This document shows positions 1 through 64,000 of a DNA stretch of 64,000 bases, piece after piece. The notes under the pieces are model-generated. The model saw only the letters and a list, made by a program, of their open reading frames with translations. It had not been told where the DNA came from and did not search any database. The stretch lies in NCBI RefSeq assembly GCF_011300455.1, contig NZ_CP049869.1, positions 1,949,501-2,013,500 of the forward strand, given 5' to 3'. Numbering within the stretch: position 1 is the first letter of the stretch; every line of letters starts with the position of its first letter. Source of the DNA: Sphingomonas piscis. GTDB taxonomy: Bacteria; Pseudomonadota; Alphaproteobacteria; Sphingomonadales; Sphingomonadaceae. The position numbers and the translations under genes are program-made.

Positions 1-149
1 TCGGCAACCGTCGGGTCACGAGCCCGGCACAGGTGGTCGAGGCGATCGCCGCGGCACGTCGCGCCGGCGCTCCCCGGATTGCCTTGCTGGTCAAGCGCGG
101 CAGTGGCCCCGAGGCATTCGCCACGCTGGACCTTCGTCCGCAACGCTAA
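1..149 (+). CDS. Do-family serine protease, C-terminal fragment
   Basis: Only the last 48 codons are inside the window (frame 3, stop TAA at 147-149). The residues look like the end of the second PDZ domain of DegP/DegQ-type periplasmic proteases: a 'V.SPAQVVEAI..A' helix, then a hydrophobic strand 'IALLVKR' and a final strand 'ATLDL'. These proteases degrade or refold misfolded envelope proteins. The catalytic domain lies upstream and cannot be checked, so another PDZ protein is possible. Confidence 0.6.
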   Translation, partial: GNRRVTSPAQVVEAIAAARRAGAPRIALLVKRGSGPEAFATLDLRPQR

Positions 150-208
150 GGCGGCACCCTCTTGCGCTCCGCACCGCACTCGGCGAAACGAGTAGGTGAG
201 GAGAGAGG

Positions 209-1819
209 GTGCCGACCACTAATCTATTCATCGGCAGCGGAGCCGGCGGTGTCGAGCCGCAGCGGCTGGAGCTATCCAGGGCCAATCGCCACGGCCTGAT
301 CGCCGGCGCGACCGGCACCGGCAAGACGGTCACGCTGCAAGGGATCGTCGAGGGCTTCTCGGCTGCGGGAGTCCCGACCTTCGTTGCCGACGTGAAGGGC
401 GATCTTGCGGGTCTCGCGATGGCGGGGTCTCCCGCGGGCAAGACCCACGATATCTTTGCCGCCCGCGCGGCCGACATCGGCTATGCCGACTGGGCCTATC
501 GTGAGAGCCCGGCGCAGCTATGGGACCTGTTCGGCATCCAGGGTCATCCGATCCGCACGACCGTCAGCGAAATGGGCCCGCTGCTGCTCGCCCGGCTGCT
601 CAACCTCAACGAGGTTCAGGAAGGCGTTCTCACCATCGCATTCCACGTCGCCGACAAGGACGGCCTGCTGCTGCTCGACCTCGATGATTTGCAGGCGATG
701 CTGGTCAACTGCGGTGAGCGTGCTGAGGAACTCACGCTTTCCTACGGCAATGTTTCCAAGCAGTCGGTCGGCGCCATCCAGCGCTCCCTGCTGCAGCTGC
801 GCAGCCAGGGCGGTGACCATTTCTTCGGTGAACCCGCGCTCGACCTTTCGGATTTCCTGAAGATCGACTCCGAAGGCCGTGGCATCGTCAACCTGCTTGC
901 CGCCGACAAGTTGATGGCCAGCCCCAGGCTCTACTCGACCTTCCTCCTGTGGCTTCTGTCCGAGCTGTTCGAGCAATTGCCCGAAGTCGGCGACCTGCCG
1001 CAGCCGAAGCTCTGCTTCTTCTTCGACGAAGCGCATTTGCTGTTCGACGATGCGCCCCCGGCGCTGCTCGAGAAGGTCGAGCAGGTCGTGCGCCTCATCC
1101 GCTCGAAGGGCGTCGGCGTCTACTTCATCACGCAGAACCCAATCGACATTCCCGAGAAGATCGCCGGCCAGCTCGGCAACCGGGTCCAGCACGCGCTCCG
1201 CGCCTTCACCCCACGCGACCAGCAGGCGGTGCAGTCGGCCGCCGACACCTTCCGCCCGAATCCGGCGATCGACGTCGCCAGCGCCATCACCGAGCTGAAG
1301 GTCGGCGAAGCCCTGGTGTCGCTGCTTCAGCCCGACGGCTCGCCCTCGCCGGTGCAGCGAACGTTGATCAAGCCGCCCGCATCACGTGTCGGGCCAATCA
1401 CCGCGGAAGAGCGCAAACTGCTGATCACCACCGACGAGATCGGCAGCAAATACGACCTCAAGATCGATCGCGAGTCTGCCGAGGAAATCCTCGCCGAGCG
1501 CGTTTCCATGACCGCCGCTAACGAAGCGGAGGCGAGAGCTCGCGCAGAAGAGCAGAAAGTTGCTGCCGCTCAGGCCAAGGCCGACGCTGCCGCCGAGCGC
1601 GAGCGGCTGAAGCTGCAACGGGAGCAGGAGCGTCTCGACTCCCAGCGCCGCCGTGAGGAAGAACGGGACCAGGCCCGTGCCGCGCGCGAAGCCGCCAAGC
1701 CGACCATGACAGACAAGATCATCACGTCGGCAACGCGCGCGGCGGCAAGCTCGGTCGGCCGTCAGCTCGGCAGTCAGCTGCTTCGCGGCCTGCTCGGAGG
1801 ACTGCTCCGTGGCCGGTGA
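209..1819 (+). CDS. HerA-like / DUF853 ATP-binding protein (YjgR type)
   Basis: This is a 536-aa P-loop ATPase of the HerA/FtsK superfamily. The Walker A motif GATGTGKT is at about residues 33-40. A Walker B-like 'CFFFDEAH' is at about 270, followed by 'GVGVYFITQNP', typical of DUF853. Residues about 420-495 form a highly charged Ala/Glu/Arg coiled coil, and the C-terminus is Gly/Leu-rich. The start is GTG behind a purine-rich GAGGAGAGAGG. The stop overlaps the next gene by 11 nt, implying cotranscription. The cellular role of this family is not well established; DNA translocation is inferred from the fold. Confidence 0.85.
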   Translation: MPTTNLFIGSGAGGVEPQRLELSRANRHGLIAGATGTGKTVTLQGIVEGFSAAGVPTFVADVKGDLAGLAMAGSPAGKTHDIFAARAADIGYADWAYRESPAQLWDLFGIQGHPIRTTVSEMGPLLLARLLNLNEVQEGVLTIAFHVADKDGLLLLDLDDLQAMLVNCGERAEELTLSYGNVSKQSVGAIQRSLLQLRSQGGDHFFGEPALDLSDFLKIDSEGRGIVNLLAADKLMASPRLYSTFLLWLLSELFEQLPEVGDLPQPKLCFFFDEAHLLFDDAPPALLEKVEQVVRLIRSKGVGVYFITQNPIDIPEKIAGQLGNRVQHALRAFTPRDQQAVQSAADTFRPNPAIDVASAITELKVGEALVSLLQPDGSPSPVQRTLIKPPASRVGPITAEERKLLITTDEIGSKYDLKIDRESAEEILAERVSMTAANEAEARARAEEQKVAAAQAKADAAAERERLKLQREQERLDSQRRREEERDQARAAREAAKPTMTDKIITSATRAAASSVGRQLGSQLLRGLLGGLLRGR

Positions 1820-2201
1820 TTGCGCGCTGATCGCCGAACTGGAGAATGAGTGGCGCGATGCGCTGTGCGCCAAGGATATGGACCGGCTCAGCGCCCTTAT
1901 TCATCCCGACTTCGTTCTGATTGGTACGCGCTCGACAGGCGCCTTCACCATGAGCCGTGAGGAGTGGCTGGACGCCATCCAGAAACGCGATCCGCTCACT
2001 ATCGAGCTGAAGGTTCATCAAGCGACAGTGCTCGACAAGGTGATGGTCGGCACCATTCACGCACGCTGGAAGCTCAAATATCTCGGCCGGGAAATCGAAG
2101 ATTGCGTGCTGCTGACGGACGTGTGGGCCTTTGACGAAGGCCGCTGGCGCGTCGTCAGACGGCATTCCACTCCCGCTCCAACAGACATTTGCGCCAACTG
2201 A
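1809..2201 (+). CDS. NTF2-like nuclear transport factor 2 family protein (DUF4440-like)
   Basis: This 130-aa protein has the cystatin-like/NTF2 fold signature: an N-terminal helix 'ALIAELENEWRDALCAKDMDRLSALIHPDFVLIG', then alternating strands ending in 'VWAFDEGRWRVVRRH'. The start is GTG at 1809, inside the end of the preceding ATPase gene. No catalytic residues can be assigned. Relatives include small ketosteroid-isomerase-like and putative polyketide-cyclase proteins, so the function stays open. Confidence 0.75.
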   Translation: MAGDCALIAELENEWRDALCAKDMDRLSALIHPDFVLIGTRSTGAFTMSREEWLDAIQKRDPLTIELKVHQATVLDKVMVGTIHARWKLKYLGREIEDCVLLTDVWAFDEGRWRVVRRHSTPAPTDICAN

Positions 2202-2215
2202 AAGAAAGACACGAT

Positions 2216-4246
2216 ATGGCGACTACCAGTACGGCAGCATCGAGCAGCCTTCGGGAGCTGACTTTTCGCGGCGTCATCCTCGGCGCCCTGCTGACCGTCC
2301 TGTTCACGGCTGCCAACGTCTATCTGGGCCTGCGCATCGGCATCACGTTCGCGACGTCCATTCCCGCGGCGGTCATTTCCATGGCGCTGCTCAAGGCGTT
2401 CCGCGATTCCACGATCCAGGAAAACAACATCGTCCAGACAATCGCCTCGGCGGCGGGGACGCTGAGCGCGATCGTGTTCGTGCTTCCCGGCCTCATCATG
2501 GTCGGCTGGTGGACGGGCTTCCCATATTGGCTGTCGGTCGCGGTAATCGCGATCGGCGGTATCCTGGGCGTCATGTATTCGGTGCCGCTCCGCCGGGCCC
2601 TCGTGACGGGCAGCGATCTGCCGTATCCGGAGGGTGTCGCGGCAGCCGAGGTGCTGAAGGTCGGTGCAGGTGTCGGCGGGGTCGAGGAAAACCGCCGGGG
2701 GCTCCGCGCCATCGTCGTTTCAAGCATCGCTGCCGCCTTCTACTTCATGTTCGCCAAGACCCGGATCGTCGCCGAGGCGGCCGAGCGCAGCTTCCGCGTC
2801 GGCGCCGGTGCGACAAGCGCGTCCGTAAGTTTCTCCGCCTCGCTGATCGGCGTCGGCCATCTCGTCGGCATGTCGGTCGGAATCGCGATGATCATCGGCC
2901 TTTTGATCGCACGGGCGGGCCTGCTGCCGTGGCTGACGGCCAGCCAGGGCATCCCCGCTGGCGAACTGAGCGACTTCACGGGCACCGTCTTCCGCCAGCA
3001 GGTCCGCTTCGTCGGCGCAGGCACGATCGGCGTTGCCGCCATTTGGACCTTGCTCAAGATCATCGGCCCAATTCTCAAGGGGATTAGCGCGGCACTTGCG
3101 GCGAACCGCAAACGGGGCGCTGGCGAGACGCTTGCGCTGACCGAGCGCGACCTTCCCATCACCATCGTCGGCGGCACCATCCTTGCCGCCATGATCCCGA
3201 TCGCTTTCCTGCTCACCGGCTTCGCGCAGTCGGGTCCGATCGCTGCTGCCGGCGGAACGACGATTGGATTGTCGATCCTCTACATCCTCGGCGCCGGCCT
3301 CGTGATTGCCTCCGTGTGCGGTTACATGGCCGGCCTGATCGGCGCATCCAACAGCCCGATTTCGGGCGTCGGCATCCTTTCGGTGCTTGGCATTTCGCTG
3401 ATCCTCGCGGCACTGTTCGGAAGCGGCCATTCCGACCCGAACACGACCAAGGCGCTGGTCGCCTTTGCCCTGTTCGTCACCGCCATCGTCTTCGGTGTTG
3501 CCACTATCTCCAACGACAATCTCCAGGACCTCAAGACCGGCCAGTTGGTCGGCGCGACGCCGTGGCGGCAGCAGGTGGCGCTGGTGCTCGGCGTCATCTT
3601 CGGCGCGCTCGTCATCCCGCCGATCCTCGACCTCTTGAACAGCGCCTTCGGCTTTCAGGGTGCGCCCGGTGCGGGTGAGAATGCGCTTGCCGCGCCTCAG
3701 GCCGCGCTGATCTCGGCGATCGCGCAGGGCGTTCTCGGCAACAATCTGGACTGGAACCTGATTGGCATCGGCGCTGCCATCGGCGTTGCGGTGATCATTG
3801 CCGACGAGCTGCTTCGCAAGGGCAGCGCCGGCAGATATGCATTGCCGGGGCTAGCCGTCGGCATGGGCATTTATCTGCCGATGGACCTCACGCTTTTGAT
3901 CCCGATCGGCGCATTGCTCGGCTGGTTCTACAATCGCTGGGCCGAGCGTCAGTCCAACCCTGGTTTCGCCGAACGAATGGGCACGTTGATGGCCACGGGC
4001 CTCATTGTCGGCGAAAGTCTGATGGGCGTGCTCTATGCGGGCATCGTCGCAGCCGCCGAACGCGCGGGATCGGAGAATGCCGGCGAGGTTCTCGCGCTGG
4101 TCGAGGAATTCCCGCTGGCGACGCCGCTGGGCATCATCCTGTTCACGGCCATCATCCTCGGCCTCTACGCCTGGACTCGGGGCCAGGCGAAGGATGCGCC
4201 CGCAACGGCCGAGCCGGACGCGGAAGTGGAGGCGACGTACCGCTAG
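2216..4246 (+). CDS. OPT family oligopeptide transporter
   Basis: This is a 676-aa polytopic inner-membrane protein with about 15-16 hydrophobic segments. It opens with the OPT-like 'SSLRELTFRGVILGALLTVLF' helix and contains 'DLPYPEGVAAAEVLK', a conserved OPT sequence. The ATG at 2216 is preferred over the in-frame TTG at 2189 because AAAGAAAG lies just upstream of it and the extra nine residues are polar. OPT proteins import oligopeptides or metal chelates by proton coupling; the substrate here is unknown. It lies 14 nt after the NTF2-like gene on the same strand. Confidence 0.9.
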   Translation: MATTSTAASSSLRELTFRGVILGALLTVLFTAANVYLGLRIGITFATSIPAAVISMALLKAFRDSTIQENNIVQTIASAAGTLSAIVFVLPGLIMVGWWTGFPYWLSVAVIAIGGILGVMYSVPLRRALVTGSDLPYPEGVAAAEVLKVGAGVGGVEENRRGLRAIVVSSIAAAFYFMFAKTRIVAEAAERSFRVGAGATSASVSFSASLIGVGHLVGMSVGIAMIIGLLIARAGLLPWLTASQGIPAGELSDFTGTVFRQQVRFVGAGTIGVAAIWTLLKIIGPILKGISAALAANRKRGAGETLALTERDLPITIVGGTILAAMIPIAFLLTGFAQSGPIAAAGGTTIGLSILYILGAGLVIASVCGYMAGLIGASNSPISGVGILSVLGISLILAALFGSGHSDPNTTKALVAFALFVTAIVFGVATISNDNLQDLKTGQLVGATPWRQQVALVLGVIFGALVIPPILDLLNSAFGFQGAPGAGENALAAPQAALISAIAQGVLGNNLDWNLIGIGAAIGVAVIIADELLRKGSAGRYALPGLAVGMGIYLPMDLTLLIPIGALLGWFYNRWAERQSNPGFAERMGTLMATGLIVGESLMGVLYAGIVAAAERAGSENAGEVLALVEEFPLATPLGIILFTAIILGLYAWTRGQAKDAPATAEPDAEVEATYR

Positions 4247-4248
4247 GC

Positions 4249-4695
4249 TCAGCCGCGGCCGCGGTAGCTGGCGACGCCCTGGTCGGGCACCCACAGCCCT
4301 TCGGGCGGCGTGCCGGTCTGCCAGAAAACGTCGATGGGAATGCCGCCGCGGGGGTACCAATAGCCGCCGATCCGCAGCCAGCGCGGCTTCATCTCGTTGG
4401 TGAGCCGTTGGCCGATGCCGACCGTCACATCCTCGTGGAACCCGCAATGATTGCGGAAGGAGCCGAGGAAGAGCTTCAGGCTCTTGCTCTCGACGATCGT
4501 CTCGCCCGGCGCATAGTCGATGACGAGATGCGCGAAGTCCGGCTGGCCGGTGACCGGGCATAGCGAGGTGAATTCCGGTGCCGCGAAGCGCACGAGATAG
4601 AGGGTGCCGCTGCGCGGGTTGGGCACATAGTCGAGCACTGCTTGTTCCGGCGAAGCGGGAAGCTGGCTGGTCTGTCCGAGATGTTTGACGTCCAT
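4249..4695 (-). CDS. queF: NADPH-dependent 7-cyano-7-deazaguanine reductase QueF
   Basis: QueF reduces preQ0 to preQ1 in queuosine biosynthesis. The 148-aa protein is the short, unimodular type. The catalytic Cys46 lies in '[13 protein letters not shown]' with the proton-relay Asp53, and the QueF motif '[15 protein letters not shown]' follows at about residues 69-83. The start ATG at 4695 has GGGG upstream and lies 43 nt from the divergent sseA. There is no room for a preQ1 riboswitch in that gap. Confidence 0.96.
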
Positions 4696-4738
4696 GCGCG
4701 CCCCTTAACCCTTCGCATGAAGGGAGTATAGAAAGGCG

Positions 4739-5563
4739 ATGGACAGCCTCGTCAGCACTGGATGGCTCGCCGATCAGCTCGGCGCCGGCGACCTCAGCAT
4801 CGTCGATTGCACCTTCTTCCTGCCCGAGCTTGGCCGCGATGCAGAAGCCGAGTTCCTTGCAGCTCACATCCCGGGCGCGGTGCGGATGGACATCACGGAG
4901 GTCGCGGACCGATCCAACCCAGCGCCGCACATGCTGCCGAGCGCGGACCAGTTCGCGGCGGCGATTGAGCGGATCGGTGTGTCGAGCAGCGACCGCATCG
5001 TCGTCTACGACAACAGCCCGCACCGGACCGCGGCGCGCGGCTGGTTCACCTTCCGCCATTTCGGGGCCGCCCAGGTCGCGATTCTGGATGGCGGGTTCCA
5101 GAAGTGGGCCGCGGAAGGACGGGCGGTGGAAAGCGGCGAGCCAAAACCTCGCCCTGCAAGGTTCGAGGCCACGGAACGACGGGATGTCGCCGCCAAGGCA
5201 GAGCTGCCCGGGAGCGGAACGATCGTCGATGCGCGCAGCGCCGAACGGTTCGAGGGTCGGTCACCCGAGCCCAGGCCGGGTCTGGCGCCCGGTCACATCC
5301 CGGGATCGCGCAGCCTGCCGATGGCTTCGCTCTACAATGCCGACGGAACGATGAAGGGCCCTGACGAGCTTCAAGCCTTATTCGCGGTGGCAGGAGTCGA
5401 TCCGATGGAACCGTTCACTTCGACCTGCGGGTCCGGGGTGACCGCCAACAGCCTGATCTTTGCCGCGCACCTGCTGGGGAATGACTCAGCAAAGCTCTAC
5501 GATGGCAGTTGGAGCGAGTGGGGCGCCGATCCCGATACCCCGAAGGCGGTTGGACCCGCTTAG
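4739..5563 (+). CDS. sseA: 3-mercaptopyruvate sulfurtransferase
   Basis: A 274-aa tandem rhodanese protein. The N-terminal domain carries 'HIPGAVRMDI' and lacks a catalytic Cys loop. The C-terminal domain has 'HIPGSRSLPM' and the active-site loop CGSGVTA with Cys230, the mercaptopyruvate-type loop rather than the thiosulfate type. It transfers sulfur from 3-mercaptopyruvate to thiol acceptors or cyanide. Its stop overlaps by 4 nt the end of the convergent hypothetical gene at 5560-5922. Confidence 0.93.
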   Translation: MDSLVSTGWLADQLGAGDLSIVDCTFFLPELGRDAEAEFLAAHIPGAVRMDITEVADRSNPAPHMLPSADQFAAAIERIGVSSSDRIVVYDNSPHRTAARGWFTFRHFGAAQVAILDGGFQKWAAEGRAVESGEPKPRPARFEATERRDVAAKAELPGSGTIVDARSAERFEGRSPEPRPGLAPGHIPGSRSLPMASLYNADGTMKGPDELQALFAVAGVDPMEPFTSTCGSGVTANSLIFAAHLLGNDSAKLYDGSWSEWGADPDTPKAVGPA

Positions 5564-5922
5564 CCCAGCATCATCCGGGACACGGCGTCGAGCTCACGGC
5601 GGATCTCGTCGACCAAAGCGGTGCTGGCCGCCTGATGCGGTTCGAAGCCGGCAGCCCGGGCAGCAAGGAGTGCTTCGATTCCGGCGGCGGCGCCGGATGC
5701 GGTCCGTGCCGATTGCGTGTCGAAGACGCTGCGCTTGGCTTCCGTTGCGGTCGGCCAGACGGCGGCGATGTCGCAATCTCCATCCTCGTCCGGCGCCGGG
5801 CCGGCGAACGGATCGACCAGCCGAAGCGCGTGGCGAATGCTGGCGAGGCGGGTAACCGCCTCCGCATAAGGTTCGCCGGAAAGCGGAGTCGCGGTTGACG
5901 AGTCGGGGAAGAGGTGCAGCAT
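5560..5922 (-). CDS. hypothetical protein, small helical
   Basis: A 120-aa protein I do not recognise. It starts 'MLHLFPDSSTATPLSGEPYAEAV' and is rich in Ala, with predicted helices and one acidic patch 'DEDGDCD'. No signal peptide or membrane segment is seen. Codon use is like that of the neighbours, and it overlaps the convergent sseA by 4 nt. It is supported mainly as an open frame between two real genes. Confidence 0.6.
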   Translation of the reverse strand: MLHLFPDSSTATPLSGEPYAEAVTRLASIRHALRLVDPFAGPAPDEDGDCDIAAVWPTATEAKRSVFDTQSARTASGAAAGIEALLAARAAGFEPHQAASTALVDEIRRELDAVSRMMLG

Positions 5923-5997
5923 TTGCCCGAAAGTAAGGGGGCAGGGCTAAGAAAGTCTGAATCCCTTCGCTGCCCCGCTCCCGCGGGTCCGGCTACC

Positions 5998-6546
5998 CTA
6001 AGCCGCTTGCGCCTCGATATCGCGAAGGATCCAGCCGCGCTGCGGGATCGTCTCGATGAACTCCGCACCGCCCGAGGCCATCCGCAACTTCTTGCGCAGC
6101 TTGGAAATGAAGACGTCGATGATCTTCGGCTGCGGCTGATCGTCGGCGCGGCGATAGAGATGCTTCAGCAGCATCGCCCGGGTGACGACATTGTTGCGGG
6201 CATAGGCGAGCAGTTCCAGTACGCGATATTCCATCTCGGTAATGCCGATGGGATGACCGTCGATGCGGATCAGGCGCTGCACTTGGTCGACCGCAAGGCG
6301 GCCGCCGCACAGGCTTTCCGGCATCTCGCCGCCGCTGGCCTTCAGGGAAGCGAGCAGCTTGGAGCTGACCTCGTCGCTGTCCTCGGCACCGATTTCACCC
6401 GGCGAGCCGAGCAGTTCCTGCTGGAGATCGCCAAGCAGCTTGTGCGCATCCTCGACGAGGCGCGACCCTTCCTCGAAACGCCGCCGCGAGCGGTCGAGCA
6501 TCGATTCGATCTCGACGAGGCGGGACGAGAGACTTTCTTCGGCCAT
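5998..6546 (-). CDS. CtrA-like winged-helix DNA-binding protein without receiver domain
   Basis: A 182-aa protein whose C-terminal ~95 residues form an OmpR-type winged helix very close to CtrA ('ITEMEYRVLELLA', 'LKHLY', 'KIIDVFISKLRKKL', 'GWILRD'). The N-terminal ~80 residues are a helical, coiled-coil-like segment rich in Glu/Leu. The phospho-acceptor receiver domain of true CtrA is missing. The ATG at 6546 follows AGGGGGG; an upstream TTG at 6561 is less likely. It probably binds CtrA-like or related promoters without phosphorelay control, which is inference. Confidence 0.85.
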   Translation of the reverse strand: MAEESLSSRLVEIESMLDRSRRRFEEGSRLVEDAHKLLGDLQQELLGSPGEIGAEDSDEVSSKLLASLKASGGEMPESLCGGRLAVDQVQRLIRIDGHPIGITEMEYRVLELLAYARNNVVTRAMLLKHLYRRADDQPQPKIIDVFISKLRKKLRMASGGAEFIETIPQRGWILRDIEAQAA

Positions 6547-6577
6547 GGACCCCCCTGGCAAACCTATTGAGGTACGC

Positions 6578-6985
6578 TCACTGCGGGACTTGGGCCGACG
6601 CTACCTGCCCATCCGACTGCGGTGCATTTAGAATGGCAGTGGTTACCGTACCCTTGTCAATGACCCGCGTATCCGGATCACCCGCCGTGGAGCGGATGCC
6701 GACGGTGGCACGATCGCGGCCCGCGCGGTCCAGCAAGCTGCTCTCGGTCGCGCTGCGCGGTGCCGGGCCGCCGAACAGAGCGTCGATCGCCTGACCCTGC
6801 GCGTCCTGCGGGCTGAGGCCGGCGGTACCGGCGACCGGCGGGGTCAGCGTGTAATCGGGCGGGATAATCAGGGGTGCGTTGCGCGCGACCGCGAACTCGT
6901 CGGGCGCGGCCGACTTGCGAAAGGCGGAGCAGCCGCTCAGCGCTACCGCGATGATCAGGACGGGCACGGCCTTACGCATGTTCAT
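6578..6985 (-). CDS. DUF3035 lipoprotein
   Basis: A 135-aa lipoprotein precursor: 'MNMRKAVPVLIIAVALSGC' has a type-II signal with Cys in the lipobox LSGC. The mature part 'LIIPPDYTLTPP' and the C-terminal Gln-rich tail match the alphaproteobacterial DUF3035 family. The start at 6985 sits behind AAGGAG; Met at 6979 is an alternative with better spacing. It overlaps the 3' end of lspA by 14 nt, so it is cotranscribed and coupled to the enzyme that would process its own signal. Role unknown. Confidence 0.85.
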   Translation of the reverse strand: MNMRKAVPVLIIAVALSGCSAFRKSAAPDEFAVARNAPLIIPPDYTLTPPVAGTAGLSPQDAQGQAIDALFGGPAPRSATESSLLDRAGRDRATVGIRSTAGDPDTRVIDKGTVTTAILNAPQSDGQVASAQVPQ

Positions 6986-7514
6986 GGTTCTCCTTGGGTT
7001 CCTCCTTCTTGTGGAGGAGCGCACGCAATAACAGGATGACGACGCCAATGCTAATCGCTGCGTCGGCGACATTGAAGATCAAAAAGGGGCGGCAGACACC
7101 ATCGCTATACGACCAACATAGCTGTTGCGGCCAGCTGCGGAAGTTCAGGTCGGCGAAGTCGACCACATAGCCTAGCCGGGCGCGATCGAGAATGTTGCCG
7201 ACGGCTCCACCGAGGACGAGGCCGAGTGCCACCCGCTCCCACTGTTCCTTTTCCTTCACCAGCCAATAGGTCACGCCGACCGCGATCGCGGCTGTGAAGG
7301 CGACCAGCAGCCAGCGGATCTGGTCGGTGTCGGCATGGAGAAAGCCCCAGCTGATCCCGAAATTCTGGGTGAAGGTCAGGCTGAAGAAAGGCAGCAGAAT
7401 GAGCTGGTCGCCGACCTCGTTCACGCCAAGGGGGCCGGTCACGGCCCACTTGGTCATCTGATCGGCGAAGAAGATGACGGCGGCGATCAGGAAGCCGGTC
7501 AGGCGGGGGTTCAT
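6972..7514 (-). CDS. lspA: lipoprotein signal peptidase (signal peptidase II)
   Basis: A 180-aa inner-membrane aspartyl protease with four hydrophobic segments. It cleaves prolipoprotein signal peptides ahead of the lipidated Cys. The two family motifs are present: 'NILDRARLGYVVDF' with the first catalytic Asp, and 'FNVADAAIS' with the second. It lies 138 nt downstream of ileS on the same strand, the usual ileS-lspA order. Confidence 0.95.
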   Translation of the reverse strand: MNPRLTGFLIAAVIFFADQMTKWAVTGPLGVNEVGDQLILLPFFSLTFTQNFGISWGFLHADTDQIRWLLVAFTAAIAVGVTYWLVKEKEQWERVALGLVLGGAVGNILDRARLGYVVDFADLNFRSWPQQLCWSYSDGVCRPFLIFNVADAAISIGVVILLLRALLHKKEEPKENHEHA

Positions 7515-7652
7515 AGGATTTCCACCAAGGGGAAGTTTACACGGTTTACGCGTTGGCGGCGTTTCGCGGTCCGGCCGCCGGACCCACTGAAATGCGCGCT
7601 AACGACGATCATCGGCCCACATTGCATATCTGCATCGATGTAGGACAGCATC

Positions 7653-10562
7653 TTACCCATTCACCACCGCATCGCAGCGGTTGCAGAGGTCGCCGTCGTC
7701 CCCGACTTCCGGCAGGTGGCGCCAGCAGCGGCCGCACTTATGCTTTTCGGTCTTGGTCACGGTCAGCGCTTCGCCCGGCGTGACTGACGATACGATGAAC
7801 AGCTCGGCGAGGTCGATGTCCGCGTCGGTGACCGGCACGGTGACTTCGGCCTCAAGGCTGGAGCCGACGACCTTTTCGCGGCGGAGCGGCTCGATCGCCT
7901 CGGTGACCTGGGTGCGAAGACCGCGGAGTGCTTCCCACGAATTCGTCGCAGCGGAAGCTGCCGGCAGCTCAGGCCATTCCAGCAGGTGAACGGAGCCGCC
8001 GTCCGGGTATCGGGTGCCCCAGACCTCCTCACTGGTGAACACCAGCACCGGCGCGCACCAGCGGACAAGGGCGTGGAACAGGGTGTCGAGGACCGTGCGG
8101 TAGGCGCGGCGCTTGGGGTCCAAGGCCGCGTCGCAATAGAGGCAGTCCTTGCGGATATCGAAGTAGAAGGCCGACAGGTCGTTGTTGGCGAAGTCGGCGA
8201 TCAGGCGGGTGTAGCTGTTGAAGTCATAGTCCGCGACCGCCTGGCGGAGCTTGCCGTCGATCTCAGCCAGGAGCGCGAGCATGTAGCGCTCGAGCTTCGG
8301 CATCTCTCCCGCTGCGACCTTCTCCTCGTCGCTAAACCCTTCGAGAGCGCCAAGCAGGTAGCGGAAGGTGTTGCGAAGCTTGCGGTAGCCGTCGGCGACG
8401 CCCGACAGGATCTCCTTGCCGATGCGGTGGTCCTCGGTGAAGTCGACGCTCAAGGCCCACAGGCGCAGGATGTCGGCGCCATGCTCCTTCATCAGGTCGA
8501 GCGGGCTCACCGTATTGCCGAGGCTTTTGGACATCTTCATGCCCTTCTGATCCATGGTGAAGCCATGGGTCAGCACCGCCTTGTAGGGCGCGCGGCCGCG
8601 AGTGCCGCAGCTTTCCAGCAGGGAGGATTGGAACCAGCCGCGATGCTGGTCGGAGCCTTCGAGATAGAGGTCGGCGGGCCAGCTCAGCTCGGGCCAGGTA
8701 CCGCTGTCGAGCACGAAGGCGTGGGTGCAGCCGCTGTCGAACCAGACGTCCAGGATGTCGGTGACGCGTTCGAAATCGTCGGGATCGCGGTTTGGCCCGA
8801 GGAAGTGGGCGGCGTTTTCATCGGACCAGGCGTCCACGCCCTGTTCGGTAATGGCGGCGACGATACGTTGGTTGACGTCGGCGTCCACCAGCAGCTGGCC
8901 GCTGCTACGCTCGACGAACAAAGCGATCGGGACACCCCAGGCGCGTTGACGGCTGATCACCCAGTCGGGTCGGCCTTCGACCATGGAGCGGATGCGGTTT
9001 TCGCCTTTTTCCGGCACCCAGCGGGTGTCGGCGATGGCCTGGAGGGCCGTTTGGCGGAGGGTGGCGCGCCCCTCGACTTCGCTCGGGACGAACGAACTTT
9101 GTTCATCTTCCCCAACCCCGTTCGTGCCGAGCGAAGTCGAGGCGCGCCCGTCCAATGGACGGTCCATCGCAATGAACCATTGCGGGGTGCAGCGGTAGAT
9201 GACCTTGGCCTTGGACCGCCACGAGTGCGGGTAGGAATGCCGGAAGTCGCTGGCGGCCAGCAGCGCGCCGGCGTCGCGCAGGTCGGAGCAGATGGGGCCG
9301 TCGGGCGCGGTGAACTTGTTGTTGATGACGCTGCCTTGCCCGCCGAGCCAGGCCCAGTCGGCGCGATACTTGCCGTCCGCTTCGACCGCAAAGACCGGGT
9401 CGATGCCGTGCGCCTTGCACAGGTCGAAGTCGTCCTCGCCATGGTCGGGCGCCATGTGGACGAGGCCAGTGCCGGTGTCGGTGGTGACGAAGTCGCCGGG
9501 GAGGAACGGGCGCGGCTTGGCATAGAAACCGCCGAGGTGGTGCATCGGGTGGCGGGCGATTGTGCCGGCGAACTCGGAGCCCAGCCATTTCACGACCGGT
9601 TCTTCGGGCAGATCGTCCATCATGGCCGCCATCGCCAGGAGGTCCGCTTCGGGAATCTCCGGCACGTCGACGTCCTGATCCCGGTCCAACGCGTCGGAGA
9701 GGCGCGCGATCAAGGCATTTTTGAGTGGTGACGCCACGAGATAGCGCCGAACCGGGTAGCCCCACTCGATCAGCTCATATTCGACCTCCGGCCCATAAGC
9801 GATCGCCTGATTGACGGGGATCGTCCAGGGCGTCGTGGTCCAGATCACCGCATGGGCGCCGACCAGCTCGGGGATGGGGCTTTCGACGATCTCGAATGCG
9901 ACATCGATCTGGGTGGACGTGATGTCCTCATATTCGATCTCGGCTTCGGCGAGCGCGGTCTTTTCGACCGGGCTCCACATCACGGGCTTGGCGCCGCGGT
10001 AAAGCTGGCCGCTTTCTGCGAACTTCATCAGCTCGGCGACGATGGTGCCTTCCGCCTGATAGTTCATGGTGAGGTAGGGCTTGTCCCACCGCCCGCCGAT
10101 GCCGAGGCGCTTCAGCTGCTCGCGCTGAACGTTGACCCAGTTCTGGGCATAGGCGCGGCACTCGGCGCGGAATTCGGCGACCGGCACCTCGTCCTTGTTC
10201 AGCTTCTTCTTGCGATATTGCTCCTCGACCTTCCACTCGATGGGAAGGCCGTGGCAGTCCCAGCCGGGGATGTAGGGCGCGTCCTTGCCCAGCAGGGTCT
10301 GGGTGCGGATCACCATATCCTTGAGGATGTGGTTCAGCGCATGGCCGATGTGGATGTCGCCGTTGGCGTAGGGCGGGCCGTCGTGGAGGATGAACTTCTC
10401 GCGGCCATCGCGGGCGCGGCGGACCTGGTTGTAGAGGTCCGCCTCCTGCCAACGGCTGAGGATCGCCGGCTCCTTCTGCGGAAGGCCGGCCTTCATCGGG
10501 AAGTCGGTCTTGGGCAGGAAGACGGTGGAGCGGTAATCGGGTTTGGAAGGCGCGTCGGACAT
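7653..10562 (-). CDS. ileS: isoleucyl-tRNA synthetase
   Basis: A class I synthetase of 969 aa that charges tRNA-Ile and edits Val. HIGH is at residues 71-74, followed by the editing (CP1) domain. KMSKS ('GMKMSKSLGN') is at about residue 675, and a C-terminal Cys4 zinc site reads 'CGRCW...CNRC'. Residues about 472-500, between 'WFIAMDRPLDG' and 'TLRQTALQAI', are an insertion encoded by a palindromic element (separate entry). The start ATG at 10562 (MSDAPSKPD) is preferred over the upstream in-frame codon at 10598. The gene follows trpG closely. Confidence 0.97.
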   Translation of the reverse strand: MSDAPSKPDYRSTVFLPKTDFPMKAGLPQKEPAILSRWQEADLYNQVRRARDGREKFILHDGPPYANGDIHIGHALNHILKDMVIRTQTLLGKDAPYIPGWDCHGLPIEWKVEEQYRKKKLNKDEVPVAEFRAECRAYAQNWVNVQREQLKRLGIGGRWDKPYLTMNYQAEGTIVAELMKFAESGQLYRGAKPVMWSPVEKTALAEAEIEYEDITSTQIDVAFEIVESPIPELVGAHAVIWTTTPWTIPVNQAIAYGPEVEYELIEWGYPVRRYLVASPLKNALIARLSDALDRDQDVDVPEIPEADLLAMAAMMDDLPEEPVVKWLGSEFAGTIARHPMHHLGGFYAKPRPFLPGDFVTTDTGTGLVHMAPDHGEDDFDLCKAHGIDPVFAVEADGKYRADWAWLGGQGSVINNKFTAPDGPICSDLRDAGALLAASDFRHSYPHSWRSKAKVIYRCTPQWFIAMDRPLDGRASTSLGTNGVGEDEQSSFVPSEVEGRATLRQTALQAIADTRWVPEKGENRIRSMVEGRPDWVISRQRAWGVPIALFVERSSGQLLVDADVNQRIVAAITEQGVDAWSDENAAHFLGPNRDPDDFERVTDILDVWFDSGCTHAFVLDSGTWPELSWPADLYLEGSDQHRGWFQSSLLESCGTRGRAPYKAVLTHGFTMDQKGMKMSKSLGNTVSPLDLMKEHGADILRLWALSVDFTEDHRIGKEILSGVADGYRKLRNTFRYLLGALEGFSDEEKVAAGEMPKLERYMLALLAEIDGKLRQAVADYDFNSYTRLIADFANNDLSAFYFDIRKDCLYCDAALDPKRRAYRTVLDTLFHALVRWCAPVLVFTSEEVWGTRYPDGGSVHLLEWPELPAASAATNSWEALRGLRTQVTEAIEPLRREKVVGSSLEAEVTVPVTDADIDLAELFIVSSVTPGEALTVTKTEKHKCGRCWRHLPEVGDDGDLCNRCDAVVNG
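9063..9148. repeat. palindromic element inserted in frame in ileS
   Basis: The left arm 9063-9094 and right arm 9119-9148 are near-perfect inverted repeats sharing CTCGACTTCGCTCGG(G/C) and ACGAACG, with outer GGCGCGCC on both sides. The loop is 24 nt. Read on the minus strand it encodes STSLGTN...FVPSEVEG, about 29 extra residues in IleRS. The same core arm sequence occurs in the E2 gene at 30125-30234. It resembles the Rickettsia palindromic elements in behaviour: coding-compatible, in frame, inside a housekeeping gene. Confidence 0.85.
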
Positions 10563-10573
10563 CGCGCGCGGCT

Positions 10574-11203
10574 TTAGCGGGTGGGGCAGGGGATGCAAAC
10601 CGCAGCCCCTGCCGCCGGGTGCCTAGAGGGAGTCCATCTCGTCGACGATTGCCTTGAGCAATGTGTCGCCGCGCGGGTGAGCACCGATTCCGGGTGGAAC
10701 TGCACCGCGAACTGCTTGGCGTCGCGGTCGCTGATCGCCATCGCCATGTCGTCGATCCATGCGTGGACGGTGAATCGCTCCGGCAGCTTGCGGGTGCAGA
10801 GCGAATGGTAGCGGCCGACGCGGAAGGGGTTGGGGACGGAGGCGAAGGCGCCCTGGCCGTCGTGGGTCAGCGCCCAGCTCTTGCCGTGGACCGTCTCGCC
10901 CGCGCGCTCCACCGTGCCTCCCGCCTCATGGACGATGGCCTGGTGGCCGAGGCAGACGCCGAACACCGGCACCTTGCCCTTGGCCTTGCCGATCAGCTCG
11001 ACCATGCAGCCCGCGTCCTGCGGCTCGCCGGGGCCGGGGGAGAGGACGATGGTGGCGTTCGTCTCCTCCGCCTGGCGGAGCGCCTCGTCGGCGGCGATGT
11101 CGTTGCGCACCACCTTCACCTGCTTGCCCATCAGGCGAAAGCATTCGACCAGGTTGAAGGTGAAGCTGTCGCGATTATCGAGCAGCAGGATGTTGTCGCT
11201 CAT
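10574..11203 (-). CDS. trpG: anthranilate synthase component II (glutamine amidotransferase), frameshifted at 3' end
   Basis: This subunit supplies ammonia from glutamine to TrpE. The Cys84 nucleophile lies in 'VFGVCLGHQ', and the His-Glu pair is in 'VQFHPES'. The ATG at 11203 overlaps the trpE stop (ATGA). After 'HPESVLT' the frame as read becomes unrelated ('ATHCSRQSS...'). Adding one base at the CC of 10669-10670 restores 'GDTLLKAIVDEMDSL' and a stop at 10623-10625, the normal TrpG end. The as-read protein is 209 aa; the restored one would be 193 aa. Confidence 0.9.
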   Translation of the reverse strand: MSDNILLLDNRDSFTFNLVECFRLMGKQVKVVRNDIAADEALRQAEETNATIVLSPGPGEPQDAGCMVELIGKAKGKVPVFGVCLGHQAIVHEAGGTVERAGETVHGKSWALTHDGQGAFASVPNPFRVGRYHSLCTRKLPERFTVHAWIDDMAMAISDRDAKQFAVQFHPESVLTRAATHCSRQSSTRWTPSRHPAAGAAVCIPCPTR

Positions 11204-12747
11204 CTGGTCTCTCCGCGAAGCGCCGCAAGGACGGCGCTCGCCTTTTGCTTGGTTTCTTCCATTTCGGCGCGCGGATCGCTGTCGTGGACGACGCCTGCGC
11301 CGGCGCGGACATAGGCCTGGCCGTTCTTGACCACGGCGGAGCGGATGATGACGCCGGTGTCCATCTCCCCGGTCCCGGACAGCCAACCGACCGCACCGCC
11401 GTAGGGGCCCCGCTTGGTAGCTTCATAGCCGCGCAAGAGCTCGGTCGCGCGCAGCTTGGGGGCGCCGGACAGGGTGCCGACGTTGAGGCAGCTCTGCAGC
11501 GCGTCGAGGCAGTCGAGGCCCTGGGCGAGCTCGCCGGTGACGGAAGAGACGAGGTGCATGACTCGGGCGTAGCGTTCGACGGTGAGCAGCTTGGCCACGC
11601 GGCGCGATCCCGGCGTGCTGACCCGCGCGACGTCGTTGCGGGCAAGGTCGACCAGCATGATATGCTCGGCGCCTTCCTTGACGTCGAGGCGGAGGTCCGC
11701 CTCCAGCCGGTCATCCTCGTCCGCCGTCTCGCCGCGGCGGCGGGTGCCGGCGATCGGCTTGACCTCGACCATGGGCGTGCCGCCCTCCCGCCAGACCTTG
11801 ACGCTGGTCTCGGGCGAGGCGCCGAACAGGATATGCTCGGCGCCCGAGACGAAGAACATGTAGGGTGAAGGGTCCGACTTTCGCTGGCGGGCGTAGGCGG
11901 CGAGCGGGTCGGCGCAGGGCACGCGGAAGGTTCGGGAGGGGACGATCTGGTAGACGTCCCCGGCCGCAATATTCTCCTTCACGCGAGTGACGAGGTCGGC
12001 GTACTCCGCGTCGTTGAGGTCGGGTTCCGGTTCAAGATCGTTGGCGGTCGGGCGCACCTCTTCGGGAACTTCGAGTTTCGCTTGGGTTCGTTCGTAGAGG
12101 GCATCTAGCCGCGCGACGGCCGAATGATAGGCGCGGGTGGCGCGACCGGCATCGTCGCTCCCGAAGAAGGTCGACAGGATCCGCGCCTTGCCGCCGGGCT
12201 CGACGAGGACCAACCCCTCGCCGACCCAGAACTCGAAGTCCGGGTAGCCGAGCGGGTCGGACGCGGGCTGCGGCAGTTCCTCGAACAGGTCGACATGGTC
12301 GAAGGCGACAACGCCGCCGCAGAAGACGGTGAACTTCTCCTCCGGCGAGGAGGAGGGAAAGCGGGTCAGCGCGCGAAGCACGTCGAAGGGCGAGGGGGCG
12401 AGGAGGCGCTCTTCGAGGTCGCTGCTCGTGCTTCGCTCGTAGCGGAGGCGAAGCTCGCCCTCCGCGCGGTTAGATACTCGCTCGGCAAGCTTGTCCGCCA
12501 GTGCGGCAATCACGTCCGGCCCGCCATCGCCGAGGCTTGTCACAACCACTTCGCCGCCCCGGCAGGTCACCCGAACAGCGGCGGCGGCGAGGATCATCGC
12601 CTGACCCGCCGCATTCTCGAACAGAGCCGTGTTCGGCGCACCGTTGCGCGAAAGCTTGCGGTAGAGCTCCAGCGGGTCATGGCTCCCCGGCAGCTGCCGA
12701 TAGAGCGCCATCGCATCGCCGGACTTGAGGCTTGGCGTGCGCATCAT
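11200..12747 (-). CDS. trpE: anthranilate synthase component I
   Basis: A 515-aa chorismate-utilising enzyme making anthranilate with TrpG. The C-terminal chorismate-binding domain has 'PSPYMFF', 'IAGTRRRGETADED', 'HIMLVDLARND', 'VMHLVSSVTG' and 'TLSGAPKLRA'. The N-terminal domain is the Trp-binding type. The start ATG at 12747 overlaps the aroF stop (ATGA), and its own stop overlaps trpG in the same way, so the three genes are translationally coupled. PabB is the alternative family; the trpL leader upstream and the aroF/trpG partners favour TrpE. Confidence 0.94.
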   Translation of the reverse strand: MMRTPSLKSGDAMALYRQLPGSHDPLELYRKLSRNGAPNTALFENAAGQAMILAAAAVRVTCRGGEVVVTSLGDGGPDVIAALADKLAERVSNRAEGELRLRYERSTSSDLEERLLAPSPFDVLRALTRFPSSSPEEKFTVFCGGVVAFDHVDLFEELPQPASDPLGYPDFEFWVGEGLVLVEPGGKARILSTFFGSDDAGRATRAYHSAVARLDALYERTQAKLEVPEEVRPTANDLEPEPDLNDAEYADLVTRVKENIAAGDVYQIVPSRTFRVPCADPLAAYARQRKSDPSPYMFFVSGAEHILFGASPETSVKVWREGGTPMVEVKPIAGTRRRGETADEDDRLEADLRLDVKEGAEHIMLVDLARNDVARVSTPGSRRVAKLLTVERYARVMHLVSSVTGELAQGLDCLDALQSCLNVGTLSGAPKLRATELLRGYEATKRGPYGGAVGWLSGTGEMDTGVIIRSAVVKNGQAYVRAGAGVVHDSDPRAEMEETKQKASAVLAALRGETR

Positions 12748-13760
12748 GCGAAGCTGCGCCCCAGTACCGGCAGCAGGCCCTGGAGCCGCTCGGACAATTC
12801 CTTGAGCTGATGCGGGTGAAGCGACTGCGCCCCGTCCGACCAGGCGTGCGCCGGATCGTGGTGAACCTCGACCATCAAGCCGTCGGCGCCCGCCGCGGCG
12901 CCGGCCAGCGCCATCGGCGGAACCAGGTCGCGGATGCCGGTGCCGTGCGACGGATCGACGACGATCGGCAAGTGGGTCTTCTGCTTGATGTAAGGCACGG
13001 CGTTGAGGTCTAGGGTATTGCGCGTCGCAGTTTCGAAGGTGCGGATGCCGCGCTCGCAGAGCACGACCTGGTCGTTGCCCTCGGCCAGGATATATTCCGC
13101 CGCCAGCAGCAGATCCTCGACTTTGGCCGCCATGCCGCGCTTCAGCACCACCGGCTTGCCCGCCTTGCCGACCGCCTTCAGCAGTGAGAAGTTCTGCATA
13201 TTGCGGGCGCCGATCTGCATCGCATCGGCATATTCGACGACGGCGGGGATGTCGGCGGTTTCCATCACTTCGGTGACGACCGGAAGGCCGAGTTCCTGCC
13301 CGACCTTGGCGAGGATCTTCAGCCCGTCCTCACCATGTCCCTGGAAGGCGTAGGGCGAGGTGCGCGGCTTGAACGCGCCAGCCCGCAATATTGTCGCTCC
13401 GGCAACCTTTGCCGCCTGAGCAGACTCCCGAAGCCGCTCTTCCGTCTCAACCGCGCACGGACCCGCGATCAGGCAGAAGCGGTTGCCGCCGATCGCCGCA
13501 TTGCCGATGCGGACGATGGTGTCGTGCGGATGAATTTCGCGGCTGACGAGCTTGTAGGGCGCCAGGATCTGCTTGACCGATTCCACCTGCGGGTGGCTCT
13601 CCAGGTTGAGGTCGTGAAGCATCCGCTCGTCCCCCAGGGCGCCGAGCACCACGCGCTCCGTCCCCGGCATGTGCAGCGGTTTGAGCCCTCGCTGCTCGAT
13701 GGCGCCGAGCAATTCCTCGACGACTTCGCTGCTGGCATTCGGCTTGAGAACGATGATCAT
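12744..13760 (-). CDS. aroF: 3-deoxy-7-phosphoheptulonate synthase (type I-beta)
   Basis: DAHP synthase, first step of the shikimate pathway, 338 aa. An N-terminal ferredoxin-like regulatory domain of about 70 residues ('MIIVLKPNASSEVVEELL') precedes the barrel. The barrel carries 'IAGPCAVE' with the metal-binding Cys, 'KPRTSPYAFQG' and 'VDPSHGTG'. It lies first in aroF-trpE-trpG, behind the trp attenuator, so Trp-tRNA level probably sets the supply of this entry enzyme as well as the branch enzyme. Confidence 0.95.
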   Translation of the reverse strand: MIIVLKPNASSEVVEELLGAIEQRGLKPLHMPGTERVVLGALGDERMLHDLNLESHPQVESVKQILAPYKLVSREIHPHDTIVRIGNAAIGGNRFCLIAGPCAVETEERLRESAQAAKVAGATILRAGAFKPRTSPYAFQGHGEDGLKILAKVGQELGLPVVTEVMETADIPAVVEYADAMQIGARNMQNFSLLKAVGKAGKPVVLKRGMAAKVEDLLLAAEYILAEGNDQVVLCERGIRTFETATRNTLDLNAVPYIKQKTHLPIVVDPSHGTGIRDLVPPMALAGAAAGADGLMVEVHHDPAHAWSDGAQSLHPHQLKELSERLQGLLPVLGRSFA

Positions 13761-13777
13761 GTGATGTGCTCCAGATA

Positions 13778-13803
13778 CGAAAAAGGCCCGCTGAGCGGGC
13801 CTG
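13778..13803 (-). terminator. trp attenuator terminator upstream of aroF
   Basis: On the minus strand the perfect stem GGCCCGC/GCGGGCC (positions 13785-13801) with loop TCA is followed at once by TTTTT. It lies 35 nt after the trpL stop and 18 nt before the aroF start, so it can only work as an attenuator. A GCGGGC stretch at the end of trpL could pair with the GCCCGC arm to form an antiterminator (inference). Confidence 0.85.
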
Positions 13804-13836
13804 TTGCGTGATGTCTAAGATCCTGTTCGGTCTAGG

Positions 13837-13923
13837 TCAGCCGCGCCCGCGCAAATGCATATGCTGCCACCACCGCCAGGTGCGGAGCGACGCGGTTGCG
13901 GAAAAAGCGGTGGCGAGTGTCAT
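13837..13923 (-). CDS. trpL: trp operon leader peptide
   Basis: A 28-aa reading frame with ATG at 13923 behind TAAGGA. It contains Trp at positions 16, 18 and 19 (TWRWW), an extreme density of a rare residue, and ends 35 nt before a Rho-independent terminator. This is the classic attenuation leader: ribosome stalling at the UGG codons when Trp-tRNA is scarce prevents the terminator. The segment holding the Trp codons (GCGGUGG) can pair with an upstream GCCACCGC, giving a plausible pause hairpin. It controls aroF-trpE-trpG. Confidence 0.88.
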   Translation of the reverse strand: MTLATAFSATASLRTWRWWQHMHLRGRG

Positions 13924-13934
13924 CGGCTGCATCC

Positions 13935-15080
13935 TTAGAGCGCAGCGAACCCGCGTGACAAGTCCCCAATTAGGTCGTCGGCATCTTCGAGGCCGACGGA
14001 CATGCGAATGAGGTCGGGCGTGATGCCTGCTTCCGCCTGCGCTTCGGGCGGCATTCCGCGATGGGTCATGCTCGCCGGCGTACACACCAAGGTTGCGAAG
14101 CCGCCGAGCGACGAAGCAAGCGTGATCAGCTCCGGCGCCTTCGCGAACAGTGCGACGCTGCCGTTCACGCGGAAACTGACCATGAAGCCAGGCCCGGACT
14201 GCTGCGCCTCGACCAGAGCCCGTTGGGGGAAGCTCTCCAGTCCTGGATAATGCACCGCTGCCACCTGCGGGTGGCCTTCGAGCCATTGCGCCAGCTTGAG
14301 CGCCGTTTCCTCCTGCCGCGCGACCCGCAACGGAAGCGTCCGCATTCCCCTCAGGGTCTGCCAACTGTCGTACGCCGATCCGCTAAGCCCCGCAGCGTTT
14401 GCCCACCAGGCGATCTGCTCGGCAAGCCCGTCGTCGTTGCTGATCAGCGCGCCGCCGAACAGGTCGTTGTGGCCGTTGATCGCCTTGGTCGTCGAATGAA
14501 GCACCAGGTCGGCGCCGAGCTTGAGCGGCTGCTGGCGGCATGGCGTCAGCAATGTGTTATCGCAGATCGTCAGCGCGCCCACCGATTTCGCCTGAGCGCA
14601 GCGCTGGGCGATCGGCACCAGCCGAAGCAGGGGATTGCTGGGCGATTCCAGCCACACCAGCCGCACGTCCTGCTGCAGCGCCATGGCGAACATGTCGTCG
14701 TCATTCTGGTCGACGAACAGGGGGCGAACGAGCCCCTTGCGCTCCAGCCCCTGCAGCAACCGGTACGTGCCGCCATAGCAATCGTGCGGCGCCAGCACCG
14801 TCGCGCCCGGCTCCAGCTGCAGCAGCGCGAGCAGGGCCGCGGACTGTCCGGAATTGGTCACCGCACAATGCTTGCCGCCTTCCAGCTCCGCAATCGCCCG
14901 GGCCAGCAGATCGCGGTTCGGGCTTACCGTTCGCGAATAATCATAGTCCGGCTTGTCCTCTGGCCCGTCCCATTCGAACGTGTCCGACGCCCACAGGGGC
15001 GGAGCCACGCCGCGGTAGGTCGGATCGTCCGTCACCCCCGCCGAGGCGACAATGGTGCCGTGCCCCTCCGGCTTGCTCAC
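13935..15080 (-). CDS. metB: Cys/Met-metabolism PLP enzyme (cystathionine gamma-synthase or O-acylhomoserine sulfhydrylase)
   Basis: A 381-aa PLP-dependent trans-sulfuration enzyme. The Schiff-base Lys lies in 'LHSTTKAINGH' at about residue 200, the substrate loop is 'DNTLLTPCRQQP', and 'SLGGFATLVCTPASMTH' matches the family. It sits directly after metX with a 4-nt overlap, so it uses the O-acyl-homoserine made by that enzyme to form cystathionine or homocysteine. Which sulfur donor it takes cannot be told from sequence alone. Confidence 0.85.
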   Translation of the reverse strand: MSKPEGHGTIVASAGVTDDPTYRGVAPPLWASDTFEWDGPEDKPDYDYSRTVSPNRDLLARAIAELEGGKHCAVTNSGQSAALLALLQLEPGATVLAPHDCYGGTYRLLQGLERKGLVRPLFVDQNDDDMFAMALQQDVRLVWLESPSNPLLRLVPIAQRCAQAKSVGALTICDNTLLTPCRQQPLKLGADLVLHSTTKAINGHNDLFGGALISNDDGLAEQIAWWANAAGLSGSAYDSWQTLRGMRTLPLRVARQEETALKLAQWLEGHPQVAAVHYPGLESFPQRALVEAQQSGPGFMVSFRVNGSVALFAKAPELITLASSLGGFATLVCTPASMTHRGMPPEAQAEAGITPDLIRMSVGLEDADDLIGDLSRGFAAL

Positions 15081-16162
15081 CGGCCTTCATCCAGGAATTC
15101 ACGGATATAGGCGCCGATCCGTTCCGGCTCCTTCAGGAAACTGTCGTGGCCGAAGATCGACTGGATGACCCGGAAACGGGTCTTGCCGCCAAGCTGCGCC
15201 GCGAGCCTCGAAATCTGCTCCAGCGGCACGACCTGATCCTCGGTCGCCGCGATTACAAGCGCATCGTTGAGAATTGCCGACGGATCCACCTTGTGCCGGT
15301 CGATCGATGCCGACAGGCTGAGGAACCGCTCCGGGCTCATCACGTCCAGGAACGCCCGTCCGCGCGCACTGAGATAGCCCCACGGTTCCGACCCTGAGAG
15401 CGGATCCCCGTTCGCAATCCCGCCCGGGAAGCGCGCCCCGAATTCCCGCGGAGTGCGGTAGGTCGTCATCGCCATCGCTCTCGCGATGCTCAGCGCCTGC
15501 TCGGCGTTGCCGGTCGAGCGTCCAAGTGCGACCACCTGACGCTGCAAGCTGCGTTGCGCCGTAGCCATCGCATGCGGCTCTGCGGCCGCGCCGAAGATCA
15601 CCAGCTTGGATTGAGGCCGGTACCTTTCGGCATAGGCGAGGCAGACCATGCCGCCGTAGCTGGCGCCGATCAGCGCATAGGGATCGCCCTCCCCGATTAC
15701 GGCGAGCGCATCGCGGATGATCGCCGCCTGATCGAAGGTCGTGGGCGCGAAGTCTCCGCTCGCATCGGCGACGAAGTCGATGCCGAGCACGCGAAATTCG
15801 CCATGCCCGACCGGACCTTCCGGACCGAAGATCGACGACCACCAGCCCGAACGCCCGTCTTCGTTGGCGCAGGCGTGACGGTTACCGGAGATGCCGCCCA
15901 GCACCACCAGCAGCGGCGCGCCTTCCGGTCCGATCAGCGCCGCCTTCGTGCGATCGGGGAGCCGCTCCCGCGCCTCACCCTCAAGGCTCACCAGCGGTAC
16001 GTCGAAGGTGGTCGGCTTGATACAGGGCACGGGCAAAGGCTCGGCTTCGTCCGCCGCCAGTTTCCCCGCATCGACATTCGTCTCGTACACGTCGCCCACC
16101 TTCACCTCTGGCGAAGTCACGATGCTGCCTGGAAGCCCGCTTGGTTGCCGCTCCGGCCGCAT
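15077..16162 (-). CDS. metX: homoserine O-acyltransferase (MetX type)
   Basis: A 361-aa alpha/beta-hydrolase of the MetX family, committing homoserine to methionine synthesis. The nucleophile elbow is 'GASYGGMVCLAYAE', the late Asp is in 'ATEDQVVP', and the His is in 'FGHDSFLKEP'. Whether the acyl donor is acetyl- or succinyl-CoA cannot be fixed here. The start ATG at 16162 lies within the 3' strand of the closing helix of the upstream riboswitch, giving direct translational control by S-adenosylmethionine. Confidence 0.9.
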   Translation of the reverse strand: MRPERQPSGLPGSIVTSPEVKVGDVYETNVDAGKLAADEAEPLPVPCIKPTTFDVPLVSLEGEARERLPDRTKAALIGPEGAPLLVVLGGISGNRHACANEDGRSGWWSSIFGPEGPVGHGEFRVLGIDFVADASGDFAPTTFDQAAIIRDALAVIGEGDPYALIGASYGGMVCLAYAERYRPQSKLVIFGAAAEPHAMATAQRSLQRQVVALGRSTGNAEQALSIARAMAMTTYRTPREFGARFPGGIANGDPLSGSEPWGYLSARGRAFLDVMSPERFLSLSASIDRHKVDPSAILNDALVIAATEDQVVPLEQISRLAAQLGGKTRFRVIQSIFGHDSFLKEPERIGAYIREFLDEGR

Positions 16163-16240
16163 CGCTTCTTCAGAAAAGAAACCGCCACCTTGCCCGGGAA
16201 GGCAGGTTGGCGTGGGCGTTCGCCCACTCTTGATGCTGGT
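16157..16240 (-). promoter_or_regulatory. SAM-I-superfamily riboswitch candidate with reduced P2, overlapping the metX start codon
   Basis: Read on the minus strand, GCATCAAGAGTGG matches the SAM-I core 'UCAAGAGNGG'. A perfect hairpin GTGGGCG-AA-CGCCCAC follows (16212-16227). Next come GCCAACCTGCC and GGCAAGGTGGC, matching the conserved 'GCAACC...AAGGUGC' P3 strands. A U-rich joint leads into GATGC, which pairs with the initial GCATC (16232-16236 with 16159-16163) and contains the metX ATG. P2 lacks the usual kink-turn and pseudoknot loop, as in SAM-I/SAM-IV variants. The gene downstream, metX, fits the ligand. Confidence 0.72.
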
Positions 16241-16317
16241 GCCCGGATATCGCGAGGTGGCGCCAAAAGCAATAACGGCGGCTTGTGCCGCCGGCGGCTA
16301 GCGGTCACACCGGCGTC

Positions 16318-16743
16318 ATGAATGCCTTCCTCCAGCTGCTGGCGTCCGTCATCCTGTTCGTTCTTTGCGCGGTGATTCACGGAACCGGGCTGGTTCTGAC
16401 GACCAAGGCATTCAAAGCCGAGGAACGAGAGCTGAAGCGGCAGAAGCTGCTTACCCGGGAGTTCGGGACCATGGTTCCGATGGCCTTGTGCCTGTTCCTG
16501 ATGCACCTTGCCGAAGTGATGCTGTTCGCCTGCTTTTATTGGGCGATCGGCGCGCGAGGCAGCTTCGACGACAGCCTTTTCCACTCCGCGGCTGCCTACA
16601 CGACGCTCGGAATCCCAGACAATGCTCAGGACGACTGGCGTCTGATCGGCGCTCTGGAGGGGCTGACGGGTTTCCTGCTGATTGGTTGGTCGGCCGCCAT
16701 CTTCGTGACCGACATGGAACGGGTCCTTCGCAAGCGATTCTGA
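16318..16743 (+). CDS. two-TM potassium-channel-like membrane protein
   Basis: A 141-aa protein with hydrophobic segments near residues 5-25, 45-70 and 108-128. A re-entrant-like 'FHSAAAYTTLGIPD' lies before the last segment, and the pattern 'LIGALEGLTGFLLIGWSAAIF' matches the ion-channel (Ion_trans_2) family. The selectivity filter expected as TTLGYGD reads TTLGIPD, so potassium selectivity is doubtful. The start ATG at 16318 begins the first helix; no strong ribosome-binding site is seen. Confidence 0.7.
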   Translation: MNAFLQLLASVILFVLCAVIHGTGLVLTTKAFKAEERELKRQKLLTREFGTMVPMALCLFLMHLAEVMLFACFYWAIGARGSFDDSLFHSAAAYTTLGIPDNAQDDWRLIGALEGLTGFLLIGWSAAIFVTDMERVLRKRF

Positions 16744-16839
16744 CGGGGCGTTCGCCGATTTTTGCTGCGATTGTCGAGCTTTGAACGTTGAGACCGCCGC
16801 AAGCTCTGCTAATAAGGCAGTGGGGATCGGGGGTTATCA

Positions 16840-19098
16840 ATGCCGTATAACAGGGACGCAATCCTTGCGTCTGTCTTTGCGACATCGTTGGACAGCATCA
16901 TCATCGTGGATGCGGATGGGATCGTCGCGGAATTCAATCCGGCGGCCGAGCGGACGTTCGGCTACACTCGCGATCAGGCCGTCGGTGCCGACGTTGCCGA
17001 TCTCATCATCCCGCCTCAAATGCGCGACGCCCATAATGCAGGATTTTCCCGCTATCTGGCCGGAGCCCCCTCCAAGGTCGTCGGCCAGCGGGTCGAGGTC
17101 GATGCCGTCCGCTCGGATGGCAGCCTGTTTCCGATCGAGATCGCGGTTACCGAGATAGCCGGCGGTGGCGAGAAAAGGCTGTTCATCGCTTCGATTCGCG
17201 ACCTGACGGAACAGCGCGCCACCCAGGCCGCCTTGCGCAACAGCGAAGCCCAGCTGACCGCCTTCCTCGATCATGCGCCGGCGTCCATGTACCTCAAGAA
17301 CATGGACGATCGCTACGTCGTCGTGAACCGCTTCACCTCCGACCGGTTCGGTTTGAAGACCAGCGAAATGGTGGGCAAGCATCCGACCGAAATCCTCGAC
17401 GCGGCGGCCGCGGCGGAGGCGTTGGACGTGGCGTCCAAAATCAAGGTTAGCGGGCAGTCCGTCACCACCGAGAGCACGTTCCACACGCCCAACGGCACGC
17501 TGTCGGCGCTCGCAATCCGCTTTCCGGTGCGCGATCATCAGGGCGACATTCAATATATCGGCGGGGTCATTCTCGACACGACCGAACGGACCGAGGCCGA
17601 ACGCAAGCTTCGGGATAGCGAGGCGCGGCTGAAAGGCCTGCTCGATCACGCGCCGCTCACCATGTACCTCAAGGATCGCGGCGGGCGCTTCCGCGTCGTG
17701 AACAAGTTCATGGCTGCGCAGCTCGGCAAGACCCCGGAGGAGATCCAGGGGCTGAGGCCGGCCGACGTCCTCACCCCGGAGTCGGCGGCCGAGGCTGCCG
17801 AGATCGACCGCTGGATCATCGCCAATCGCCGCCCGCACGTGCGCGAAAGCGAGTTCATGGCGGTGGATGGCAAGAAGGTGGCGGTTACCGTCCGCTTCCC
17901 CGTCTTCGACGAGCATGGCGCGATCATCTACATCGGGGGCGTCTTCCTCGACCTGACCGATGAAAAGCGCGCGCAGGAAGAACTCGCCCGCTCCCGCGAG
18001 GCGCTGGCGCAAAGCGAAAAGCTGACCGCGCTCGGTTCCTTGCTCGCGGGCGTGAGCCACGAGCTCAACAACCCGCTTGCGGTCGTGGTGGGCGAAGCCA
18101 TTCTGCTGGAAGAGGATGCGGAAGGAACCGAGTTCGCCTCGACCGCGATGCGGATCCGCAAGTCGGCCGAGCGCTGCTCGCGGATCGTGCAGACCTTCCT
18201 TGCCATGGCGCGCCAGAAACCGCCGGAGCGCGTATCGCTGAACGTCGCCGCCATCTGCAAGGCGGCGGTCGAGCTGACCGACTATGGAATGCGCAGCAAC
18301 GGCATCAAGGTTCGCGCGGAGTTCGACGAGGGCCTTCCCCATGTCGCCGCCGACAGCGATCAACTCCACCAGGTGATCGTCAACCTGCTCGTCAACGCGC
18401 AGCAGGCGCTCCAGGAGTGTGAGCCGCCCCGCGAGATCCGCATTTCAACCAGCCACAACATCGCGGAAAACCGCGTCTGCATCGAGATCGCGGACAATGG
18501 TCCGGGTATCCCGGCCGAGATCGCCAAGCGCATCTTCGAACCGTTCTTCACGACCAAGCCGCAGGGGTCGGGGACCGGGCTCGGCCTGTCGTTCAGCCAC
18601 GGCGTCGTCGAGGCGCACGGGGGCACGCTGTCGCTCAAGGAAGGGGAGGGCGGCGCCGCCTTCCTGATCCAGCTTCCGATCAGCGTTCCCGAGGCGCAGA
18701 AGAAACAGGAAGCTCGACCCGTTCAGTCGGCGGCGGCCGGATCGGCACTGATTGCCGACGACGAGCCGGAGCTTGCCGATGCGCTTGCGCGCTTCCTGGC
18801 GCGCGAAGGTTATGAGACCGTGGTGGTGAACAGCGGTCGGGAGGCGATCGCCAAGGCGGAGCAGGAGCGGTTCGACGTCATCCTGTCGGACCTTCGCATG
18901 CCGGACGTCGACGGCCCCGCCTTCCACCGCTGGTTGGCGGAGCATCGGCCGGAGCAGGCGCAGCGCCTCGGCTTCGTCACCGGCGACACGCTGGGCCCCG
19001 CGGCGGTGCGCTTCCTCGATGAAGCCAAACGACCCTATATCGAGAAGCCGTTCAACCGCGAAAGCGTTCGGCGGCTGCTGGCGGAGCTACGCCGCTAG
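16840..19098 (+). CDS. PAS-PAS-PAS hybrid sensor histidine kinase
   Basis: A 752-aa soluble hybrid kinase without membrane segments. Three PAS domains start near residues 5, 130 and 260; the second and third share 'LDHAP.(S/T)MYLK', showing a duplication. They precede a HisKA helix with the phospho-His in 'GVSHELNNPLA' and a HATPase domain with 'NLLVNAQQAL', 'DNGPGIP' and 'GTGLGLSFSHG'. A C-terminal receiver has the acceptor Asp in 'ILSDLRMPD'. It likely senses a cytoplasmic signal and feeds a phosphorelay. Its 3' end overlaps the convergent globin gene by 12 nt. Confidence 0.93.
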   Translation: MPYNRDAILASVFATSLDSIIIVDADGIVAEFNPAAERTFGYTRDQAVGADVADLIIPPQMRDAHNAGFSRYLAGAPSKVVGQRVEVDAVRSDGSLFPIEIAVTEIAGGGEKRLFIASIRDLTEQRATQAALRNSEAQLTAFLDHAPASMYLKNMDDRYVVVNRFTSDRFGLKTSEMVGKHPTEILDAAAAAEALDVASKIKVSGQSVTTESTFHTPNGTLSALAIRFPVRDHQGDIQYIGGVILDTTERTEAERKLRDSEARLKGLLDHAPLTMYLKDRGGRFRVVNKFMAAQLGKTPEEIQGLRPADVLTPESAAEAAEIDRWIIANRRPHVRESEFMAVDGKKVAVTVRFPVFDEHGAIIYIGGVFLDLTDEKRAQEELARSREALAQSEKLTALGSLLAGVSHELNNPLAVVVGEAILLEEDAEGTEFASTAMRIRKSAERCSRIVQTFLAMARQKPPERVSLNVAAICKAAVELTDYGMRSNGIKVRAEFDEGLPHVAADSDQLHQVIVNLLVNAQQALQECEPPREIRISTSHNIAENRVCIEIADNGPGIPAEIAKRIFEPFFTTKPQGSGTGLGLSFSHGVVEAHGGTLSLKEGEGGAAFLIQLPISVPEAQKKQEARPVQSAAAGSALIADDEPELADALARFLAREGYETVVVNSGREAIAKAEQERFDVILSDLRMPDVDGPAFHRWLAEHRPEQAQRLGFVTGDTLGPAAVRFLDEAKRPYIEKPFNRESVRRLLAELRR

Positions 19099-19511
19099 GA
19101 ACTCGCGGTCCTTGGTGGCACCGATCATCCGCGTGCTGAGGATGGTGTAGGCTTCACGCCAGGCTTCCTCAGTCTCCGGCGTGAAGGTTGCGCCAAGACC
19201 GCCGCGAAGGGTCATGATCAGCGCCTGGCCGACCACGGCATAATGATCGTCCTCGACCCCATAGGTCACATGCCGGCGCGCCATGTCGTCGATGGACGGC
19301 AGCAGCGGCTCAAGGTTCTCCAGCGAGCGAACGACCACTGTGAGCACTTGCATCAGCTTCTTCCCTGGTCCGTAAGGTCGGCGGGGAACATCGGCCGGAC
19401 TGCCGGAGCAAGCGAGAAGACATTGTCGTAAAAGGCGCGCGCAACCGAGTCCCGGTGGGGCACGATCATGGCGAAACTGTCTTGAATCAATTGGATGGCA
19501 CGAGGAGTCAT
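19087..19511 (-). pseudogene. bacterial globin, interrupted by a one-base frameshift
   Basis: Two frames together form a complete globin of about 141 aa. The N-terminal part starts at 19511 behind AGGA with 'TPRAIQLIQDSFAMIVPHRDSVARAFYDNVF' (A-B helices) and stops shortly after 'DLTDQGR'. The second frame resumes at 'LMQVLTVVVRSLENLEPLLPS' with the proximal His in 'ARRHVTYGV'. One base added at the TT of 19361-19362 (AA to AAA on the coding strand) joins them. Single-domain globins bind O2 or NO. Either a real disruption or, more likely, a sequencing indel. Confidence 0.8.
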
Positions 19512-19591
19512 CACGGTTGTTCCTGTGAGAATTTCATCCGCGGAGCAGTGACGAGGGGCTGTCAGGCAGGCGTGTCGCGCGCTAAACAAAG

Positions 19592-19611
19592 TTGTTTCAA
19601 TTGTTTCAGCG
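19592..19611. promoter_or_regulatory. copy 1 of a 20-bp direct-repeat motif
   Basis: The sequence is two TTGTTTC units 9 bp apart followed by AGCG, ending 10 bp before the GTG start of the OmpR-type regulator. Two other copies with the same layout (TTGTKKCAATTGTKKCRGCG) occur at 21066 and 23658. Direct repeats of this kind are typical of OmpR-family binding sites, so autoregulation is a guess worth testing. Confidence 0.4.
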
Positions 19612-19621
19612 GGGGCTGGGC

Positions 19622-20338
19622 GTGGGGGAAAGTGCGCATATCGCGGTGGTGGACGACGAGCCGGATATCCGCGGGCTTGTGCAGAACTACCTGACGCGTC
19701 ACGGCTTTGCAGTCAGTCAGGCGGAGGGCGGCGCGGCTCTTCGGGCCTTGATGGCCGAGCGCCCGGTCGACCTCGTCATCCTCGACGTCAACATGCCGGA
19801 GCAGGATGGGGTCAGCATCGCCCGCGAGCTTCGCGCCGCCGGCCGCGTCGGCATCATCATGCTGACGGCGAACAGCGACAGCGTCGACAAAGTTGTGGGG
19901 CTGGAGGTCGGTGCCGACGATTATGTCACCAAGCCGTTCGATCCCAGGGAATTGCTTGCGCGCGTCCGGAGCGTGCTTCGCCGCGCCGCGACGCCCGAGG
20001 CACCGGCAGCGACCTTGGGCCGGGAAGTGGTGGTGGGAGAGGTCCGGCTGAACCTGGATAGCCGCAAGATGTTTGCGGCGGACGGGTCGGAGATGCCGCT
20101 GACGGCAATGGAGTTCGATTTGCTCCGGACCTTCGTCGAGCATCCCAATCGCGTGCTGACGCGCGACCAGTTGTTGGATCTGGCGCACAGCAAGGAGCCG
20201 GACGTGTTCGACCGTTCGGTCGACACGCGCATTGTTCGGCTTCGGCAAAAGGTGGAAAAAGACCCGCGCCGGCCGCAGGCGCTCAAGACCGTGCGGGGCG
20301 CGGGTTATATGTTCGTGCCTGCCAGGACCGGCCTCTGA
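19622..20338 (+). CDS. OmpR-family response regulator
   Basis: A 238-aa two-domain regulator. The receiver has the acidic pair 'DDEP' at about 11-14, the phospho-acceptor Asp55 in 'ILDVNMPEQDG', and Lys in 'DDYVTKPFDPREL'. The C-terminal winged helix has 'LTAMEFDLLRTFVEHPNRVLTRDQLLDL' and 'RIVRLRQKVEKDP'. The GTG at 19622 is chosen because it directly precedes the receiver; the upstream TTG at 19592 would translate the repeat motif. No partner kinase is adjacent; the hybrid kinase at 16840 lies beyond the globin. Confidence 0.92.
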   Translation: MGESAHIAVVDDEPDIRGLVQNYLTRHGFAVSQAEGGAALRALMAERPVDLVILDVNMPEQDGVSIARELRAAGRVGIIMLTANSDSVDKVVGLEVGADDYVTKPFDPRELLARVRSVLRRAATPEAPAATLGREVVVGEVRLNLDSRKMFAADGSEMPLTAMEFDLLRTFVEHPNRVLTRDQLLDLAHSKEPDVFDRSVDTRIVRLRQKVEKDPRRPQALKTVRGAGYMFVPARTGL

Positions 20339-20971
20339 TCACAGGGTGATCGTCACGGGCGTTCCGCGCCGGGTGACCTTGAACAGGTCGGCAGCAAATT
20401 TCGCTGGAAGGCGGACACAGCCGTGGCTTGCCGGGTGACCGGGGATACGGCCGGCGTGAAGCGCAACACCGTCGTTGGTCAGCCGCTGCATGTGCGGCAT
20501 CGGCGCATTGTCATACTTGCTGGAAAAGTGGACGGCGCGCTTCTCCGTGATCGGAAAGGTGCCGGTCGGGGTGCGATGGCCGGGCTTGCCGGTCGAGACC
20601 GTCGACACGGCGACCAAGGTCTCGCCACGGTACACATAGGCGCGCTGGTCGGAGATGCTGACGGTCACCCCCACCGGGCCCTCGATGCCGGCAGCGCCTT
20701 CGCGCCAGACGAAATCGCCGGGCTTCAGGCCCTTGTCGGCGATTTCCGCGGCGAAGGGATCGGCTGCAACCACCGGTTCGGCCGGTGTCACGGGCTCGGC
20801 ATCCGGTGCAGCAGCAACCGGCACCGCTGCGACTAGCGCCGGCTGCTCAGGCGTTTCCAGCGTGGCGGCGAAGACCGGCGCGGCAACCGCGACCGCCATG
20901 GTTGCGCAGCACAAAGAAGCGAAGAAGATCGCTGCCTGGCGCATGGCCGGCAGCCCCGAAGTGTTTTCCAT
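20339..20971 (-). CDS. L,D-transpeptidase (YkuD family)
   Basis: A 210-aa periplasmic enzyme. A signal peptide-like segment (about residues 10-36, ending AAPVFA) leads into a Pro/Ala/Val-rich linker and the YkuD domain. Its catalytic motif is 'HPASHGCVRLP' with His183 and Cys185. Such enzymes form 3-3 cross-links or anchor proteins to peptidoglycan. The start at 20971 has GGGGAC upstream. The gene converges directly with the response regulator (no gap), and a motif copy lies about 95 bp upstream. Confidence 0.9.
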   Translation of the reverse strand: MENTSGLPAMRQAAIFFASLCCATMAVAVAAPVFAATLETPEQPALVAAVPVAAAPDAEPVTPAEPVVAADPFAAEIADKGLKPGDFVWREGAAGIEGPVGVTVSISDQRAYVYRGETLVAVSTVSTGKPGHRTPTGTFPITEKRAVHFSSKYDNAPMPHMQRLTNDGVALHAGRIPGHPASHGCVRLPAKFAADLFKVTRRGTPVTITL

Positions 20972-21065
20972 TTGTCGTCCCCTGTTTTTTGATCGAGGCG
21001 GCGCCTCTCATGGGGAGCGAATTGGACGAGTCCTGTTGCACGCGATTGTCGTGCACGGACCCAAG

Positions 21066-21085
21066 TTGTTGCAATTGTTGCAGCG
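21066..21085. promoter_or_regulatory. copy 2 of the 20-bp direct-repeat motif
   Basis: Two TTGTTGC units 9 bp apart plus AGCG, between the PilZ gene and the L,D-transpeptidase, about 95 bp upstream of the transpeptidase start. It is identical in layout to the copies at 19592 and 23658. The regulator is unknown. Confidence 0.4.
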
Positions 21086-21095
21086 CAGCAGCGGG

Positions 21096-21731
21096 CTACT
21101 GAAGGCCCTTCTTCATCATCTCGCGAATCCATGGGACGAGCGAGGTCCAGCTCAGCTCTTCGAACAATTCAATACCGGCGAGGTCGTCCTTGCGCCACAC
21201 CACCTCGCCAGCAGGAACGGCAAGGCCTTCAATCGCGATCGTCAAAAAGGTGTCCGCATCCGGCAGTCCCACGCCCTGCACCTGCAACCCCTTGGCGGAA
21301 ATATTGCGGAGCGTTGCAGGCTCCCAGTGACCTGCCCAGCGCAGGTGCACGGGACAGCGGATCTCGACCCGTGGCATGGTCCGGCGCTCGGCCGGTTGAG
21401 CGATCAGCGATCGGTTGATCAGCGCCAGCAAGTCCACCGGCTGCTTGAACGCAAGGCCTGCCTCGCCACCGCGCACCCATTCCACCGTTGCGGCTGGACG
21501 CTGGCCGGTGCCGAGTTCGACCGAGACGCTGGCGCCAGGCGCCGTCTTCAACGATCCGCGGACCGTCGCGCCCCGCGCCGAGATCTTGCGGAAGACACAG
21601 TCGTGGCGCCTGGAGGAATCGTAAATGGCGCCGCTGTCGAAGGGGCCCAGCGCCTCGCGCGGCGGCACATCGTCCGGCCACGGAAGCCGGTCGCCGACGA
21701 TGAAGGTGGTCACCGAAGCTGCTGCAGCCAT
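21096..21731 (-). CDS. tandem PilZ domain protein
   Basis: A 211-aa protein with two PilZ-like halves. The second is clear: 'RRTMPRVEIRCPVHLRW' provides the c-di-GMP arginines and 'NISAKGLQVQG' the second motif. The first ('HDCVFRKISARGATVRG') is degenerate. Such proteins are c-di-GMP effectors controlling surface or motility functions. The ATG at 21731 behind GGGACAGG is chosen; a GTG at 21755 would add eight residues. No membrane segment. Confidence 0.82.
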   Translation of the reverse strand: MAAAASVTTFIVGDRLPWPDDVPPREALGPFDSGAIYDSSRRHDCVFRKISARGATVRGSLKTAPGASVSVELGTGQRPAATVEWVRGGEAGLAFKQPVDLLALINRSLIAQPAERRTMPRVEIRCPVHLRWAGHWEPATLRNISAKGLQVQGVGLPDADTFLTIAIEGLAVPAGEVVWRKDDLAGIELFEELSWTSLVPWIREMMKKGLQ

Positions 21732-21803
21732 TACCTGTCCCGAGCGTGTCGGCACGGGAATGCGCCCCTACAAGCTAATAAGTGGTGAACTCAGGAGGCG
21801 GCA

Positions 21804-21846
21804 AAGAAAAAGGGCGCCGGCAGGGGAAAACCGCGGCGCCCTTCCT
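21804..21846 (-). terminator. Rho-independent terminator after the small lipoprotein gene
   Basis: On the minus strand AAGGGCGCC pairs with GGCGCCCTT (21835-21843 with 21809-21817), and the stem is followed by TTTTTCTTT. It lies 63 nt downstream of the stop of the lipoprotein gene at 21909-22172. Confidence 0.8.
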
Positions 21847-21908
21847 CGCGGGCTCAAGCCGTCTGCGTGCGGACGGCCGGCCCGAAGTAATCGATTGCCC
21901 TAAGGCAA

Positions 21909-22172
21909 TTACATCGCGTTGACGGCGTTGGCGTCACCATCGCGAACAGCGTCGGCAGCGTTGGCGCCGGCGTCCTCAACGGCATCCGCCTGATTTTCCA
22001 GCGCATCTTCCGCATTCTCGGTCGTCGCGTTGTCGGCGGCTTCCTCGAGATTGTCGGCGGTCGCTTCGGCATTCGCCTCGATGTTGTCGGCGGCTTGCTC
22101 GGTCGGGCTGCTGTTGCAGGCGGCGAGACCGACGAGGCCGGTGGCGATCACAAGAGCGGTTTTGATCTTCAT
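21909..22172 (-). CDS. small Ala/Asn/Asp/Glu-rich lipoprotein
   Basis: An 87-aa precursor with a type-II signal ('VIATGLVGLAAC', Cys19). The mature part is almost wholly low-complexity helix built of Ala, Asp, Glu and Asn with heptad-like 'AADN.E..A' repeats and a very acidic charge. The start at 22172 has GGGAG upstream. An EcfG-like promoter lies 43 nt upstream and a terminator follows, so it is a monocistronic, probably stress-induced envelope protein. Precise role unknown. Confidence 0.82.
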   Translation of the reverse strand: MKIKTALVIATGLVGLAACNSSPTEQAADNIEANAEATADNLEEAADNATTENAEDALENQADAVEDAGANAADAVRDGDANAVNAM

Positions 22173-22214
22173 GAGAAACTCCCTGTTTGCAGCCTGTTCG
22201 GCTCTGCAGCGTCC

Positions 22215-22241
22215 AATACGCCTGACGCATGTTACTGTTCC
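22215..22241 (-). promoter_or_regulatory. candidate EcfG (general stress sigma factor) promoter
   Basis: On the minus strand GGAAC (22241-22237), a 16-bp spacer and CGTATT (22220-22215) match the alphaproteobacterial EcfG consensus GGAAC-N16/17-CGTT closely. It precedes the small lipoprotein gene by 43 nt, a normal leader length. Confidence 0.55.
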
Positions 22242-22323
22242 GTGCGCGCAATGAAAGGGACAACTTAGATTAGCCCGTCAACGTTTGCGTCCCCGGCCGT
22301 CCCCGTTAGAGATGGGGACGGAG

Positions 22324-22461
22324 ATGATCAGGCGAATACTCTGCAAGCTGGGCTGGCATAGCGAGGACCGGGCGTTCATCGGCAAGCGCAAGTCGGGTCG
22401 CGTTGCCTATCGCTATTATTGCAACGCTTGCGCGCGCGAGTTCACGACGAGCCGCCGCTGA
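22324..22461 (+). CDS. 45-aa zinc-ribbon-like small protein
   Basis: A short frame with ATG at 22324 behind GGGGACGGAG (ATG at 22312 is an alternative). It has 'LCKLGWH' near the N-terminus and 'YYCNACAREF' near the C-terminus, that is C-x4-H and C-x2-C, arranged like a minimal zinc ribbon. It is strongly basic. A similar layout (CKVFGH...CKRCG) is found in the 51-aa protein at 59950. It ends 3 nt before the dehydrogenase start, so the two are probably coupled. Confidence 0.6.
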   Translation: MIRRILCKLGWHSEDRAFIGKRKSGRVAYRYYCNACAREFTTSRR

Positions 22462-22464
22462 CCA

Positions 22465-23448
22465 TTGACCGACCTGCGGCCCGAAATCCTGGCGATCGCG
22501 CCGATGCTTCCTTCGCTGATGGCGAAATTGCAGGAAAGCTTTACGGTTCATTGCTTGTGGCAGCAGGCCGATCCTACAGGTTTCCTCGCCGACATCGGAC
22601 CTCGGATCCGCGGCGTCACGAGCAGCTTCGCTGGACCGGTGCCAGGCGGGTTGCTCGAGCAGTTCCCGAACCTTGAGATCATCGCCAGCTTCGGCGTCGG
22701 CTATGACAATGTCGATGCCGCTGCCGCTGCCGCACGGGGCGTGGTCGTCACCAACACGCCCGGCGTGCTCGACGACGAGGTGGCGGACCTTACGCTCGGC
22801 CTGTTGTTGGCGACGCTTCGGCGAATTCCGCAAGCCGACCGCTTCGTGCGGACGGGCCAGTGGATCGAAGGCGCCTTTCCATTGTCGCCGAGCTTGCGCG
22901 GACGACGGGTGGGGATCGTCGGAATGGGCAATATCGGCCGTGCGATCGCGCAGCGGTTGGCCGGTTTCGACGTGGAGATCGCCTATCATGCGCGCTCGGC
23001 CAAGCCGGACCTGACGCTACCCTACCACTCCAGCGTGGTGGCGCTGGCACAAGCGAGCGATGTCCTGATCGCCATTGTTCCAGGCGGTGAGGAGACTCGG
23101 CACCTTATCGGTGCCGAGGTCCTGAAGGCGCTTGGGCCTGATGGCGTGCTGATCAACGTTGCGCGCGGCAGCGTGGTCGACGAACAGGCGCTGATCACGG
23201 CACTTCAGTCGGGCACCATCCTTGCCGCCGGGCTCGACGTCTACGACGATGAACCGAACGTTCCGCGGGCACTGATCGACATGCCCAATGTCGTACTTCT
23301 GCCCCATGTGGGATCGGCATCGGCGCGGACACGTGATGCGATGGGTCAGTTGGTTGTCGACAATCTCGTTGGCTGGTTCGGCCAGGGCTCTGTGCTGACC
23401 CCGGTTCCGGAAAGCGAACCTCTGCTGGGCCGCGGCGTTACGCGATAG
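22465..23448 (+). CDS. D-isomer-specific 2-hydroxyacid dehydrogenase
   Basis: A 327-aa NAD(P)-dependent dehydrogenase. The Rossmann motif is 'GIVGMGNIGRAIAQRL', and the catalytic triad Arg, Glu, His is in 'NVARGSVVDEQAL', 'DVYDDEP' and 'LLPHVGSAS'. 'GVGYDNVDAAAAAARGVVVTNTPGVL' matches glyoxylate/hydroxypyruvate reductases, so it probably reduces one of those. The start TTG at 22465 gives the usual N-terminus 'LRPEILAIAPMLPSLM'. Confidence 0.9.
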   Translation: MTDLRPEILAIAPMLPSLMAKLQESFTVHCLWQQADPTGFLADIGPRIRGVTSSFAGPVPGGLLEQFPNLEIIASFGVGYDNVDAAAAAARGVVVTNTPGVLDDEVADLTLGLLLATLRRIPQADRFVRTGQWIEGAFPLSPSLRGRRVGIVGMGNIGRAIAQRLAGFDVEIAYHARSAKPDLTLPYHSSVVALAQASDVLIAIVPGGEETRHLIGAEVLKALGPDGVLINVARGSVVDEQALITALQSGTILAAGLDVYDDEPNVPRALIDMPNVVLLPHVGSASARTRDAMGQLVVDNLVGWFGQGSVLTPVPESEPLLGRGVTR

Positions 23449-23566
23449 GGGCGCCCTGAGCGCTTGCGACGGCCTTCATCAAGCCGACAATCACGACGCA
23501 CAATCCGCTGACCGCGGTGGTGTGGACGATGAGGCAGAGTTCTGCGCGCATGAAGCGAGTAAGCAT
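23438..23566 (-). CDS. possible 42-aa membrane protein
   Basis: A short frame from ATG 23566 with a single hydrophobic segment 'LCLIVHTTAVSGLCVVIVGLM' flanked by basic residues. It ends 11 nt inside the 3' end of the dehydrogenase gene. No convincing ribosome-binding site is seen, so it may be chance. It fills the otherwise empty 230-nt gap before acs, with a copy of the repeat motif about 90 bp upstream. Confidence 0.3.
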   Translation of the reverse strand: MLTRFMRAELCLIVHTTAVSGLCVVIVGLMKAVASAQGAPIA

Positions 23567-23657
23567 TACTTGAATTCCCGAAAGCTGGTGGCTGGAAAGC
23601 CGATGCCCGGGAACTAGAGTTGCTTTGTCGTTCGGTTGTGCCGGAGGCGAAACCTTA

Positions 23658-23677
23658 TTGTGTCAATTGTGTCGGCG
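23658..23677. promoter_or_regulatory. copy 3 of the 20-bp direct-repeat motif
   Basis: Two TTGTGTC units 9 bp apart plus GGCG, one base downstream of the acs stop codon. It shares the layout of the copies at 19592 and 21066. It could serve a leftward transcript or be a transcription-end or structural site. Confidence 0.35.
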
Positions 23678-23678
23678 C

Positions 23679-25601
23679 TTACTGCCGTCCGGCAAGCAGT
23701 GCATCGACCACGGACGGATCGGCGAGGGTGGACGTGTCGCCAAAGCCGCTCGTTTCGCCTTCCGCAATCTTGCGCAGGATCCGGCGCATGATCTTGCCCG
23801 ACCGGGTCTTGGGCAGCGCGGGCGTGAACTGGATCTTCTCGGGCGCCGCGAGCGCGCCGATGTCCTTGCGCACCTCCTGGTTCAATTCCCTGCGCAGCGC
23901 ATCGTCGCCTTCTTCACCGGCGTTCAGCGTCACATAGGCGTAAATGGCCTGCCCCTTGATCTCGTGCGGCATGCCGACCACCGCCGCTTCGGCGACCTTT
24001 GGATGTGCGACCAATGCACTTTCCACCTCGGCAGTGCCGATGCGGTGTCCGGAAACGTTGATCACGTCGTCGACCCGGCCGGTAATCCAGTAATATCCGT
24101 CCTCGTCGCGGCGGCAGCCATCGCCGGTGAAGTAGAGCCTCTTGTACGTCGAGAAATAGGTCTGGAAGAAGCGGTCGTGATCGCCCCAGACGGTGCGCAT
24201 CTGTCCGGGCCAGGACGCGGCGATGCAGAGGTTGCCGGACGTGGCGCCGTCCAACTCCTTGCCCTCCGCGTCGACCAGCAACGGCTGGATGCCGGGAAGT
24301 GGCCTGGTCGCCGAACCGGGCTTCATGTCGGTCGCGCCCGGAAAGGGGGCGATGAGGATGCCGCCGGTCTCGGTCTGCCACCAAGTGTCGGTCACCGGGC
24401 AGCGGCGGTCCCCGACCACGCGCCAATACCAGTCCCAAGCTTCCGGGTTGATCGGCTCGCCGACCGTGCCGAGCAGGCGCAAGCTCTTGCGGGAATGGCG
24501 GGTCACCCAATCGTCGCCCTCACGCATCAGCGCGCGGATGGCGGTGGGCGCGGTGTAGAAGATGGTGACTCCCAGGCGGTCGATCGTCTCCCAGAAACGG
24601 CCGAAGTCAGGGTAGTTGGGAACCCCGTCGAACATGACGGTCGTCGCGCCCATCGCCAGGGGACCATAGACGACATAGGTGTGCCCGGTGATCCAGCCGA
24701 CGTCGGCGGTGCACCAGTAGATGTCGTCTTCGCCGGCGCCGAAGATCCAGTCGAAGGTGGTTGCCGCCCAGGTCGCATAGCCGCCGGTCGTGTGAACCAC
24801 GCCCTTCGGCTTTCCGGTCGAGCCGGACGTGTAGAGGATGAACAGCGGGTCTTCCGCGTCCATAACTTCGGGCGCGCAGTCAGTGGCGAGGCTGCCGCGT
24901 ACCGCCGAATAGCTGACGTCGCGGCCGTCCTTCATCGCCACGTCCGCGCCCGTGCGGCTGACGACGATCACAGTGGCAACGTCGCGCTTCTCCAGCGCCT
25001 TGTCGACGTTGGCTTTTAGCGGGATGACCTTGCCGCCCCGCACGCCCTCGTCGGCGGTTATGACGCAGGTGGCGTCGCAATCCTCAATGCGCCCCGCCAA
25101 GCTGTCGGGGGAGAAGCCGCCGAACACGACCGAATGAATGGCGCCGATCCGCGCGCAGGCGAGCATAGCAGCGGCCGCCTCCGGGATCATCGGCATGTAG
25201 ATCATCACCCGGTCGCCGCGCGCAACTCCGCGTTGCTTGAGCAGGTTGGCGAAGCGGCAGGTCTCTTCGTACAGCTCGCGATAGGTGAGCGTGCGGCCCT
25301 GACCCGGCTCGTCGGCCTCAAAAATGATCGCCGTCCGGTCGCCGCGCTCGGCCAGTTGGCGGTCGAGGCAGTTGACGGAGAGGTTGAGCTGCCCGTCGGC
25401 ATACCAGCGGATGTGGAAGTCGGCCTGATCGTAGGAATAGTCACCGGCCTGTGCGGGGAATCGAGTCCAGTCGAGCCGTCGCGCCTGGTCGAGCCAAAAG
25501 GCTTCGGGATCGCGCGCAGCCTGCTCGTGCAATATTGCGAGCTCGGCTGGGCCGGTCCTGGCGCCAAAATCTTGCGGGACGGGGTGCACGGTGTCGCTCA
25601 T
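23679..25601 (-). CDS. acs: acetyl-CoA synthetase
   Basis: A 640-aa AMP-forming acyl-CoA synthetase activating acetate. The P-loop-like motif is '[12 protein letters not shown]', followed by 'TWWQTETGG', '[23 protein letters not shown]' and the C-terminal acetylation site '[13 protein letters not shown]'. Length and Trp-rich acetate pocket ('[10 protein letters not shown]') fit Acs. The start ATG at 25601 overlaps the upstream lyase stop (ATGA); the frame open further upstream is not coding. Last gene of a three-gene operon. Confidence 0.96.
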
Positions 25602-26440
25602 TTGACGCTCTTCAGCTTGGCGCGGTCCAATATGCTTTGCGCCTGGAGGAGGTGGGGCCGGTCGACCATCTTGCCGCCGACGCTCAGCACGCCTGCGTCC
25701 GGAGCCCGTGCGAACGCATCGATGACGGCGCGGGCCTCGGCAAGCTCCTGAGGCGAGGGGGTGAAAGCGGCATTGATGACCGGCACCTGATCGGGGTGGA
25801 TGGCGAGCTTGCCGGTGAAGCCGTCGCCGCGCGCGGCCGCCGCTTCCGCCTGCAAGCCGTCGAGATCGCGAAAGTCGGCGTAGATGCCGTCGACCGGCTG
25901 AACGCCCGCTGCAACGGCGCCGGCGAGACACAGCGTTCTGGCCAGCTGAAAGGTAAAGGTCAGCACACCATTCTCGTCGGTCTTCGACGACGCGCCGAGC
26001 GCCGCGGACAGATCCTCCGCCCCCCAACTCATCGCCGCGAGCGTCGAGCCGGGCACGCGGTAGGACAGCAGGCCGAAAAGACTGGCCGGGGTCTCGGTGA
26101 CGATCGCATGGATGGGGATATTCCCGGTGCGATGCGCGAGCTGGGTGACGTCGGCTCCGCTTTCCGCCTTGGGGAGGACGATCCCGGCCACATCGGCAAC
26201 GCCCAAGACCTCGAGATCGTCCTTGTGATACTCGCTGGTGAGCGGGTTGACCCGGACCCACCACTCCGGCCCGCCCGCACGCTTCGGCAGGCCCCGCAGC
26301 ATTTCGCGCGCAGCCGCCTTGCGACCTGGCGCAACGCTATCCTCCAGATCGAAGATCAAGGCATCCGCATCGCTATCGATCGCCTTGGCGATCTTCTTCT
26401 CGCTGTCGGCCGGGACGAACAGCCAGCTGCGGTGGGTCAT
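25598..26440 (-). CDS. HpcH/HpaI-family CoA ester lyase (CitE-like)
   Basis: A 280-aa TIM-barrel lyase. '[16 protein letters not shown]', '[12 protein letters not shown]', the substrate-binding 'WWVRVNPL' and the metal-binding '[14 protein letters not shown]' match CitE/malyl-CoA lyase types, and '[20 protein letters not shown]' is the usual C-terminal motif. It probably cleaves or hydrolyses a malyl-CoA-like thioester. It is sandwiched with 4-nt overlaps between a MaoC dehydratase and acs. Confidence 0.88.
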
Positions 26441-26889
26441 GCGGGCTTCTTGGCGAGCAAGGCGGTGCGGGTGCAGCGCGCGACCAGCTCATCGCGCTGG
26501 TTGAAGCTTCGGTGCGTGAAGGTGACGACCCCGGCGGTCGGCCGGGACGTGCTGTCGCGAAGTGCGGTCACTTCCGTTTCCGTGCGGAGCGTATCGCCGA
26601 CGAACACGGGCGCGGGGAAGGTGACCTGGTCGTAGCCGAGGTTGGCGACCAAGGTGCCGAGCGTCGTATCCTCGACGCTTACCCCGATCATCAGCCCGAA
26701 GGTGAAGACGGAATTGACCAGCGGCTTGCCGAACTCGCTTGCGGCGGCGGCTTCGTGGTCGAGGTGGAGCGGCTGCGGATTGTGGGTGAGGGTGGAGATG
26801 AGGACATTGTCCGTCTCCGTCACCGTGCGCCGGATCGCATGGGCGATGCGGTCGCCGACCTGCCACTCATCGAAGAAGCGTCCGGGCAT
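26437..26889 (-). CDS. MaoC-family dehydratase
   Basis: A 150-aa single hot-dog enzyme. '[23 protein letters not shown]' contains the catalytic Asp/His of R-hydratases, and '[13 protein letters not shown]' matches MaoC. MaoC proteins beside CitE-like lyases often act as mesaconyl-CoA-type hydratases, so hydration of an enoyl-CoA feeding the lyase is the best guess. It is the first gene of the operon; the start at 26889 is about 45 nt downstream of the hypothetical gene at 26934. Confidence 0.85.
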
Positions 26890-26933
26890 GTCGCCTCCCT
26901 AGGCAGCGCCGACCGGCTTGCCAAGCGTTCAGC

Positions 26934-27194
26934 CTAGCCGAGGCTTCGGCGAGTCAGTCGCGCCTTGAGGTCGCCCATCCCGATCAGCTCCACAGCCTCC
27001 TCGCGCCGGCTGGAGCGGATGACAGTGGCGATGTGGCCAAGCATCTGGCCGGCGATGTCCACCGTCTGCAGCGCCGTTTCGTGCCGCATGACGACGGCGG
27101 GGTCGCTGCACAGGTCATCACCCATCGCATCGAGCATTCGCCGGGCGTAATCGAGCTCCTGCCCGAGCCGCAGAAGCAGCGGGTCGTCGGTCAT
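26934..27194 (-). CDS. hypothetical protein, helical
   Basis: An 86-aa protein, 'DPLLLRLGQELDYARRMLDAMGDDLCSDP...', apparently all helical with a possible coiled coil. No signal or membrane segment. It overlaps the preceding small gene by 4 nt (ATGA), which supports both as real. I do not recognise the family. Confidence 0.62.
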   Translation of the reverse strand: MTDDPLLLRLGQELDYARRMLDAMGDDLCSDPAVVMRHETALQTVDIAGQMLGHIATVIRSSRREEAVELIGMGDLKARLTRRSLG

Positions 27195-27370
27195 CGGCGG
27201 CGGCGGGGCGGCAAGGCCGGCTTGGCGGCAGGCGCGGGCACTGGGTCGGCGCGGTATCGGGCAATGATCCGGTCGCAGCGTTCCTGTGCGCTGGCGGCGG
27301 ATTGGACCTCGGTCTTCAGGTGCGAGGGCGCACCATAATAGTCTTTGCGCAAGATCCGCGGCCTTTCCAT
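27191..27370 (-). CDS. small basic hypothetical protein
   Basis: A 59-aa protein from ATG 27370 ('MERPRILRKDYYGAPSHLKTEV') with a Pro/Ala/Arg-rich tail. The overlap ATGA with the next gene suggests coupled translation. Function unknown. Confidence 0.55.
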   Translation of the reverse strand: MERPRILRKDYYGAPSHLKTEVQSAASAQERCDRIIARYRADPVPAPAAKPALPPRRRR

Positions 27371-27432
27371 GGCTGCGAGTTTAGGGCGCCACCGTAAACA
27401 AAGGATTTTAAAGCCGAATTGGATGAATCTGG

Positions 27433-27912
27433 TTAATCGTCCGTTTGGCTTGAGGCGTCGAACCGCTCTTGCGCGGCGCGGATGCACTCGATGTGTTCGG
27501 CCGCCCACGCGCCAAGAGCACGCACCGGACCGCGAAGCGAAGTGCCCAATTCCGTCAGCTCATAATCGACCCGCGGTGGGATCGTCGGAGTGACGTGGCG
27601 GCTGATGAGGCCGTCCCGCTCCAGCCCGCGCAGGGATAGGGTAAGCATGCGCTGTGAAATGCCGTCGATCTCCCGCTTCAGCTCGGAGAAACGCCGGGGC
27701 CCATAGCCCAGCGCCATGACGATCTGCATACTCCACTTGTCGCCGACCCGGTTGAGAACGGGCGTGATGCGCGTGCAGGCGTGACTGACGAAGCGGTCCT
27801 GCGCGACCGGCTCCTGGTGGGGCTTGGGAGTCACATCTTCGGAGGGCACGGCCCCCGAGGTCACATCAATGTGCCCGAGGGACAAATTTGTGCTGTCTTG
27901 AAGGCGGTCCAT
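27433..27912 (-). CDS. HxlR-family transcriptional regulator
   Basis: A 159-aa winged-helix regulator. The HxlR domain starts near residue 45 with 'CTRITPVLNRVGDKWSMQIV', then 'GPRRFSELKREIDGISQRMLTLSLRGLERDGLISR' and 'VDYELTELG'. The Cys at about 46 is in the position used for redox or quinone sensing in this family. It is divergent from azoR with a 51-nt gap holding an inverted repeat, so it probably controls the azoreductase and itself. The first ~40 residues are unlike the family and the true start may be internal. Confidence 0.88.
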   Translation of the reverse strand: MDRLQDSTNLSLGHIDVTSGAVPSEDVTPKPHQEPVAQDRFVSHACTRITPVLNRVGDKWSMQIVMALGYGPRRFSELKREIDGISQRMLTLSLRGLERDGLISRHVTPTIPPRVDYELTELGTSLRGPVRALGAWAAEHIECIRAAQERFDASSQTDD

Positions 27913-27917
27913 AGGTG

Positions 27918-27940
27918 GTTACTTAGACGTCCTCGGTAAC
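27918..27940. promoter_or_regulatory. inverted repeat between HxlR regulator and azoR
   Basis: GTTAC (27918-27922) and GTAAC (27936-27940) form a dyad with a 13-bp spacer in the 51-nt divergent intergenic region. The position fits an HxlR operator overlapping both promoters. The short arms make it tentative. Confidence 0.4.
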
Positions 27941-27963
27941 AAATCAATACCAAGGATAAACCA

Positions 27964-28509
27964 ATGACCATCCTCAAGATCGACAGCAGCATCACCGGCG
28001 AGAATAGCGTCAGCCGTCAGCTCACTGCCCGCATCGTCGACCAGCTTCGCGGCGCCGGTTCGGACGTGATCGAGCGCGATTTGGTGGAGCAGCCGCTGGA
28101 CCATCTGACGCTGGACGCCTTTGCCGACAGCAGCATCCTCGACGAGTTTCTCGCGGCGGACACGATCGTGATCGGCGCGCCGATGTATAATTTCACCCTG
28201 CCAAGCCAGCTGAAGGCCTGGCTCGACCGCATTCTCGTCGCGGGCAAGACGTTTCGCTACACCGAAGCGGGGCCCGAAGGACTCGCGGGTAACAAGCGCG
28301 TGATCGTCGCTCTGTCACGCGGCGGATTTTACGCTGCAGGCTCGCCGGCCTCGGCGCTCGAGCATCTCGAAACCTACCTGACCGGCGTATTCGGCTTTAT
28401 CGGCATCGTCCCCGAGTTCGTCCATGCCGATGGGATTGCAGTTGGGCCTGAAGCGCGCGAAGCTGGGATTGCGAACGGGCTGCAGGAAATCGAGCGGCTC
28501 GCCGCCTGA
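27964..28509 (+). CDS. azoR: FMN-dependent NADH-azoreductase
   Basis: A 181-aa flavodoxin-fold enzyme that reduces azo dyes and quinones. 'ILKIDSSITGENSVSRQLTARIV' is the phosphate-binding loop region; 'GAPMYNFTLPSQLKAWLDRILVAGKTFRYT' is the hallmark AzoR motif. The ATG at 27964 has CCAAGGA upstream. It is divergent from the HxlR regulator, a common arrangement for quinone/electrophile response. Confidence 0.93.
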   Translation: MTILKIDSSITGENSVSRQLTARIVDQLRGAGSDVIERDLVEQPLDHLTLDAFADSSILDEFLAADTIVIGAPMYNFTLPSQLKAWLDRILVAGKTFRYTEAGPEGLAGNKRVIVALSRGGFYAAGSPASALEHLETYLTGVFGFIGIVPEFVHADGIAVGPEAREAGIANGLQEIERLAA

Positions 28510-28540
28510 CGCGTTCACGCCTCAACTGGGGGACAAATGA

Positions 28541-28948
28541 ATGAACAACGATCGTCTAACTGCCTGGGCGCCGGCCATGCTCGGCGTCCTGCGCATCATG
28601 TCCGGACTTTTGTTCCTGGAGCACGGCACGCAAAAGTTCCTGTCCTTCCCGGCGGGTGAGTATGCCGGCATGGGCCTGACCTTCTCCAACCCGGGTGCCT
28701 ATGCGGGCGTGATCGAGCTCATCACCGGGCTGTTGATTGCGATCGGTTTGTTCACACGCCCCGCGGCATTCCTTGCGTCGGGCACGATGGCCGCGGCCTA
28801 CTTCATGGCCCACGCGCCGCAGAACTTTTTTCCGGTGAACAACGCTGGGGACGCAGCAATCCTGTACTGCTTCGTCTTTCTTTACTTCGTCTTCGCAGGC
28901 CCCGGCCGGTTCAGTATCGACGGTAGCCTTCGCGCCCGCCGGGCCTGA
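28541..28948 (+). CDS. DoxX family membrane protein
   Basis: A 135-aa protein with four hydrophobic helices. 'LRIMSGLLFLEHGTQKFLSFP' and 'YAGVIELITGLLIAIGLFTRPAAFLASGTMAAAYFM' are typical of DoxX. It lies 31 nt after azoR with GGGGGACAAATGA before its ATG, so it is likely cotranscribed and part of the same redox or electrophile response. Biochemical role unsettled. Confidence 0.9.
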   Translation: MNNDRLTAWAPAMLGVLRIMSGLLFLEHGTQKFLSFPAGEYAGMGLTFSNPGAYAGVIELITGLLIAIGLFTRPAAFLASGTMAAAYFMAHAPQNFFPVNNAGDAAILYCFVFLYFVFAGPGRFSIDGSLRARRA

Positions 28949-28954
28949 GGTAAG

Positions 28955-28989
28955 GGCGCGGGTCTCGGCCGCCGGGCTGAACCCGCGCC
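28955..28989 (+). terminator. GC-rich hairpin after the azoR-doxX operon
   Basis: GGCGCGGGT (28955-28963) and ACCCGCGCC (28981-28989) form a 9-bp perfect stem with an inner CGGC/GCCG pairing. The nearest T-tract (GTTTTCT) lies about 10 nt further on, so termination is only likely, not certain. Confidence 0.4.
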
Positions 28990-29023
28990 TGCCTCCAGCG
29001 TTTTCTCCTCAAAGGAGAATGCG

Positions 29024-29266
29024 ATGACGGAACTTAGCGAAAAGCAGCGCGATGCGCTGGACGACGAGAAGTTCGCCTTTCCAAAAGAACGCAAGATGCC
29101 GATCGAGGATGCAAGTCACGTCCGCAATGCGGTGGCGCGCTTCAATCAGGTCGAAGGCGTTTCCGACGGCGAACGCGACGCAGCGTGGAAGCGGATCAAG
29201 GCCGCGGCGACGAAGCACGGCGTCGAGCTGAATGAGAGTAGCTGGCGCGAGCTTAAGTCGAACTAG
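29024..29266 (+). CDS. DUF6582-like small protein
   Basis: An 80-aa charged protein: 'LSEKQRDALDDEKFAFPKERKMPIEDASHVRNAVARFNQVEGVSDGERDAAWKRIKAAATKHGVEL'. This matches the short family seen in many proteobacteria in which a 'FA.P..R..PI.D..HV..A..RF.Q' motif is followed by a helical tail. The ATG is behind AAGGAGAATGCG. Function unknown; no signal or membrane segment. Confidence 0.85.
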   Translation: MTELSEKQRDALDDEKFAFPKERKMPIEDASHVRNAVARFNQVEGVSDGERDAAWKRIKAAATKHGVELNESSWRELKSN

Positions 29267-30579
29267 GCGCTAAGCAGCCGAAGTGGGTTTTCGATCAGCG
29301 CCTTCATGGCCTGAAGAAAGCTCGCCGCGTCCCAGCCGTCGACGACGCGGTGGTCGCAGGACAGGGACAGGTTCATCCGCTTGCGAACCTCGATCTCGTC
29401 GCCCACCGGGACGAGCTTCTCCTCGATCTTGTTGACGGCGATGATTGCGACTTCCGGCCGGTTGATGACCGGCGTCGAGGTGATGCCGCCCATCGGCCCG
29501 AGGCTCGACAGGGTGATTGTCGAGCCCATCAGTTCGTCGCGTGTCGCCTTGCCGGTGCGCGCTGCCTCCGCGAGACGAACCGCTTCAGAAGCGATCTGCC
29601 ATACGCTCATGCCTTGAGCATTGCGGATGACCGGCACCATCAGGCCGCCCGGAGTCTGCGTCGCCATGCCGAGGTGCACCGCGCCATGCCGCGTGACCAC
29701 CATCCCCTCATCATCGAAGGTGGCATTGAGCATCGGCCAGTCGGCAATCGCCTTGCCCATGGCGGCAATCAGGAAGGGAAGCAGCGTCAGCTTCGGCTGG
29801 TCGCCTCTGTCCCGGTTCATCATCGCGCGCGTGTCTTCAAGCGCGGTGACGTCGAACTCCTCGACGAGTGTGAAGTGCGGAATCCGGCGCTTCGCCTCCG
29901 CCATATTCTCCGCGATCTTGCGGCGGAGGCCGACGACCTTGATCGCCTCGTCGGCACGGGCGGCCGAGCCCCGGCCGGAGACGCTGCCGCCATTGTAGAG
30001 CAGGTAAGTGTCCAAGTCGGAGTGGCGAATGCGGTCGCTATTGGTGCGGACGTGGGCAAGGTCGATGCCGAGGTCGCGGGCGCGCTGGCGAACAGCGGGA
30101 GAGGCGAGGACTTTTCCGTCAGTTGAACCCCCTACCTCGTTCGTCCCGAGCGAAGTCGAGGGGCGTTGCTTCATCGCCGGTGCTTCACGCACCTCGACTT
30201 CGCGCTTCGCGCTACGCTCGGCACGAACGGGTTCTAAGGTTGGCTCTACGTCAGTGGTTGGAAGCTCTTCCTCCATCGCTGCCGTGGGTTCCACCGCGCC
30301 ATCGGCCAGCGGCACTTCCTCCGCCGCAGCCGCATCACCGCCCGTGTCCAGCACCACCAGCACCGACCCGATCGGCACCAGATCGCCGACCTCGCCCGCC
30401 AGCTCGACCACCGTGCCCGCGACCGGCGATTCCATCTCCACCGTCGCCTTGTCGGTCATCATGTCGGCAAGCTGCTGGTCTTCCTCGATCCGGTCGCCCA
30501 CCTTCACGTGCCAGGCGACGATCTCCGCCTCCGCAATGCCCTCGCCGATGTCGGGGAGCTTGAATTCGTACCTAGCCAT
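29263..30579 (-). CDS. bkdB: branched-chain 2-oxoacid dehydrogenase E2 (dihydrolipoyl acyltransferase)
   Basis: A 438-aa E2 subunit. The lipoyl domain (residues 1-80, lipoyl-Lys in 'MMTDKATVEMESP') is followed by a long linker, a peripheral subunit-binding domain ('VLASPAVRQRARDLGIDLAHVR') and the catalytic domain with 'SCDHRVVDGWDAASF' (His/Asp). The linker holds an inserted palindromic element (separate entry). The ATG at 30579 overlaps the E1beta stop by one nt (TGATG). The BCKDH-type E1 partners point to branched-chain keto acids. Confidence 0.93.
   Translation of the reverse strand: MARYEFKLPDIGEGIAEAEIVAWHVKVGDRIEEDQQLADMMTDKATVEMESPVAGTVVELAGEVGDLVPIGSVLVVLDTGGDAAAAEEVPLADGAVEPTAAMEEELPTTDVEPTLEPVRAERSAKREVEVREAPAMKQRPSTSLGTNEVGGSTDGKVLASPAVRQRARDLGIDLAHVRTNSDRIRHSDLDTYLLYNGGSVSGRGSAARADEAIKVVGLRRKIAENMAEAKRRIPHFTLVEEFDVTALEDTRAMMNRDRGDQPKLTLLPFLIAAMGKAIADWPMLNATFDDEGMVVTRHGAVHLGMATQTPGGLMVPVIRNAQGMSVWQIASEAVRLAEAARTGKATRDELMGSTITLSSLGPMGGITSTPVINRPEVAIIAVNKIEEKLVPVGDEIEVRKRMNLSLSCDHRVVDGWDAASFLQAMKALIENPLRLLSA
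30125..30234. repeat. palindromic element inserted in frame in the E2 gene
   Basis: The left arm 30125-30161 contains CGTTCGTCCCGAGCGAAGTCGAG; the right arm 30192-30234 contains CTCGACTTCG, 12 extra bases, then CGCTCGGCACGAACG; outer GAACCC/GGGTTC completes the dyad. The core is the same as the ileS element. On the coding strand one arm is read STSLGTN, identical to ileS, and the other in a different frame (RAERSAKREVEV), both without stops. It lies in the linker between lipoyl and E3-binding domains. Confidence 0.82.
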
Positions 30580-31592
30580 CAGGCCTCCAGCACTTTCTTG
30601 AGGGCCGTCCGCATGCGGATCGGGCCGGGGAAATAGATCCATTCGTAGGCGTGCGGGTAGGGCGTGTCCCAACCGGCAACGCGAACCACCGGCGCTTCGA
30701 GATGGTAGAAGCAGCGTTCCTGCACCAAGGCAGACAGCTCGGCGCCGAAGCCGCTGGTCCGCGTCGCCTCGTGCACGACCAAACAGCGGCCGGTCTTCTT
30801 CACGCTTTCCTCGATGGTCTCGATGTCGAGCGGAAGAAGGGTGCGCAGGTCGATCAGCTCGCCGTCGATGTCATTTTCTTCCAGCGCTGCCAGCGCGACG
30901 TGAACCATCGTGCCGTAGGCAAGGACCGTTACCGCCTCGCCGGGGCGGACGATTGCGGCCTTGCCCAGCGGCACGGTGTAGTAATCGTCCGGAACCTCGC
31001 TCGCCGGGTGCTTCGACCAGGGCGCCACCGGCTTGTCATGGTGGCCGTCGAAGGGGCCGTTGTAGATGCGCTTGGGCTCGAAGAAGACCACGGGGTCCGG
31101 ATCTTCGATCGCCGCGAGCAGCAGGCCCTTGGCGTCGTAAGGGTTGGACGGAATCACCGTTCGGAGGCCGGACACGTGCGTGAACAGGCTTTCCGGCGAT
31201 TGGCTGTGCGTCTGCCCGCCGTAAATGCCGCCGCCGTAGGGCGAGCGGATCACCAGCGGCATCGTCCACTCGCCCGCCGTGCGATAGCGCATGCGCGCCG
31301 CTTCGGACACGATCTGGTCATAGCCCGGATAGATGTAATCGGCGAACTGGATCTCGACGACCGGCTTCAGCCCATAAGCCGCCATGCCGATGGCGGTGCC
31401 AATGATGCCGTTCTCGCTGATCGGCGTGTCGAACACGCGGGTCTTGCCGAACTGTTGCTGCAGCCCGTGCGTGGCGCGGAAGACGCCACCGAAATAGCCG
31501 ACGTCTTCGCCGGCGATGACGATACGGTCGTCCTGCTCCATCGCGCACTGGAGGCCATGGTTGATGGCCTGGATCATGTTGCGCGCGGTCAT
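30579..31592 (-). CDS. bkdA2: branched-chain 2-oxoacid dehydrogenase E1 beta
   Basis: A 337-aa transketolase-like subunit forming the E1 heterotetramer. 'GEDVGYFGGVFRAT', 'FDTPISENGIIGTAIGMA', 'QFADYIYPGYDQIVSEAARMRYRT' and 'VIRSPYGGGIYGG' are the BCKDH beta motifs, and the C-terminal domain has 'EATRTSGFGAELSALVQE'. It lies between E1alpha (4-nt overlap) and E2. Confidence 0.95.
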   Translation of the reverse strand: MTARNMIQAINHGLQCAMEQDDRIVIAGEDVGYFGGVFRATHGLQQQFGKTRVFDTPISENGIIGTAIGMAAYGLKPVVEIQFADYIYPGYDQIVSEAARMRYRTAGEWTMPLVIRSPYGGGIYGGQTHSQSPESLFTHVSGLRTVIPSNPYDAKGLLLAAIEDPDPVVFFEPKRIYNGPFDGHHDKPVAPWSKHPASEVPDDYYTVPLGKAAIVRPGEAVTVLAYGTMVHVALAALEENDIDGELIDLRTLLPLDIETIEESVKKTGRCLVVHEATRTSGFGAELSALVQERCFYHLEAPVVRVAGWDTPYPHAYEWIYFPGPIRMRTALKKVLEA

Positions 31593-32884
31593 TCGACGTC
31601 GTGCCCGAGATATTCGCGCGCTTCGCCGAGCGCGAGCTCACGCTGCTCCTGAAGGTGCCAGGGCGTATGTTCGAACACGTCCTCGAACATCGAACCGATC
31701 CGGTCGAAGCCTTGTTGCGGGAGAACGCCGAAGCCTTCGGCCTCTTTTTGCAGCTTGCGGACCTCGGCGGAGATTTCCGCCTCCATGGCCGCGTGCCGTT
31801 CGTCGTCCCACTCGCTCAAGGCGACGAGGTGCGCCTTTAGCCGCGCGATCGGATCGCCAAGCGGCCATTGCTGCGCTTCGCCGGCAGGGCGATAGCCGGT
31901 CGGGTCGTCGGACGTGGAATGGCCTTCCGCGCGGTAGCTGAAATATTCGATCAACGTCGGCCCGAGGTTCAGCCTTGCCCGCTCCGCCGCCCAGTGGGTT
32001 GCCGCATAGACGGCGAGCGCGTCATTGCCGTCTACCCGTAGCGAAGCGATCCCATAGCCGACCGCCCGCTGGGCGAACGTCGCCCGCTCCGCCCCGGCGA
32101 TCCCTGAGAAGGTCGAGATTGCCCACTGGTTGTTGACCACCGCAAGAATGACGGGCGCATTGTACACAGAGGCGAAGGTCAGTGCGGCGTGGAAGTCGCC
32201 TTCCGCCGTTGCGCCCTCGCCGGTCCAGGCCATTGCAATCCGGCTGTCGCCGCGGATCGCCGATGCCATCGCCCAGCCCACGGCCTGCGGATATTGCGTC
32301 CCGAGGTTGCCGGAGATGGAGAAGAAGCCGTGGCGCCTGTCGCTGTACATGATCGGCAGCTGGCGGCCGTGCAGCGGGTCTTCGGCATTCGAGTAGATCT
32401 GGCACATCATCTGCGCCATCGGGTAACCCCGCGCGATCAGCAGACCCTGCTGGCGGTAGGTCGGGAAATGCATGTCGTCGAAATCGGTGGCATGCGCCGC
32501 GGCGATGGCGATCGCCTCCTCGCCCGTACACTTCATGTAGAAGCTGGTTTTGCCCTGACGCTGGGCACGATACATGCGGTCGTCGAAGATACGCACGGTA
32601 ACCATGTTGCGTAGCATGGTCCGCAGCACGTCGGGACTAAGCTTCGGGTCCCAGGGCCCAACCGCGCGATTGTCTTCGTCCAGCACGCGCACCAGTTGCA
32701 GCGCCAACGGATGCGTGTCCGTGGGCGACGCTGCGACATCGGGCCTCGGCGTCGAACCTGCCGAGGGAATGACCATTCCGGAAAAGTCGGGCGTGTCGCC
32801 TGGCCGGAACGGCGGTTCGGGTACGTGCAAACTCAAAACAGGTCGGTTGGACCGATCGGTGGAGATACGGTCGTTCATATGCAC
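31589..32884 (-). CDS. bkdA1: branched-chain 2-oxoacid dehydrogenase E1 alpha
   Basis: A 431-aa thiamine diphosphate-binding subunit decarboxylating branched-chain 2-oxoacids. The TPP motif runs from 'WTGEGATAEGDFHAALTFA' to 'VVNNQWAIST'. 'YRAEGHSTSDDPTGYR' is the phosphorylation-loop region, and 'MYRAQRQGKTSFYMKCTGEEA' is the BCKDH alpha signature. The N-terminal ~60 residues are Pro/Ser-rich. Met at 32878 is an alternative start. First gene of the three-gene operon; no lpd (E3) is adjacent. Confidence 0.95.
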   Translation of the reverse strand: MHMNDRISTDRSNRPVLSLHVPEPPFRPGDTPDFSGMVIPSAGSTPRPDVAASPTDTHPLALQLVRVLDEDNRAVGPWDPKLSPDVLRTMLRNMVTVRIFDDRMYRAQRQGKTSFYMKCTGEEAIAIAAAHATDFDDMHFPTYRQQGLLIARGYPMAQMMCQIYSNAEDPLHGRQLPIMYSDRRHGFFSISGNLGTQYPQAVGWAMASAIRGDSRIAMAWTGEGATAEGDFHAALTFASVYNAPVILAVVNNQWAISTFSGIAGAERATFAQRAVGYGIASLRVDGNDALAVYAATHWAAERARLNLGPTLIEYFSYRAEGHSTSDDPTGYRPAGEAQQWPLGDPIARLKAHLVALSEWDDERHAAMEAEISAEVRKLQKEAEGFGVLPQQGFDRIGSMFEDVFEHTPWHLQEQRELALGEAREYLGHDVE

Positions 32885-32959
32885 GGCTTAGTCGTGCCGG
32901 AAGACGGCGGCAACAGCCGTGCGTTGACCTTGCCGCGCCGGTCGCGCTAGGCGCCGCGC

Positions 32960-33259
32960 ATGGCCGACCCGCAAGACACATTCCCCGACCGCCTCTCGCT
33001 CGACCCGCGCAGCCCGCACTTCAACCAAGACGTGCTGAGCCGCGGGGTCGGGATCAAGTTCAACGGTCAGGAAAAGACCAACGTCGAGGAATATTGCATC
33101 TCAGAAGGATGGATCCGGGTCGCGGCCGGCAAAAGCCGCGACCGTTACGGCAATCCGATGACCGTGAAGCTCAAAGGCACGGTCGAGCCTTACTTTGAAA
33201 CGTCGCCCGTTGCCGAGCCTGACGCTCAGCGCGACGAGGGTGTCGCCGACGAGGGGTAA
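32960..33259 (+). CDS. DUF3297 family protein
   Basis: A 99-aa protein closely matching the family: 'DRLSLDPRSPHFNQDVLSRGVGIKFNGQEKTNVEEYCISEGWIRV...KSRDRYGNPMTVKLKGTVEPYF'. It is a small cytosolic protein common in alpha- and gammaproteobacteria; function unknown. It overlaps the convergent gene at 33226-33447 by 34 nt. Confidence 0.9.
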   Translation: MADPQDTFPDRLSLDPRSPHFNQDVLSRGVGIKFNGQEKTNVEEYCISEGWIRVAAGKSRDRYGNPMTVKLKGTVEPYFETSPVAEPDAQRDEGVADEG

Positions 33260-33447
33260 GCTGGCCTTGCGCGGCGACGCTCGCGCAACTTGTTGACTCC
33301 CCACAATACCGCGGCACCCGCAGCCAGCGGGCCAAGCCCGCGACGGGCCAACGCTGCCGCGCCATAGCCCAGAATGGCACCCCTGGCGCCGCTGTTACGC
33401 CCGGCAACTTTCTCGCCGAGCCATGCGCCTGCAATCTTTCCAAGCAT
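33226..33447 (-). CDS. small Gly/Ala-rich hypothetical protein
   Basis: A 73-aa protein from ATG 33447 ('MLGKIAGAWLGEKVAGRNSGARGAILGYGAAALARRG') with two Gly/Ala-rich amphipathic or membrane stretches and an Arg-rich tail. The glycine pattern resembles small glycine-zipper membrane proteins. It overlaps DUF3297 at its 3' end. Function unknown. Confidence 0.55.
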   Translation of the reverse strand: MLGKIAGAWLGEKVAGRNSGARGAILGYGAAALARRGLGPLAAGAAVLWGVNKLRERRRARPAYPSSATPSSR

Positions 33448-33618
33448 TTTCGAGTCCTTGTCCCAAGTGGCTTTCAACGGAGTCAAAGGACGAAGCGTGC
33501 GAGAGTTCCGGTGCAGGCGGCCATGCGGGTTGGGATTTCTCGCCAAACCCGTGTGGCAATTCCCACCATCCAACCTGAAAATTCTCCCAAGCCAAGCAGA
33601 AACCGCAGTTTTCAGCGT

Positions 33619-33635
33619 TTGGCACAACCCTTGAA
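33619..33635 (+). promoter_or_regulatory. sigma54-like promoter upstream of the psp operon
   Basis: TTGGCAC-N5-TTGAA matches the -24/-12 consensus TTGGCAC-N5-TTGCA except for one base at the -12 element. It lies about 57 nt before the first small gene of the phage-shock operon, which in enterobacteria is sigma54/PspF-dependent. No pspF gene is present next to it. Confidence 0.5.
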
Positions 33636-33691
33636 TAGAAAGGGACATCCCCGCCGATCGGAAAGCGGCGGGCCAAAAGGGAGAAGTTGAA

Positions 33692-33829
33692 ATGTCCGGT
33701 CAGTCCAAGATCATGACCACGTTGATCGCGGCTCTGGGTAGCTTGCTGCTGAGCAGCGTCACTGTCGCCGCGGCCGTCGGCCCGGCCCATGTCGTCGCGA
33801 ACGGTGCGGAAGTCACCACCTATGCGTGA
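33692..33829 (+). CDS. 45-aa exported or membrane small protein ahead of pspA
   Basis: A short frame with ATG at 33692 behind AAGGGAGAAG. One hydrophobic segment ('LIAALGSLLLSSVTVAAAVGPA') is followed by a short polar tail. It could be a small secreted or membrane-anchored protein. Its stop overlaps the pspA start by 8 nt (ATGCGTGA), so it appears to be the first gene of the psp operon. Confidence 0.6.
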   Translation: MSGQSKIMTTLIAALGSLLLSSVTVAAAVGPAHVVANGAEVTTYA

Positions 33830-34601
33830 CATGGACATCATCGAGGCACAGGTTCCGGCGCGGCGGCTGATCGTTCAGCCGGCCACCGCCGACCTGCCCC
33901 GCCCGCTGGCGGCATTGTCCAATTGGTTTTCCGGCCCGGTCTTCTCCCGCACCCGCGACATCGTTGCGGCCAACATGACGGAGATGCTGGATCGGTCCGA
34001 GGACCCGGCGCGGATGATCCGCATGATCATCCTCGAGATGGAAGAAACCCTTGTGGAGGTCCGGGCGTCGGCGGCACGGCTGATCGCGGACAGCAAGGAT
34101 TTGCAGCGTCAGCTCGTGCGGCTCGACCAGCTCCAGGCGAACTGGACGGACAAGGCCGAGCTTGCGCTCAGCAAGGGCCGCGAAGACCTTGCCAAGGCGG
34201 CACTGACCGAAAGGCAGAGCGCCGAGGACATGGCCGCGGAACTCCGAGCCGAAATGGCCGGCCTGGACGAGACGCTCAAAGGCTATGAGGCGGACATCGC
34301 CAAACTTCAGGGCAAGCTCCGCGAGGCGCGGGCCCGGCAGAACAGCATTGCCAACCGCTACGAAAGTGCGGTCGCTAGGGCCAAGGCGCGCGAGGCGACC
34401 TACGGCATGCGCACCGAAGAGGCGTTCAGCCGCTTCGAACTGCTCGAACGCCGCGCCGACTTCGCCGAGGGCCGCGCCGACGCGCTCGGCCTGACGGGAC
34501 CGAAGAGCCTGGAAGAAGAGATTGCCGAGCTGAAGGCCGCAGAGAAGGTCGACGCGGAGCTGGAAGCACTCAAGGCCGCGCTTGCCGCGCGCACGAATTA
34601 G
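33822..34601 (+). CDS. pspA: phage shock protein A
   Basis: A 259-aa PspA/IM30 family coiled-coil protein. The core starts 'VFSRTRDIVAANMTEMLDRSEDPARMIRMIILEMEETLVEVRASAARLIAD' and continues as a long helix. It binds stressed inner membrane and oligomerises. An extra ~40-residue N-terminal extension ('RDMDIIEAQVPARRLIVQP') precedes the canonical amphipathic helix. The ATG at 33822 is chosen for its overlap with the small upstream gene; Met at 33831 is possible. Confidence 0.93.
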   Translation: MRDMDIIEAQVPARRLIVQPATADLPRPLAALSNWFSGPVFSRTRDIVAANMTEMLDRSEDPARMIRMIILEMEETLVEVRASAARLIADSKDLQRQLVRLDQLQANWTDKAELALSKGREDLAKAALTERQSAEDMAAELRAEMAGLDETLKGYEADIAKLQGKLREARARQNSIANRYESAVARAKAREATYGMRTEEAFSRFELLERRADFAEGRADALGLTGPKSLEEEIAELKAAEKVDAELEALKAALAARTN

Positions 34602-34616
34602 GAAAGGGGAAGGACC

Positions 34617-35012
34617 ATGGTCCGCAATCGTTACCGCTACTCACTCGACCGCCGCGACGCCAAGATCGCCGGTGTTTGCGCCGCTGTCGGCGACAAGCTG
34701 GGCATCGATCCGACCTTTGTTCGCGTCGGCTTCGTCGCCGTGCCTTTGTTGACGCCGATGACCTTCGTGCAGGCGCTGATAATTTACGCCGTCGTCGGCG
34801 TGATCATGGCGGTCCAGAACGGCGGAACGAAGTCGCGCACCAAGGACAGCGAATTCGACCAGATGGACCTGTTCAGCCGCCGTCCCTCCGTTCACGCGAT
34901 GCGCACGGAGCTGGACGAAACCGACCGTCGCCGGATGGCGATCGACCACCACTTGTCGAAGCAGAATGACGAGCTGGCGCGCGAAATCGAAGCGCTGCGG
35001 GAGGACAAGTGA
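34617..35012 (+). CDS. pspC: phage shock protein C (PspC domain)
   Basis: A 131-aa inner-membrane protein. The PspC domain 'YSLDRRDAKIAGVCAAVGDKLGIDPTFVRVGFVAVPLLTP' is followed by a membrane helix 'FVQALIIYAVVGVIMAV' and a cytoplasmic coiled coil. It senses envelope stress with PspA. ATG behind GGGGAAGGACC, 15 nt after pspA. Confidence 0.93.
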   Translation: MVRNRYRYSLDRRDAKIAGVCAAVGDKLGIDPTFVRVGFVAVPLLTPMTFVQALIIYAVVGVIMAVQNGGTKSRTKDSEFDQMDLFSRRPSVHAMRTELDETDRRRMAIDHHLSKQNDELAREIEALREDK

Positions 35013-35242
35013 TGGAACCGCTGTCGATGGGCGTACTGGTCGCCGGCCTTATCGCGGGCCTCGGCACCGCAAGTTGGGCTGCTCTCAAGGGCTGGCAGGG
35101 TTGGCTTGAGCTGAAGCGGCTCGAGCTTAGCCAAGGGTGCAACGCCCCGCCGCCGCCGGTCAGCAGCGGGCGGATCGAGTTGGCGGATCTTCGCGAACGG
35201 GTCCGCAAGCTGGAAGCGATCGCCGCCGGGATCGACCTTTAG
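35012..35242 (+). CDS. small PspB-like membrane protein
   Basis: A 76-aa protein: one N-terminal membrane helix ('MGVLVAGLIAGLGTASWAAL') followed by a charged coiled-coil tail ('IELADLRERVRKLEAIA'). This is the architecture of PspB, although sequence similarity is weak and the gene comes after, not before, pspC. It overlaps the pspC stop by one nt (TGATG). Confidence 0.7.
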   Translation: MEPLSMGVLVAGLIAGLGTASWAALKGWQGWLELKRLELSQGCNAPPPPVSSGRIELADLRERVRKLEAIAAGIDL

Positions 35243-35287
35243 ATTCAATAAGCCTTTTCGCCGGACGACCCTCAGTCCGGTGGAACA

Positions 35288-35325
35288 GCGGCCCGGCCTT
35301 CCCGTTGGCCGGGCCGCATTTTCTT
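35288..35325 (+). terminator. Rho-independent terminator of the psp operon
   Basis: A perfect 11-bp stem GCGGCCCGGCC/GGCCGGGCCGC (35288-35298 and 35307-35317) with an 8-nt loop is followed by ATTTTCTT. It sits between the psp operon and the convergent TonB receptor and probably serves both directions weakly. Confidence 0.9.
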
Positions 35326-37414
35326 ACAAATGCAGTGTCGCGCTTAGCCGAACATCGCGGCCCGCCAGCGGAGCATAATCCTTCAGCAAGCTTGCGTGCC
35401 GCCGCGCGACCACGTCGAAGATGTTGTTGGCGGCGAGCGAGAGCGTCAATCCCAGGTTGTCGGGAAGCGGGTGCCAGTCGACCGACGCGTTCACCAGAGT
35501 GTAGGCCGGCGTTTCCGTTTCGAGGTCGGCATTGCGGTTCTGGCGAAACGCATGCTCCGCCTCCAGCCGGCCGTCGAAGCTACCGATCGTTCCCTTCAAG
35601 GCGCCGATCATGCGGAGCGGCGGGATTTGCGGGGCGGGACCATAGCCGCGGATGGTGGCGCGGGTGGCATCCGCGACCAGTTCCCCGTCCCAGTCGATCC
35701 CGAGCGCCTTGCCGAGATGGGCATTCGCCTCTAGCTCGAAGCCATAATATTTCGCGCGGCCCTGCCGATAGGAATAGACGGGAAGAACTTCTTCGACGCT
35801 GCCGGTTGGGGCCTGGTAGATGAAGTTGGCGAAGCGGCTGAAGTAGAGCGTCCCTGTAAACTTCACCGGGCCTTCGCTGCGCCGCAGACTCGCTTCCGCC
35901 GACAGGCTGCGTTCGGGATCGAGGTCCGGGTCGCCGACCTCGAAGGCCTGGGTGCCGGCATGCGGGCCATTGGCGAACAGCTCGTCGATCGACGGCGCGC
36001 GCGCGCTTCGCGAAAGGGTCAGGCCGGCGCGCCAGTCCGATCCGAGGTCGTAGGAGCCGCCGGCCGACAGCGACAAGGTGCGGAAGCGGCGGCTTTGCTC
36101 GGGCGTGCCGAGCAGATCATCCTGATCTGCCGACAGGCGGCTGAACTCCAACCGTGCGCCGCCCTCCAGGCGAACCGGCCCACTGATCAGCGTCTGCATG
36201 GTGAACAGACCGAGCTGCTTCTGCCGGCTGTCCGGCAGGAACTTCTCATCACCGCGAATGCGGACGTTGCGGCCGAGATATTGAACCCCGCTGGTTCCGC
36301 CCCAACCGCCGCGTTCGTTCTGCACCAGCTCGGCGCGGCCTTCACCGCCCTTGCTGAAGAAACTCGTGCCGATAGCGCCGTCTTCCTCCAGCTCGTCGTG
36401 CCGGTAATTGGCGTAGCCGCCGCGTAGGCGCACCTGGCGGAAGGCGCCGGACAGCGGCACTTCGGCGCGCATGTCATAGCGGGTTTGCTCGACGTCGATG
36501 CGCGGCGCTTCGGCTTCCACCGCGGGGTTGAGCGAGAAGCGGATCGGAACGCCGTAAAGGGCGGTGTGGCGCGTGACCGACGCGCCGATGTTGAGCGGAC
36601 CGTCGACATAAGCGACTCCGCCCGCCAGCTCCTTGGCTTCGGCGGCGGTGTTGGGCAGCCGTCCGCGCAGGGCGGCGAGATCGCGCACCTCTTCGAACGG
36701 GCTCGCCGCCGCTTGCTCCCGCAACCCGCGGGAGAGGAGGTAACCGCCCGTTCGCTGGTCGTCGCTCTTCGACCAATTGCCGTCGACATGGCCGACCCAG
36801 TGACTGCCGAGAGCAACGCTGGTCGCGATGTTGGCCGAGCGTTCCTTAGCCGCCGTTCCGTACGTCAGCAGCGCGTCGACGTCATAGCCGCCCTCCGGCT
36901 CGCGGCGCGGGATTCGGGTGTCGATGACGTTGACGACTCCGCCGATCGCCGAGGACCCGAACAGCAGTGCAGACGGGCCGCGGAGCACCTCGATCCGCTC
37001 GGCGGTGAGCGGATTGATTGCAGGCGCATGGTCGGCGCTCGATGACGAGACGTCCAGACTACCGATGCCGTCTGTCAGAACGCGGATCCGGTCGCCCGAC
37101 AGGCCGCGAATGATTGGCCGCGATGCGGTCGGCCCGAAACTGGTCGCGGAAAGACCCGGCTGCCGCGCCAATGTCTCACCGATGCTGGGCCGAACTTCGC
37201 GCGCCAGATCGGCGCGGTCGATCACTGACACACCCCCGAGCACGTCGCCCGCCGGACGGCGGATGCCGGTGACGACGATCTGGTCGTCCGCATGGTCGTG
37301 GTGAGGCTGACGTGCGGCGGTATCGCCGTCCTGGGCGTGCGGCGGAGCGGCGAAGGCTGGGGCGAGGGGAAGGGCGGCTAGACCGCCGGCGATCAGCAAA
37401 CAACGATGGTTCAA
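35324..37414 (-). CDS. TonB-dependent receptor, zinc (ZnuD-like) type
   Basis: A 696-aa outer-membrane receptor: signal peptide, TonB box 'DQIVVTGIRR', plug ('PSIGETLARQPGLSATSFGPTASRPIIRGLSGDRIRVLTDGIGSLDVSSSSADHA') and a beta-barrel ending in 'ATLHL' with C-terminal Leu. The plug text and the His/Asp-rich N-terminus ('QPHHDHADDQ') match ZnuD-type zinc receptors. The TTG at 37414 is preferred because GGAG lies 7 nt upstream and it begins the signal peptide. Divergent from a cation exporter. Confidence 0.85.
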   Translation of the reverse strand: MNHRCLLIAGGLAALPLAPAFAAPPHAQDGDTAARQPHHDHADDQIVVTGIRRPAGDVLGGVSVIDRADLAREVRPSIGETLARQPGLSATSFGPTASRPIIRGLSGDRIRVLTDGIGSLDVSSSSADHAPAINPLTAERIEVLRGPSALLFGSSAIGGVVNVIDTRIPRREPEGGYDVDALLTYGTAAKERSANIATSVALGSHWVGHVDGNWSKSDDQRTGGYLLSRGLREQAAASPFEEVRDLAALRGRLPNTAAEAKELAGGVAYVDGPLNIGASVTRHTALYGVPIRFSLNPAVEAEAPRIDVEQTRYDMRAEVPLSGAFRQVRLRGGYANYRHDELEEDGAIGTSFFSKGGEGRAELVQNERGGWGGTSGVQYLGRNVRIRGDEKFLPDSRQKQLGLFTMQTLISGPVRLEGGARLEFSRLSADQDDLLGTPEQSRRFRTLSLSAGGSYDLGSDWRAGLTLSRSARAPSIDELFANGPHAGTQAFEVGDPDLDPERSLSAEASLRRSEGPVKFTGTLYFSRFANFIYQAPTGSVEEVLPVYSYRQGRAKYYGFELEANAHLGKALGIDWDGELVADATRATIRGYGPAPQIPPLRMIGALKGTIGSFDGRLEAEHAFRQNRNADLETETPAYTLVNASVDWHPLPDNLGLTLSLAANNIFDVVARRHASLLKDYAPLAGRDVRLSATLHL

Positions 37415-37559
37415 CGAAGGACTCCGATACTTCGTCCGAGCCGCTAGAGGCAATGATATAATGTCGCAAGCTTGAAACGGCAGGCCGTTCGTCGGCTTCG
37501 ATGGGCGGCTAGTGCGACGCGGCTTGCCGCTGCGTGAACATGCTCTAGGCTCACCGGAG

Positions 37560-38471
37560 ATGAGCGGCTCTCACAGTCACGATCATGATCATGGGCATGG
37601 CCATAGCCATGCACCGGCCGATTTCGGCCGCGCCTTCGCAATCGGCATCGCGCTGAACCTCGCCTTCGTGGTGATTGAAACGGTGTACGGCTTCTTGGCC
37701 GATTCCGTCGCTCTCGTGGCCGATGCCGGTCACAATCTCTCGGACGTGCTGGGCCTGATCGTCGCCTGGGCTGGCGCAACCATGGCCCGGCGCGAGCGGT
37801 CGGCGCGATTCACGTTCGGCTGGAAAAAGGCGTCCATCCTGGCCGCCCTCGTCAATTCGCTGTTTCTGATCCTGGCTGTCGGCGCCATCGCGGCGGAGGC
37901 GGTTCGCCGCCTGTTCGAACCGGCGACACCGGACGGACCGACGGTGATGGCGGTCGCCGCCGTCGGCATCCTGGTCAACGGCATCACCGCCTTGCTGTTC
38001 GCGCGGGGCCGCACGCACGACATCAACGTTCGCGCCGCCTTTCAGCACATGCTGGCGGACGCGGGCGTTTCCGCGGCGGTGGTCTTTTCCGGCGCCCTGA
38101 TCCTTTGGACCGGTCAGCAGTGGGTGGATCCGGTGATGAGCCTCGCGATCGCCGTCGTCATCCTGTGGGGCAGCATCGGGCTCCTCAAGGAATCGGTCTG
38201 GATGTCGCTGGCGGGCGTGCCGTCGGGCATAGAGATCGACGAGGTGGAGGACGCACTCGAACAGCTCGAAGGCGTTCGGGGTGTCCACCACCTGCACATC
38301 TGGCCGTTGAGCACGACGGAGACGGCACTCACCGCCCATCTGATCGTTCCCGCCGGACACTCCGACCGTCTTCTCGAGCAGGCCCGAACCATGCTGCACG
38401 ACCGCTTCCACATCGATCATTCGACCATCCAGGTCGAACGCGGTGCGGACGCCGACTGCGACGATTGCTGA
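37560..38471 (+). CDS. cation diffusion facilitator (zinc/cobalt exporter)
   Basis: A 303-aa CDF protein. The His-rich N-terminus ('HSHDHDHGHGHSH') is followed by six membrane helices with the metal-site motifs 'VADAGHNLSDVLGL' and 'HMLADAGVSA', and a C-terminal ferredoxin-like domain. Zinc is the probable substrate, with cobalt or nickel possible. It is divergent from the zinc-type TonB receptor with about 145 nt between them, placing metal uptake and efflux side by side. Confidence 0.93.
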   Translation: MSGSHSHDHDHGHGHSHAPADFGRAFAIGIALNLAFVVIETVYGFLADSVALVADAGHNLSDVLGLIVAWAGATMARRERSARFTFGWKKASILAALVNSLFLILAVGAIAAEAVRRLFEPATPDGPTVMAVAAVGILVNGITALLFARGRTHDINVRAAFQHMLADAGVSAAVVFSGALILWTGQQWVDPVMSLAIAVVILWGSIGLLKESVWMSLAGVPSGIEIDEVEDALEQLEGVRGVHHLHIWPLSTTETALTAHLIVPAGHSDRLLEQARTMLHDRFHIDHSTIQVERGADADCDDC

Positions 38472-38473
38472 CG

Positions 38474-39262
38474 ATGGCGAACCCCGGGCGCCTGAAAGTC
38501 GCAAGCTACAACATCAACGGCATCAACACCCGGCTCGACATCCTGCTGCGCTGGCTTGAGGAGTCCGCGCCAGATGTTGTTTGCCTTCAGGAACTGAAGG
38601 CGCCCGACGACAAATTCCCCAAGGCAGCGATCGAGGACGCGGGTTATGCCAGCCTCTGGCATGGCCAGAAAAGCTGGAACGGAGTCGCGATCCTCAGCAG
38701 GGTCGGCGAGCCGGTCGAGACTCGCCGAGGGCTTCCCGACGATCCCGATGCTACCCAAAGCCGCTACCTCGAAGCGGCGGTGTGCGGAGTCCTGGTCGGT
38801 TGTCTCTACCTTCCCAACGGCAATCCATGGCCCGGTCCCAAGTTCGACTACAAACTAGCCTGGATGGATCGGCTCCATGCCCATGCGCAGACGCTGCTAG
38901 ACAGCCAGGTTCCGGCGATCCTCATCGGCGACTACAATGTCATTCCGACGGACGAGGACGTCTACAAGCCCGAACGATGGGCGAAGGACGCACTTTTCTC
39001 ACCGCCGGCAAAGGAGAAGTTCGCCGAGCTGGTCTCGCAGGGCTGGACCGACGCCCTCCTCGCGAAAAACCCGGACCACCCCTTCACCTTCTGGCCTTAC
39101 TGGCGGCAAAGCTTTGAGCGCGACGCCGGCATCCGCATCGACCATGCGTTGCTTAGCCCTAGCCTGGCGCCCAAGCTGAAGGCCGCGGGAGTGGAACGCA
39201 CCCCGCGCGGCTGGGAAAAGACCAGCGACCACGCCCCGGTGTGGGTCGAACTGGCGCTATAA
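38474..39262 (+). CDS. xth: exodeoxyribonuclease III
   Basis: A 262-aa exonuclease/AP endonuclease. The DNase-I-like motifs are 'VASYNINGINTRL', 'VCLQELKAPD', 'GCLYLPNG', 'LIGDYNVIPTDEDV', 'RIDHALLS' and 'SDHAPVWVEL', covering the metal-binding Asn/Glu and the catalytic Asp/His. It repairs abasic sites and removes 3' blocks. ATG at 38474, 2 nt after the exporter stop. Confidence 0.95.
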   Translation: MANPGRLKVASYNINGINTRLDILLRWLEESAPDVVCLQELKAPDDKFPKAAIEDAGYASLWHGQKSWNGVAILSRVGEPVETRRGLPDDPDATQSRYLEAAVCGVLVGCLYLPNGNPWPGPKFDYKLAWMDRLHAHAQTLLDSQVPAILIGDYNVIPTDEDVYKPERWAKDALFSPPAKEKFAELVSQGWTDALLAKNPDHPFTFWPYWRQSFERDAGIRIDHALLSPSLAPKLKAAGVERTPRGWEKTSDHAPVWVELAL

Positions 39263-39275
39263 GGGAGTCACGCCG

Positions 39276-39416
39276 ATGCTGGCAGGGATCGTCCGAGCGG
39301 CGCTGGTGGCGATGATGGGCTGGGTGGTGATCCGCGCCTGGCTCGACCCGAGCAAGCGCGACCGGACTCCGCCGACCGGCGGCCCCGACACGGGACCGGA
39401 CGGTTTCGACTGGTAG
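39276..39416 (+). CDS. 46-aa membrane small protein
   Basis: A short frame with ATG at 39276 behind AAGGGAGTCACGCCG: one membrane helix ('IVRAALVAMMGWVVIRAWL') and a Pro/Gly/Asp-rich tail 'GGPDTGPDGFDW'. It lies 13 nt after xth. Function unknown. Confidence 0.6.
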   Translation: MLAGIVRAALVAMMGWVVIRAWLDPSKRDRTPPTGGPDTGPDGFDW

Positions 39417-39417
39417 C

Positions 39418-39492
39418 TGGTGCCGGCTGAGGGATTTGAACCCCCGACCTTCGGTTTACAAAACCGCTGCACTACCACTGTGCTAAGCCGGC
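39418..39492 (-). tRNA. tRNA-Thr (anticodon TGT)
   Basis: A complete cloverleaf on the minus strand. The acceptor GCCGGCT pairs with AGCCGGC, the anticodon loop TTTGTAA is in the stem CGGT/ACCG with anticodon TGT, and the T-loop is GGTTCAAATCC. The CCA is encoded (39418-39420). It reads ACA threonine codons. Confidence 0.95.
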
Positions 39493-39711
39493 TCGGCGGC
39501 GCTAATGCGTCAGGCCGCGCGCAAGGTCCATCCTTTTGAGCGTTGAAGGATGCTTGGCCGATCATCCGCAAGCCTCGAATGTGCATCGCGCCTGCGCGCC
39601 GAGCTAGCTGCCGACAGCCGTAATCCAGTCGGAAATGGCGCTTAGTCATTGAGAGTTAATAATTTTTGTGGTCTTGTCCGCAGGTCGGACGGCGTGTTGG
39701 GGAGGTGCGAC

Positions 39712-40134
39712 GTGTCTATAAGCGTTTCGCTGGCCCCTGCGCTCGCCTCTTTGTTGATGATCGGGAGCGGTGCTGCGATGGAGCCAAGAGTGCAGGCCGC
39801 CGAACCTCGTTGCGTGGTGAACGCGGGGCAGAAAGTGGCCCTCGATCCTGCGCTGGCAACCTCGATCTGCCGTGAGATCGGTCGGGCCATGGAGCCTGGC
39901 ACCTCGGCCCAATCCATCGATGTGCAGGTGCGGCGTTCGCACTTGCGCGCCCAGGTCCTGCTGATCGACGGGACGCGGCTGCCGGACATCGGATTTTCGG
40001 TGTCGGATGCGGCGCTTTCCGAGCAGTCGATCAGGGACTTTGCCGAGCATGTGGCGGGCACGGTCAAGAGTGCGGTTGTTTCACGCGGGTCCGGACGGTC
40101 CGCTGCTAATTCTGTGAACTCGGAGGTCAGGTAA
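39712..40134 (+). CDS. small secreted protein preceding the M10 metalloprotease
   Basis: A 140-aa precursor from GTG 39712 behind GGGGAGG. The signal peptide-like 'LAPALASLLMIGSGAAM' is followed by a mature part with two Cys ('RCVVNAG', 'TSICREIG'). Its stop is directly followed by the metalloprotease start, so they form one unit. I do not recognise the family; an inhibitor, chaperone or cofactor of the protease is conceivable but unproven. Confidence 0.65.
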   Translation: MSISVSLAPALASLLMIGSGAAMEPRVQAAEPRCVVNAGQKVALDPALATSICREIGRAMEPGTSAQSIDVQVRRSHLRAQVLLIDGTRLPDIGFSVSDAALSEQSIRDFAEHVAGTVKSAVVSRGSGRSAANSVNSEVR

Positions 40135-42741
40135 GTGGTGGACGTTCCTGGAGATGGCTCGACGACGAGCACGATCGGCATCGGCGACACGGTGGCCGGC
40201 ACGATCGAAACTGCGGGCGACCACGACTGGTACCGCATTACCCTGACCGCCGGGCAGCGGATCGAGGTCCAAATGACGATTGCGGGCGGGACCCCGATGG
40301 AGGATCCTTTTCTGCGCATCCGCGATTCCTCCGGTCAGGAATTGGCATCGAACGACGATGGCGGCGACGGCAGGAGCGCCCGCATCGGGTTCGAAGCGAC
40401 CCGTTCCGGCACCTATTACATCGATGCCTCGGCTTGGGAGCCAGACAGCCCCACGCCCGGCTATACTGGAACCGGCACATATCAGTTGGCCGTCAAGAAT
40501 TATGTCGCCCCCAGCGCCTGGAACAACGATCAGATTTCCAATCAGCTGACCAGCGGGTATTGGGAAGGCGACGCGCACCATTTCAACGTCACGCAGGGCG
40601 GCAGCTTGACCGTCGACCTGCAGGGTCTCGGGTCCAACGCCCAGGTCCTGGCCCGCGAAGCGCTCGGCCTTTGGGGCGACACCATCGGTGTTACTTTCCG
40701 CGAGGTATCCGGCGGAGCGCAGATCACGTTCGATGATAATGACGAGGGAGCGTCGACGTCGGACCAGTGGAACGGGGGGATCATCTCTTCGGCCAAGATC
40801 AACGTCGCTTCGGATTGGGCGCCGAACTCGGGCAGCGGTCTGAACAGCTACCTATTCCAAACCTTCATCCACGAAATCGGTCATGCGCTGGGCCTCGGGC
40901 ATGCCGGCGATTACAATGAAGAAGCCAAATATCCGTTCGATGCGTCCTACTCGAACGACGGCTGGCCGATCACCGTCATGTCCTATTTCAGCCAGGGCGA
41001 AAGCAGCTATTATTCCAGCCGCAACTTCTCCGGCGTCTATGTCGTGACGCCCATGGTTGCCGACGTCATGGGCATGGCAACCTTGTACGGGCTGTCCACC
41101 ACGACCCGCACCGGCAACACCGTCTACGGGATCGCCAACTCGGCATACGGCACCATGGCCGACCGGCAGGTATATGACGCAGCGCGGTTTCCGAACGTCG
41201 CCGTCACGGTGTTCGACAGCGGCGGTACCGACACGCTCAATTATGCCAGTTTCAGCTCGAGCCAGCGCATCGATCTCAATCCGGAGGCATTCTCCAACGT
41301 TGCGGGCCTGACAGGCAATCTCAGCATCGCGCGCGGTGTTACGATCGAGAATGCCATTGGCGGAAGCGGCGGCGACTCCTTGATCGGCAATGGCGCCGGG
41401 AACCTGCTGGTCGGCAACGGCGGCGCCGACAATATCCAGGGCAATGACGGTGACGACGTCCTCACTGGCGGAAGCGGAAGCGATACCCTTTCCGGCGGCG
41501 GGGGTGCGGACGTCTTTGCCGACAGCCGCGGCAACCTCAACGGCGACACGATCACCGACTTCCTCGTCGGCGACCGTCTCCGTTTTACCGACGCGACATC
41601 CGGAAGCTTCACTTACTCTCTGTCCGGTTCGGTCCTGACGTTTACCGGCGGCACGCTTACGTTCAGCAATTCGGTGTCGGGCACCCTCCTTTCGGAGGCA
41701 GCAAGCGGCGGCGGCGTCGATCTCTACTTCTCCGGAGCATCTTCTCCGGGCACGGGCACGGGGTCGGGTACGGGTACGGGTACCGGAACTGGCACAGGCG
41801 CTGGAACGGGAACCGGCTCCACCATCTCGGGTTCGGGCGGGGCCGATCACCTGGTCGGAACGTCGTTGGGTGACACCCTTCGCGGGTTTGATGGCGACGA
41901 CAGGATCTCGGGCGGTGCCGGCGCGGACGTGCTGGACGGCGGCAATGGCGGCGACTTCATTTCGGCGGATGCGGAGAACAGCTTCGACAATCTGCGCGAA
42001 GTCGACCAGATCTTCGGTGGCGCCGGGAACGACATGATCTTTTCCGGCTACGGCGACATCGTCGACGGCGGCGCCGGGTTCGATACGATCGGCCTGTCCT
42101 ATGTCGGCGCAACCGCCGGCATCGATGGTGACACGCGCGTGTTGCATGCCGGCCAGGCGCTGGTCGCCGGTGCCGGCACCTTCCAGAATGTGGAGCGCTT
42201 CAGCGACATCGCGCTGACGGCCTACAACGACCGGATGGTGATCGGCGACCAGCACGACCCGGCTGTGGTGCGGTCCTGGGATGGCGATGACTATCTGATC
42301 GGGCAGGAAGTCAGCATCACCATGTACGGCGGCAACGGCAACGACATGCTGGTCGGAAGTACGTCGGGCGATGTTCTGTATGGAGAAACCGGCAACGACA
42401 CGCTGATGGGGTATCTGGGGAGTGACGAGCTGTGGGGCGGTTCGGGCGCCGACCGGTTCATGGTGACGCGCCTCAACACGACGGCTCGCATCGGGGACTT
42501 CGAGCGTGGATCGGACAAGCTCGACGTGTCCAGCCTTGACGCGAACAGCGGGGCAGGCGGTGACCAGGCTTTCGCCTTCATCGGCTCCGCGAACTTCTCG
42601 GGTTCGGCGGGCGAGCTGCGCTACTTCGGAAGCGGTGCCGGCTACAGCGTCGAAGGCGACGTCAACGGAGACCGCGTTGCCGACTTCCTCATCACCCTGG
42701 GCTCGGTTGCCAATGTCAGCGCTTCAGACTTCATGCTGTAG
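40135..42741 (+). CDS. serralysin-like M10 metalloprotease with PPC and RTX domains
   Basis: An 868-aa secreted protein without signal peptide. A bacterial pre-peptidase (PPC) domain (about 5-125, 'DHDWYRITLTAGQRIEV') precedes the metzincin catalytic domain with zinc motif 'HEIGHALGLGH' (His246, Glu247, His250, His256) and Met-turn 'VMSY' (Met282). RTX blades ('GNDGDDVLTGGSGSDTLSGGGGADVF'-type) follow in two groups, joined by a Gly/Thr linker at about 540-562. RTX and the C-terminus point to type I secretion; the ABC exporter is not in the window. GTG start behind GGAGG. Confidence 0.92.
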   Translation: MVDVPGDGSTTSTIGIGDTVAGTIETAGDHDWYRITLTAGQRIEVQMTIAGGTPMEDPFLRIRDSSGQELASNDDGGDGRSARIGFEATRSGTYYIDASAWEPDSPTPGYTGTGTYQLAVKNYVAPSAWNNDQISNQLTSGYWEGDAHHFNVTQGGSLTVDLQGLGSNAQVLAREALGLWGDTIGVTFREVSGGAQITFDDNDEGASTSDQWNGGIISSAKINVASDWAPNSGSGLNSYLFQTFIHEIGHALGLGHAGDYNEEAKYPFDASYSNDGWPITVMSYFSQGESSYYSSRNFSGVYVVTPMVADVMGMATLYGLSTTTRTGNTVYGIANSAYGTMADRQVYDAARFPNVAVTVFDSGGTDTLNYASFSSSQRIDLNPEAFSNVAGLTGNLSIARGVTIENAIGGSGGDSLIGNGAGNLLVGNGGADNIQGNDGDDVLTGGSGSDTLSGGGGADVFADSRGNLNGDTITDFLVGDRLRFTDATSGSFTYSLSGSVLTFTGGTLTFSNSVSGTLLSEAASGGGVDLYFSGASSPGTGTGSGTGTGTGTGTGAGTGTGSTISGSGGADHLVGTSLGDTLRGFDGDDRISGGAGADVLDGGNGGDFISADAENSFDNLREVDQIFGGAGNDMIFSGYGDIVDGGAGFDTIGLSYVGATAGIDGDTRVLHAGQALVAGAGTFQNVERFSDIALTAYNDRMVIGDQHDPAVVRSWDGDDYLIGQEVSITMYGGNGNDMLVGSTSGDVLYGETGNDTLMGYLGSDELWGGSGADRFMVTRLNTTARIGDFERGSDKLDVSSLDANSGAGGDQAFAFIGSANFSGSAGELRYFGSGAGYSVEGDVNGDRVADFLITLGSVANVSASDFML
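41751..41820 (+). repeat. degenerate GGNACN hexamer repeat encoding a Gly-Thr linker
   Basis: About eleven imperfect GGNACN/GGNTCN units encode the (GT/GS)n linker between the two RTX blocks of the M10 protease. Slippage here would change linker length in steps of two residues without frameshift. Confidence 0.75.
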
Positions 42742-42776
42742 CGGAGCACGGGGCTGCGCTTCGTGGTAGCTCGGGC

Positions 42777-43631
42777 CTAGAGAATACCGAACGTCCAGCC
42801 CTCGCTGCGCGCAATCTTGGGTGTGAGGCCGGTGGGCCGGAAGGCGCGCGGCTCAGCTTGCGCCAGCGCGCGCATGCCGGCGGCGGTGACGAGCGCGTCG
42901 GTTTGGTGATCGTCGGGGTTGAAGCTCAACCGCGTGGGCTTGCTGCCGAGACCTTTAAGCGCACGATTGAGGTCGACTTTGGTCCGGAGCTTCGTCCCGC
43001 TCATGCCGGCGCGGCGGAGATAGATGCGCGTGTAGATTTCGACGACGGCGCTGCCGTGATCGGGAAGCGCGTCCATCGGCCAGATTGCGACTTCGCCGTC
43101 CAGTCGCCGGAGCAACCGCATCCCTGAAAAACTCGCCTTCGCCACCTGCGCCGCGCCGATTGCGTCATAGGCGCTGGCGGTCTTGCGTCCGCCCTGCGCG
43201 TTCAATCGCATGTCGCATTGGCGAAAGCGAACGAAGTCGCCTTTCACCCCGTCGGCTATGCCGAAGTAGAAGTGGCGCCGGTGAACCCGCTCCAGGAAGC
43301 TTGCGGCGCCGAGGTCATCGTCGGTGCAGCGATCATCGACATAGGCCCAGAACTCCCGGGCGGTCCGCGGCACACCAGGTTCGCCGATCAGATATTCGCC
43401 GCGCTCCACGATCGGCGGCGCGAAGCTGAAGTCGAACCCGAACAATGTGGGCTCCTTGGCCGCGCGTTGCAGCAGCCAGTTCAGCACCTCTTCGCGCGAC
43501 CAGACATGCCCGGGTCGGATCAAGCGAGGCGCCGCGTCGCCACGTGCTTCTGCAATGGCTATGCCCTTGTGCCGCCGGCCCTTGGCTCCGGACCAATCGA
43601 TGGCAACGAACGAGGTGAATTGCGGCACCAT
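42777..43631 (-). CDS. hypothetical protein with RNase H-like (DUF429-type) N-terminus
   Basis: A 284-aa protein. 'FVAIDWSGAKGRRHKGIAIAEA' is the typical first strand of DUF429/RNase H-like proteins, with the acidic Asp in 'AIDWSG', and 'LFGFDFSFAPP' carries a second acidic residue. The C-terminal 'DDHQTDALVTAAGMRALA' fits the third acidic position. The ATG at 43631 is chosen; an in-frame TTG at 43664 would add 11 residues. Activity unknown; a nuclease or nuclease-derived fold is inferred. Confidence 0.7.
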   Translation of the reverse strand: MVPQFTSFVAIDWSGAKGRRHKGIAIAEARGDAAPRLIRPGHVWSREEVLNWLLQRAAKEPTLFGFDFSFAPPIVERGEYLIGEPGVPRTAREFWAYVDDRCTDDDLGAASFLERVHRRHFYFGIADGVKGDFVRFRQCDMRLNAQGGRKTASAYDAIGAAQVAKASFSGMRLLRRLDGEVAIWPMDALPDHGSAVVEIYTRIYLRRAGMSGTKLRTKVDLNRALKGLGSKPTRLSFNPDDHQTDALVTAAGMRALAQAEPRAFRPTGLTPKIARSEGWTFGIL

Positions 43632-43748
43632 GTGGCGGCGGACTAGCGGTCGGCCGAATTCCAATCCATCGAATTGACACCCGCAGTTGCGAAACTTGCA
43701 ATCGCCTCAGTTTCGGTATCTCATCCATGGGCTCGGGGAGATTTTCGG

Positions 43749-45544
43749 ATGATGAAGCGGGCTTGGCTGATGTGCGCGGCGGCTGCCTTGAGCATGCCTG
43801 CGGAGGCGCAGCTGTCGGCGCCGGTGAAGAATGGCGATACGACGATCACGGTCACCGGCACCCGGCAGCGCCAGCCCGGCGAACCCAAGATCGAGATGAG
43901 CAGCTGGCGGATGGCGGAAACGCCGCATGTCGTGGTGTTCAGCCAGGGCGATGAGAAGCTACTCGTCAATGCGGCGTCCAAGCTGGAGAAGCTCCACTTC
44001 CTCCTGACGGCGCTGACCGGCCGTGTTGGCGACCCCGACGACACGATCAAGATCGCGGTAACGATGATCGACGATGCCGGCGGGTTCGAGCAGCTTCGGC
44101 TGACGGACTCGCGTTGGCAGTACGGGCCCTACGTCCCGCAGTTCACGAAAACGGTCTACTATGACCCGCGCGAGGAAGGTCCGGTGCTGGCCTCGACCAA
44201 TGCGGGCGTGAACCTGATCATTAGACCCTCTGAAGGTAAGCCGACGAGTCGCAATTGTGTTGCAGGCGAAGGCGACCAGTCATTGCAGAGCGTCAGCTTC
44301 GCTCCGTCGATCGATCCGACCACGGGGGCAGAGGATTGGAGCGGCATTGCCGGGCAACTTCCCCGCAACGAAATCGCATTCTGCCTGCCGGCCGAGTCCC
44401 GCCTCTACTCGGGCTTCGCGCAAAACTACCTGATGACCTATTTTCCGGCGGCCTACCCCCGCTGGTACCTTCAGGGGTTCGGCGAGATGTTCGCGACGAT
44501 GCTCGCGAAGGACGATTACGTCGAATATGGCCATGTCCCCGTCGGTTTCTGGCGGGTGATGGAGGAGTTTCACGACTTCCCCGTCGCCCAGCTGCTCGAT
44601 GGCCGGTACTTAAACACCAAGAGATCGTGGACGCCCTATCATGCGTGGCGCATTGCCCACATGCTCTACTTCTCCGAGGAGTGGAAACCCAAGCTGAAGG
44701 CCTATCTCGCCGCCCTTGCGCGCGGCGAGGATCAGAAAAGCGCTGCCGCCTTGCTGGGCGATTCGGGGGAGCTGCAGCGCGCAGTCAACAACTACCGCGG
44801 GCGCAAGATGCAGCATGAGCGGTTGACCTTCCCCGCCGGCCAGATCCCGGAACCCTCGGTGCGGCGCCTGACCCGCGCCGAGGCTGGCCTGGTCCGCGGA
44901 CGGTTGGAGCTGGTGCCTCGCATCGAGCTTCCGGAAGGGGATACGGCGCGCGCCTACGCAGCCCGACAGCGCGATGCCTGGCTGAACCAGCTGCGCACAA
45001 ACGCGCAACGCTTCCCGGCGCTGATCGAAAATCACCTGCTGCTTGCCGAGGCCGAATGCCGCTCCGGTAACGCCGCGGAGTGCCTTGCGTCCGCCGACCG
45101 TGCTTTGGCGATGACCTCCGACGAGCCCTCGGCGTTGGTGTGGAAGGGCTCGGCGATGACCCAGCTGGCGGTACGTGGACCGGCCCCCAACGCGCCGCGC
45201 GGCTCAAGGAAGCACGCGGGGTGATCGCGCGTGCCAACCGGCTCAACCCCGACGGCATCCTGCCGCTGATCGCTTACTACAACAGCTTCGCACTGGCCGG
45301 GGAAGCCGCGCCCGACGTGGCGGTGGACGGCCTGTTCAAGATCGTCGCAAGCTCCCCCGCCGCGCCGAAGCCGCGGCTGATGCTGGGCAAGGAACTGGTC
45401 GATCGGGATCTCGATCGCGAAGCGCGCAAGACCCTGCTCCCGGTCGCAAGAGGACCGTTCGACAGCCCTGAGAAGGCCCCCTCCGCCGCCCTTCTCCGCA
45501 AGACGGGGAAGGACGGCGAACGAGCGGGCAAAGGCGGGAACTAA
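43749..45544 (+). pseudogene. secreted peptidase-like/TPR protein, one-base frameshift
   Basis: A signal peptide ('MMKRAWLMCAAAALSMPAEA') starts at 43749 behind GGGGAG. The middle domain ('YLMTYFPAAYPRWYLQGFGEMFATM') resembles DUF1570-type peptidase-MA regions but without a HExxH, and a TPR-like C-terminus follows. The first frame ends at 45224 with nonsense after 'AMTQLA'. The second resumes at 'TWTGPQRAARLKEARGVIARANRLNPDGILPLIAY' and runs to 45544. One G added at GG 45170-45171 joins them into about 598 aa. Confidence 0.75.
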
Positions 45545-45547
45545 GCC

Positions 45548-46861
45548 TCAGACCAAAGGCGGCTGGCTGTCGTCCGCGGTTGGGCGGGGCGCCGGCGGGA
45601 TACGCTTTGGCGGCGCAGGCGGGGCAGGCGGCGGCGTGTCGTCGACGTAGCGCTCCAGCACCCGCGCGGCGGCATCGCGCCCGCCCAAGCCGAACGCCAG
45701 CGCCGTGGCAACTGCTGCCGAGCCGAGGATCAGTCCGAACGCCATCTGCACGATCGCATCGGCAAGTCCCATGAAGGTGAGGCCGATGGCGGTGAACAAG
45801 GCGATGATCGCATATTTGACCATCGTCTGGGCATAGCCGCCCTCGCCGGTGCCGCTTCCGACCAGGCCGGAGATGACGCGTGCGAGGAAGATGCCGACAA
45901 CGATGATCAGCGTGCCGAAGATCACCTTGCCGCCAAGCTCCGTCACCTGCGCCAGGAAGATGGCAACCGTCCCGCCGCCGAGCTGCTTCGCCGCTTCGAT
46001 TGAGGCGATGAGCACGATGGCGACCAGTGCGATGTTGGCGACCACGCGCGACGGCGTTGTGCTTGCCGGAACGATGCCGGTGGAGCGGATCGCCTGGTCG
46101 AAGCCGGTCGGTGGAAGGATCGCCTCGATGATCGACTTGACGAATTTGGCGAGGATGAAGGCGATGCCGATCCAAAGCGCCGCGCTGAGGATACGCGGGA
46201 TGGCGCCAAGCACCTGGTTCAGCATGTTGATCGCCGGGCCGGAGATCGCCTCGATGCCCAGCACCTGAAGGGCGGCGATGGCGACTGGGATTATGATCAA
46301 TGCAAACACCAGAATGCCGGCGGCACGCGCAAGGCTCGTGCGGGTCGCGCCAGGCGTGGTGCCGGGCGGAACCGCGGCCGGGTCCGTGCGGACCGTGCCT
46401 TCCGTGCTGCCGATCCCGGCGCGGGCAAGCAGCCCATCGACATTGGCGGCGGCCAGCAGGGTCTGCACTAGCTGGCGAACGATGCGCGCGACGATCAGGC
46501 CGATGAAGAAGATCAGCCCGGCGCCGATCAGCCGCGGCAGGAAGTTGAAGATGTCCATGGTCAGCGCGTTGATCGGTTGCAGGATCTGGCCGATGCCGAG
46601 AAATTGCAGCGCGGCCATGATGCCGACCAGCCAGACGATCAGCTTGGCGACCGTGCCGATCTGGTGACCTACCGTCTCATGCTGGTTGCCCGGCGTATGC
46701 TTTTGCAGCGCGGGGGTCCGGGAGATGGTCTTCTGGAGCCCCCATTTCACCGCCCGGGCGACCAGCCAGGTCGCGACCAGGATCAGGGCGGCGATCAGGA
46801 CGCGCGGTCCCCACTCCATTACCTGGCTCTGCCAGTAAACTCGCTGCGTATCGTCGTACAT
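45548..46861 (-). CDS. CmpX-like membrane protein with conserved TM-helix repeats
   Basis: A 437-aa inner-membrane protein with repeated units of the mechanosensitive-channel-like 'conserved TM helix' family ('INALTMDIFNFLPRLIGAGLIFFIGLIVARIVRQLV', 'LNQVLGAIPRILSAALWIGIAFILAKFVKSII'). The C-terminus is Pro-rich. It may gate small solutes or affect envelope tension. ATG at 46861 behind GGGAACGGATGCG; Met at 46891 is possible. Confidence 0.85.
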   Translation of the reverse strand: MYDDTQRVYWQSQVMEWGPRVLIAALILVATWLVARAVKWGLQKTISRTPALQKHTPGNQHETVGHQIGTVAKLIVWLVGIMAALQFLGIGQILQPINALTMDIFNFLPRLIGAGLIFFIGLIVARIVRQLVQTLLAAANVDGLLARAGIGSTEGTVRTDPAAVPPGTTPGATRTSLARAAGILVFALIIIPVAIAALQVLGIEAISGPAINMLNQVLGAIPRILSAALWIGIAFILAKFVKSIIEAILPPTGFDQAIRSTGIVPASTTPSRVVANIALVAIVLIASIEAAKQLGGGTVAIFLAQVTELGGKVIFGTLIIVVGIFLARVISGLVGSGTGEGGYAQTMVKYAIIALFTAIGLTFMGLADAIVQMAFGLILGSAAVATALAFGLGGRDAAARVLERYVDDTPPPAPPAPPKRIPPAPRPTADDSQPPLV

Positions 46862-46900
46862 CGCATCCGTTCCCTGTTTCCCGTGTCGCATCCAACCCGA

Positions 46901-48213
46901 TCAGTCGGGCTTTGTTTCCTTTTCCGCCCGGAGGCGGTCCCAGTAGGCCAGCCGCTCCGCCACTTTGGCCTCGAACCCACGGCCGGACGGCTCGTAAAAG
47001 CGTTGAGGGGTCATGTCGTCGGGCCAATAATTCTGTCCGGAGAAACCCTCGTCCGTGTCGTGGTCGTAGGCGTATCCCTTGCCATATCCCGCATCCTTCA
47101 TCAGCCGCGTCGGCGCGTTGAGGATGTGGGCGGGGGCATCAGCGAACCTGTTTCCTTGGCGCTCCGCCATGCCGCTTTCTGCGCCGCGTAGACGGCGTTC
47201 GATTTGGGGGCGGTCGCCAAATAGAGACAGGCTTGCGCGATCGCCAGTTCGCCCTCGGGCGAGCCCAGGAAATCGTAGGTATCCTTGGCCGCGATGCATT
47301 GGACCAGCGCCTGCGGGTCGGCGAGGCCGATGTCCTCCACGGCTGCCCGCGTCAGCCGGCGAAGCAAAAACAAGGGTTCCTCGCCGGCGGTGAGCATGCG
47401 TGCGAGATAGTAGAGCGCTGCTTGCGGATCAGACCCGCGGATCGATTTATGGAGTGCGGAGATGAGGTTGTAATGGCCCTCCCGATCCTTGTCGTAGACC
47501 GCGACCCGCCGCTGCAGAAGCTCGGCAAGCGCACCAGGCCCGAGTGGTTCGGGCGGAGCGATGTCGAACAGGGTTTCCACCTGATTGAGCAGGAAGCGGC
47601 CATCGCCGTCGGCGCTGGCGATCAGCGCCGCTCGGGCATCGTCGGTCAGCGGCAGGGGTGCACCGAGTTCGGCTTCGGCCTTCTCGATCAGCCGGCCGAG
47701 CGCGGCTTCGTCAAGACGTCGGAGGATCAGCACCTGGCATCGGGACAGCAGCGCGGCGTTCAGTTCGAAGCTGGGGTTCTCGGTGGTGGCACCGACCAGG
47801 GTGACGGTGCCGTTTTCGACAAAGGGCAGGAAGCCGTCCTGCTGCGCCCGGTTGAAGCGGTGGATTTCGTCAACGAACAGCAGGGTCCGCCGCGGCGATG
47901 CAGCAGCCTCGGCGAATACCTTCTTCAGGTCCGCAACGCCGGAGAAGACCGCGGAGATGGCGACGAAGCGCATGCCGACCGCATCGGCGAGAAGGCGGGC
48001 GATGCTGGTCTTGCCAGTGCCGGGCGGACCCCACAGGATCATCGACGACAATTTGCCGGCCGCCACCATTCGGCCGATCGCGCCGTCGGGCCCGACTACA
48101 TGGTCTTGTCCGACCACGTCGGCGAGCGACGCGGGACGTATGCGGTCGGCGAGCGGGGCGGTGTCGTCGGGCGCTGCCGGTGTGGTCTGCGGATCTCCGA
48201 ACAGGTCGGCCAT
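46901..48213 (-). pseudogene. rarA: replication-associated AAA+ ATPase RarA, one-base frameshift
   Basis: RarA (MgsA) acts at stalled replication forks. The frame from 48213 carries Walker A 'GPPGTGKTS', Walker B 'LLFVDEIHRFNR' and sensor 'GATTENPSFELNAALLSRC', then leaves the family at 'ETGSLMPPPTSST'. The +1 frame continues exactly as RarA: 'PAHILNAPTRLMKDAGYGKGYAYDHD...FSGQNYWPDDM' to 46901. One G added to the five-G run at 47132-47136 restores 437 aa. The catalytic domain is intact either way; the C-terminal ~85 residues of the tetramerisation region are lost as read. Confidence 0.88.
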
Positions 48214-48268
48214 GCGGTCCCTCTAGAAGTCACAAAGACAAATTGCACACAGGCACTTGCACTGATGG

Positions 48269-48288
48269 CTCTCAGATATATCTTAGAG
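48269..48288. promoter_or_regulatory. PadR operator palindrome
   Basis: CTCTCAGATATATCTTAGAG is a 20-bp palindrome with one mismatched pair, placed 17 nt before the PadR gene. It overlaps a plausible -10 (TATCTT, 48279-48284) spaced 16 bp from a TTGCAC -35 (48257-48262). This is the classic position for autorepression. Confidence 0.7.
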
Positions 48289-48305
48289 GCATCGAAAGGA
48301 TCTTC

Positions 48306-48926
48306 ATGCACCATCATCAATGCCATGGACGCGGGCACATGCGTCATCACCGCCGCCATCTGGAGGCTCTCGCCGGCATGGTCGCCATGCGCGGGCGTCA
48401 CCGTGGGTTTGGAGGCTTCGACTTCGACCCCTTCGCCGAACGTGGCGGCCGCGCGGGCAACCGGCGCCGCATGTTCGAAGGCGGCGAGCTGCGGCTCGTC
48501 CTCCTGAAGCTGATCGCGGACGAGCCGCGCCACGGCTACGACCTCATCCGCGCCATCGAGGAATTGACGGGCGGCCGCTATGCGCCCAGCCCCGGCGTCG
48601 TCTATCCGACGCTGACCATGCTTCAGGACATGGGCCTGATCGAGGAAGCGGCGGCCGAGGGCTCGCGCAAACCGTTTCAGGTCACCGCCGAGGGCCGGGC
48701 CCATCTTGCGGAGAATGCGGAGGAGGTCGAGCGGCTGCTTGCCCGCCTTGCCGAACTAGCGCCGGGCGAACGCCACGCGGGAGGACCGCCGGTTCGACGC
48801 GCCGTCCGAAATTTGATGACTGCCTTGGGCGAGCGTGTCGCCCGCGACGGGGTCGACGACGAATTGCTGCACGAGATCGCGGCCATCCTCGACGAGGCCG
48901 CGCAGCGAATCGAACGGGCGAAGTAG
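48306..48926 (+). CDS. PadR-family transcriptional regulator
   Basis: A 206-aa regulator. The first ~55 residues are rich in His, Arg and Gly ('MHHHQCHGRGHMRHHRRH'), possibly metal-binding. A PadR winged helix follows, 'GELRLVLLKLIADEPRHGYDLIRAIEELTGGRYAPSPGVVYPTLTMLQDMGLIEEA', with a C-terminal dimer helix. ATG at 48306 behind AAGGATCTTC. It is divergent from rarA with a strong operator upstream; other targets are unknown. Confidence 0.9.
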   Translation: MHHHQCHGRGHMRHHRRHLEALAGMVAMRGRHRGFGGFDFDPFAERGGRAGNRRRMFEGGELRLVLLKLIADEPRHGYDLIRAIEELTGGRYAPSPGVVYPTLTMLQDMGLIEEAAAEGSRKPFQVTAEGRAHLAENAEEVERLLARLAELAPGERHAGGPPVRRAVRNLMTALGERVARDGVDDELLHEIAAILDEAAQRIERAK

Positions 48927-48927
48927 C

Positions 48928-50097
48928 CTAGCGGCCCTTTACCCGTTCCAGCCGCGCGCGCTTGCGGATGACCCGGTCATAGACCCGCAGCACGGCCGAG
49001 TTGATCGTGTCCCAGTCACGGACCGAGGCGAGCTTCAGGCCCGCCTCGCCATGGCGGGCCCGAAGTTCGGGTTCCCGCGCATAGGCTTCAAGCGCTTCGG
49101 CCATCGCCTCCGTGTCCCCCGGCTCGACCAGGATGCCATTTTCGTTATCCTTGACGAGGCTCGTCGTCCCGGTCGCTGCTGCGGCGATGACCGGCAAGCC
49201 GCAGGCCATTGCCTCCAGAGTGACGTTGCCGAACGTCTCGGTGATCGAGGGGTTGAGCAAAACGTCGGCGCTGGCGAGCGCGCGGGCAAGATCGTCCTTC
49301 ACCTGCTCGCCGAGAAAGATGGCTTCGGGCAGCTGCTGCTGCATCCAGGGACGGGCGGGGCCTTCGCCGATGACGAGCACGCGGTGCGGAACGCCGCGAT
49401 CCGCAAGGGTTCGAACCGCGGCCGTGAACACGTCCAGGCCCTTTTCCATGACGATCCGGCCAAGAAAGCCGACCACGAACTCCTCATCCGCAACGCCGAG
49501 GCCGCGCCGCCAGGCGAGGTCGCGGCGGCCGGGGTTGAACTGCGCATGGTCGATCCCGCGCGACCAGATCGCGATATCCTTGTTCATCCGCTGCGCACGA
49601 AGCACCGCCGCCATGGACTCCGCCGGTGCGAGCAGGGCGTCGCAGCGGCCGTAGAAGCGCCGCATGATGGCACGCACCGTCGGCTCGAATGCCTCCAGGT
49701 GATAATATTCGAGGTAGGTATCGAAGCGGGTGTGGACCGAACCGACGGTCGCAATGCCGCGACGCCGCGCCCAGGTCAGCGCCCGATGCGATGCGATGTC
49801 GGGGCTGCACACCTGCACGATGTTCGGGTCGAACTCCTGAACATCCCGGCGAATTCGGCCCGGCAGTCCAAGCGCCAGGCGGTACTCGGGCCGGAATGGA
49901 ATGGCGACGGACGGGACGCTGATCAGGTCGCCGGTCGGCTCGAAAGCCGGTTCGGGCACTGTCGGCGCATAGACTCGCACCTGGGCGCCCACCTTCAAGA
50001 GATAGCCGACAAGCCGGTTGAGCGACTGGTTGGCACCGTCGCGCACATAGTTGTAATTGCCCGAAAAGAGGGCGATCCGGAGCTCGGTCGGGTCCAC
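48928..50097 (-). CDS. GT4-family glycosyltransferase
   Basis: A 389-aa GT-B retaining glycosyltransferase. 'RIALFSGNYNYVRDGANQSLNRLVGYL' opens the N-terminal domain; 'VGFLGRIVMEKGLDVF' and the E-x7-E-like motif 'ITETFGNVTLEAMACGLPVIA' lie in the donor domain. Overall text resembles alpha-mannosyltransferases acting on glycolipids, but the sugar cannot be fixed. The GTG at 50097 behind AAGGG is chosen because the longer frame would run through the divergent glycosylase promoter. Confidence 0.85.
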   Translation of the reverse strand: MDPTELRIALFSGNYNYVRDGANQSLNRLVGYLLKVGAQVRVYAPTVPEPAFEPTGDLISVPSVAIPFRPEYRLALGLPGRIRRDVQEFDPNIVQVCSPDIASHRALTWARRRGIATVGSVHTRFDTYLEYYHLEAFEPTVRAIMRRFYGRCDALLAPAESMAAVLRAQRMNKDIAIWSRGIDHAQFNPGRRDLAWRRGLGVADEEFVVGFLGRIVMEKGLDVFTAAVRTLADRGVPHRVLVIGEGPARPWMQQQLPEAIFLGEQVKDDLARALASADVLLNPSITETFGNVTLEAMACGLPVIAAAATGTTSLVKDNENGILVEPGDTEAMAEALEAYAREPELRARHGEAGLKLASVRDWDTINSAVLRVYDRVIRKRARLERVKGR

Positions 50098-50152
50098 CGC
50101 CCAGCCCTTAAAGGAGCAGGCTGCAAAGGCAAATGAGGGCATCGCTTGCTTT

Positions 50153-50665
50153 ATGTTGAAGATCGGCCTTCCGCCCGTCGCGCCCAATGACGCGACCTTG
50201 TTCATCCTGGGAAGCCTTCCCGGCGATGCCTCGCTCGCGGCGCAGCGTTATTATGCGCACCCCACCAATCAATTCTGGCGCTTGCTGGGCAGCGCGCTCG
50301 ACGAGCCGCTTGCGGACCTGGACTACCAGCAGCGGCTTGAACGTCTTGCCGGGCGGCAGGTTGGCTTGTGGGACGTGATCGCGTCGGCGCGCCGTCCAGG
50401 CAGCCTTGATCAGGCGATCCGCGATCCCGAGCATAACGCGTTGGAGACGCTGCTGGATCGCTTCCCCCAGGTTCGTGCCGTTGCCTTCAATGGCACTGCG
50501 GCAGCCAAGGCGGGCTTGCCGATGCTTGAGGGCAGGACGTCGGGGCTGCACCTGATCACGCTGCCATCGTCCAGCGCTGCCAACACGGCCACCTTCGCCG
50601 CCAAGTCATTGGCGTGGGCCGAGTTGAGCCGCTGGGCTGGAGCAAAGCGGTTGCACGAAGCGTAG
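50153..50665 (+). CDS. DNA-deoxyinosine glycosylase (UDG superfamily)
   Basis: A 170-aa base-excision enzyme. 'LFILGSLPGDASLAAQRYYAHPTNQFWRLL' is the signature of the hypoxanthine-DNA glycosylase family (family 6 UDG-like), with 'AVAFNGTAAAKAG' and 'ITLPSSSAAN' forming the other active-site loops. It removes deaminated adenine. ATG at 50153; no strong ribosome-binding site is visible, so the start is uncertain by a few codons. Confidence 0.85.
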   Translation: MLKIGLPPVAPNDATLFILGSLPGDASLAAQRYYAHPTNQFWRLLGSALDEPLADLDYQQRLERLAGRQVGLWDVIASARRPGSLDQAIRDPEHNALETLLDRFPQVRAVAFNGTAAAKAGLPMLEGRTSGLHLITLPSSSAANTATFAAKSLAWAELSRWAGAKRLHEA

Positions 50666-50685
50666 AGCCGTGCAGGATGACATTC

Positions 50686-50970
50686 ATGACAGCAGACGAG
50701 GAAACCCAAGAGAGCGACAAGCAATTGTCGATGGTCGACGAAGCTTTGGTCGCGGGCACGATCGCGAACACCAACGGCCTCCTGGTGATCCTTGCCAAGC
50801 TGGTGGCCAAGGGCGTGTTCGACCGCAACGACCTGACCGCCTTTTCGGATAGCTATTCCAAGCCGCTCGACCATGTCGGCATGCGGGAGAATGAGCTGGT
50901 CAGCCAGATGCAGGACCAGATGGAATCGACCCTTGCGGAACTGATGCGCTTTCTCAGCGAACGGAGCTGA
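50686..50970 (+). CDS. small acidic hypothetical protein
   Basis: A 94-aa protein ('TADEETQESDKQLSMVDEALVAGTIANTNGLLVILAKLVAKGVFDRNDL') that looks all-helical and acidic. Start at 50686 behind AGGATGACATTC; Met at 50677 is possible. No recognised domain. Confidence 0.65.
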   Translation: MTADEETQESDKQLSMVDEALVAGTIANTNGLLVILAKLVAKGVFDRNDLTAFSDSYSKPLDHVGMRENELVSQMQDQMESTLAELMRFLSERS

Positions 50971-51006
50971 ACAGCCCTATTCAACATTCGGTTACGTTTA
51001 GCCGTT

Positions 51007-51300
51007 ATGCCGACCCGAATGGCGACGCGTGTTGCACTGGATATGCGGCGGGAGCCGGGCTGGGTCGGGCGTGAGGAACGCCTGCCCGTACAGCTCAACG
51101 GTTACGCGCGCCGCGCCGACGATCAGGTCTTTCCGGTCGTGATCCACGACTTGTCGTGCGATGGCTGCCGGATCGAATGCACCGATCGCATCCTGGAGAT
51201 CGGCGAATGGCTGAGCCTCGATGTTGCCGGCCTTCAGAGCTTCCGCGCACAGGTACGCTGGTCGTTGCTTGGAAGCGCGGGAATCCGCTTCGAAGACTGA
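51007..51300 (+). CDS. single-domain PilZ protein
   Basis: A 97-aa PilZ-like protein: 'GREERLPVQLNGYARR' at the RxxxR position and 'VVIHDLSCDGCRIECTDR' at the second motif ((D/N)xSxxG). The arginine cluster is slightly shortened, so c-di-GMP binding is likely but not certain. No other domains. Short gap to both neighbours. Confidence 0.75.
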   Translation: MPTRMATRVALDMRREPGWVGREERLPVQLNGYARRADDQVFPVVIHDLSCDGCRIECTDRILEIGEWLSLDVAGLQSFRAQVRWSLLGSAGIRFED

Positions 51301-51349
51301 CAGTTCCGCTGCCGGAACAGGAGCGCGCGGCAAGCGCTTAGCTTCATCA

Positions 51350-52393
51350 ATGGCGCAACCTTCACAATCCATCGACGATAGGATGTTCGTTCGCCGCGTG
51401 CTGATCGTTATCGGTCTGGTCGCGCTGGCCCTGCTTGCCTGGCAGCTAAGGCAAGTCGTGGTGATGCTATTCGGCGCGGTGGTCGTTGCCGCCGTTTTCC
51501 GCTCCCTGGCCGACCCGATCTGCCGCTGGAGCAGGATGCCGAGCGGCGTTTCCGTAGCCATCGCGGTCGCCATCGTGTTCGGCGCCTTGGCGCTACTCGT
51601 CGCCTTCTTCGGAGTCGAGGTACGCGGTCAGATCGATCAATTGGGCGCCACCTTGCCGGAAGCGGTAAAATCCCTCGAGGAGAGGGTCGGCGACAATGAC
51701 TTCGTCCGCCGGGCACTCGCGACGGCGCGGGAGGGTGCAAGCGGCGGCATCGGCAATTTCGGGCGTATCATCATGTCCATCGGCAATGCGGCGGCGGACG
51801 CACTGGTGATCATCTTCGGCGGCATCTTCCTCGCCGCGCAGCCGCGCTTCTACAAGACAGGAGCGATCAAGCTGGTGCCCGAGGCTAAGCGCGACCTGGT
51901 CTCGAGCGCGATGGACGACAGCGAGCGCGCGCTTCGCCTGTGGCTCAAGGGTCAGCTCATCGCCATGGTGGCCGTCGGGCTGATGACCGGCCTTGGCCTG
52001 TGGCTGCTGGGCATGCAGTCCGCATTGGCGCTAGGTCTACTCGCCGGCCTGCTGGAGTTCGTGCCTTTCGCCGGACCAATCATTGCCGCCATTCCCGCGG
52101 TGCTGATAGCCTTGGCGGTAAACCCCGAAATGGCGCTTTGGGTGGTGCTGCTCTACACAGCGGTTCAGCAGGTGGAGAGCTATCTGCTGCAACCGCTCGT
52201 CCAGCAATATGCGGTCGACCTGCCGGGCGTGGTGTTGCTGTTTTCACTGATCGCCTTCGGCATCCTGTTCGGTGCCATCGGCGTTCTGTTCGCCGCACCG
52301 TTGGCGGTCGTCACCTATGTGATGGTCAAGAAGCTCTATGTTCGCGAAACATTGGGAACTGAGACCCCCATCCCTGGCGAAGACAAGGGCTAG
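51350..52393 (+). CDS. AI-2E family (PerM/TqsA-like) transporter
   Basis: A 347-aa polytopic protein with about 7-8 membrane helices: 'LVALALLAWQLRQVVVMLFGAVVVAAVF' at the start and the family core 'GLLAGLLEFVPFAGPIIAAIPAVLIALAV' and 'QQVESYLLQPLVQQYAVDLPGVVLLFSLIAFGILFGAIGVLFAAPLAVV'. Such proteins export small molecules or ions; quorum-signal export is not implied. ATG at 51350. It converges with the hybrid kinase gene (4-nt overlap). Confidence 0.9.
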   Translation: MAQPSQSIDDRMFVRRVLIVIGLVALALLAWQLRQVVVMLFGAVVVAAVFRSLADPICRWSRMPSGVSVAIAVAIVFGALALLVAFFGVEVRGQIDQLGATLPEAVKSLEERVGDNDFVRRALATAREGASGGIGNFGRIIMSIGNAAADALVIIFGGIFLAAQPRFYKTGAIKLVPEAKRDLVSSAMDDSERALRLWLKGQLIAMVAVGLMTGLGLWLLGMQSALALGLLAGLLEFVPFAGPIIAAIPAVLIALAVNPEMALWVVLLYTAVQQVESYLLQPLVQQYAVDLPGVVLLFSLIAFGILFGAIGVLFAAPLAVVTYVMVKKLYVRETLGTETPIPGEDKG

Positions 52394-54297
52394 GCGGCCG
52401 CTGCGTCCTGTGTCGCAAGCAGGCGGGTGATCGCCCGACGAAGTTCCTTTGCCCCATAAGGTTTCACCAGCACGGCCGAATCCGGCAATCCCTTGACCAG
52501 TTCGTCGCTGTACCCGGTCGTCAGCAGCACGGGCAGGCCGGGATGTGCACGCTTGAGCTGCGCTGCGAGTTCGAGGCCGCCCATGCCCGGCATGACCACG
52601 TCCGAAAAGACGAGGTCGGGCTGCACATCCGGGAGTTGGGAAAGCGCGTCCTCGGCGGAGGCGGCGAGGTGAACCTCGCAGCCAAGATCGCGAAGAAGAT
52701 CTTCGGCGAAGCCGCGCACGTCCGCATTATCCTCAACCAGCAGCACCTTCAGGTTGGGCGGAACAGACGCATCTGCCTGCTCCGTAACGTCGGCGCCGAC
52801 CGCCTTGCCGCTTGCCGGCAGCAGCAGCGACACGGTTGTTCCGGTGCCCTCGACCGAGTCGATTTCGGCGCGTCCCCCCGCCTGGGCCGCAAAGCCGTGG
52901 ATTTGCGACAGGCCAAGCCCGGTCCCCTTGCCGATCTCCTTGGTTGTGAAAAAGGGTTCAAAGGCCCGATCCAGCACGCGCTGGGGCATGCCGAGGCCGG
53001 TGTCTGCAACGGACACTCGCACCACAACGCCGTCCGCGTCCGCTTCGCGGCGCGAGCTGAGCGTAATTCGTCCGCCGTCGGGCATCGCGTCACGGGCGTT
53101 AAGCGCCGCGTTGAGGACCGCAGTTTCGAATTGGGAGAGGTCGACCTCCACGTTGCCGGCGTCGGCTTCTAGGTCGAGCACCAGCTCCACGTGGCTGCCG
53201 AGGGTGCGTCCCATGACGTTGGCGAAGCTCTGCAGCCGCTCGTTGACGTCAACGACCTGCGGCTTGATCGGCTGACGACGCCCGAATGCGAGGAGATGGT
53301 TGGTCAGCGACGTCGCTCTTGCGGACGTCTCGGCGATTGCCGAGAGATATTGCTGCTTCTTCTCGTCAGAGAGATCCGGTCGGCGGATCAGGAAATCGGC
53401 GGAGCCCGAGATGACGGTCAGCAGATTGTTGAAGTCGTGGGCAATGCCGCCCGTGAGCTCACCCAGTGCCTGCAGCTTCTGCGATTGGGCCAGTGCTTCG
53501 CGGGTTCGGTCCAGCTCTTCCTGCGCTCTTTTCTTCTCGGTCGCGTCGCGGGTGATCTTGGCGAAGCCGACATGCTCGCCCTGTTCGTTGTAGATCGGAT
53601 CGATCAGGACATGTGCCCAGAACAAGGAGCCATCCTTGCGCACGCGCCAGGCCTCCCGCTCATATTTTCCTTCGCGCAGAGCCGTTTCCAGCGCCCGTTG
53701 CGGCTCGCCGCTGGCGCGGTCGTGATCGGTGTAAAAGCGCGAGAAATGCTGCCCGACGATCTCGTCGGCCGAATAGCCCTTGATGGCCTCAGCACCTGAA
53801 TTCCAGTTGGTGATGATGCCATTCCTGTCGAGCATGTAGATCGCATAGTCGCGCACGCCCTGCACGAGCAGGCGGAAACGCTGCTCGCTTTCGAACAGCG
53901 CCTGTTCCTGCTGACGACGTTCGGTCACATCGCGGGTGATCTTGGCGAAGCCGAGCAGCTGACCATCTTCATCGCGGATGGGGTCGACCACCACGTGTGC
54001 CCAGAAGCGCGTGCCGTCCTTTCGCACCCGCCAACCTTCGGATTCGAACTTGCCGTCACGCGCGGCGATCCTGAGTGCTCGGCCGGGGAGGTCGCTGTCG
54101 CGATCCTCGTCGGTGAAGAAGCGGGAAAAATGTTCGCCGATGATCTCGTCTGCGGCGTAGCCCTTGAACCGCTGCGCGCCGGCGTTCCAGGTGGAGATCC
54201 GACCCGTCGAATCGAGCATATAGATGGCGTAGTCGGTGACCGCGCTGACGAGGAGCTGAAAGCGCTCGTTGTGTGAAATCGTCCCGAGATCAGTCAT
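52390..54297 (-). CDS. PAS-PAS hybrid sensor histidine kinase
   Basis: A 635-aa soluble hybrid kinase. Two near-identical PAS/PAC units ('VTDYAIYMLDSTGRISTWNAGAQRFKGYAADEIIG' and 'VRDYAIYMLDRNGIITNWNSGAEAIKGYSADEIVG') are followed by a HisKA with 'GGIAHDFNNLLTVI', a HATPase ('NARDAM', 'DTGLGMP', 'GTGLGLSQIHG') and a receiver with Asp in 'LVFSDVVMPGMGG'. The PAS type is often haem- or flavin-independent; the signal is unknown. Its text is clearly distinct from the kinase at 16840. Confidence 0.93.
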   Translation of the reverse strand: MTDLGTISHNERFQLLVSAVTDYAIYMLDSTGRISTWNAGAQRFKGYAADEIIGEHFSRFFTDEDRDSDLPGRALRIAARDGKFESEGWRVRKDGTRFWAHVVVDPIRDEDGQLLGFAKITRDVTERRQQEQALFESEQRFRLLVQGVRDYAIYMLDRNGIITNWNSGAEAIKGYSADEIVGQHFSRFYTDHDRASGEPQRALETALREGKYEREAWRVRKDGSLFWAHVLIDPIYNEQGEHVGFAKITRDATEKKRAQEELDRTREALAQSQKLQALGELTGGIAHDFNNLLTVISGSADFLIRRPDLSDEKKQQYLSAIAETSARATSLTNHLLAFGRRQPIKPQVVDVNERLQSFANVMGRTLGSHVELVLDLEADAGNVEVDLSQFETAVLNAALNARDAMPDGGRITLSSRREADADGVVVRVSVADTGLGMPQRVLDRAFEPFFTTKEIGKGTGLGLSQIHGFAAQAGGRAEIDSVEGTGTTVSLLLPASGKAVGADVTEQADASVPPNLKVLLVEDNADVRGFAEDLLRDLGCEVHLAASAEDALSQLPDVQPDLVFSDVVMPGMGGLELAAQLKRAHPGLPVLLTTGYSDELVKGLPDSAVLVKPYGAKELRRAITRLLATQDAAAA

Positions 54298-54458
54298 GCA
54301 CGCCTAGCCGTTAGCCGGTATTGACCGGCAACGCCCACCCCTGCGGCTCACCTGTAGTCAGGAGGCCTTGAAAGCAAGGTAAAACGTCTGCCGCCGCGGT
54401 CCGTGAGGCTGGATTGACTGGCGGCACGGAAGCTCACATATGGCCGCCTCCTCGGCGA

Positions 54459-54534
54459 GGCCCCTTCGTCTAGCGGTCTAGGACGTCGCCCTCTCACGGC
54501 GAAAACACGGGTTCGAGTCCCGTAGGGGTCACCA
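54459..54534 (+). tRNA. tRNA-Glu (anticodon CTC)
   Basis: A complete cloverleaf. The acceptor GGCCCCT pairs with AGGGGTC (one G-U), the anticodon stem CGCC/GGCG carries the loop with anticodon CTC, the T-loop is GGTTCGAGTCC and the CCA end is encoded. It reads GAG glutamate codons. Confidence 0.94.
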
Positions 54535-54577
54535 TTCGCCCGCTTCCCCGCCGACGGTTACTCCTGTACCAGGAGGC

Positions 54578-55330
54578 ATGGCGGACGAAGCCGATCAATC
54601 CGCCCGGGGCGGCGATCTGGTTTACCGGCATCGGCTGCCGACCCGAATCTGGCATTGGGTGAATGCGGTGACCGTCGTCGTCATGCTGATGAGCGGCGCG
54701 ATGATCTTCAACGCCCACCCGCACCTCTACTGGGGAAATTACGGCGCGAACTTTGATCGGCCCTGGTTGTCCTTCCAGGGCCGCCCGTTTCCCGGCTGGG
54801 CAACGATACCGTCGACGTACAATCTGGCGTTGTCGCGCCAATGGCACTTGTTCTTCGCCTGGATCCTGAGCCTCGGGCTGCTGTTCCATCTGGTGGCGAG
54901 CCTTGCCAACCGCCACATTCAGCGGGATTTGCGGCTATCGCGTGCGGAATTGGCGCCGCGGCACCTTTGGCAAGACATCATGGACCACGCACGGCTGCGT
55001 TTCCCGACGGGGCAAGCGGCATTGCGGTACAACGTGCTTCAAAAGATCGCCTATGTGGCCGTGATCTTCATCCTCCTGCCCCTGCTGATCCTGACCGGCA
55101 TGTGCCTGTCGCCTGGCCTTAACGCGGTGTTCCACTGGCCAATGGACCTGATGGGCGGCCGGCAGTCCGCGCGTTCAATCCACTTCATCTGCGCGGCGCT
55201 GATCCTTGCCTTCACCATCGTCCACCTGGCGCTGGTGCTACTTGCCGGGCCGTTCAATGAGGTTCGCTCGATGATTACCGGCCGCTATCGCCTCCCTCTC
55301 GATCAGGCCGCACCGGAGGTGGATGGATGA
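54578..55330 (+). CDS. cytochrome b561-type membrane subunit
   Basis: A 250-aa protein with four to five membrane helices and histidines placed for two haems ('WHWVNAVTVVVML', 'WHLFFAWILSLGLLFHLVASL', 'IHFICAALILAFTIVHLALVLL'). This is the b/b6-like family that delivers electrons to periplasmic oxidoreductases. It overlaps the molybdenum enzyme gene by 4 nt, so it is the electron-transfer partner. ATG behind AGGAGG. Confidence 0.9.
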   Translation: MADEADQSARGGDLVYRHRLPTRIWHWVNAVTVVVMLMSGAMIFNAHPHLYWGNYGANFDRPWLSFQGRPFPGWATIPSTYNLALSRQWHLFFAWILSLGLLFHLVASLANRHIQRDLRLSRAELAPRHLWQDIMDHARLRFPTGQAALRYNVLQKIAYVAVIFILLPLLILTGMCLSPGLNAVFHWPMDLMGGRQSARSIHFICAALILAFTIVHLALVLLAGPFNEVRSMITGRYRLPLDQAAPEVDG

Positions 55331-56091
55331 GCCGCCTGATCACCCGCCGCGCATTGGTCGGGGGCATGATTGCCGGCGGCGGCGGCTTGTTGGCGGGCTG
55401 CGACCGCCTGGGCCAGAATGAGGAATTCCGGGCGCTGCTCGGAACCGGCGAAAAGGCCAACCAGGCGGTTCAGCGCCTTCTCCAAAACCGGACGGCCCTG
55501 GCTCAGGAGTTCGCGCCTTCGCAGCGCTCGCCGATCTTTCGTCCCAACGGCACCAGAATGCCGGCGGGGCCCGATTATGCCGCGCATCTCGCCAACCAGT
55601 TTGCCGACTGGAACTTGATCGTGGACGGGGCCGTATCTCGCCCTCGCGCATTTTCACTGGCCGAGGTGAAGGCGCTGCCGGCGCGCACGCAGATCACCCG
55701 CCACGATTGCGTCGAGGGCTGGAGCGCGATCGCCAAGTGGACCGGCGTCCCGCTGAAGATCCTGCTCGACTTGGCGGGCATTCGGCCGGAAGCCCGCTTC
55801 ATCGTCTTTCACTGCGCCGACAGGCAGTCGAACGGAACGATGTGGTATGAATCGATCGACCGTATCGACGCCGCGCATCCGCAAACCATTCTGGCGTGGG
55901 CGATAAACGATCAGCCTTTGCCGGTGCAGAACGGTGCCCCGCTTCGCATGCGGATTGAGCGGCAACTCGGCTACAAGCATGCGAAATATGTCCAGCGCAT
56001 CGAGGCGGTGACCACGCTGGCACATACCTATGGCGGCAAGGGCGGCTATTGGGAGGATGTCGCGGGCTACGAGTGGTACGCCGGCATTTAG
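55327..56091 (+). CDS. molybdopterin-dependent oxidoreductase, sulfite-oxidase family
   Basis: A 254-aa periplasmic enzyme. The Tat-like '[21 protein letters not shown]' combines a twin-Arg and a lipobox, so it may be an exported lipoprotein. The molybdenum ligand Cys is in '[18 protein letters not shown]', and 'HCADRQS...MWYESID' fits the fold. It resembles the MsrP/YedY class, but its partner is a cytochrome b561 rather than MsrQ. The substrate is unknown. Confidence 0.87.
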
Positions 56092-56142
56092 CGTTGCTTC
56101 GCCTTGACTTGTGGGCGCTTTTCGGGTTGAGGCGGCGTCATC

Positions 56143-56171
56143 GCGGGGCGGAAACGCTCCGCTTTTGTTTT
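56143..56171 (+). terminator. Rho-independent terminator after the molybdenum oxidoreductase
   Basis: An 8-bp stem GCGGGGCG/CGCTCCGC (one G-U pair) with a GAAA tetraloop is followed by TTTTGTTTT. It separates the cytochrome/oxidoreductase operon from rplQ. Confidence 0.85.
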
Positions 56172-56249
56172 CAGGGTCATGGGCGGTCCCCTCAAGCACC
56201 GCCTGGCTGGAGCTACCTCACACGGGCTCCTGACGAACGGAGAAAGACT

Positions 56250-56669
56250 ATGCGTCATCGCGTCGGCGGACGGAAGCTTCAGCGTACCTCGAGCCATCGT
56301 GCGGCCCTGTTCCGCAACATGGCTGCCGCGCTGATCAAGCATGAGCAGATCACCACCACCACCGCCAAGGCGAAGGAGCTTCGCCCCTATGTCGAGAAGC
56401 TGATCACGCTTGCGAAGAAGGGTGGCCTTTCCAATCGCCGCCTTGCGCATGCCCGCCTGCTCGACGATGCGCAGCTGGTGAAGCTGTTCGACGTCATCGC
56501 CCCGCGTTACGCCGGCCGTGAGGGCGGCTACACCCGCATCATCAAGGCCGGCATCCGCCAGTCGGATGCGGCACCGATCGCGATTATCGAATTGGTCGAC
56601 CGCGACGTTTCGGCCAAGGGTCAGGACAGCGGTCCGGTTGTGACCGAAGACGAGTTCGAGGCCGCCTAA
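56250..56669 (+). CDS. rplQ: 50S ribosomal protein L17
   Basis: A 139-aa ribosomal protein, canonical '[37 protein letters not shown]' start with a slightly extended acidic C-terminus. ATG at 56250 behind ACGGAGAAAG. It stands alone: upstream is a terminator and a redox operon, not rpoA, so it must have its own promoter in the ~80 nt after that terminator. Confidence 0.97.
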
Positions 56670-56693
56670 GCGCGTCGAACCTTCGTTAAGGTC

Positions 56694-56722
56694 GCTGAAC
56701 CGCGGACAACATGCGGTTCAGC
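56694..56722. other. perfect 10-bp hairpin after rplQ
   Basis: GCTGAACCGC (56694-56703) and GCGGTTCAGC (56713-56722) with a 9-nt loop, 25 nt after the rplQ stop. There is no T-tract on either side, so it may be a transcript-end stabiliser, a Rho-dependent end, or a protein-binding dyad. Confidence 0.6.
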
Positions 56723-56808
56723 ACCACCCCATTGCGAATCATGTAGGCATCCCAACAGGACAGCCGTGCGTTGTGCCGGCAAGAAAGTCCCAGTTGAGGA
56801 GAAAGCCC

Positions 56809-57336
56809 ATGACGGCGATCAAATATCTGCTTGCTGGCGGCGCTGGCCTCGCGGCGATGGCCGCGGCAACTCCGGCCTCCGCTCAGATCTACCCCGGCTA
56901 CGGTTACGGCGGCGGCAACGTCGTCGGCCAGGTGCTCGGTCAAATCCTGAACCCTGGTTATGGCGGTTACAACAGTTACGGCGGTTATGGCATGAACAGC
57001 CAGGCGGCAGTGAACCAATGCGCCGCCGCGGTGACTGATCGGGTCAACCGTCAGTATGGCGGTTACGCTGGCTACGGCGGTTACAACGGCGGTGCCCGCG
57101 TTGCTGCCATCACCAGCGTCGAGCCGCGCTCGAACGGCAAGATGCGGGTGCGCGGCATTGCGCAGTCGGCGGCCTACGGCGGCTACAATGGAGTACCGCA
57201 GGAGTTCGCGTTCAAGTGCAACGTCGATTACCGCGGTTACATCACCGACATCGACCTTGACCGCACCAACACACGCTATGGCTACGGCACCTACAACAGC
57301 CCGTATCAGCCGTATGGAACCTATCGCCGCTACTAA
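56809..57336 (+). CDS. Gly/Tyr-rich secreted protein
   Basis: A 175-aa precursor: signal peptide 'MTAIKYLLAGGAGLAAMAAA' with cleavage after 'ASAQ', then GGY/GYG repeats interrupted by a 50-residue ordered stretch ('GARVAAITSVEPRSNGKMRVRGIA', 'FKCNVDYRGYITDIDLDR'). ATG behind GAGGAGAAAG. Secreted and possibly surface-associated; function unknown. A strong terminator follows. Confidence 0.85.
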   Translation: MTAIKYLLAGGAGLAAMAAATPASAQIYPGYGYGGGNVVGQVLGQILNPGYGGYNSYGGYGMNSQAAVNQCAAAVTDRVNRQYGGYAGYGGYNGGARVAAITSVEPRSNGKMRVRGIAQSAAYGGYNGVPQEFAFKCNVDYRGYITDIDLDRTNTRYGYGTYNSPYQPYGTYRRY

Positions 57337-57740
57337 GCGGATGATGGAATGAGAGGCGCGGGCGTTCTTCGGATCGCCCGCGCTTTTTCTTTACGCGAGC
57401 GCCTCGGCAGGGTCGAGGAAGATCCCCCGGCCTCCCGCCCACGAGTCCAGCAGATCTGGGCCCGAAGAGGGCGCGACCGCGCAAGCTGCAGCATGACCTC
57501 GGCGCCGACGTCCAGTTCGGCATGCGAGTTGATCCGGAAACCGGAGCTTGAAACGTCGAGAACCTGGACGCGGAACTCGCAGCCGTCCGATTCTCTTATA
57601 AGGGCTTCGAATTGGACGGAGATCCGCCGTTCCCGACCAAACCGCTCACTGTTGCCTTGCACTTCACCGCTCCCTGCACGAACCCGCACAGGACGTCTTT
57701 CACTCACAGGCAGCAGCCGAGCTGCCCGAACCACGTCCAA
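57333..57740 (-). CDS. PilZ domain protein, frameshifted near the 3' end
   Basis: A 135-aa frame as read. The PilZ part is clear: 'FGRERRISVQFEALIRESDG' and 'VLDVSSSGFRINSHAELDVG'. After 'TRGREAGG' the frame turns to nonsense and runs through the terminator of the facing gene. One G added to the run at 57424-57428 gives 'IFLDPAEALA' and a stop at 57391-57393, beside the terminator T-tract. The restored protein is about 116 aa. Start is TTG 57740 or GTG 57734. Confidence 0.75.
   Translation of the reverse strand: MDVVRAARLLPVSERRPVRVRAGSGEVQGNSERFGRERRISVQFEALIRESDGCEFRVQVLDVSSSGFRINSHAELDVGAEVMLQLARSRPLRAQICWTRGREAGGSSSTLPRRSRKEKARAIRRTPAPLIPSSA
57355..57392 (+). terminator. Rho-independent terminator of the Gly/Tyr-rich protein gene
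   Basis: Stem GCGCGGGCG/CGCCCGCGC (57356-57364 and 57375-57383), 10-nt loop, then TTTTTCTTT. Very strong signal 20 nt after the stop codon. Confidence 0.92.
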
Positions 57741-57806
57741 ATGTCGATTTACTCGGGACCGGTTAAGGCTGAAGCACCAGAAGAGGTTAACGTGCCGCTG
57801 AGCACG

Positions 57807-58169
57807 TCAGCTTTGAACGGCCGGTCGTTGGCCGAGCGCCTGTTTCACGGCTGCTGAGAGCGCATCCGCCTTGACGGGTTTCTGGACGATGATCGCGTCG
57901 GGCGCGCGGTCCTGCAATTCTTCCGCATAGGCCGTGATGAAGACCACGGGAATTCGGCGTTTGCGGCAGATTTCGCTGACCGCTTTCAGCCCGTCGCCCG
58001 GCAACAAGCGAACGTCGGCGGTGATGAGGTCGATGCTCTGCTCGCCGGCGCCCATCACGGCTGCGTCCTCGGATCGAGCGAAACTGAACGTCGTGAAGCC
58101 AAGCCCCTCCAGCATATCCTGAAGCGAGCGGCTGATGAGATATTCGTCTTCGATGATGAATACGTGCAT
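57807..58169 (-). CDS. single-domain response regulator
   Basis: A 120-aa receiver-only protein: 'VFIIEDEYLISRSLQDMLEGLGF' with the acidic pair, the acceptor Asp in 'LITADVRLLPGDG', Thr in 'VVFITAYAEE', and Lys in 'IVQKPVKADAL'. Similar to CheY-like/stress receivers of alphaproteobacteria. Start at 58169, about 115 nt from guaA, divergent. Confidence 0.9.
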   Translation of the reverse strand: MHVFIIEDEYLISRSLQDMLEGLGFTTFSFARSEDAAVMGAGEQSIDLITADVRLLPGDGLKAVSEICRKRRIPVVFITAYAEELQDRAPDAIIVQKPVKADALSAAVKQALGQRPAVQS

Positions 58170-58285
58170 GACCCATTTAATGACTTGATGGACGATAAGC
58201 TCCCAAAAGTCGGCTTGGCGACCTTTGTTCAAGCGCCCTGCCGGGGTGAACTTGCCTCCGCTGCCAGAACGGCTAACGGGCAGCC

Positions 58286-59860
58286 ATGACGGCGCAACCT
58301 CCATCGCTCGCCACCGGCGATTCCATCCTCATCGTCGATTTCGGAAGCCAGGTGACCCAGCTGATCGCCCGCCGGGTGCGGGAAGCCGGAGTGTATTGCG
58401 AGATCGCGCCGTTCAACTCGGCCGCCGAGGCCTTCGAAAGACTTGCGCCAAAGGGTGTGATCTTCTCGGGTGGACCGTCGTCCGTGACGTGGGAGGACAG
58501 CCCGCGGGCTCCGCAGATCCTGTTCGACAGCGGCGTGCCCCTCCTCGGCATCTGCTATGGCCAGCAAACGCTTCACCAGCAGCTCGGCGGGCGGGTGGTG
58601 AGTTCCGACAACCGCGAATTCGGCCGCGCCTTCGTTGAGGTGGTAGCGCCGAGCGCGCTGTTCGAGGGCGTCTGGAACGTCGGCGAAAGCCATCAGGTGT
58701 GGATGAGCCATGGCGACCGCGTCGAAACTCTCGCGCCCGGCTTCGCGGTGGTGGCGACCTCACCCGGCGCACCCTTTGCGATCGCCACGGACGAGGCGAA
58801 CCGCCGCTATTCGATGATGTTCCATCCGGAGGTGGTGCACACGCCGGACGGTGGCAAGCTGCTCGCCAACTTCGTCCACAAGATCTGCGGCGTCTCCAGC
58901 GACTGGTCGATGGGCGCTTACCGCGAGGCCAAGATCAAGGAGATCCGCGAGCAGGTCGGAAGCGGAAGAGTGATCTGTGGCCTCTCCGGCGGAGTCGACT
59001 CCTCCGTGGCGGCGATCCTGATCCACGAGGCGGTCGGCAGCCAGCTGACCTGCGTCTTCGTCGATCATGGCCTGCTGCGATTGAACGAGCGGGAGCAGGT
59101 CGAAAGGCTGTTCCGCGATCACTACAACATTCCGCTGGTCGTCGTCGACGCGGAGGAGCGCTTCATGTCGGGCCTCGCCGGAGTCACCGACCCGGAAGCC
59201 AAGCGCAAGTTCATCGGCGGCGAATTCATCGCCGTGTTCGAGGAGGAAGCCAAGAAGCTGGGCGGTGCCGACTTCCTAGCGCAGGGAACCCTCTACCCCG
59301 ACGTGATCGAAAGCGTGTCCTTCACCGGCGGGCCGAGCGTGACGATCAAGAGCCACCACAATGTCGGCGGCCTGCCCGAACGGATGAACATGAAGCTGGT
59401 CGAGCCGTTGCGCGAGCTGTTCAAGGACGAGGTCCGGGCGCTCGGCCGCGAGCTGGGCCTCAACGATCAATTCGTCGGCAGGCATCCGTTCCCTGGACCC
59501 GGGCTGGCGATCCGCATCCCCGGTGAAGTCACCAAGGAGCGCTGCGACATCCTCCGCAAAGCCGATGCGATCTACCTTGAGGAGATCCGCAACGCGGGGC
59601 TGTATGACGCAATCTGGCAGGCGTTCGCGGTGCTGCTACCGGTGCGGACGGTAGGCGTGATGGGCGATCATCGCACCTATGACAGCGTCTGCGGCCTCCG
59701 TGCGGTCACCAGCGTCGACGGGATGACCGCCGACGTTTTTCCATTCGATCCTGCTTTCCTCAGCCGGGTTGCGACCCGGATCGTCAATGAGGTGCAGGGC
59801 ATCAACCGGGTCGTCTACGATTATACCTCCAAGCCGCCGGGAACCATTGAATGGGAGTAA
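58286..59860 (+). CDS. guaA: GMP synthase (glutamine-hydrolysing)
   Basis: A 524-aa enzyme converting XMP to GMP. The glutaminase domain has Cys90 in 'LLGICYGQQ' and '[10 protein letters not shown]'; the ATP-pyrophosphatase domain has the P-loop '[11 protein letters not shown]'. The C-terminal dimerisation domain ends with the typical '[19 protein letters not shown]'. Standard length and all motifs intact. Confidence 0.97.
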
Positions 59861-59949
59861 ACCGGCGGCCAGTAAACTCTTGATTTCCGACGCACGGCAG
59901 CGTTCATTCCTTTTTGGGGCAAGGTACGCGCCGAAGTGGGGGATAGGGG

Positions 59950-60105
59950 ATGCTGATATGCAAGGTCTTCGGTCATAAGCGCTCGGCACGAAAAGCGCGC
60001 TTCAACTCAGACACCATGCAATGGGAAAGCGTGTGCAAGCGCTGCGGCGAACCTTTGGTGCGGCACCAGCATGGCGACTGGCGGCCCGCGATCTCGAAAC
60101 TTTGA
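59950..60105 (+). CDS. 51-aa zinc-ribbon small protein (DUF1660-like)
   Basis: A short frame with ATG at 59950 behind GGGATAGGGG. 'LICKVFGHKR' at the N-terminus and 'VCKRCGEPL' in the middle give Cys4, His9, Cys29, Cys32, the minimal zinc-ribbon layout of short DUF1660-type proteins. Basic overall. The 45-aa protein at 22324 shares the pattern. Role unknown, possibly nucleic-acid binding. Confidence 0.65.
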   Translation: MLICKVFGHKRSARKARFNSDTMQWESVCKRCGEPLVRHQHGDWRPAISKL

Positions 60106-60176
60106 AGCGACCAACACGATGGTCGGAACCGCCACCTTTCTCCTGCATTAACAAGGATGCTGCTGAAGGGAGAAGG

Positions 60177-60491
60177 ATGGCAGGAATCGGGGCATTGCTG
60201 ATCGTTGCGGCTGCAGCCGGCATCGGCGACGCAGTGCCACCTCCCGTTGCCGTACGCCCATTCGTAACAACGGCTCGCTCCAGCGCACATTTCAGGATGC
60301 CGCGTTTCCAACAGGAGGAGCAGCCCGGGTTGCCGTTCATTGCCGCCGTTCCGGTAACGTCGAGTGCGGTCGTCGGGATCGGCAGGTTTCACGCCCAGCC
60401 CAGGCGACGTCTTGCGGCCCAGGATCTGCCGATCGCACTTGAGCCGCGCAAGGCGCGCCGCGCCGCCGTGGGTCTGTCGCTCCGCTTCTGA
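60177..60491 (+). CDS. small secreted hypothetical protein
   Basis: A 104-aa precursor from ATG 60177 behind GAAGGGAGAAGG. The signal-like 'GALLIVAAAAGIGDAV' is followed by a basic mature part ending in 'GLSLRF'. No Cys and no recognised domain. It stands between the zinc-ribbon protein and panB. Confidence 0.6.
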   Translation: MAGIGALLIVAAAAGIGDAVPPPVAVRPFVTTARSSAHFRMPRFQQEEQPGLPFIAAVPVTSSAVVGIGRFHAQPRRRLAAQDLPIALEPRKARRAAVGLSLRF

Positions 60492-60530
60492 GTTTTTGCC
60501 CGTCCGGCCTGCAGCCGCTAAGACCTGCGC

Positions 60531-61400
60531 ATGTCCACGTTCACCATCGACAACAGCACCAGCCGCGCGACTCCGTCGCCGGTGCCGGGAAAGCGCACAA
60601 CAGTGCCGTCCATCCGCGCCCGCAAGGTGAACGGAAGAACCGAACAGCCGATCGTGATGCTGACTGCCTACACGATGCGCACTGCGCAGTTGCTGGACGC
60701 GCATTGCGACATGCTGCTGGTCGGCGACAGCCTGGGCCAGGTGATTTACGGTCTTCCGTCGACCATTCCGGTGACCCTGGAGATGATGTGCGCGCACGGC
60801 GCAGCGGTGGTTCGGGGAAGCTGGCATGCGTTGGTCGGTGTCGACATGCCCTTCGGCTCCTACGAGGCCTCGCCCGAGGAGGCCTTTGCGAATGCATGCA
60901 GAATCATGAAGGAGACGGGGTGCGCGGCGGTGAAGCTGGAAGGGGGCCGCGCTATGGCTCCGACCGTCCGCTTTCTCAGCGAGCGCGGCATCCCGGTCAT
61001 CGGCCACGTCGGCCTTACGCCGCAGGCGGTGAATACTCTCGGGGGCTACGGAGCACGCGGGAGGAGCGAGGAGGAAGCGTCTAAGATCCTCGCGGATGCC
61101 GTCGTGGTCGCGGAAGCGGGTGCCTTCTGCCTTGTCGTGGAGGGTGTCGTCGACGAGATCGCGACCCGCATCACGGGCGAAGTGGGGGTACCGACAATCG
61201 GCATCGGCGCCTCGGCCGACTGCGACGGCCAGGTGCTAGTGACCGAAGACATGCTCGGCCTGTTCGAGCGGACACCCCGCTTCGTCAAGCGGTACGACGA
61301 TCTTGCCCAGCGCATCGGCAATGCCGCCGCAGCCTATGCCGGCGAGGTCCGGAGCCGCGCCTTCCCGACGGCGGACCAGATCTACAAAGCGCGCTCGTAG
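60531..61400 (+). CDS. panB: 3-methyl-2-oxobutanoate hydroxymethyltransferase
   Basis: A 289-aa enzyme of pantothenate/CoA synthesis making ketopantoate. '[44 protein letters not shown]' holds the metal-binding Asp residues, and 'AVKLEGG' and 'HVGLTPQ' complete the site. The C-terminal region '[20 protein letters not shown]' is normal. ATG at 60531. Confidence 0.96.
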
Positions 61401-61529
61401 GCGCCCGCGCGCAATCCGCTTTGCGTTTTGCGTGTCCGGCGCTAGACGAAGCGCCGCCAGCTTCGGTTCACATTGGGTGGGTCAGGGGGATCGCGGCTGA
61501 GCCGAATTTTCACAAGGTTAGAGGCTTTC

Positions 61530-62237
61530 TTGGCGCTTGCTCCCGACAGTGGCGATTCCTTCCTTCGTGAGGTCGAAGAAAATCTGAAGCGCGATCAGGC
61601 GCGGGACTTCGCCCGAAAGAACCTGCCTTGGCTGATTGCGCTGGTTGTAATCTTCCTGCTGGCCGCAGGCGGCTACCTGTTCTGGCAGCACCGGCAGAAT
61701 GAGCATGCGTCGGCGCAGTCCGAGCAACTTGTCGGCATCTTCCGCAAGGTCGGAACTCCGACGGAAGCTGCCGCAAAGTCGGAGCTGGGCAGTTTGGCGG
61801 CCGACAGCGACGGCGCGATGCGCGCAACCGCACGGCTGACGCGCGCAGCGCTTGCATTGAACGGCAATGACCGCGCCGCAGCGATTGCGGAATATGGGCA
61901 GGTCGCGGCGGACGATGACGTCCCGGAAGCCTATCGCGACCTCGCGACCATCCGGAAGACCAGCCTGGAATTCGATACGCTGAAGCCCTATCAGGTCATC
62001 GCGCGGCTGCAGCCTTATGCCAAGGCGGGGAACCCGTGGTTCGGAACGGCGGGCGAGCTGACGGCCGCGGCGCTTATCAAGCAGGGCAAGAAGGCTGAGG
62101 CTGGGCGGATGTACGCGGCAATCGCTGCGGACCCCGAAGTGCCGGCTGCCTTGCGTAGCCGCGCCGGCCAGTTGGCCGGAACGCTGGGGGTCGATGCAAG
62201 CGCCTCCATCCAACTATTGAATCCACAAGGGCGATGA
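61530..62237 (+). CDS. YfgM-like periplasmic TPR membrane protein
   Basis: A 235-aa type II membrane protein: a short cytosolic N-terminus, one helix 'NLPWLIALVVIFLLAAGGYLFW', and a periplasmic TPR-like domain. This matches YfgM/DUF2133 proteins that assist envelope protein folding beside SecYEG. TTG at 61530 behind AGAGG is chosen. It overlaps bamB by 4 nt and precedes der, the conserved yfgM-bamB-der order. Confidence 0.85.
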   Translation: MALAPDSGDSFLREVEENLKRDQARDFARKNLPWLIALVVIFLLAAGGYLFWQHRQNEHASAQSEQLVGIFRKVGTPTEAAAKSELGSLAADSDGAMRATARLTRAALALNGNDRAAAIAEYGQVAADDDVPEAYRDLATIRKTSLEFDTLKPYQVIARLQPYAKAGNPWFGTAGELTAAALIKQGKKAEAGRMYAAIAADPEVPAALRSRAGQLAGTLGVDASASIQLLNPQGR

Positions 62238-63571
62238 GAATGACGTCAAAGGCAATGCGCGCCGCAGCGCTCCTCATGCTGGCGATGGCGGCAGGCGGCT
62301 GCAGCATCTTCAACAAGGGGCCGAAGAAGACGCCGGTACTTGGCGATCGCGTCGCGGTCCTGTCGGCGGAATCCGGCGCCCAGGTCGATCCAGCCCTTGC
62401 AGCGCTGCCGATGAACCTGCCCGCGCCCGTGGCGAATGCACAATGGGCCCAGCCGGGCGGCAACGCGCAGAAATCCATGGGTCACCTTGCCCTTGGCGGC
62501 ACACTGGGACAGGCGTTTGCCGTCTCCGCCGGCCAGGGAAGCACGCTCAAGGCCCGCCTGGCATCGCCGCCGGTCGTCGCCGGCGATCATGTCTTCACCA
62601 TCGACACCAATGCCACCGTCCGCGCTTTCAATGCGCAGACCGGTGCCCAGCTATGGCAGTCGCGCTTCGGCGTCGACAAGGGCAACGAAGCATCGCTCTA
62701 CGGCGGAGGCATCGCCTACGATAGCGGGCGCATCTATGCGACCAACGGCCTCGGCTATGTCGCGGCGTTGGACGAGCGCAACGGTGGGCTGATCTGGCAG
62801 GTTCGCCCGGGCGGACCGCTGCGGGGTGCGCCGACGGTCGCTTACGACAGCGTTTACGTCATGAGCCAGGACAACCAGATCTACGCGCTGCGGACCAGCA
62901 ATGGCGAGAGGATTTGGGAAGGTGCGGCATCCCTGGAGATCGCCGGCGTCTTCGGCTCCGCAAGCCCCGCGGTTGCGCAGGGCACAGTGGTTGCCGGTTT
63001 CTCGTCGGGCGAGCTCAACGCGTTCCGATACGAGAATGGCCGCGCATTGTGGCAAGACACCCTGTCGCGCACCAGCGTTACTACGACGAGCGTCTCCTCG
63101 CTGTCGGACATCGACGCGCACCCGGTAATCGATAACGGCCAGGTCTTCTCCGTCGGCCAGGGCGGCCGGATGGTCGCGCTTGAGCTGCTGAGCGGGCAGC
63201 GCATGTGGGAAATCAACATCGCCGGCATTTCCACGCCCTGGGTTGCCGGCGATTGGGTGTTCGTGGTCACCGATGAAGGCAAGCTGATGGCTGTCGCGCG
63301 CACCACGGGACGGGTTCGCTGGATCACCGAGCTGCCGCAGTTCCGCAAGGAAAAGTCCAAACGCGGGCTCATCACTTATGCAGGCCCGATCCTTGCCGGC
63401 AACCGGCTCATCGTGGTCAGTTCGCAAGGTGCGATCATCAGCGTCGATCCGACCAACGGCGCCGTGCAGGGCCAGACGGCAGTCGGTACCGGCATCAGCC
63501 TTGCGCCCGTGGTCGCCAATTCGACGCTTTACGTGCTCGACAACGACGGCCGCCTTCGCGCCTTTCGCTAG
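62234..63571 (+). CDS. bamB: outer membrane protein assembly factor BamB
   Basis: A 445-aa lipoprotein with lipobox 'AGGC' (Cys23), then an eight-bladed PQQ-like beta-propeller ('AQLWQSRFGVDKG', 'GGLIWQVRPGG', 'GERIWEGAASL', 'GRALWQDTLSRT', 'GQRMWEINIAG', 'GRVRWITELPQ' strand-ends). It is part of the BAM complex inserting outer-membrane proteins. ATG at 62234 overlaps the preceding stop. Confidence 0.95.
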   Translation: MRMTSKAMRAAALLMLAMAAGGCSIFNKGPKKTPVLGDRVAVLSAESGAQVDPALAALPMNLPAPVANAQWAQPGGNAQKSMGHLALGGTLGQAFAVSAGQGSTLKARLASPPVVAGDHVFTIDTNATVRAFNAQTGAQLWQSRFGVDKGNEASLYGGGIAYDSGRIYATNGLGYVAALDERNGGLIWQVRPGGPLRGAPTVAYDSVYVMSQDNQIYALRTSNGERIWEGAASLEIAGVFGSASPAVAQGTVVAGFSSGELNAFRYENGRALWQDTLSRTSVTTTSVSSLSDIDAHPVIDNGQVFSVGQGGRMVALELLSGQRMWEINIAGISTPWVAGDWVFVVTDEGKLMAVARTTGRVRWITELPQFRKEKSKRGLITYAGPILAGNRLIVVSSQGAIISVDPTNGAVQGQTAVGTGISLAPVVANSTLYVLDNDGRLRAFR

Positions 63572-63613
63572 CGCCGAGTTGACCGGCTGAACCCCGGCGG
63601 GCAGGGGAGGGGC

Positions 63614-64000
63614 ATGCCCCTTCCCACCGTCGCCATCGTCGGCCGCCCCAACGTCGGCAAATCCACGCTGTTCAACCGGCTGGTGGGCAAGAAGCTTGCT
63701 CTGGTCGACGACCGGCCCGGCGTCACCCGTGACCGGCGCGAGGGCGACGCCAGCCTGCTCGGTCTCGAATTCCGGATCGTGGACACCGCCGGCTTCGAGG
63801 ATGAGGATCCAGCAAGCCTGCCCGGGCGCATGCGCCGGCAGACCGAAGCCGCGGTGCGCGAGGCCGACGTCGCCCTGTTCCTGATCGATGCCCGAGAGGG
63901 ACTGACGCCACTCGATGAAGAGATCGCGCGCTGGCTTCGGGTGGAGGACACCCCCGTCATCGTCGCCGCGAACAAGGCCGAGGGGAAGGCGGGCGAGTCC
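63614..64000 (+). CDS. der: ribosome-associated GTPase Der, N-terminal part
   Basis: The first 129 codons of Der/EngA, a double-G-domain GTPase needed for 50S assembly. G1 '[10 protein letters not shown]', G2 in '[12 protein letters not shown]', G3 'DTAG', G4 near the window end 'AANKAEG'. Truncated by the window edge, so the second G domain is outside. ATG behind GGGGAGGGGC, 42 nt after bamB. Confidence 0.95.

Follow-up and report, generated by a model that had tools for sequence, protein, structure and literature searches.

How did a palindromic element come to lie in frame within ileS, a gene for an essential tRNA synthetase, and what has spread it? We addressed this question in a window of 64,000 nucleotides from the Sphingomonas piscis genome. 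The palindrome that the initial annotation had placed in frame in ileS is present, the open reading frame is uninterrupted across it (Table 1), and the IleRS translation reads ...MDRPLDG-RASTSLGTNGVGEDEQSSFVPSEVEGR-ATLRQ.... The two arms had been described as inverted repeats, and at 29 nt each, 93% complementary and 24 nt apart, they are, but the element is not one simple symmetric repeat; it is made of two opposed REP-like hairpin units. This ileS gene is the single full-length match in the genome among seven matches, and the two others listed were pieces with 28% identity. The mechanical start used here lies 12 codons upstream of the start of the database copy (P0002).

Table 1. Positions in the window of the two host genes and of the repeat units that they carry
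Feature	Position	Strand	Remarks
ileS ORF, isoleucyl-tRNA synthetase	7653..10598	-	981 aa from mechanical start; Pfam and homology
Whole palindromic element, REP-like doublet, in frame in ileS	9063..9148	.	86 bp
Left REP-like unit	9066..9094	+	ends ...CTCGACTTCGCTCGGGACGAACG; 23-mer identical beside GIY-YIG gene, both sides, G000:C1:117390-117741
Spacer between the two ileS units	9095..9118	.	24 nt
Right REP-like unit, opposite orientation	9119..9147	-	
2-Oxo acid dehydrogenase E2 ORF, second element in linker	29263..30672	-	lipoyl, E3-binding and catalytic domains
23-nt unit, exact copy, E2 linker	30138..30160	-	
Opposite unit in E2 linker, longer	about 30193..30229	+	~14 extra nt in loop; by-eye reading

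A related element had also been reported in the E2 gene of the same window, and we found there an exact copy of the 23-mer together with a second, longer unit. The arm pattern matched three times in the window, whereas 100 shuffles averaged 0.00 matches, and 97 real ileS genes contained 32 strong inverted repeats versus 0 in their codon-shuffled versions (three rounds). These shuffles exclude a chance origin of the ileS palindrome. A search of this genome with the 23-bp arm returned 5 exact copies and 11 with up to 3 mismatches, while the reversed control returned 0. Ordinary drift in a hypervariable loop, with the palindrome a coincidence or an assembly artefact, could appeal to the long loops lacking a detectable palindrome that are common among relatives. 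We give this reading a negligible probability; the dispersed exact copies refute it, since the identical 23-mer lies elsewhere in the genome and genus, and other genomes carry the ileS palindrome in the identical frame, a finding to be added to the empty codon-shuffled genes. Rfam returned no family above the gathering score for region 8900-9350, and four sub-threshold names (mir-H4 precursor among them) were apparently chance hairpin matches.

The repeat family of the ileS unit, family A, has the structure of a REP or REPIN: it is a dispersed, short, imperfect hairpin whose stem covaries in 213 units. One stem pair is C-G in 130 units and G-C in 72 (96% paired), and the adjacent pair is CG in 153 and TA in 50 (95% paired). 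The family forms 132 clusters (77 doublets, 53 singlets, and 2 triplets), of which 104 were not called intragenic, so that, like REPs, it lies mostly between genes. Intragenic calling was trained on the 97 ileS genes and was lenient, requiring a flank score above 0 and the same best frame on both sides, a cutoff below the 99% point of wrong frames (0.235). All but one of the 28 intragenic hosts were ileS or had a protein-family match, including one (L257) in which the matched domain begins downstream of the element. Most doublets (66 of 77) have the - + orientation of the nuclease flanks described below, and the ileS doublet is of the rarer + - type (10 of 77). Units inside genes used one of the three reading frames in 35 of 47 cases, and 11 of 16 host genes used the S frame only (P = 0.006, hand count). 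The palindrome is therefore dispersed and in frame in other genes too, as had been expected by comparison with the Rickettsia palindromic elements (RPEs). The further suggestion that it selects coding insertions was not supported, given the 104 clusters not called intragenic; the frame bias is no proof of it, because the same bias is expected from purifying selection on the protein.

We then compared the insertion site among IleRS proteins. The 97 ileS genes comprised 29 unnamed and 68 named loci; 12 of 80 named loci, as well as L047, were left out because none of their sufficiently long frames contained the [CN]TPQWF motif. Thirty of the 32 strong inverted repeats fell within three loops, and 23 of the 97 genes had a repeat at the same site as this insert. 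These 23 belong to about seven families, sorted by eye, and CGTC-type units are also present in ileS of relatives. The site is a multifamily insertion hotspot, which the initial annotation did not foresee. Many relatives have a long loop here with no detectable palindrome. In the alignment of close homologues, the peptide of this insert occurred in 10 of 119 loops, so it is not a standard part of IleRS. When the insert was mapped onto structure, it was modeled as disorder (pLDDT <50) in a flexible loop, and in the solved IleRS 8c9e only 3 residues separate the aligned segments at this site. The insert therefore appears, from its sequence and the model, to be an in-frame coding palindrome: it lies in a conserved ORF, keeps the frame, and occupies a site predicted to be flexible or exposed. 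Tolerance of coding insertions is well supported by the seven or so families in one loop, the frame bias, and the predicted disorder, and the IleRS that carries the insert is presumably active.

The insert might instead be kept for a benefit to the enzyme, in regulation or stability, beyond mere tolerance. The repeated hits of one loop by different repeats and the biased peptide frame fit this idea. However, the inserts vary in sequence and length, and when classes A to G were placed on the tree by eye, they were as scattered as shuffled labels, as under neutral turnover, with no detectable sharing by descent. The loop is also disordered in the model, and two further loops accept repeats. We consider such a benefit quite improbable. 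The IleRS loop offers a natural test of insertion tolerance in an essential enzyme, in which selfish DNA supplies new disordered segments to core proteins and the reading-frame filter is visible.

A GIY-YIG nuclease is a candidate for the agent that spreads the repeat. The sole standalone GIY-YIG nuclease gene of this genome, among the matches listed, lies at about G000:C1:117432-117824 and is flanked on both sides by the ileS arm. Across the genus, 70 of the 79 standalone GIY-YIG genes among the PF01541 matches listed, placed by match coordinates, lie between inverted palindromes. At least three listed standalone matches (G003:C33, G015:C31, and G022:C1:2041572) are not among the 79, and one truncated locus with misplaced flanks (L288) was scored as unflanked. 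The same scoring gave 0 of 11 for uvrC genes, 1 of 400 for random placements, and 0 of 29 for other short coding-like ORFs, and exchanging the flanks between genes reduced pairing to 34 of 395. The Tyr, Gly, Arg, His, and Glu columns of the GIY-YIG domain are conserved in 76 domains, and we take these standalone proteins to be COG2827-like. None of three GIY-YIG proteins searched against NCBIfam received a name.

Nuclease subfamily and palindrome family are associated. After 11 of the 79 rows were left out (9 scoring <14 and 2 with a short domain), the closest protein neighbor with <70% identity carried the same palindrome for 42 of 68 genes, compared to 5.0 expected, among the matches listed. 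Nuclease similarity and palindrome similarity were likewise correlated among these matches (Mantel rho of 0.325, versus 0.138 for the highest of 500 permutations). Palindrome copy number was higher where the cognate nuclease type, assigned by eye, was present (P = 0.003 and 9e-5), and at least 3 copies of two palindromes occurred in 26 of 37 genomes with at least 2 GIY-YIG matches versus 8 of 34 others. Those eight are G051, G060, G071, G011, G077, G079, G019, and G085, some of which are incomplete assemblies. By eye, families D to G, which make up 14 of the 23 inserts at the ileS site, were found at none of the flanks of the 79 genes listed. Apart from family A, several palindromes at GIY-YIG flanks start with CGTCAT and end with CCA or CCCAG. 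At one site, G016 has the nuclease gene, and G010, G051, and G060 have a single palindrome at the corresponding place; a sixth genome, G053, had no contiguous site. The single palindromes could alternatively be remnants after gene loss.

The relation of RAYT transposases to their REPs suggests, by analogy, that the GIY-YIG protein is the likely spreading agent. The nuclease locus of this genome consists of a hairpin, the nuclease gene, and an inverted second copy of the hairpin, which is the same as that of the ileS unit, and the GIY-YIG protein would nick or cut its cognate palindrome and so mobilize it. Doublets would be gene-less, MITE-like derivatives of this element. In this account, the ileS doublet landed in the tolerant IleRS loop, where it survives because its length is a multiple of three bases, the frame stays open, and the added peptide is hydrophilic and probably disordered. 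We regard this account as a whole as probable, although with considerable reserve. Another possibility is that the repeats are selfish REP-like sequences moved by something else (a RAYT of another strain or of the past, or gene conversion) and that GIY-YIG genes just exploit them, whether to insert at, as terminators, or for regulation by the hairpin. Many copies do occur in some genomes with no standalone GIY-YIG gene among the matches listed, the G016 gene occupies the single-palindrome place of three relatives as if it had homed in, and homing endonucleases were the first proteins in which GIY-YIG domains were recognized, according to the available text of PMC1564403. However, PF01797 (Y1 transposase) had no match in this genome, so RAYT was rejected as its mobilizer, and only 3 of 71 genus genomes had one (none in 67 of the 70 others searched). 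The match of nuclease subfamily to palindrome family and the pairing of genes with their own rather than exchanged flanks also argue against another mobilizer, which we judge unlikely but worth serious consideration.

The nuclease-associated repeats resemble several known systems. They share with published descriptions of RPE-1 to RPE-7 the in-frame palindromes in conserved genes, the solvent-exposed sites, and the differing families in orthologues. We know of no agent that mobilizes RPEs. An RPE-7 is listed in the isoleucyl-tRNA synthetase of Rickettsia japonica (PMC3767692), and palindromes inside genes, including those of tRNA synthetases, are already known. REPIN/RAYT systems are also similar in having short, imperfect, mostly intergenic hairpins in inverted pairs, an enzyme gene between two inverted copies, a match of enzyme to palindrome, and a copy number that follows the presence of the enzyme (RAYT criteria from the abstract of PMC2817692). 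The enzyme here, however, is a GIY-YIG nuclease and not a Y1 (HuH) transposase. Of the marks of RAYT association, we found neither a Y1 gene flanked by the same REP nor GTAG at the foot of the hairpin, where our units have GTTCG. GIY-YIG homing endonucleases share the domain, the conserved catalytic-type residues, and presence or absence of the gene at one site, but here we saw no intron or intein context and the gene is flanked by its own palindrome. The accessible text of the GIY-YIG survey PMC1564403 has no word starting with "palindrom." The repeat letters of the element had no match in the text of the literature searched, which also held no earlier account of a GIY-YIG gene flanked by its own palindromes without a RAYT. 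We propose the name GIY-YIG nuclease associated palindrome for this class, of which this genome offers an example, its nuclease gene lying between inverted copies of the cognate palindrome.

The repeats also resemble the CGTC REPs, as described in the available part of the broad survey PMC3733652. These are mostly alphaproteobacterial, with neisserial dRS3 and Rickettsia RPE-4 and RPE-6 among their members, form in-gene doublets that code for 20 to 30 aa, and have hosts that include tRNA synthetases in S. alaskensis, E. litoralis, and X. oryzae. CGTC-type units sit in the ileS genes of relatives and flank GIY-YIG genes. Family A differs in lacking the CGTCAT...CCA frame and in having CGTG in one arm; with the super-family defined by a CGTC tag, an 8- to 9-bp stem, and a CCA-like tail, we rejected membership of the ileS unit, which shows CGTCC or CGTGC and lacks a CCA tail. 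Table 1 of that part of the survey lists the CGTC super-family with no transposase association, and the same text reports no nuclease partner. Standalone GIY-YIG endonucleases may be the missing mobilizers of RAYT-less proteobacterial REPs (family A, the CGTC super-family, dRS3, and perhaps RPE-4, RPE-6, and RPE-7), a second, unrelated kind of REP-associated element, with the nuclease gene between hairpins as the parent and doublets, including those in genes, as gene-less offspring; we hold this broader proposal to be evenly balanced between right and wrong. With a matched GIY-YIG partner, a single purified protein and a single oligonucleotide suffice to test how RAYT-less palindromes spread.

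Outside the genus, where genes were placed by HMM, 26 of 57 sampled GIY-YIG loci were flanked by palindromes (L401 was left out because it had too little flank), or 26 of 38 after the post hoc, by-eye removal of SLX1/YhbQ-like subfamilies (0 of 19). Among 11 named loci picked from 45 listed, 8 were flanked, Neisseria and Aeromonas among them, and 3 were not. Flanked GIY-YIG genes occur in A. lipoferum, S. meliloti, and N. gonorrhoeae, all of which the available text of PMC3733652 names as CGTC-carrying taxa.

The initial annotation placed a palindrome in frame within ileS and a related element in the E2 gene of the window, and we found both (see table). The frame of ileS runs uninterrupted across the palindrome, which adds RASTSLGTNGVGEDEQSSFVPSEVEGR to IleRS, with MDRPLDG before it and ATLRQ after it. 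A protein search of this IleRS against its own genome gave one full-length match (100%); the two further entries listed, of seven matches in total, were pieces with 28% identity, so the palindrome-bearing ileS seems to be the sole ileS of the genome. No Rfam family reached threshold over the palindrome region of the window.

Positions of the palindromes, their host frames, and related loci
Feature	Position	Strand	Size or count	Remark
Palindrome	9063-9148		86 bp	Within the ileS ORF
Palindrome arms	9066-9094 and 9119-9147		29 nt each	93% complementary, spaced 24 nt
IleRS ORF	7653-10598	minus	981 codons	Open through the palindrome
Exact 23-mer unit	30138-30160			Linker of E2 acyltransferase
Second unit, opposite and longer	about 30193-30229			Linker of E2 acyltransferase
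IleRS repeat site 1	reference residues 334-338		6 repeats	
IleRS repeat site 2	reference residues 458-460		18 repeats	Holds the window's insert
IleRS repeat site 3	reference residues 827-837		6 repeats	
Right-hand hairpin of the window genome's GIY-YIG gene	L291, about 1776-1884			Overlaps the 3' end of the ORF
GIY-YIG gene near ileS	G017:C1:1618387-1618608 (L334)			Standalone, palindrome flanked
uvrC GIY-YIG match, window's genome	G000:C1:2476181-2476408			Open frame of 243 aa
GIY-YIG gene, S. parapaucimobilis	L421, 701-1021			RNA methyltransferase gene from 1018 onward

We searched the 2.72-Mb genome for the arm, a check proposed in the initial annotation, and found 5 exact copies of CTCGACTTCGCTCGGGACGAACG and 11 copies at up to 3 mismatches, with 0 matches for the reversed control. 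A looser pattern of this repeat (family A) was present in 31 of 71 genus genomes, with 0 control matches. Across 213 units, C-G (130 units) alternates with G-C (72 units) at one stem pair (96% paired), and C-G (153 units) with T-A (50 units) at the next (95% paired). This dispersal and the covarying stem identify the family-A unit as a REP-like hairpin. Doublets of two opposed units are its commonest form (77/132 clusters); the GAACGG ends point outward in 66 of the 77, often at a spacing of 8 or 19 to 20 nt, and the opposite arrangement, that of the ileS copy, occurs in 10. These rare + - doublets are intragenic in 7 of 10 cases (5 of 8 once two ileS loci that we supplied are excluded), and the common - + doublets in 10 of 66.

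A lenient test of codon usage on either side called 28 of 132 family-A clusters intragenic, including L027 and L104, the two ileS loci that we supplied. The host genes, named via NCBIfam or Pfam, are ileS (3 clusters), 2-oxo acid dehydrogenase E2 (4), a sucB-like E2 (1), carA and error-prone DNA polymerase dnaE2 (3 each), acyl-CoA ligase, murD, and mtaB (2 each), and truB, oligopeptidase B, sufC, recF, dnaE, and coaBC (1 each); one host (L232) had no family match, and the cluster at L257 precedes an aroQ domain. Some host insertions may be common by descent. PMC3733652 already describes REPs inside genes, with truB, dnaE2, and tRNA synthetases among the hosts, and records CGTC REPs from sphingomonads. 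The first frame, STSLGTN/FVPSEVEG, is used by 35 of 47 intragenic units (P = 1.5e-8 if units are independent), the VRPERSRG/LDFARDER frame by 9, and the third by 3. Counted by hand, 11 of 16 host genes carry the first frame exclusively (P = 0.006), 2 are mixed, and 3 have other frames. The unit is free of stop codons in all six frames, so the frame bias is a filter on the peptide. Among 119 loops of close IleRS homologues, the first-frame peptide occurred in 10 and the other-frame patterns in 0.

We considered IleRS itself as an insertion target in 97 genes (29, the window's included, and 68 of 80 named loci). These held 32 inverted repeats scoring at least 14, versus 0, 0, and 0 in three rounds of codon shuffling. 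Two lie near the N terminus of the open frame and may be untranslated; the other 30 are confined to three places of the reference IleRS. Seven families (A to G, assigned by eye, weaker palindromes counted) occur at the middle site in 23 of the 97 genes. The IleRS tree came from a quick search over the 924 columns with an occupancy of at least 70%, a limit that excluded the insert columns. Family labels required 23 changes for 23 carriers (22 scoring presence only), and 50 label shuffles likewise gave 22 or 23, so no sharing by descent was detectable on this tree, and gains (or losses) at the middle site are frequent. Close relatives differ at this loop (e.g., L064/L119, L055/L063, and L097/L111). 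The window's loop has 56 residues, against 25 to 31 for the shortest loops across this interval, some of them from non-sphingomonad genes (e.g., L116 and L128). The initial annotation had also suggested mapping the insert on a structure: in solved IleRS 8c9e the aligned segments lie just 3 residues apart at the insert site, and in an AlphaFold2 model of the window's IleRS (mean pLDDT, 75.4; pTM, 0.65) insert residues 472 to 497 have pLDDT below 50. A rickettsial isoleucyl-tRNA synthetase contains RPE-7, a Rickettsia palindromic element (PMC3767692), and we found no report of a multifamily IleRS hotspot in the open-access literature searched.

The outer two sites often carry CGTC-type palindromes, and the middle loop mainly other families, a preference for sites that differs between families. 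Families D to G enter ileS (L026, L054, L087, L112, and others); an example, CCTCCCGCTTGCGGGAGG, is present in 35 of 71 genus genomes, with 36 copies in G019, and none of these families was seen beside the 79 standalone GIY-YIG genes.

Criteria for RAYTs, the Y1 transposases of REPs, were drawn from PMC2817692, PMC3116915, and PMC8266576; no Y1 (RAYT-type) match was found in the window's genome or in 67 of 70 other genus genomes. Four genomes have inverted family-A units 325 to 329 bp apart, and the intervening gene encodes a GIY-YIG nuclease. The follow-up test began from the nuclease, with a PF01541 search of 71 genomes from which we took 79 standalone and 11 uvrC matches. We scored the best inverted repeat from 220 nt upstream to 300 nt downstream of the domain (cutoff, 14). 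Of the 79 standalone genes, 70 reached the cutoff (median, 25). None of the 11 uvrC genes and none of 29 other short coding-like ORFs did so; random placements reached it once in 400, and flank pairs exchanged between genes 34 times in 395. A nuclease shared its palindrome with its nearest protein neighbor below 70% identity in 42 of 68 comparisons, against 5.0 expected, and nuclease protein and palindrome were correlated (Mantel rho, 0.325; best of 500 permutations, 0.138). The Tyr, Gly, Arg, His, and Glu columns are retained in the domains. The sole standalone GIY-YIG gene of the window's genome has the exact ileS 23-mer at either side, and in G008 a CTGAGCCTGTCGAAG core flanks the nuclease and recurs in that genome's own ileS insert. 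No pairing of GIY-YIG with REP palindromes was found in the main text of the open-access articles searched.

At the window genome's gene, the C-terminal tail of the nuclease reads in the STSLGTN frame where the hairpin overlaps it. The G017 gene lies about 220 bp upstream of that genome's ileS match, which has a family-A insert. The uvrC frame of the window's genome is short compared with about 650 aa in many relatives, possibly through a frameshift or sequencing error.

One site differs in nuclease content among relatives. G016 has palindrome, nuclease, and palindrome between two genes; G010, G051, and G060 have a single symmetric palindrome there, and both palindrome and nuclease are absent from G019 and G020. 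To the eye, this lone palindrome resembles the joined outer halves of the G016 flanks, so the nuclease gene would either have entered a palindrome or have been lost via exchange between the flanks. The likeliest mechanism is cleavage of the cognate hairpin by the nuclease, after which repair or copying would spread both hairpin and nuclease gene. Doublets would be forms without the gene, and in-gene copies would persist where their length is a multiple of three, in a loop, with a neutral and hydrophilic peptide. Beyond the association, we infer all of these steps.

Flanked GIY-YIG loci also occurred in an order sample (13/30) and a class sample (13/27); sorted afterwards by eye, SLX1/YhbQ-like proteins were flanked in 0 of 19 cases and others in 26 of 38. 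Among 11 named records that we picked from 45 listed, 8 were flanked (Azospirillum lipoferum 4B, Sinorhizobium meliloti, Neorhizobium, Shinella, Aeromonas caviae, Methylobacterium bullatum, Sphingomonas parapaucimobilis, and Neisseria gonorrhoeae, where the flanks are dRS3-type CGTCATTCCCGCG...CGGGAATC repeats). The three without flanking palindromes were those of Sphingomonas paeninsulae, Photobacterium, and Rhizobium sp. K1/93. Genomes with the cognate nuclease type, set by eye, had more palindrome copies after subtraction of two flank copies (family A, P = 0.003; CGTCATTCCCGCG, P = 9e-5). At least 3 copies of these two palindromes were present in 26 of 37 genomes with at least 2 GIY-YIG matches versus 8 of 34 others; the association is not a strict one. 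In S. parapaucimobilis the GIY-YIG gene overlaps the downstream RNA methyltransferase gene, and at L274 and L285 long open frames extend beyond the GIY-YIG domain, perhaps marking a recurrent landing place.
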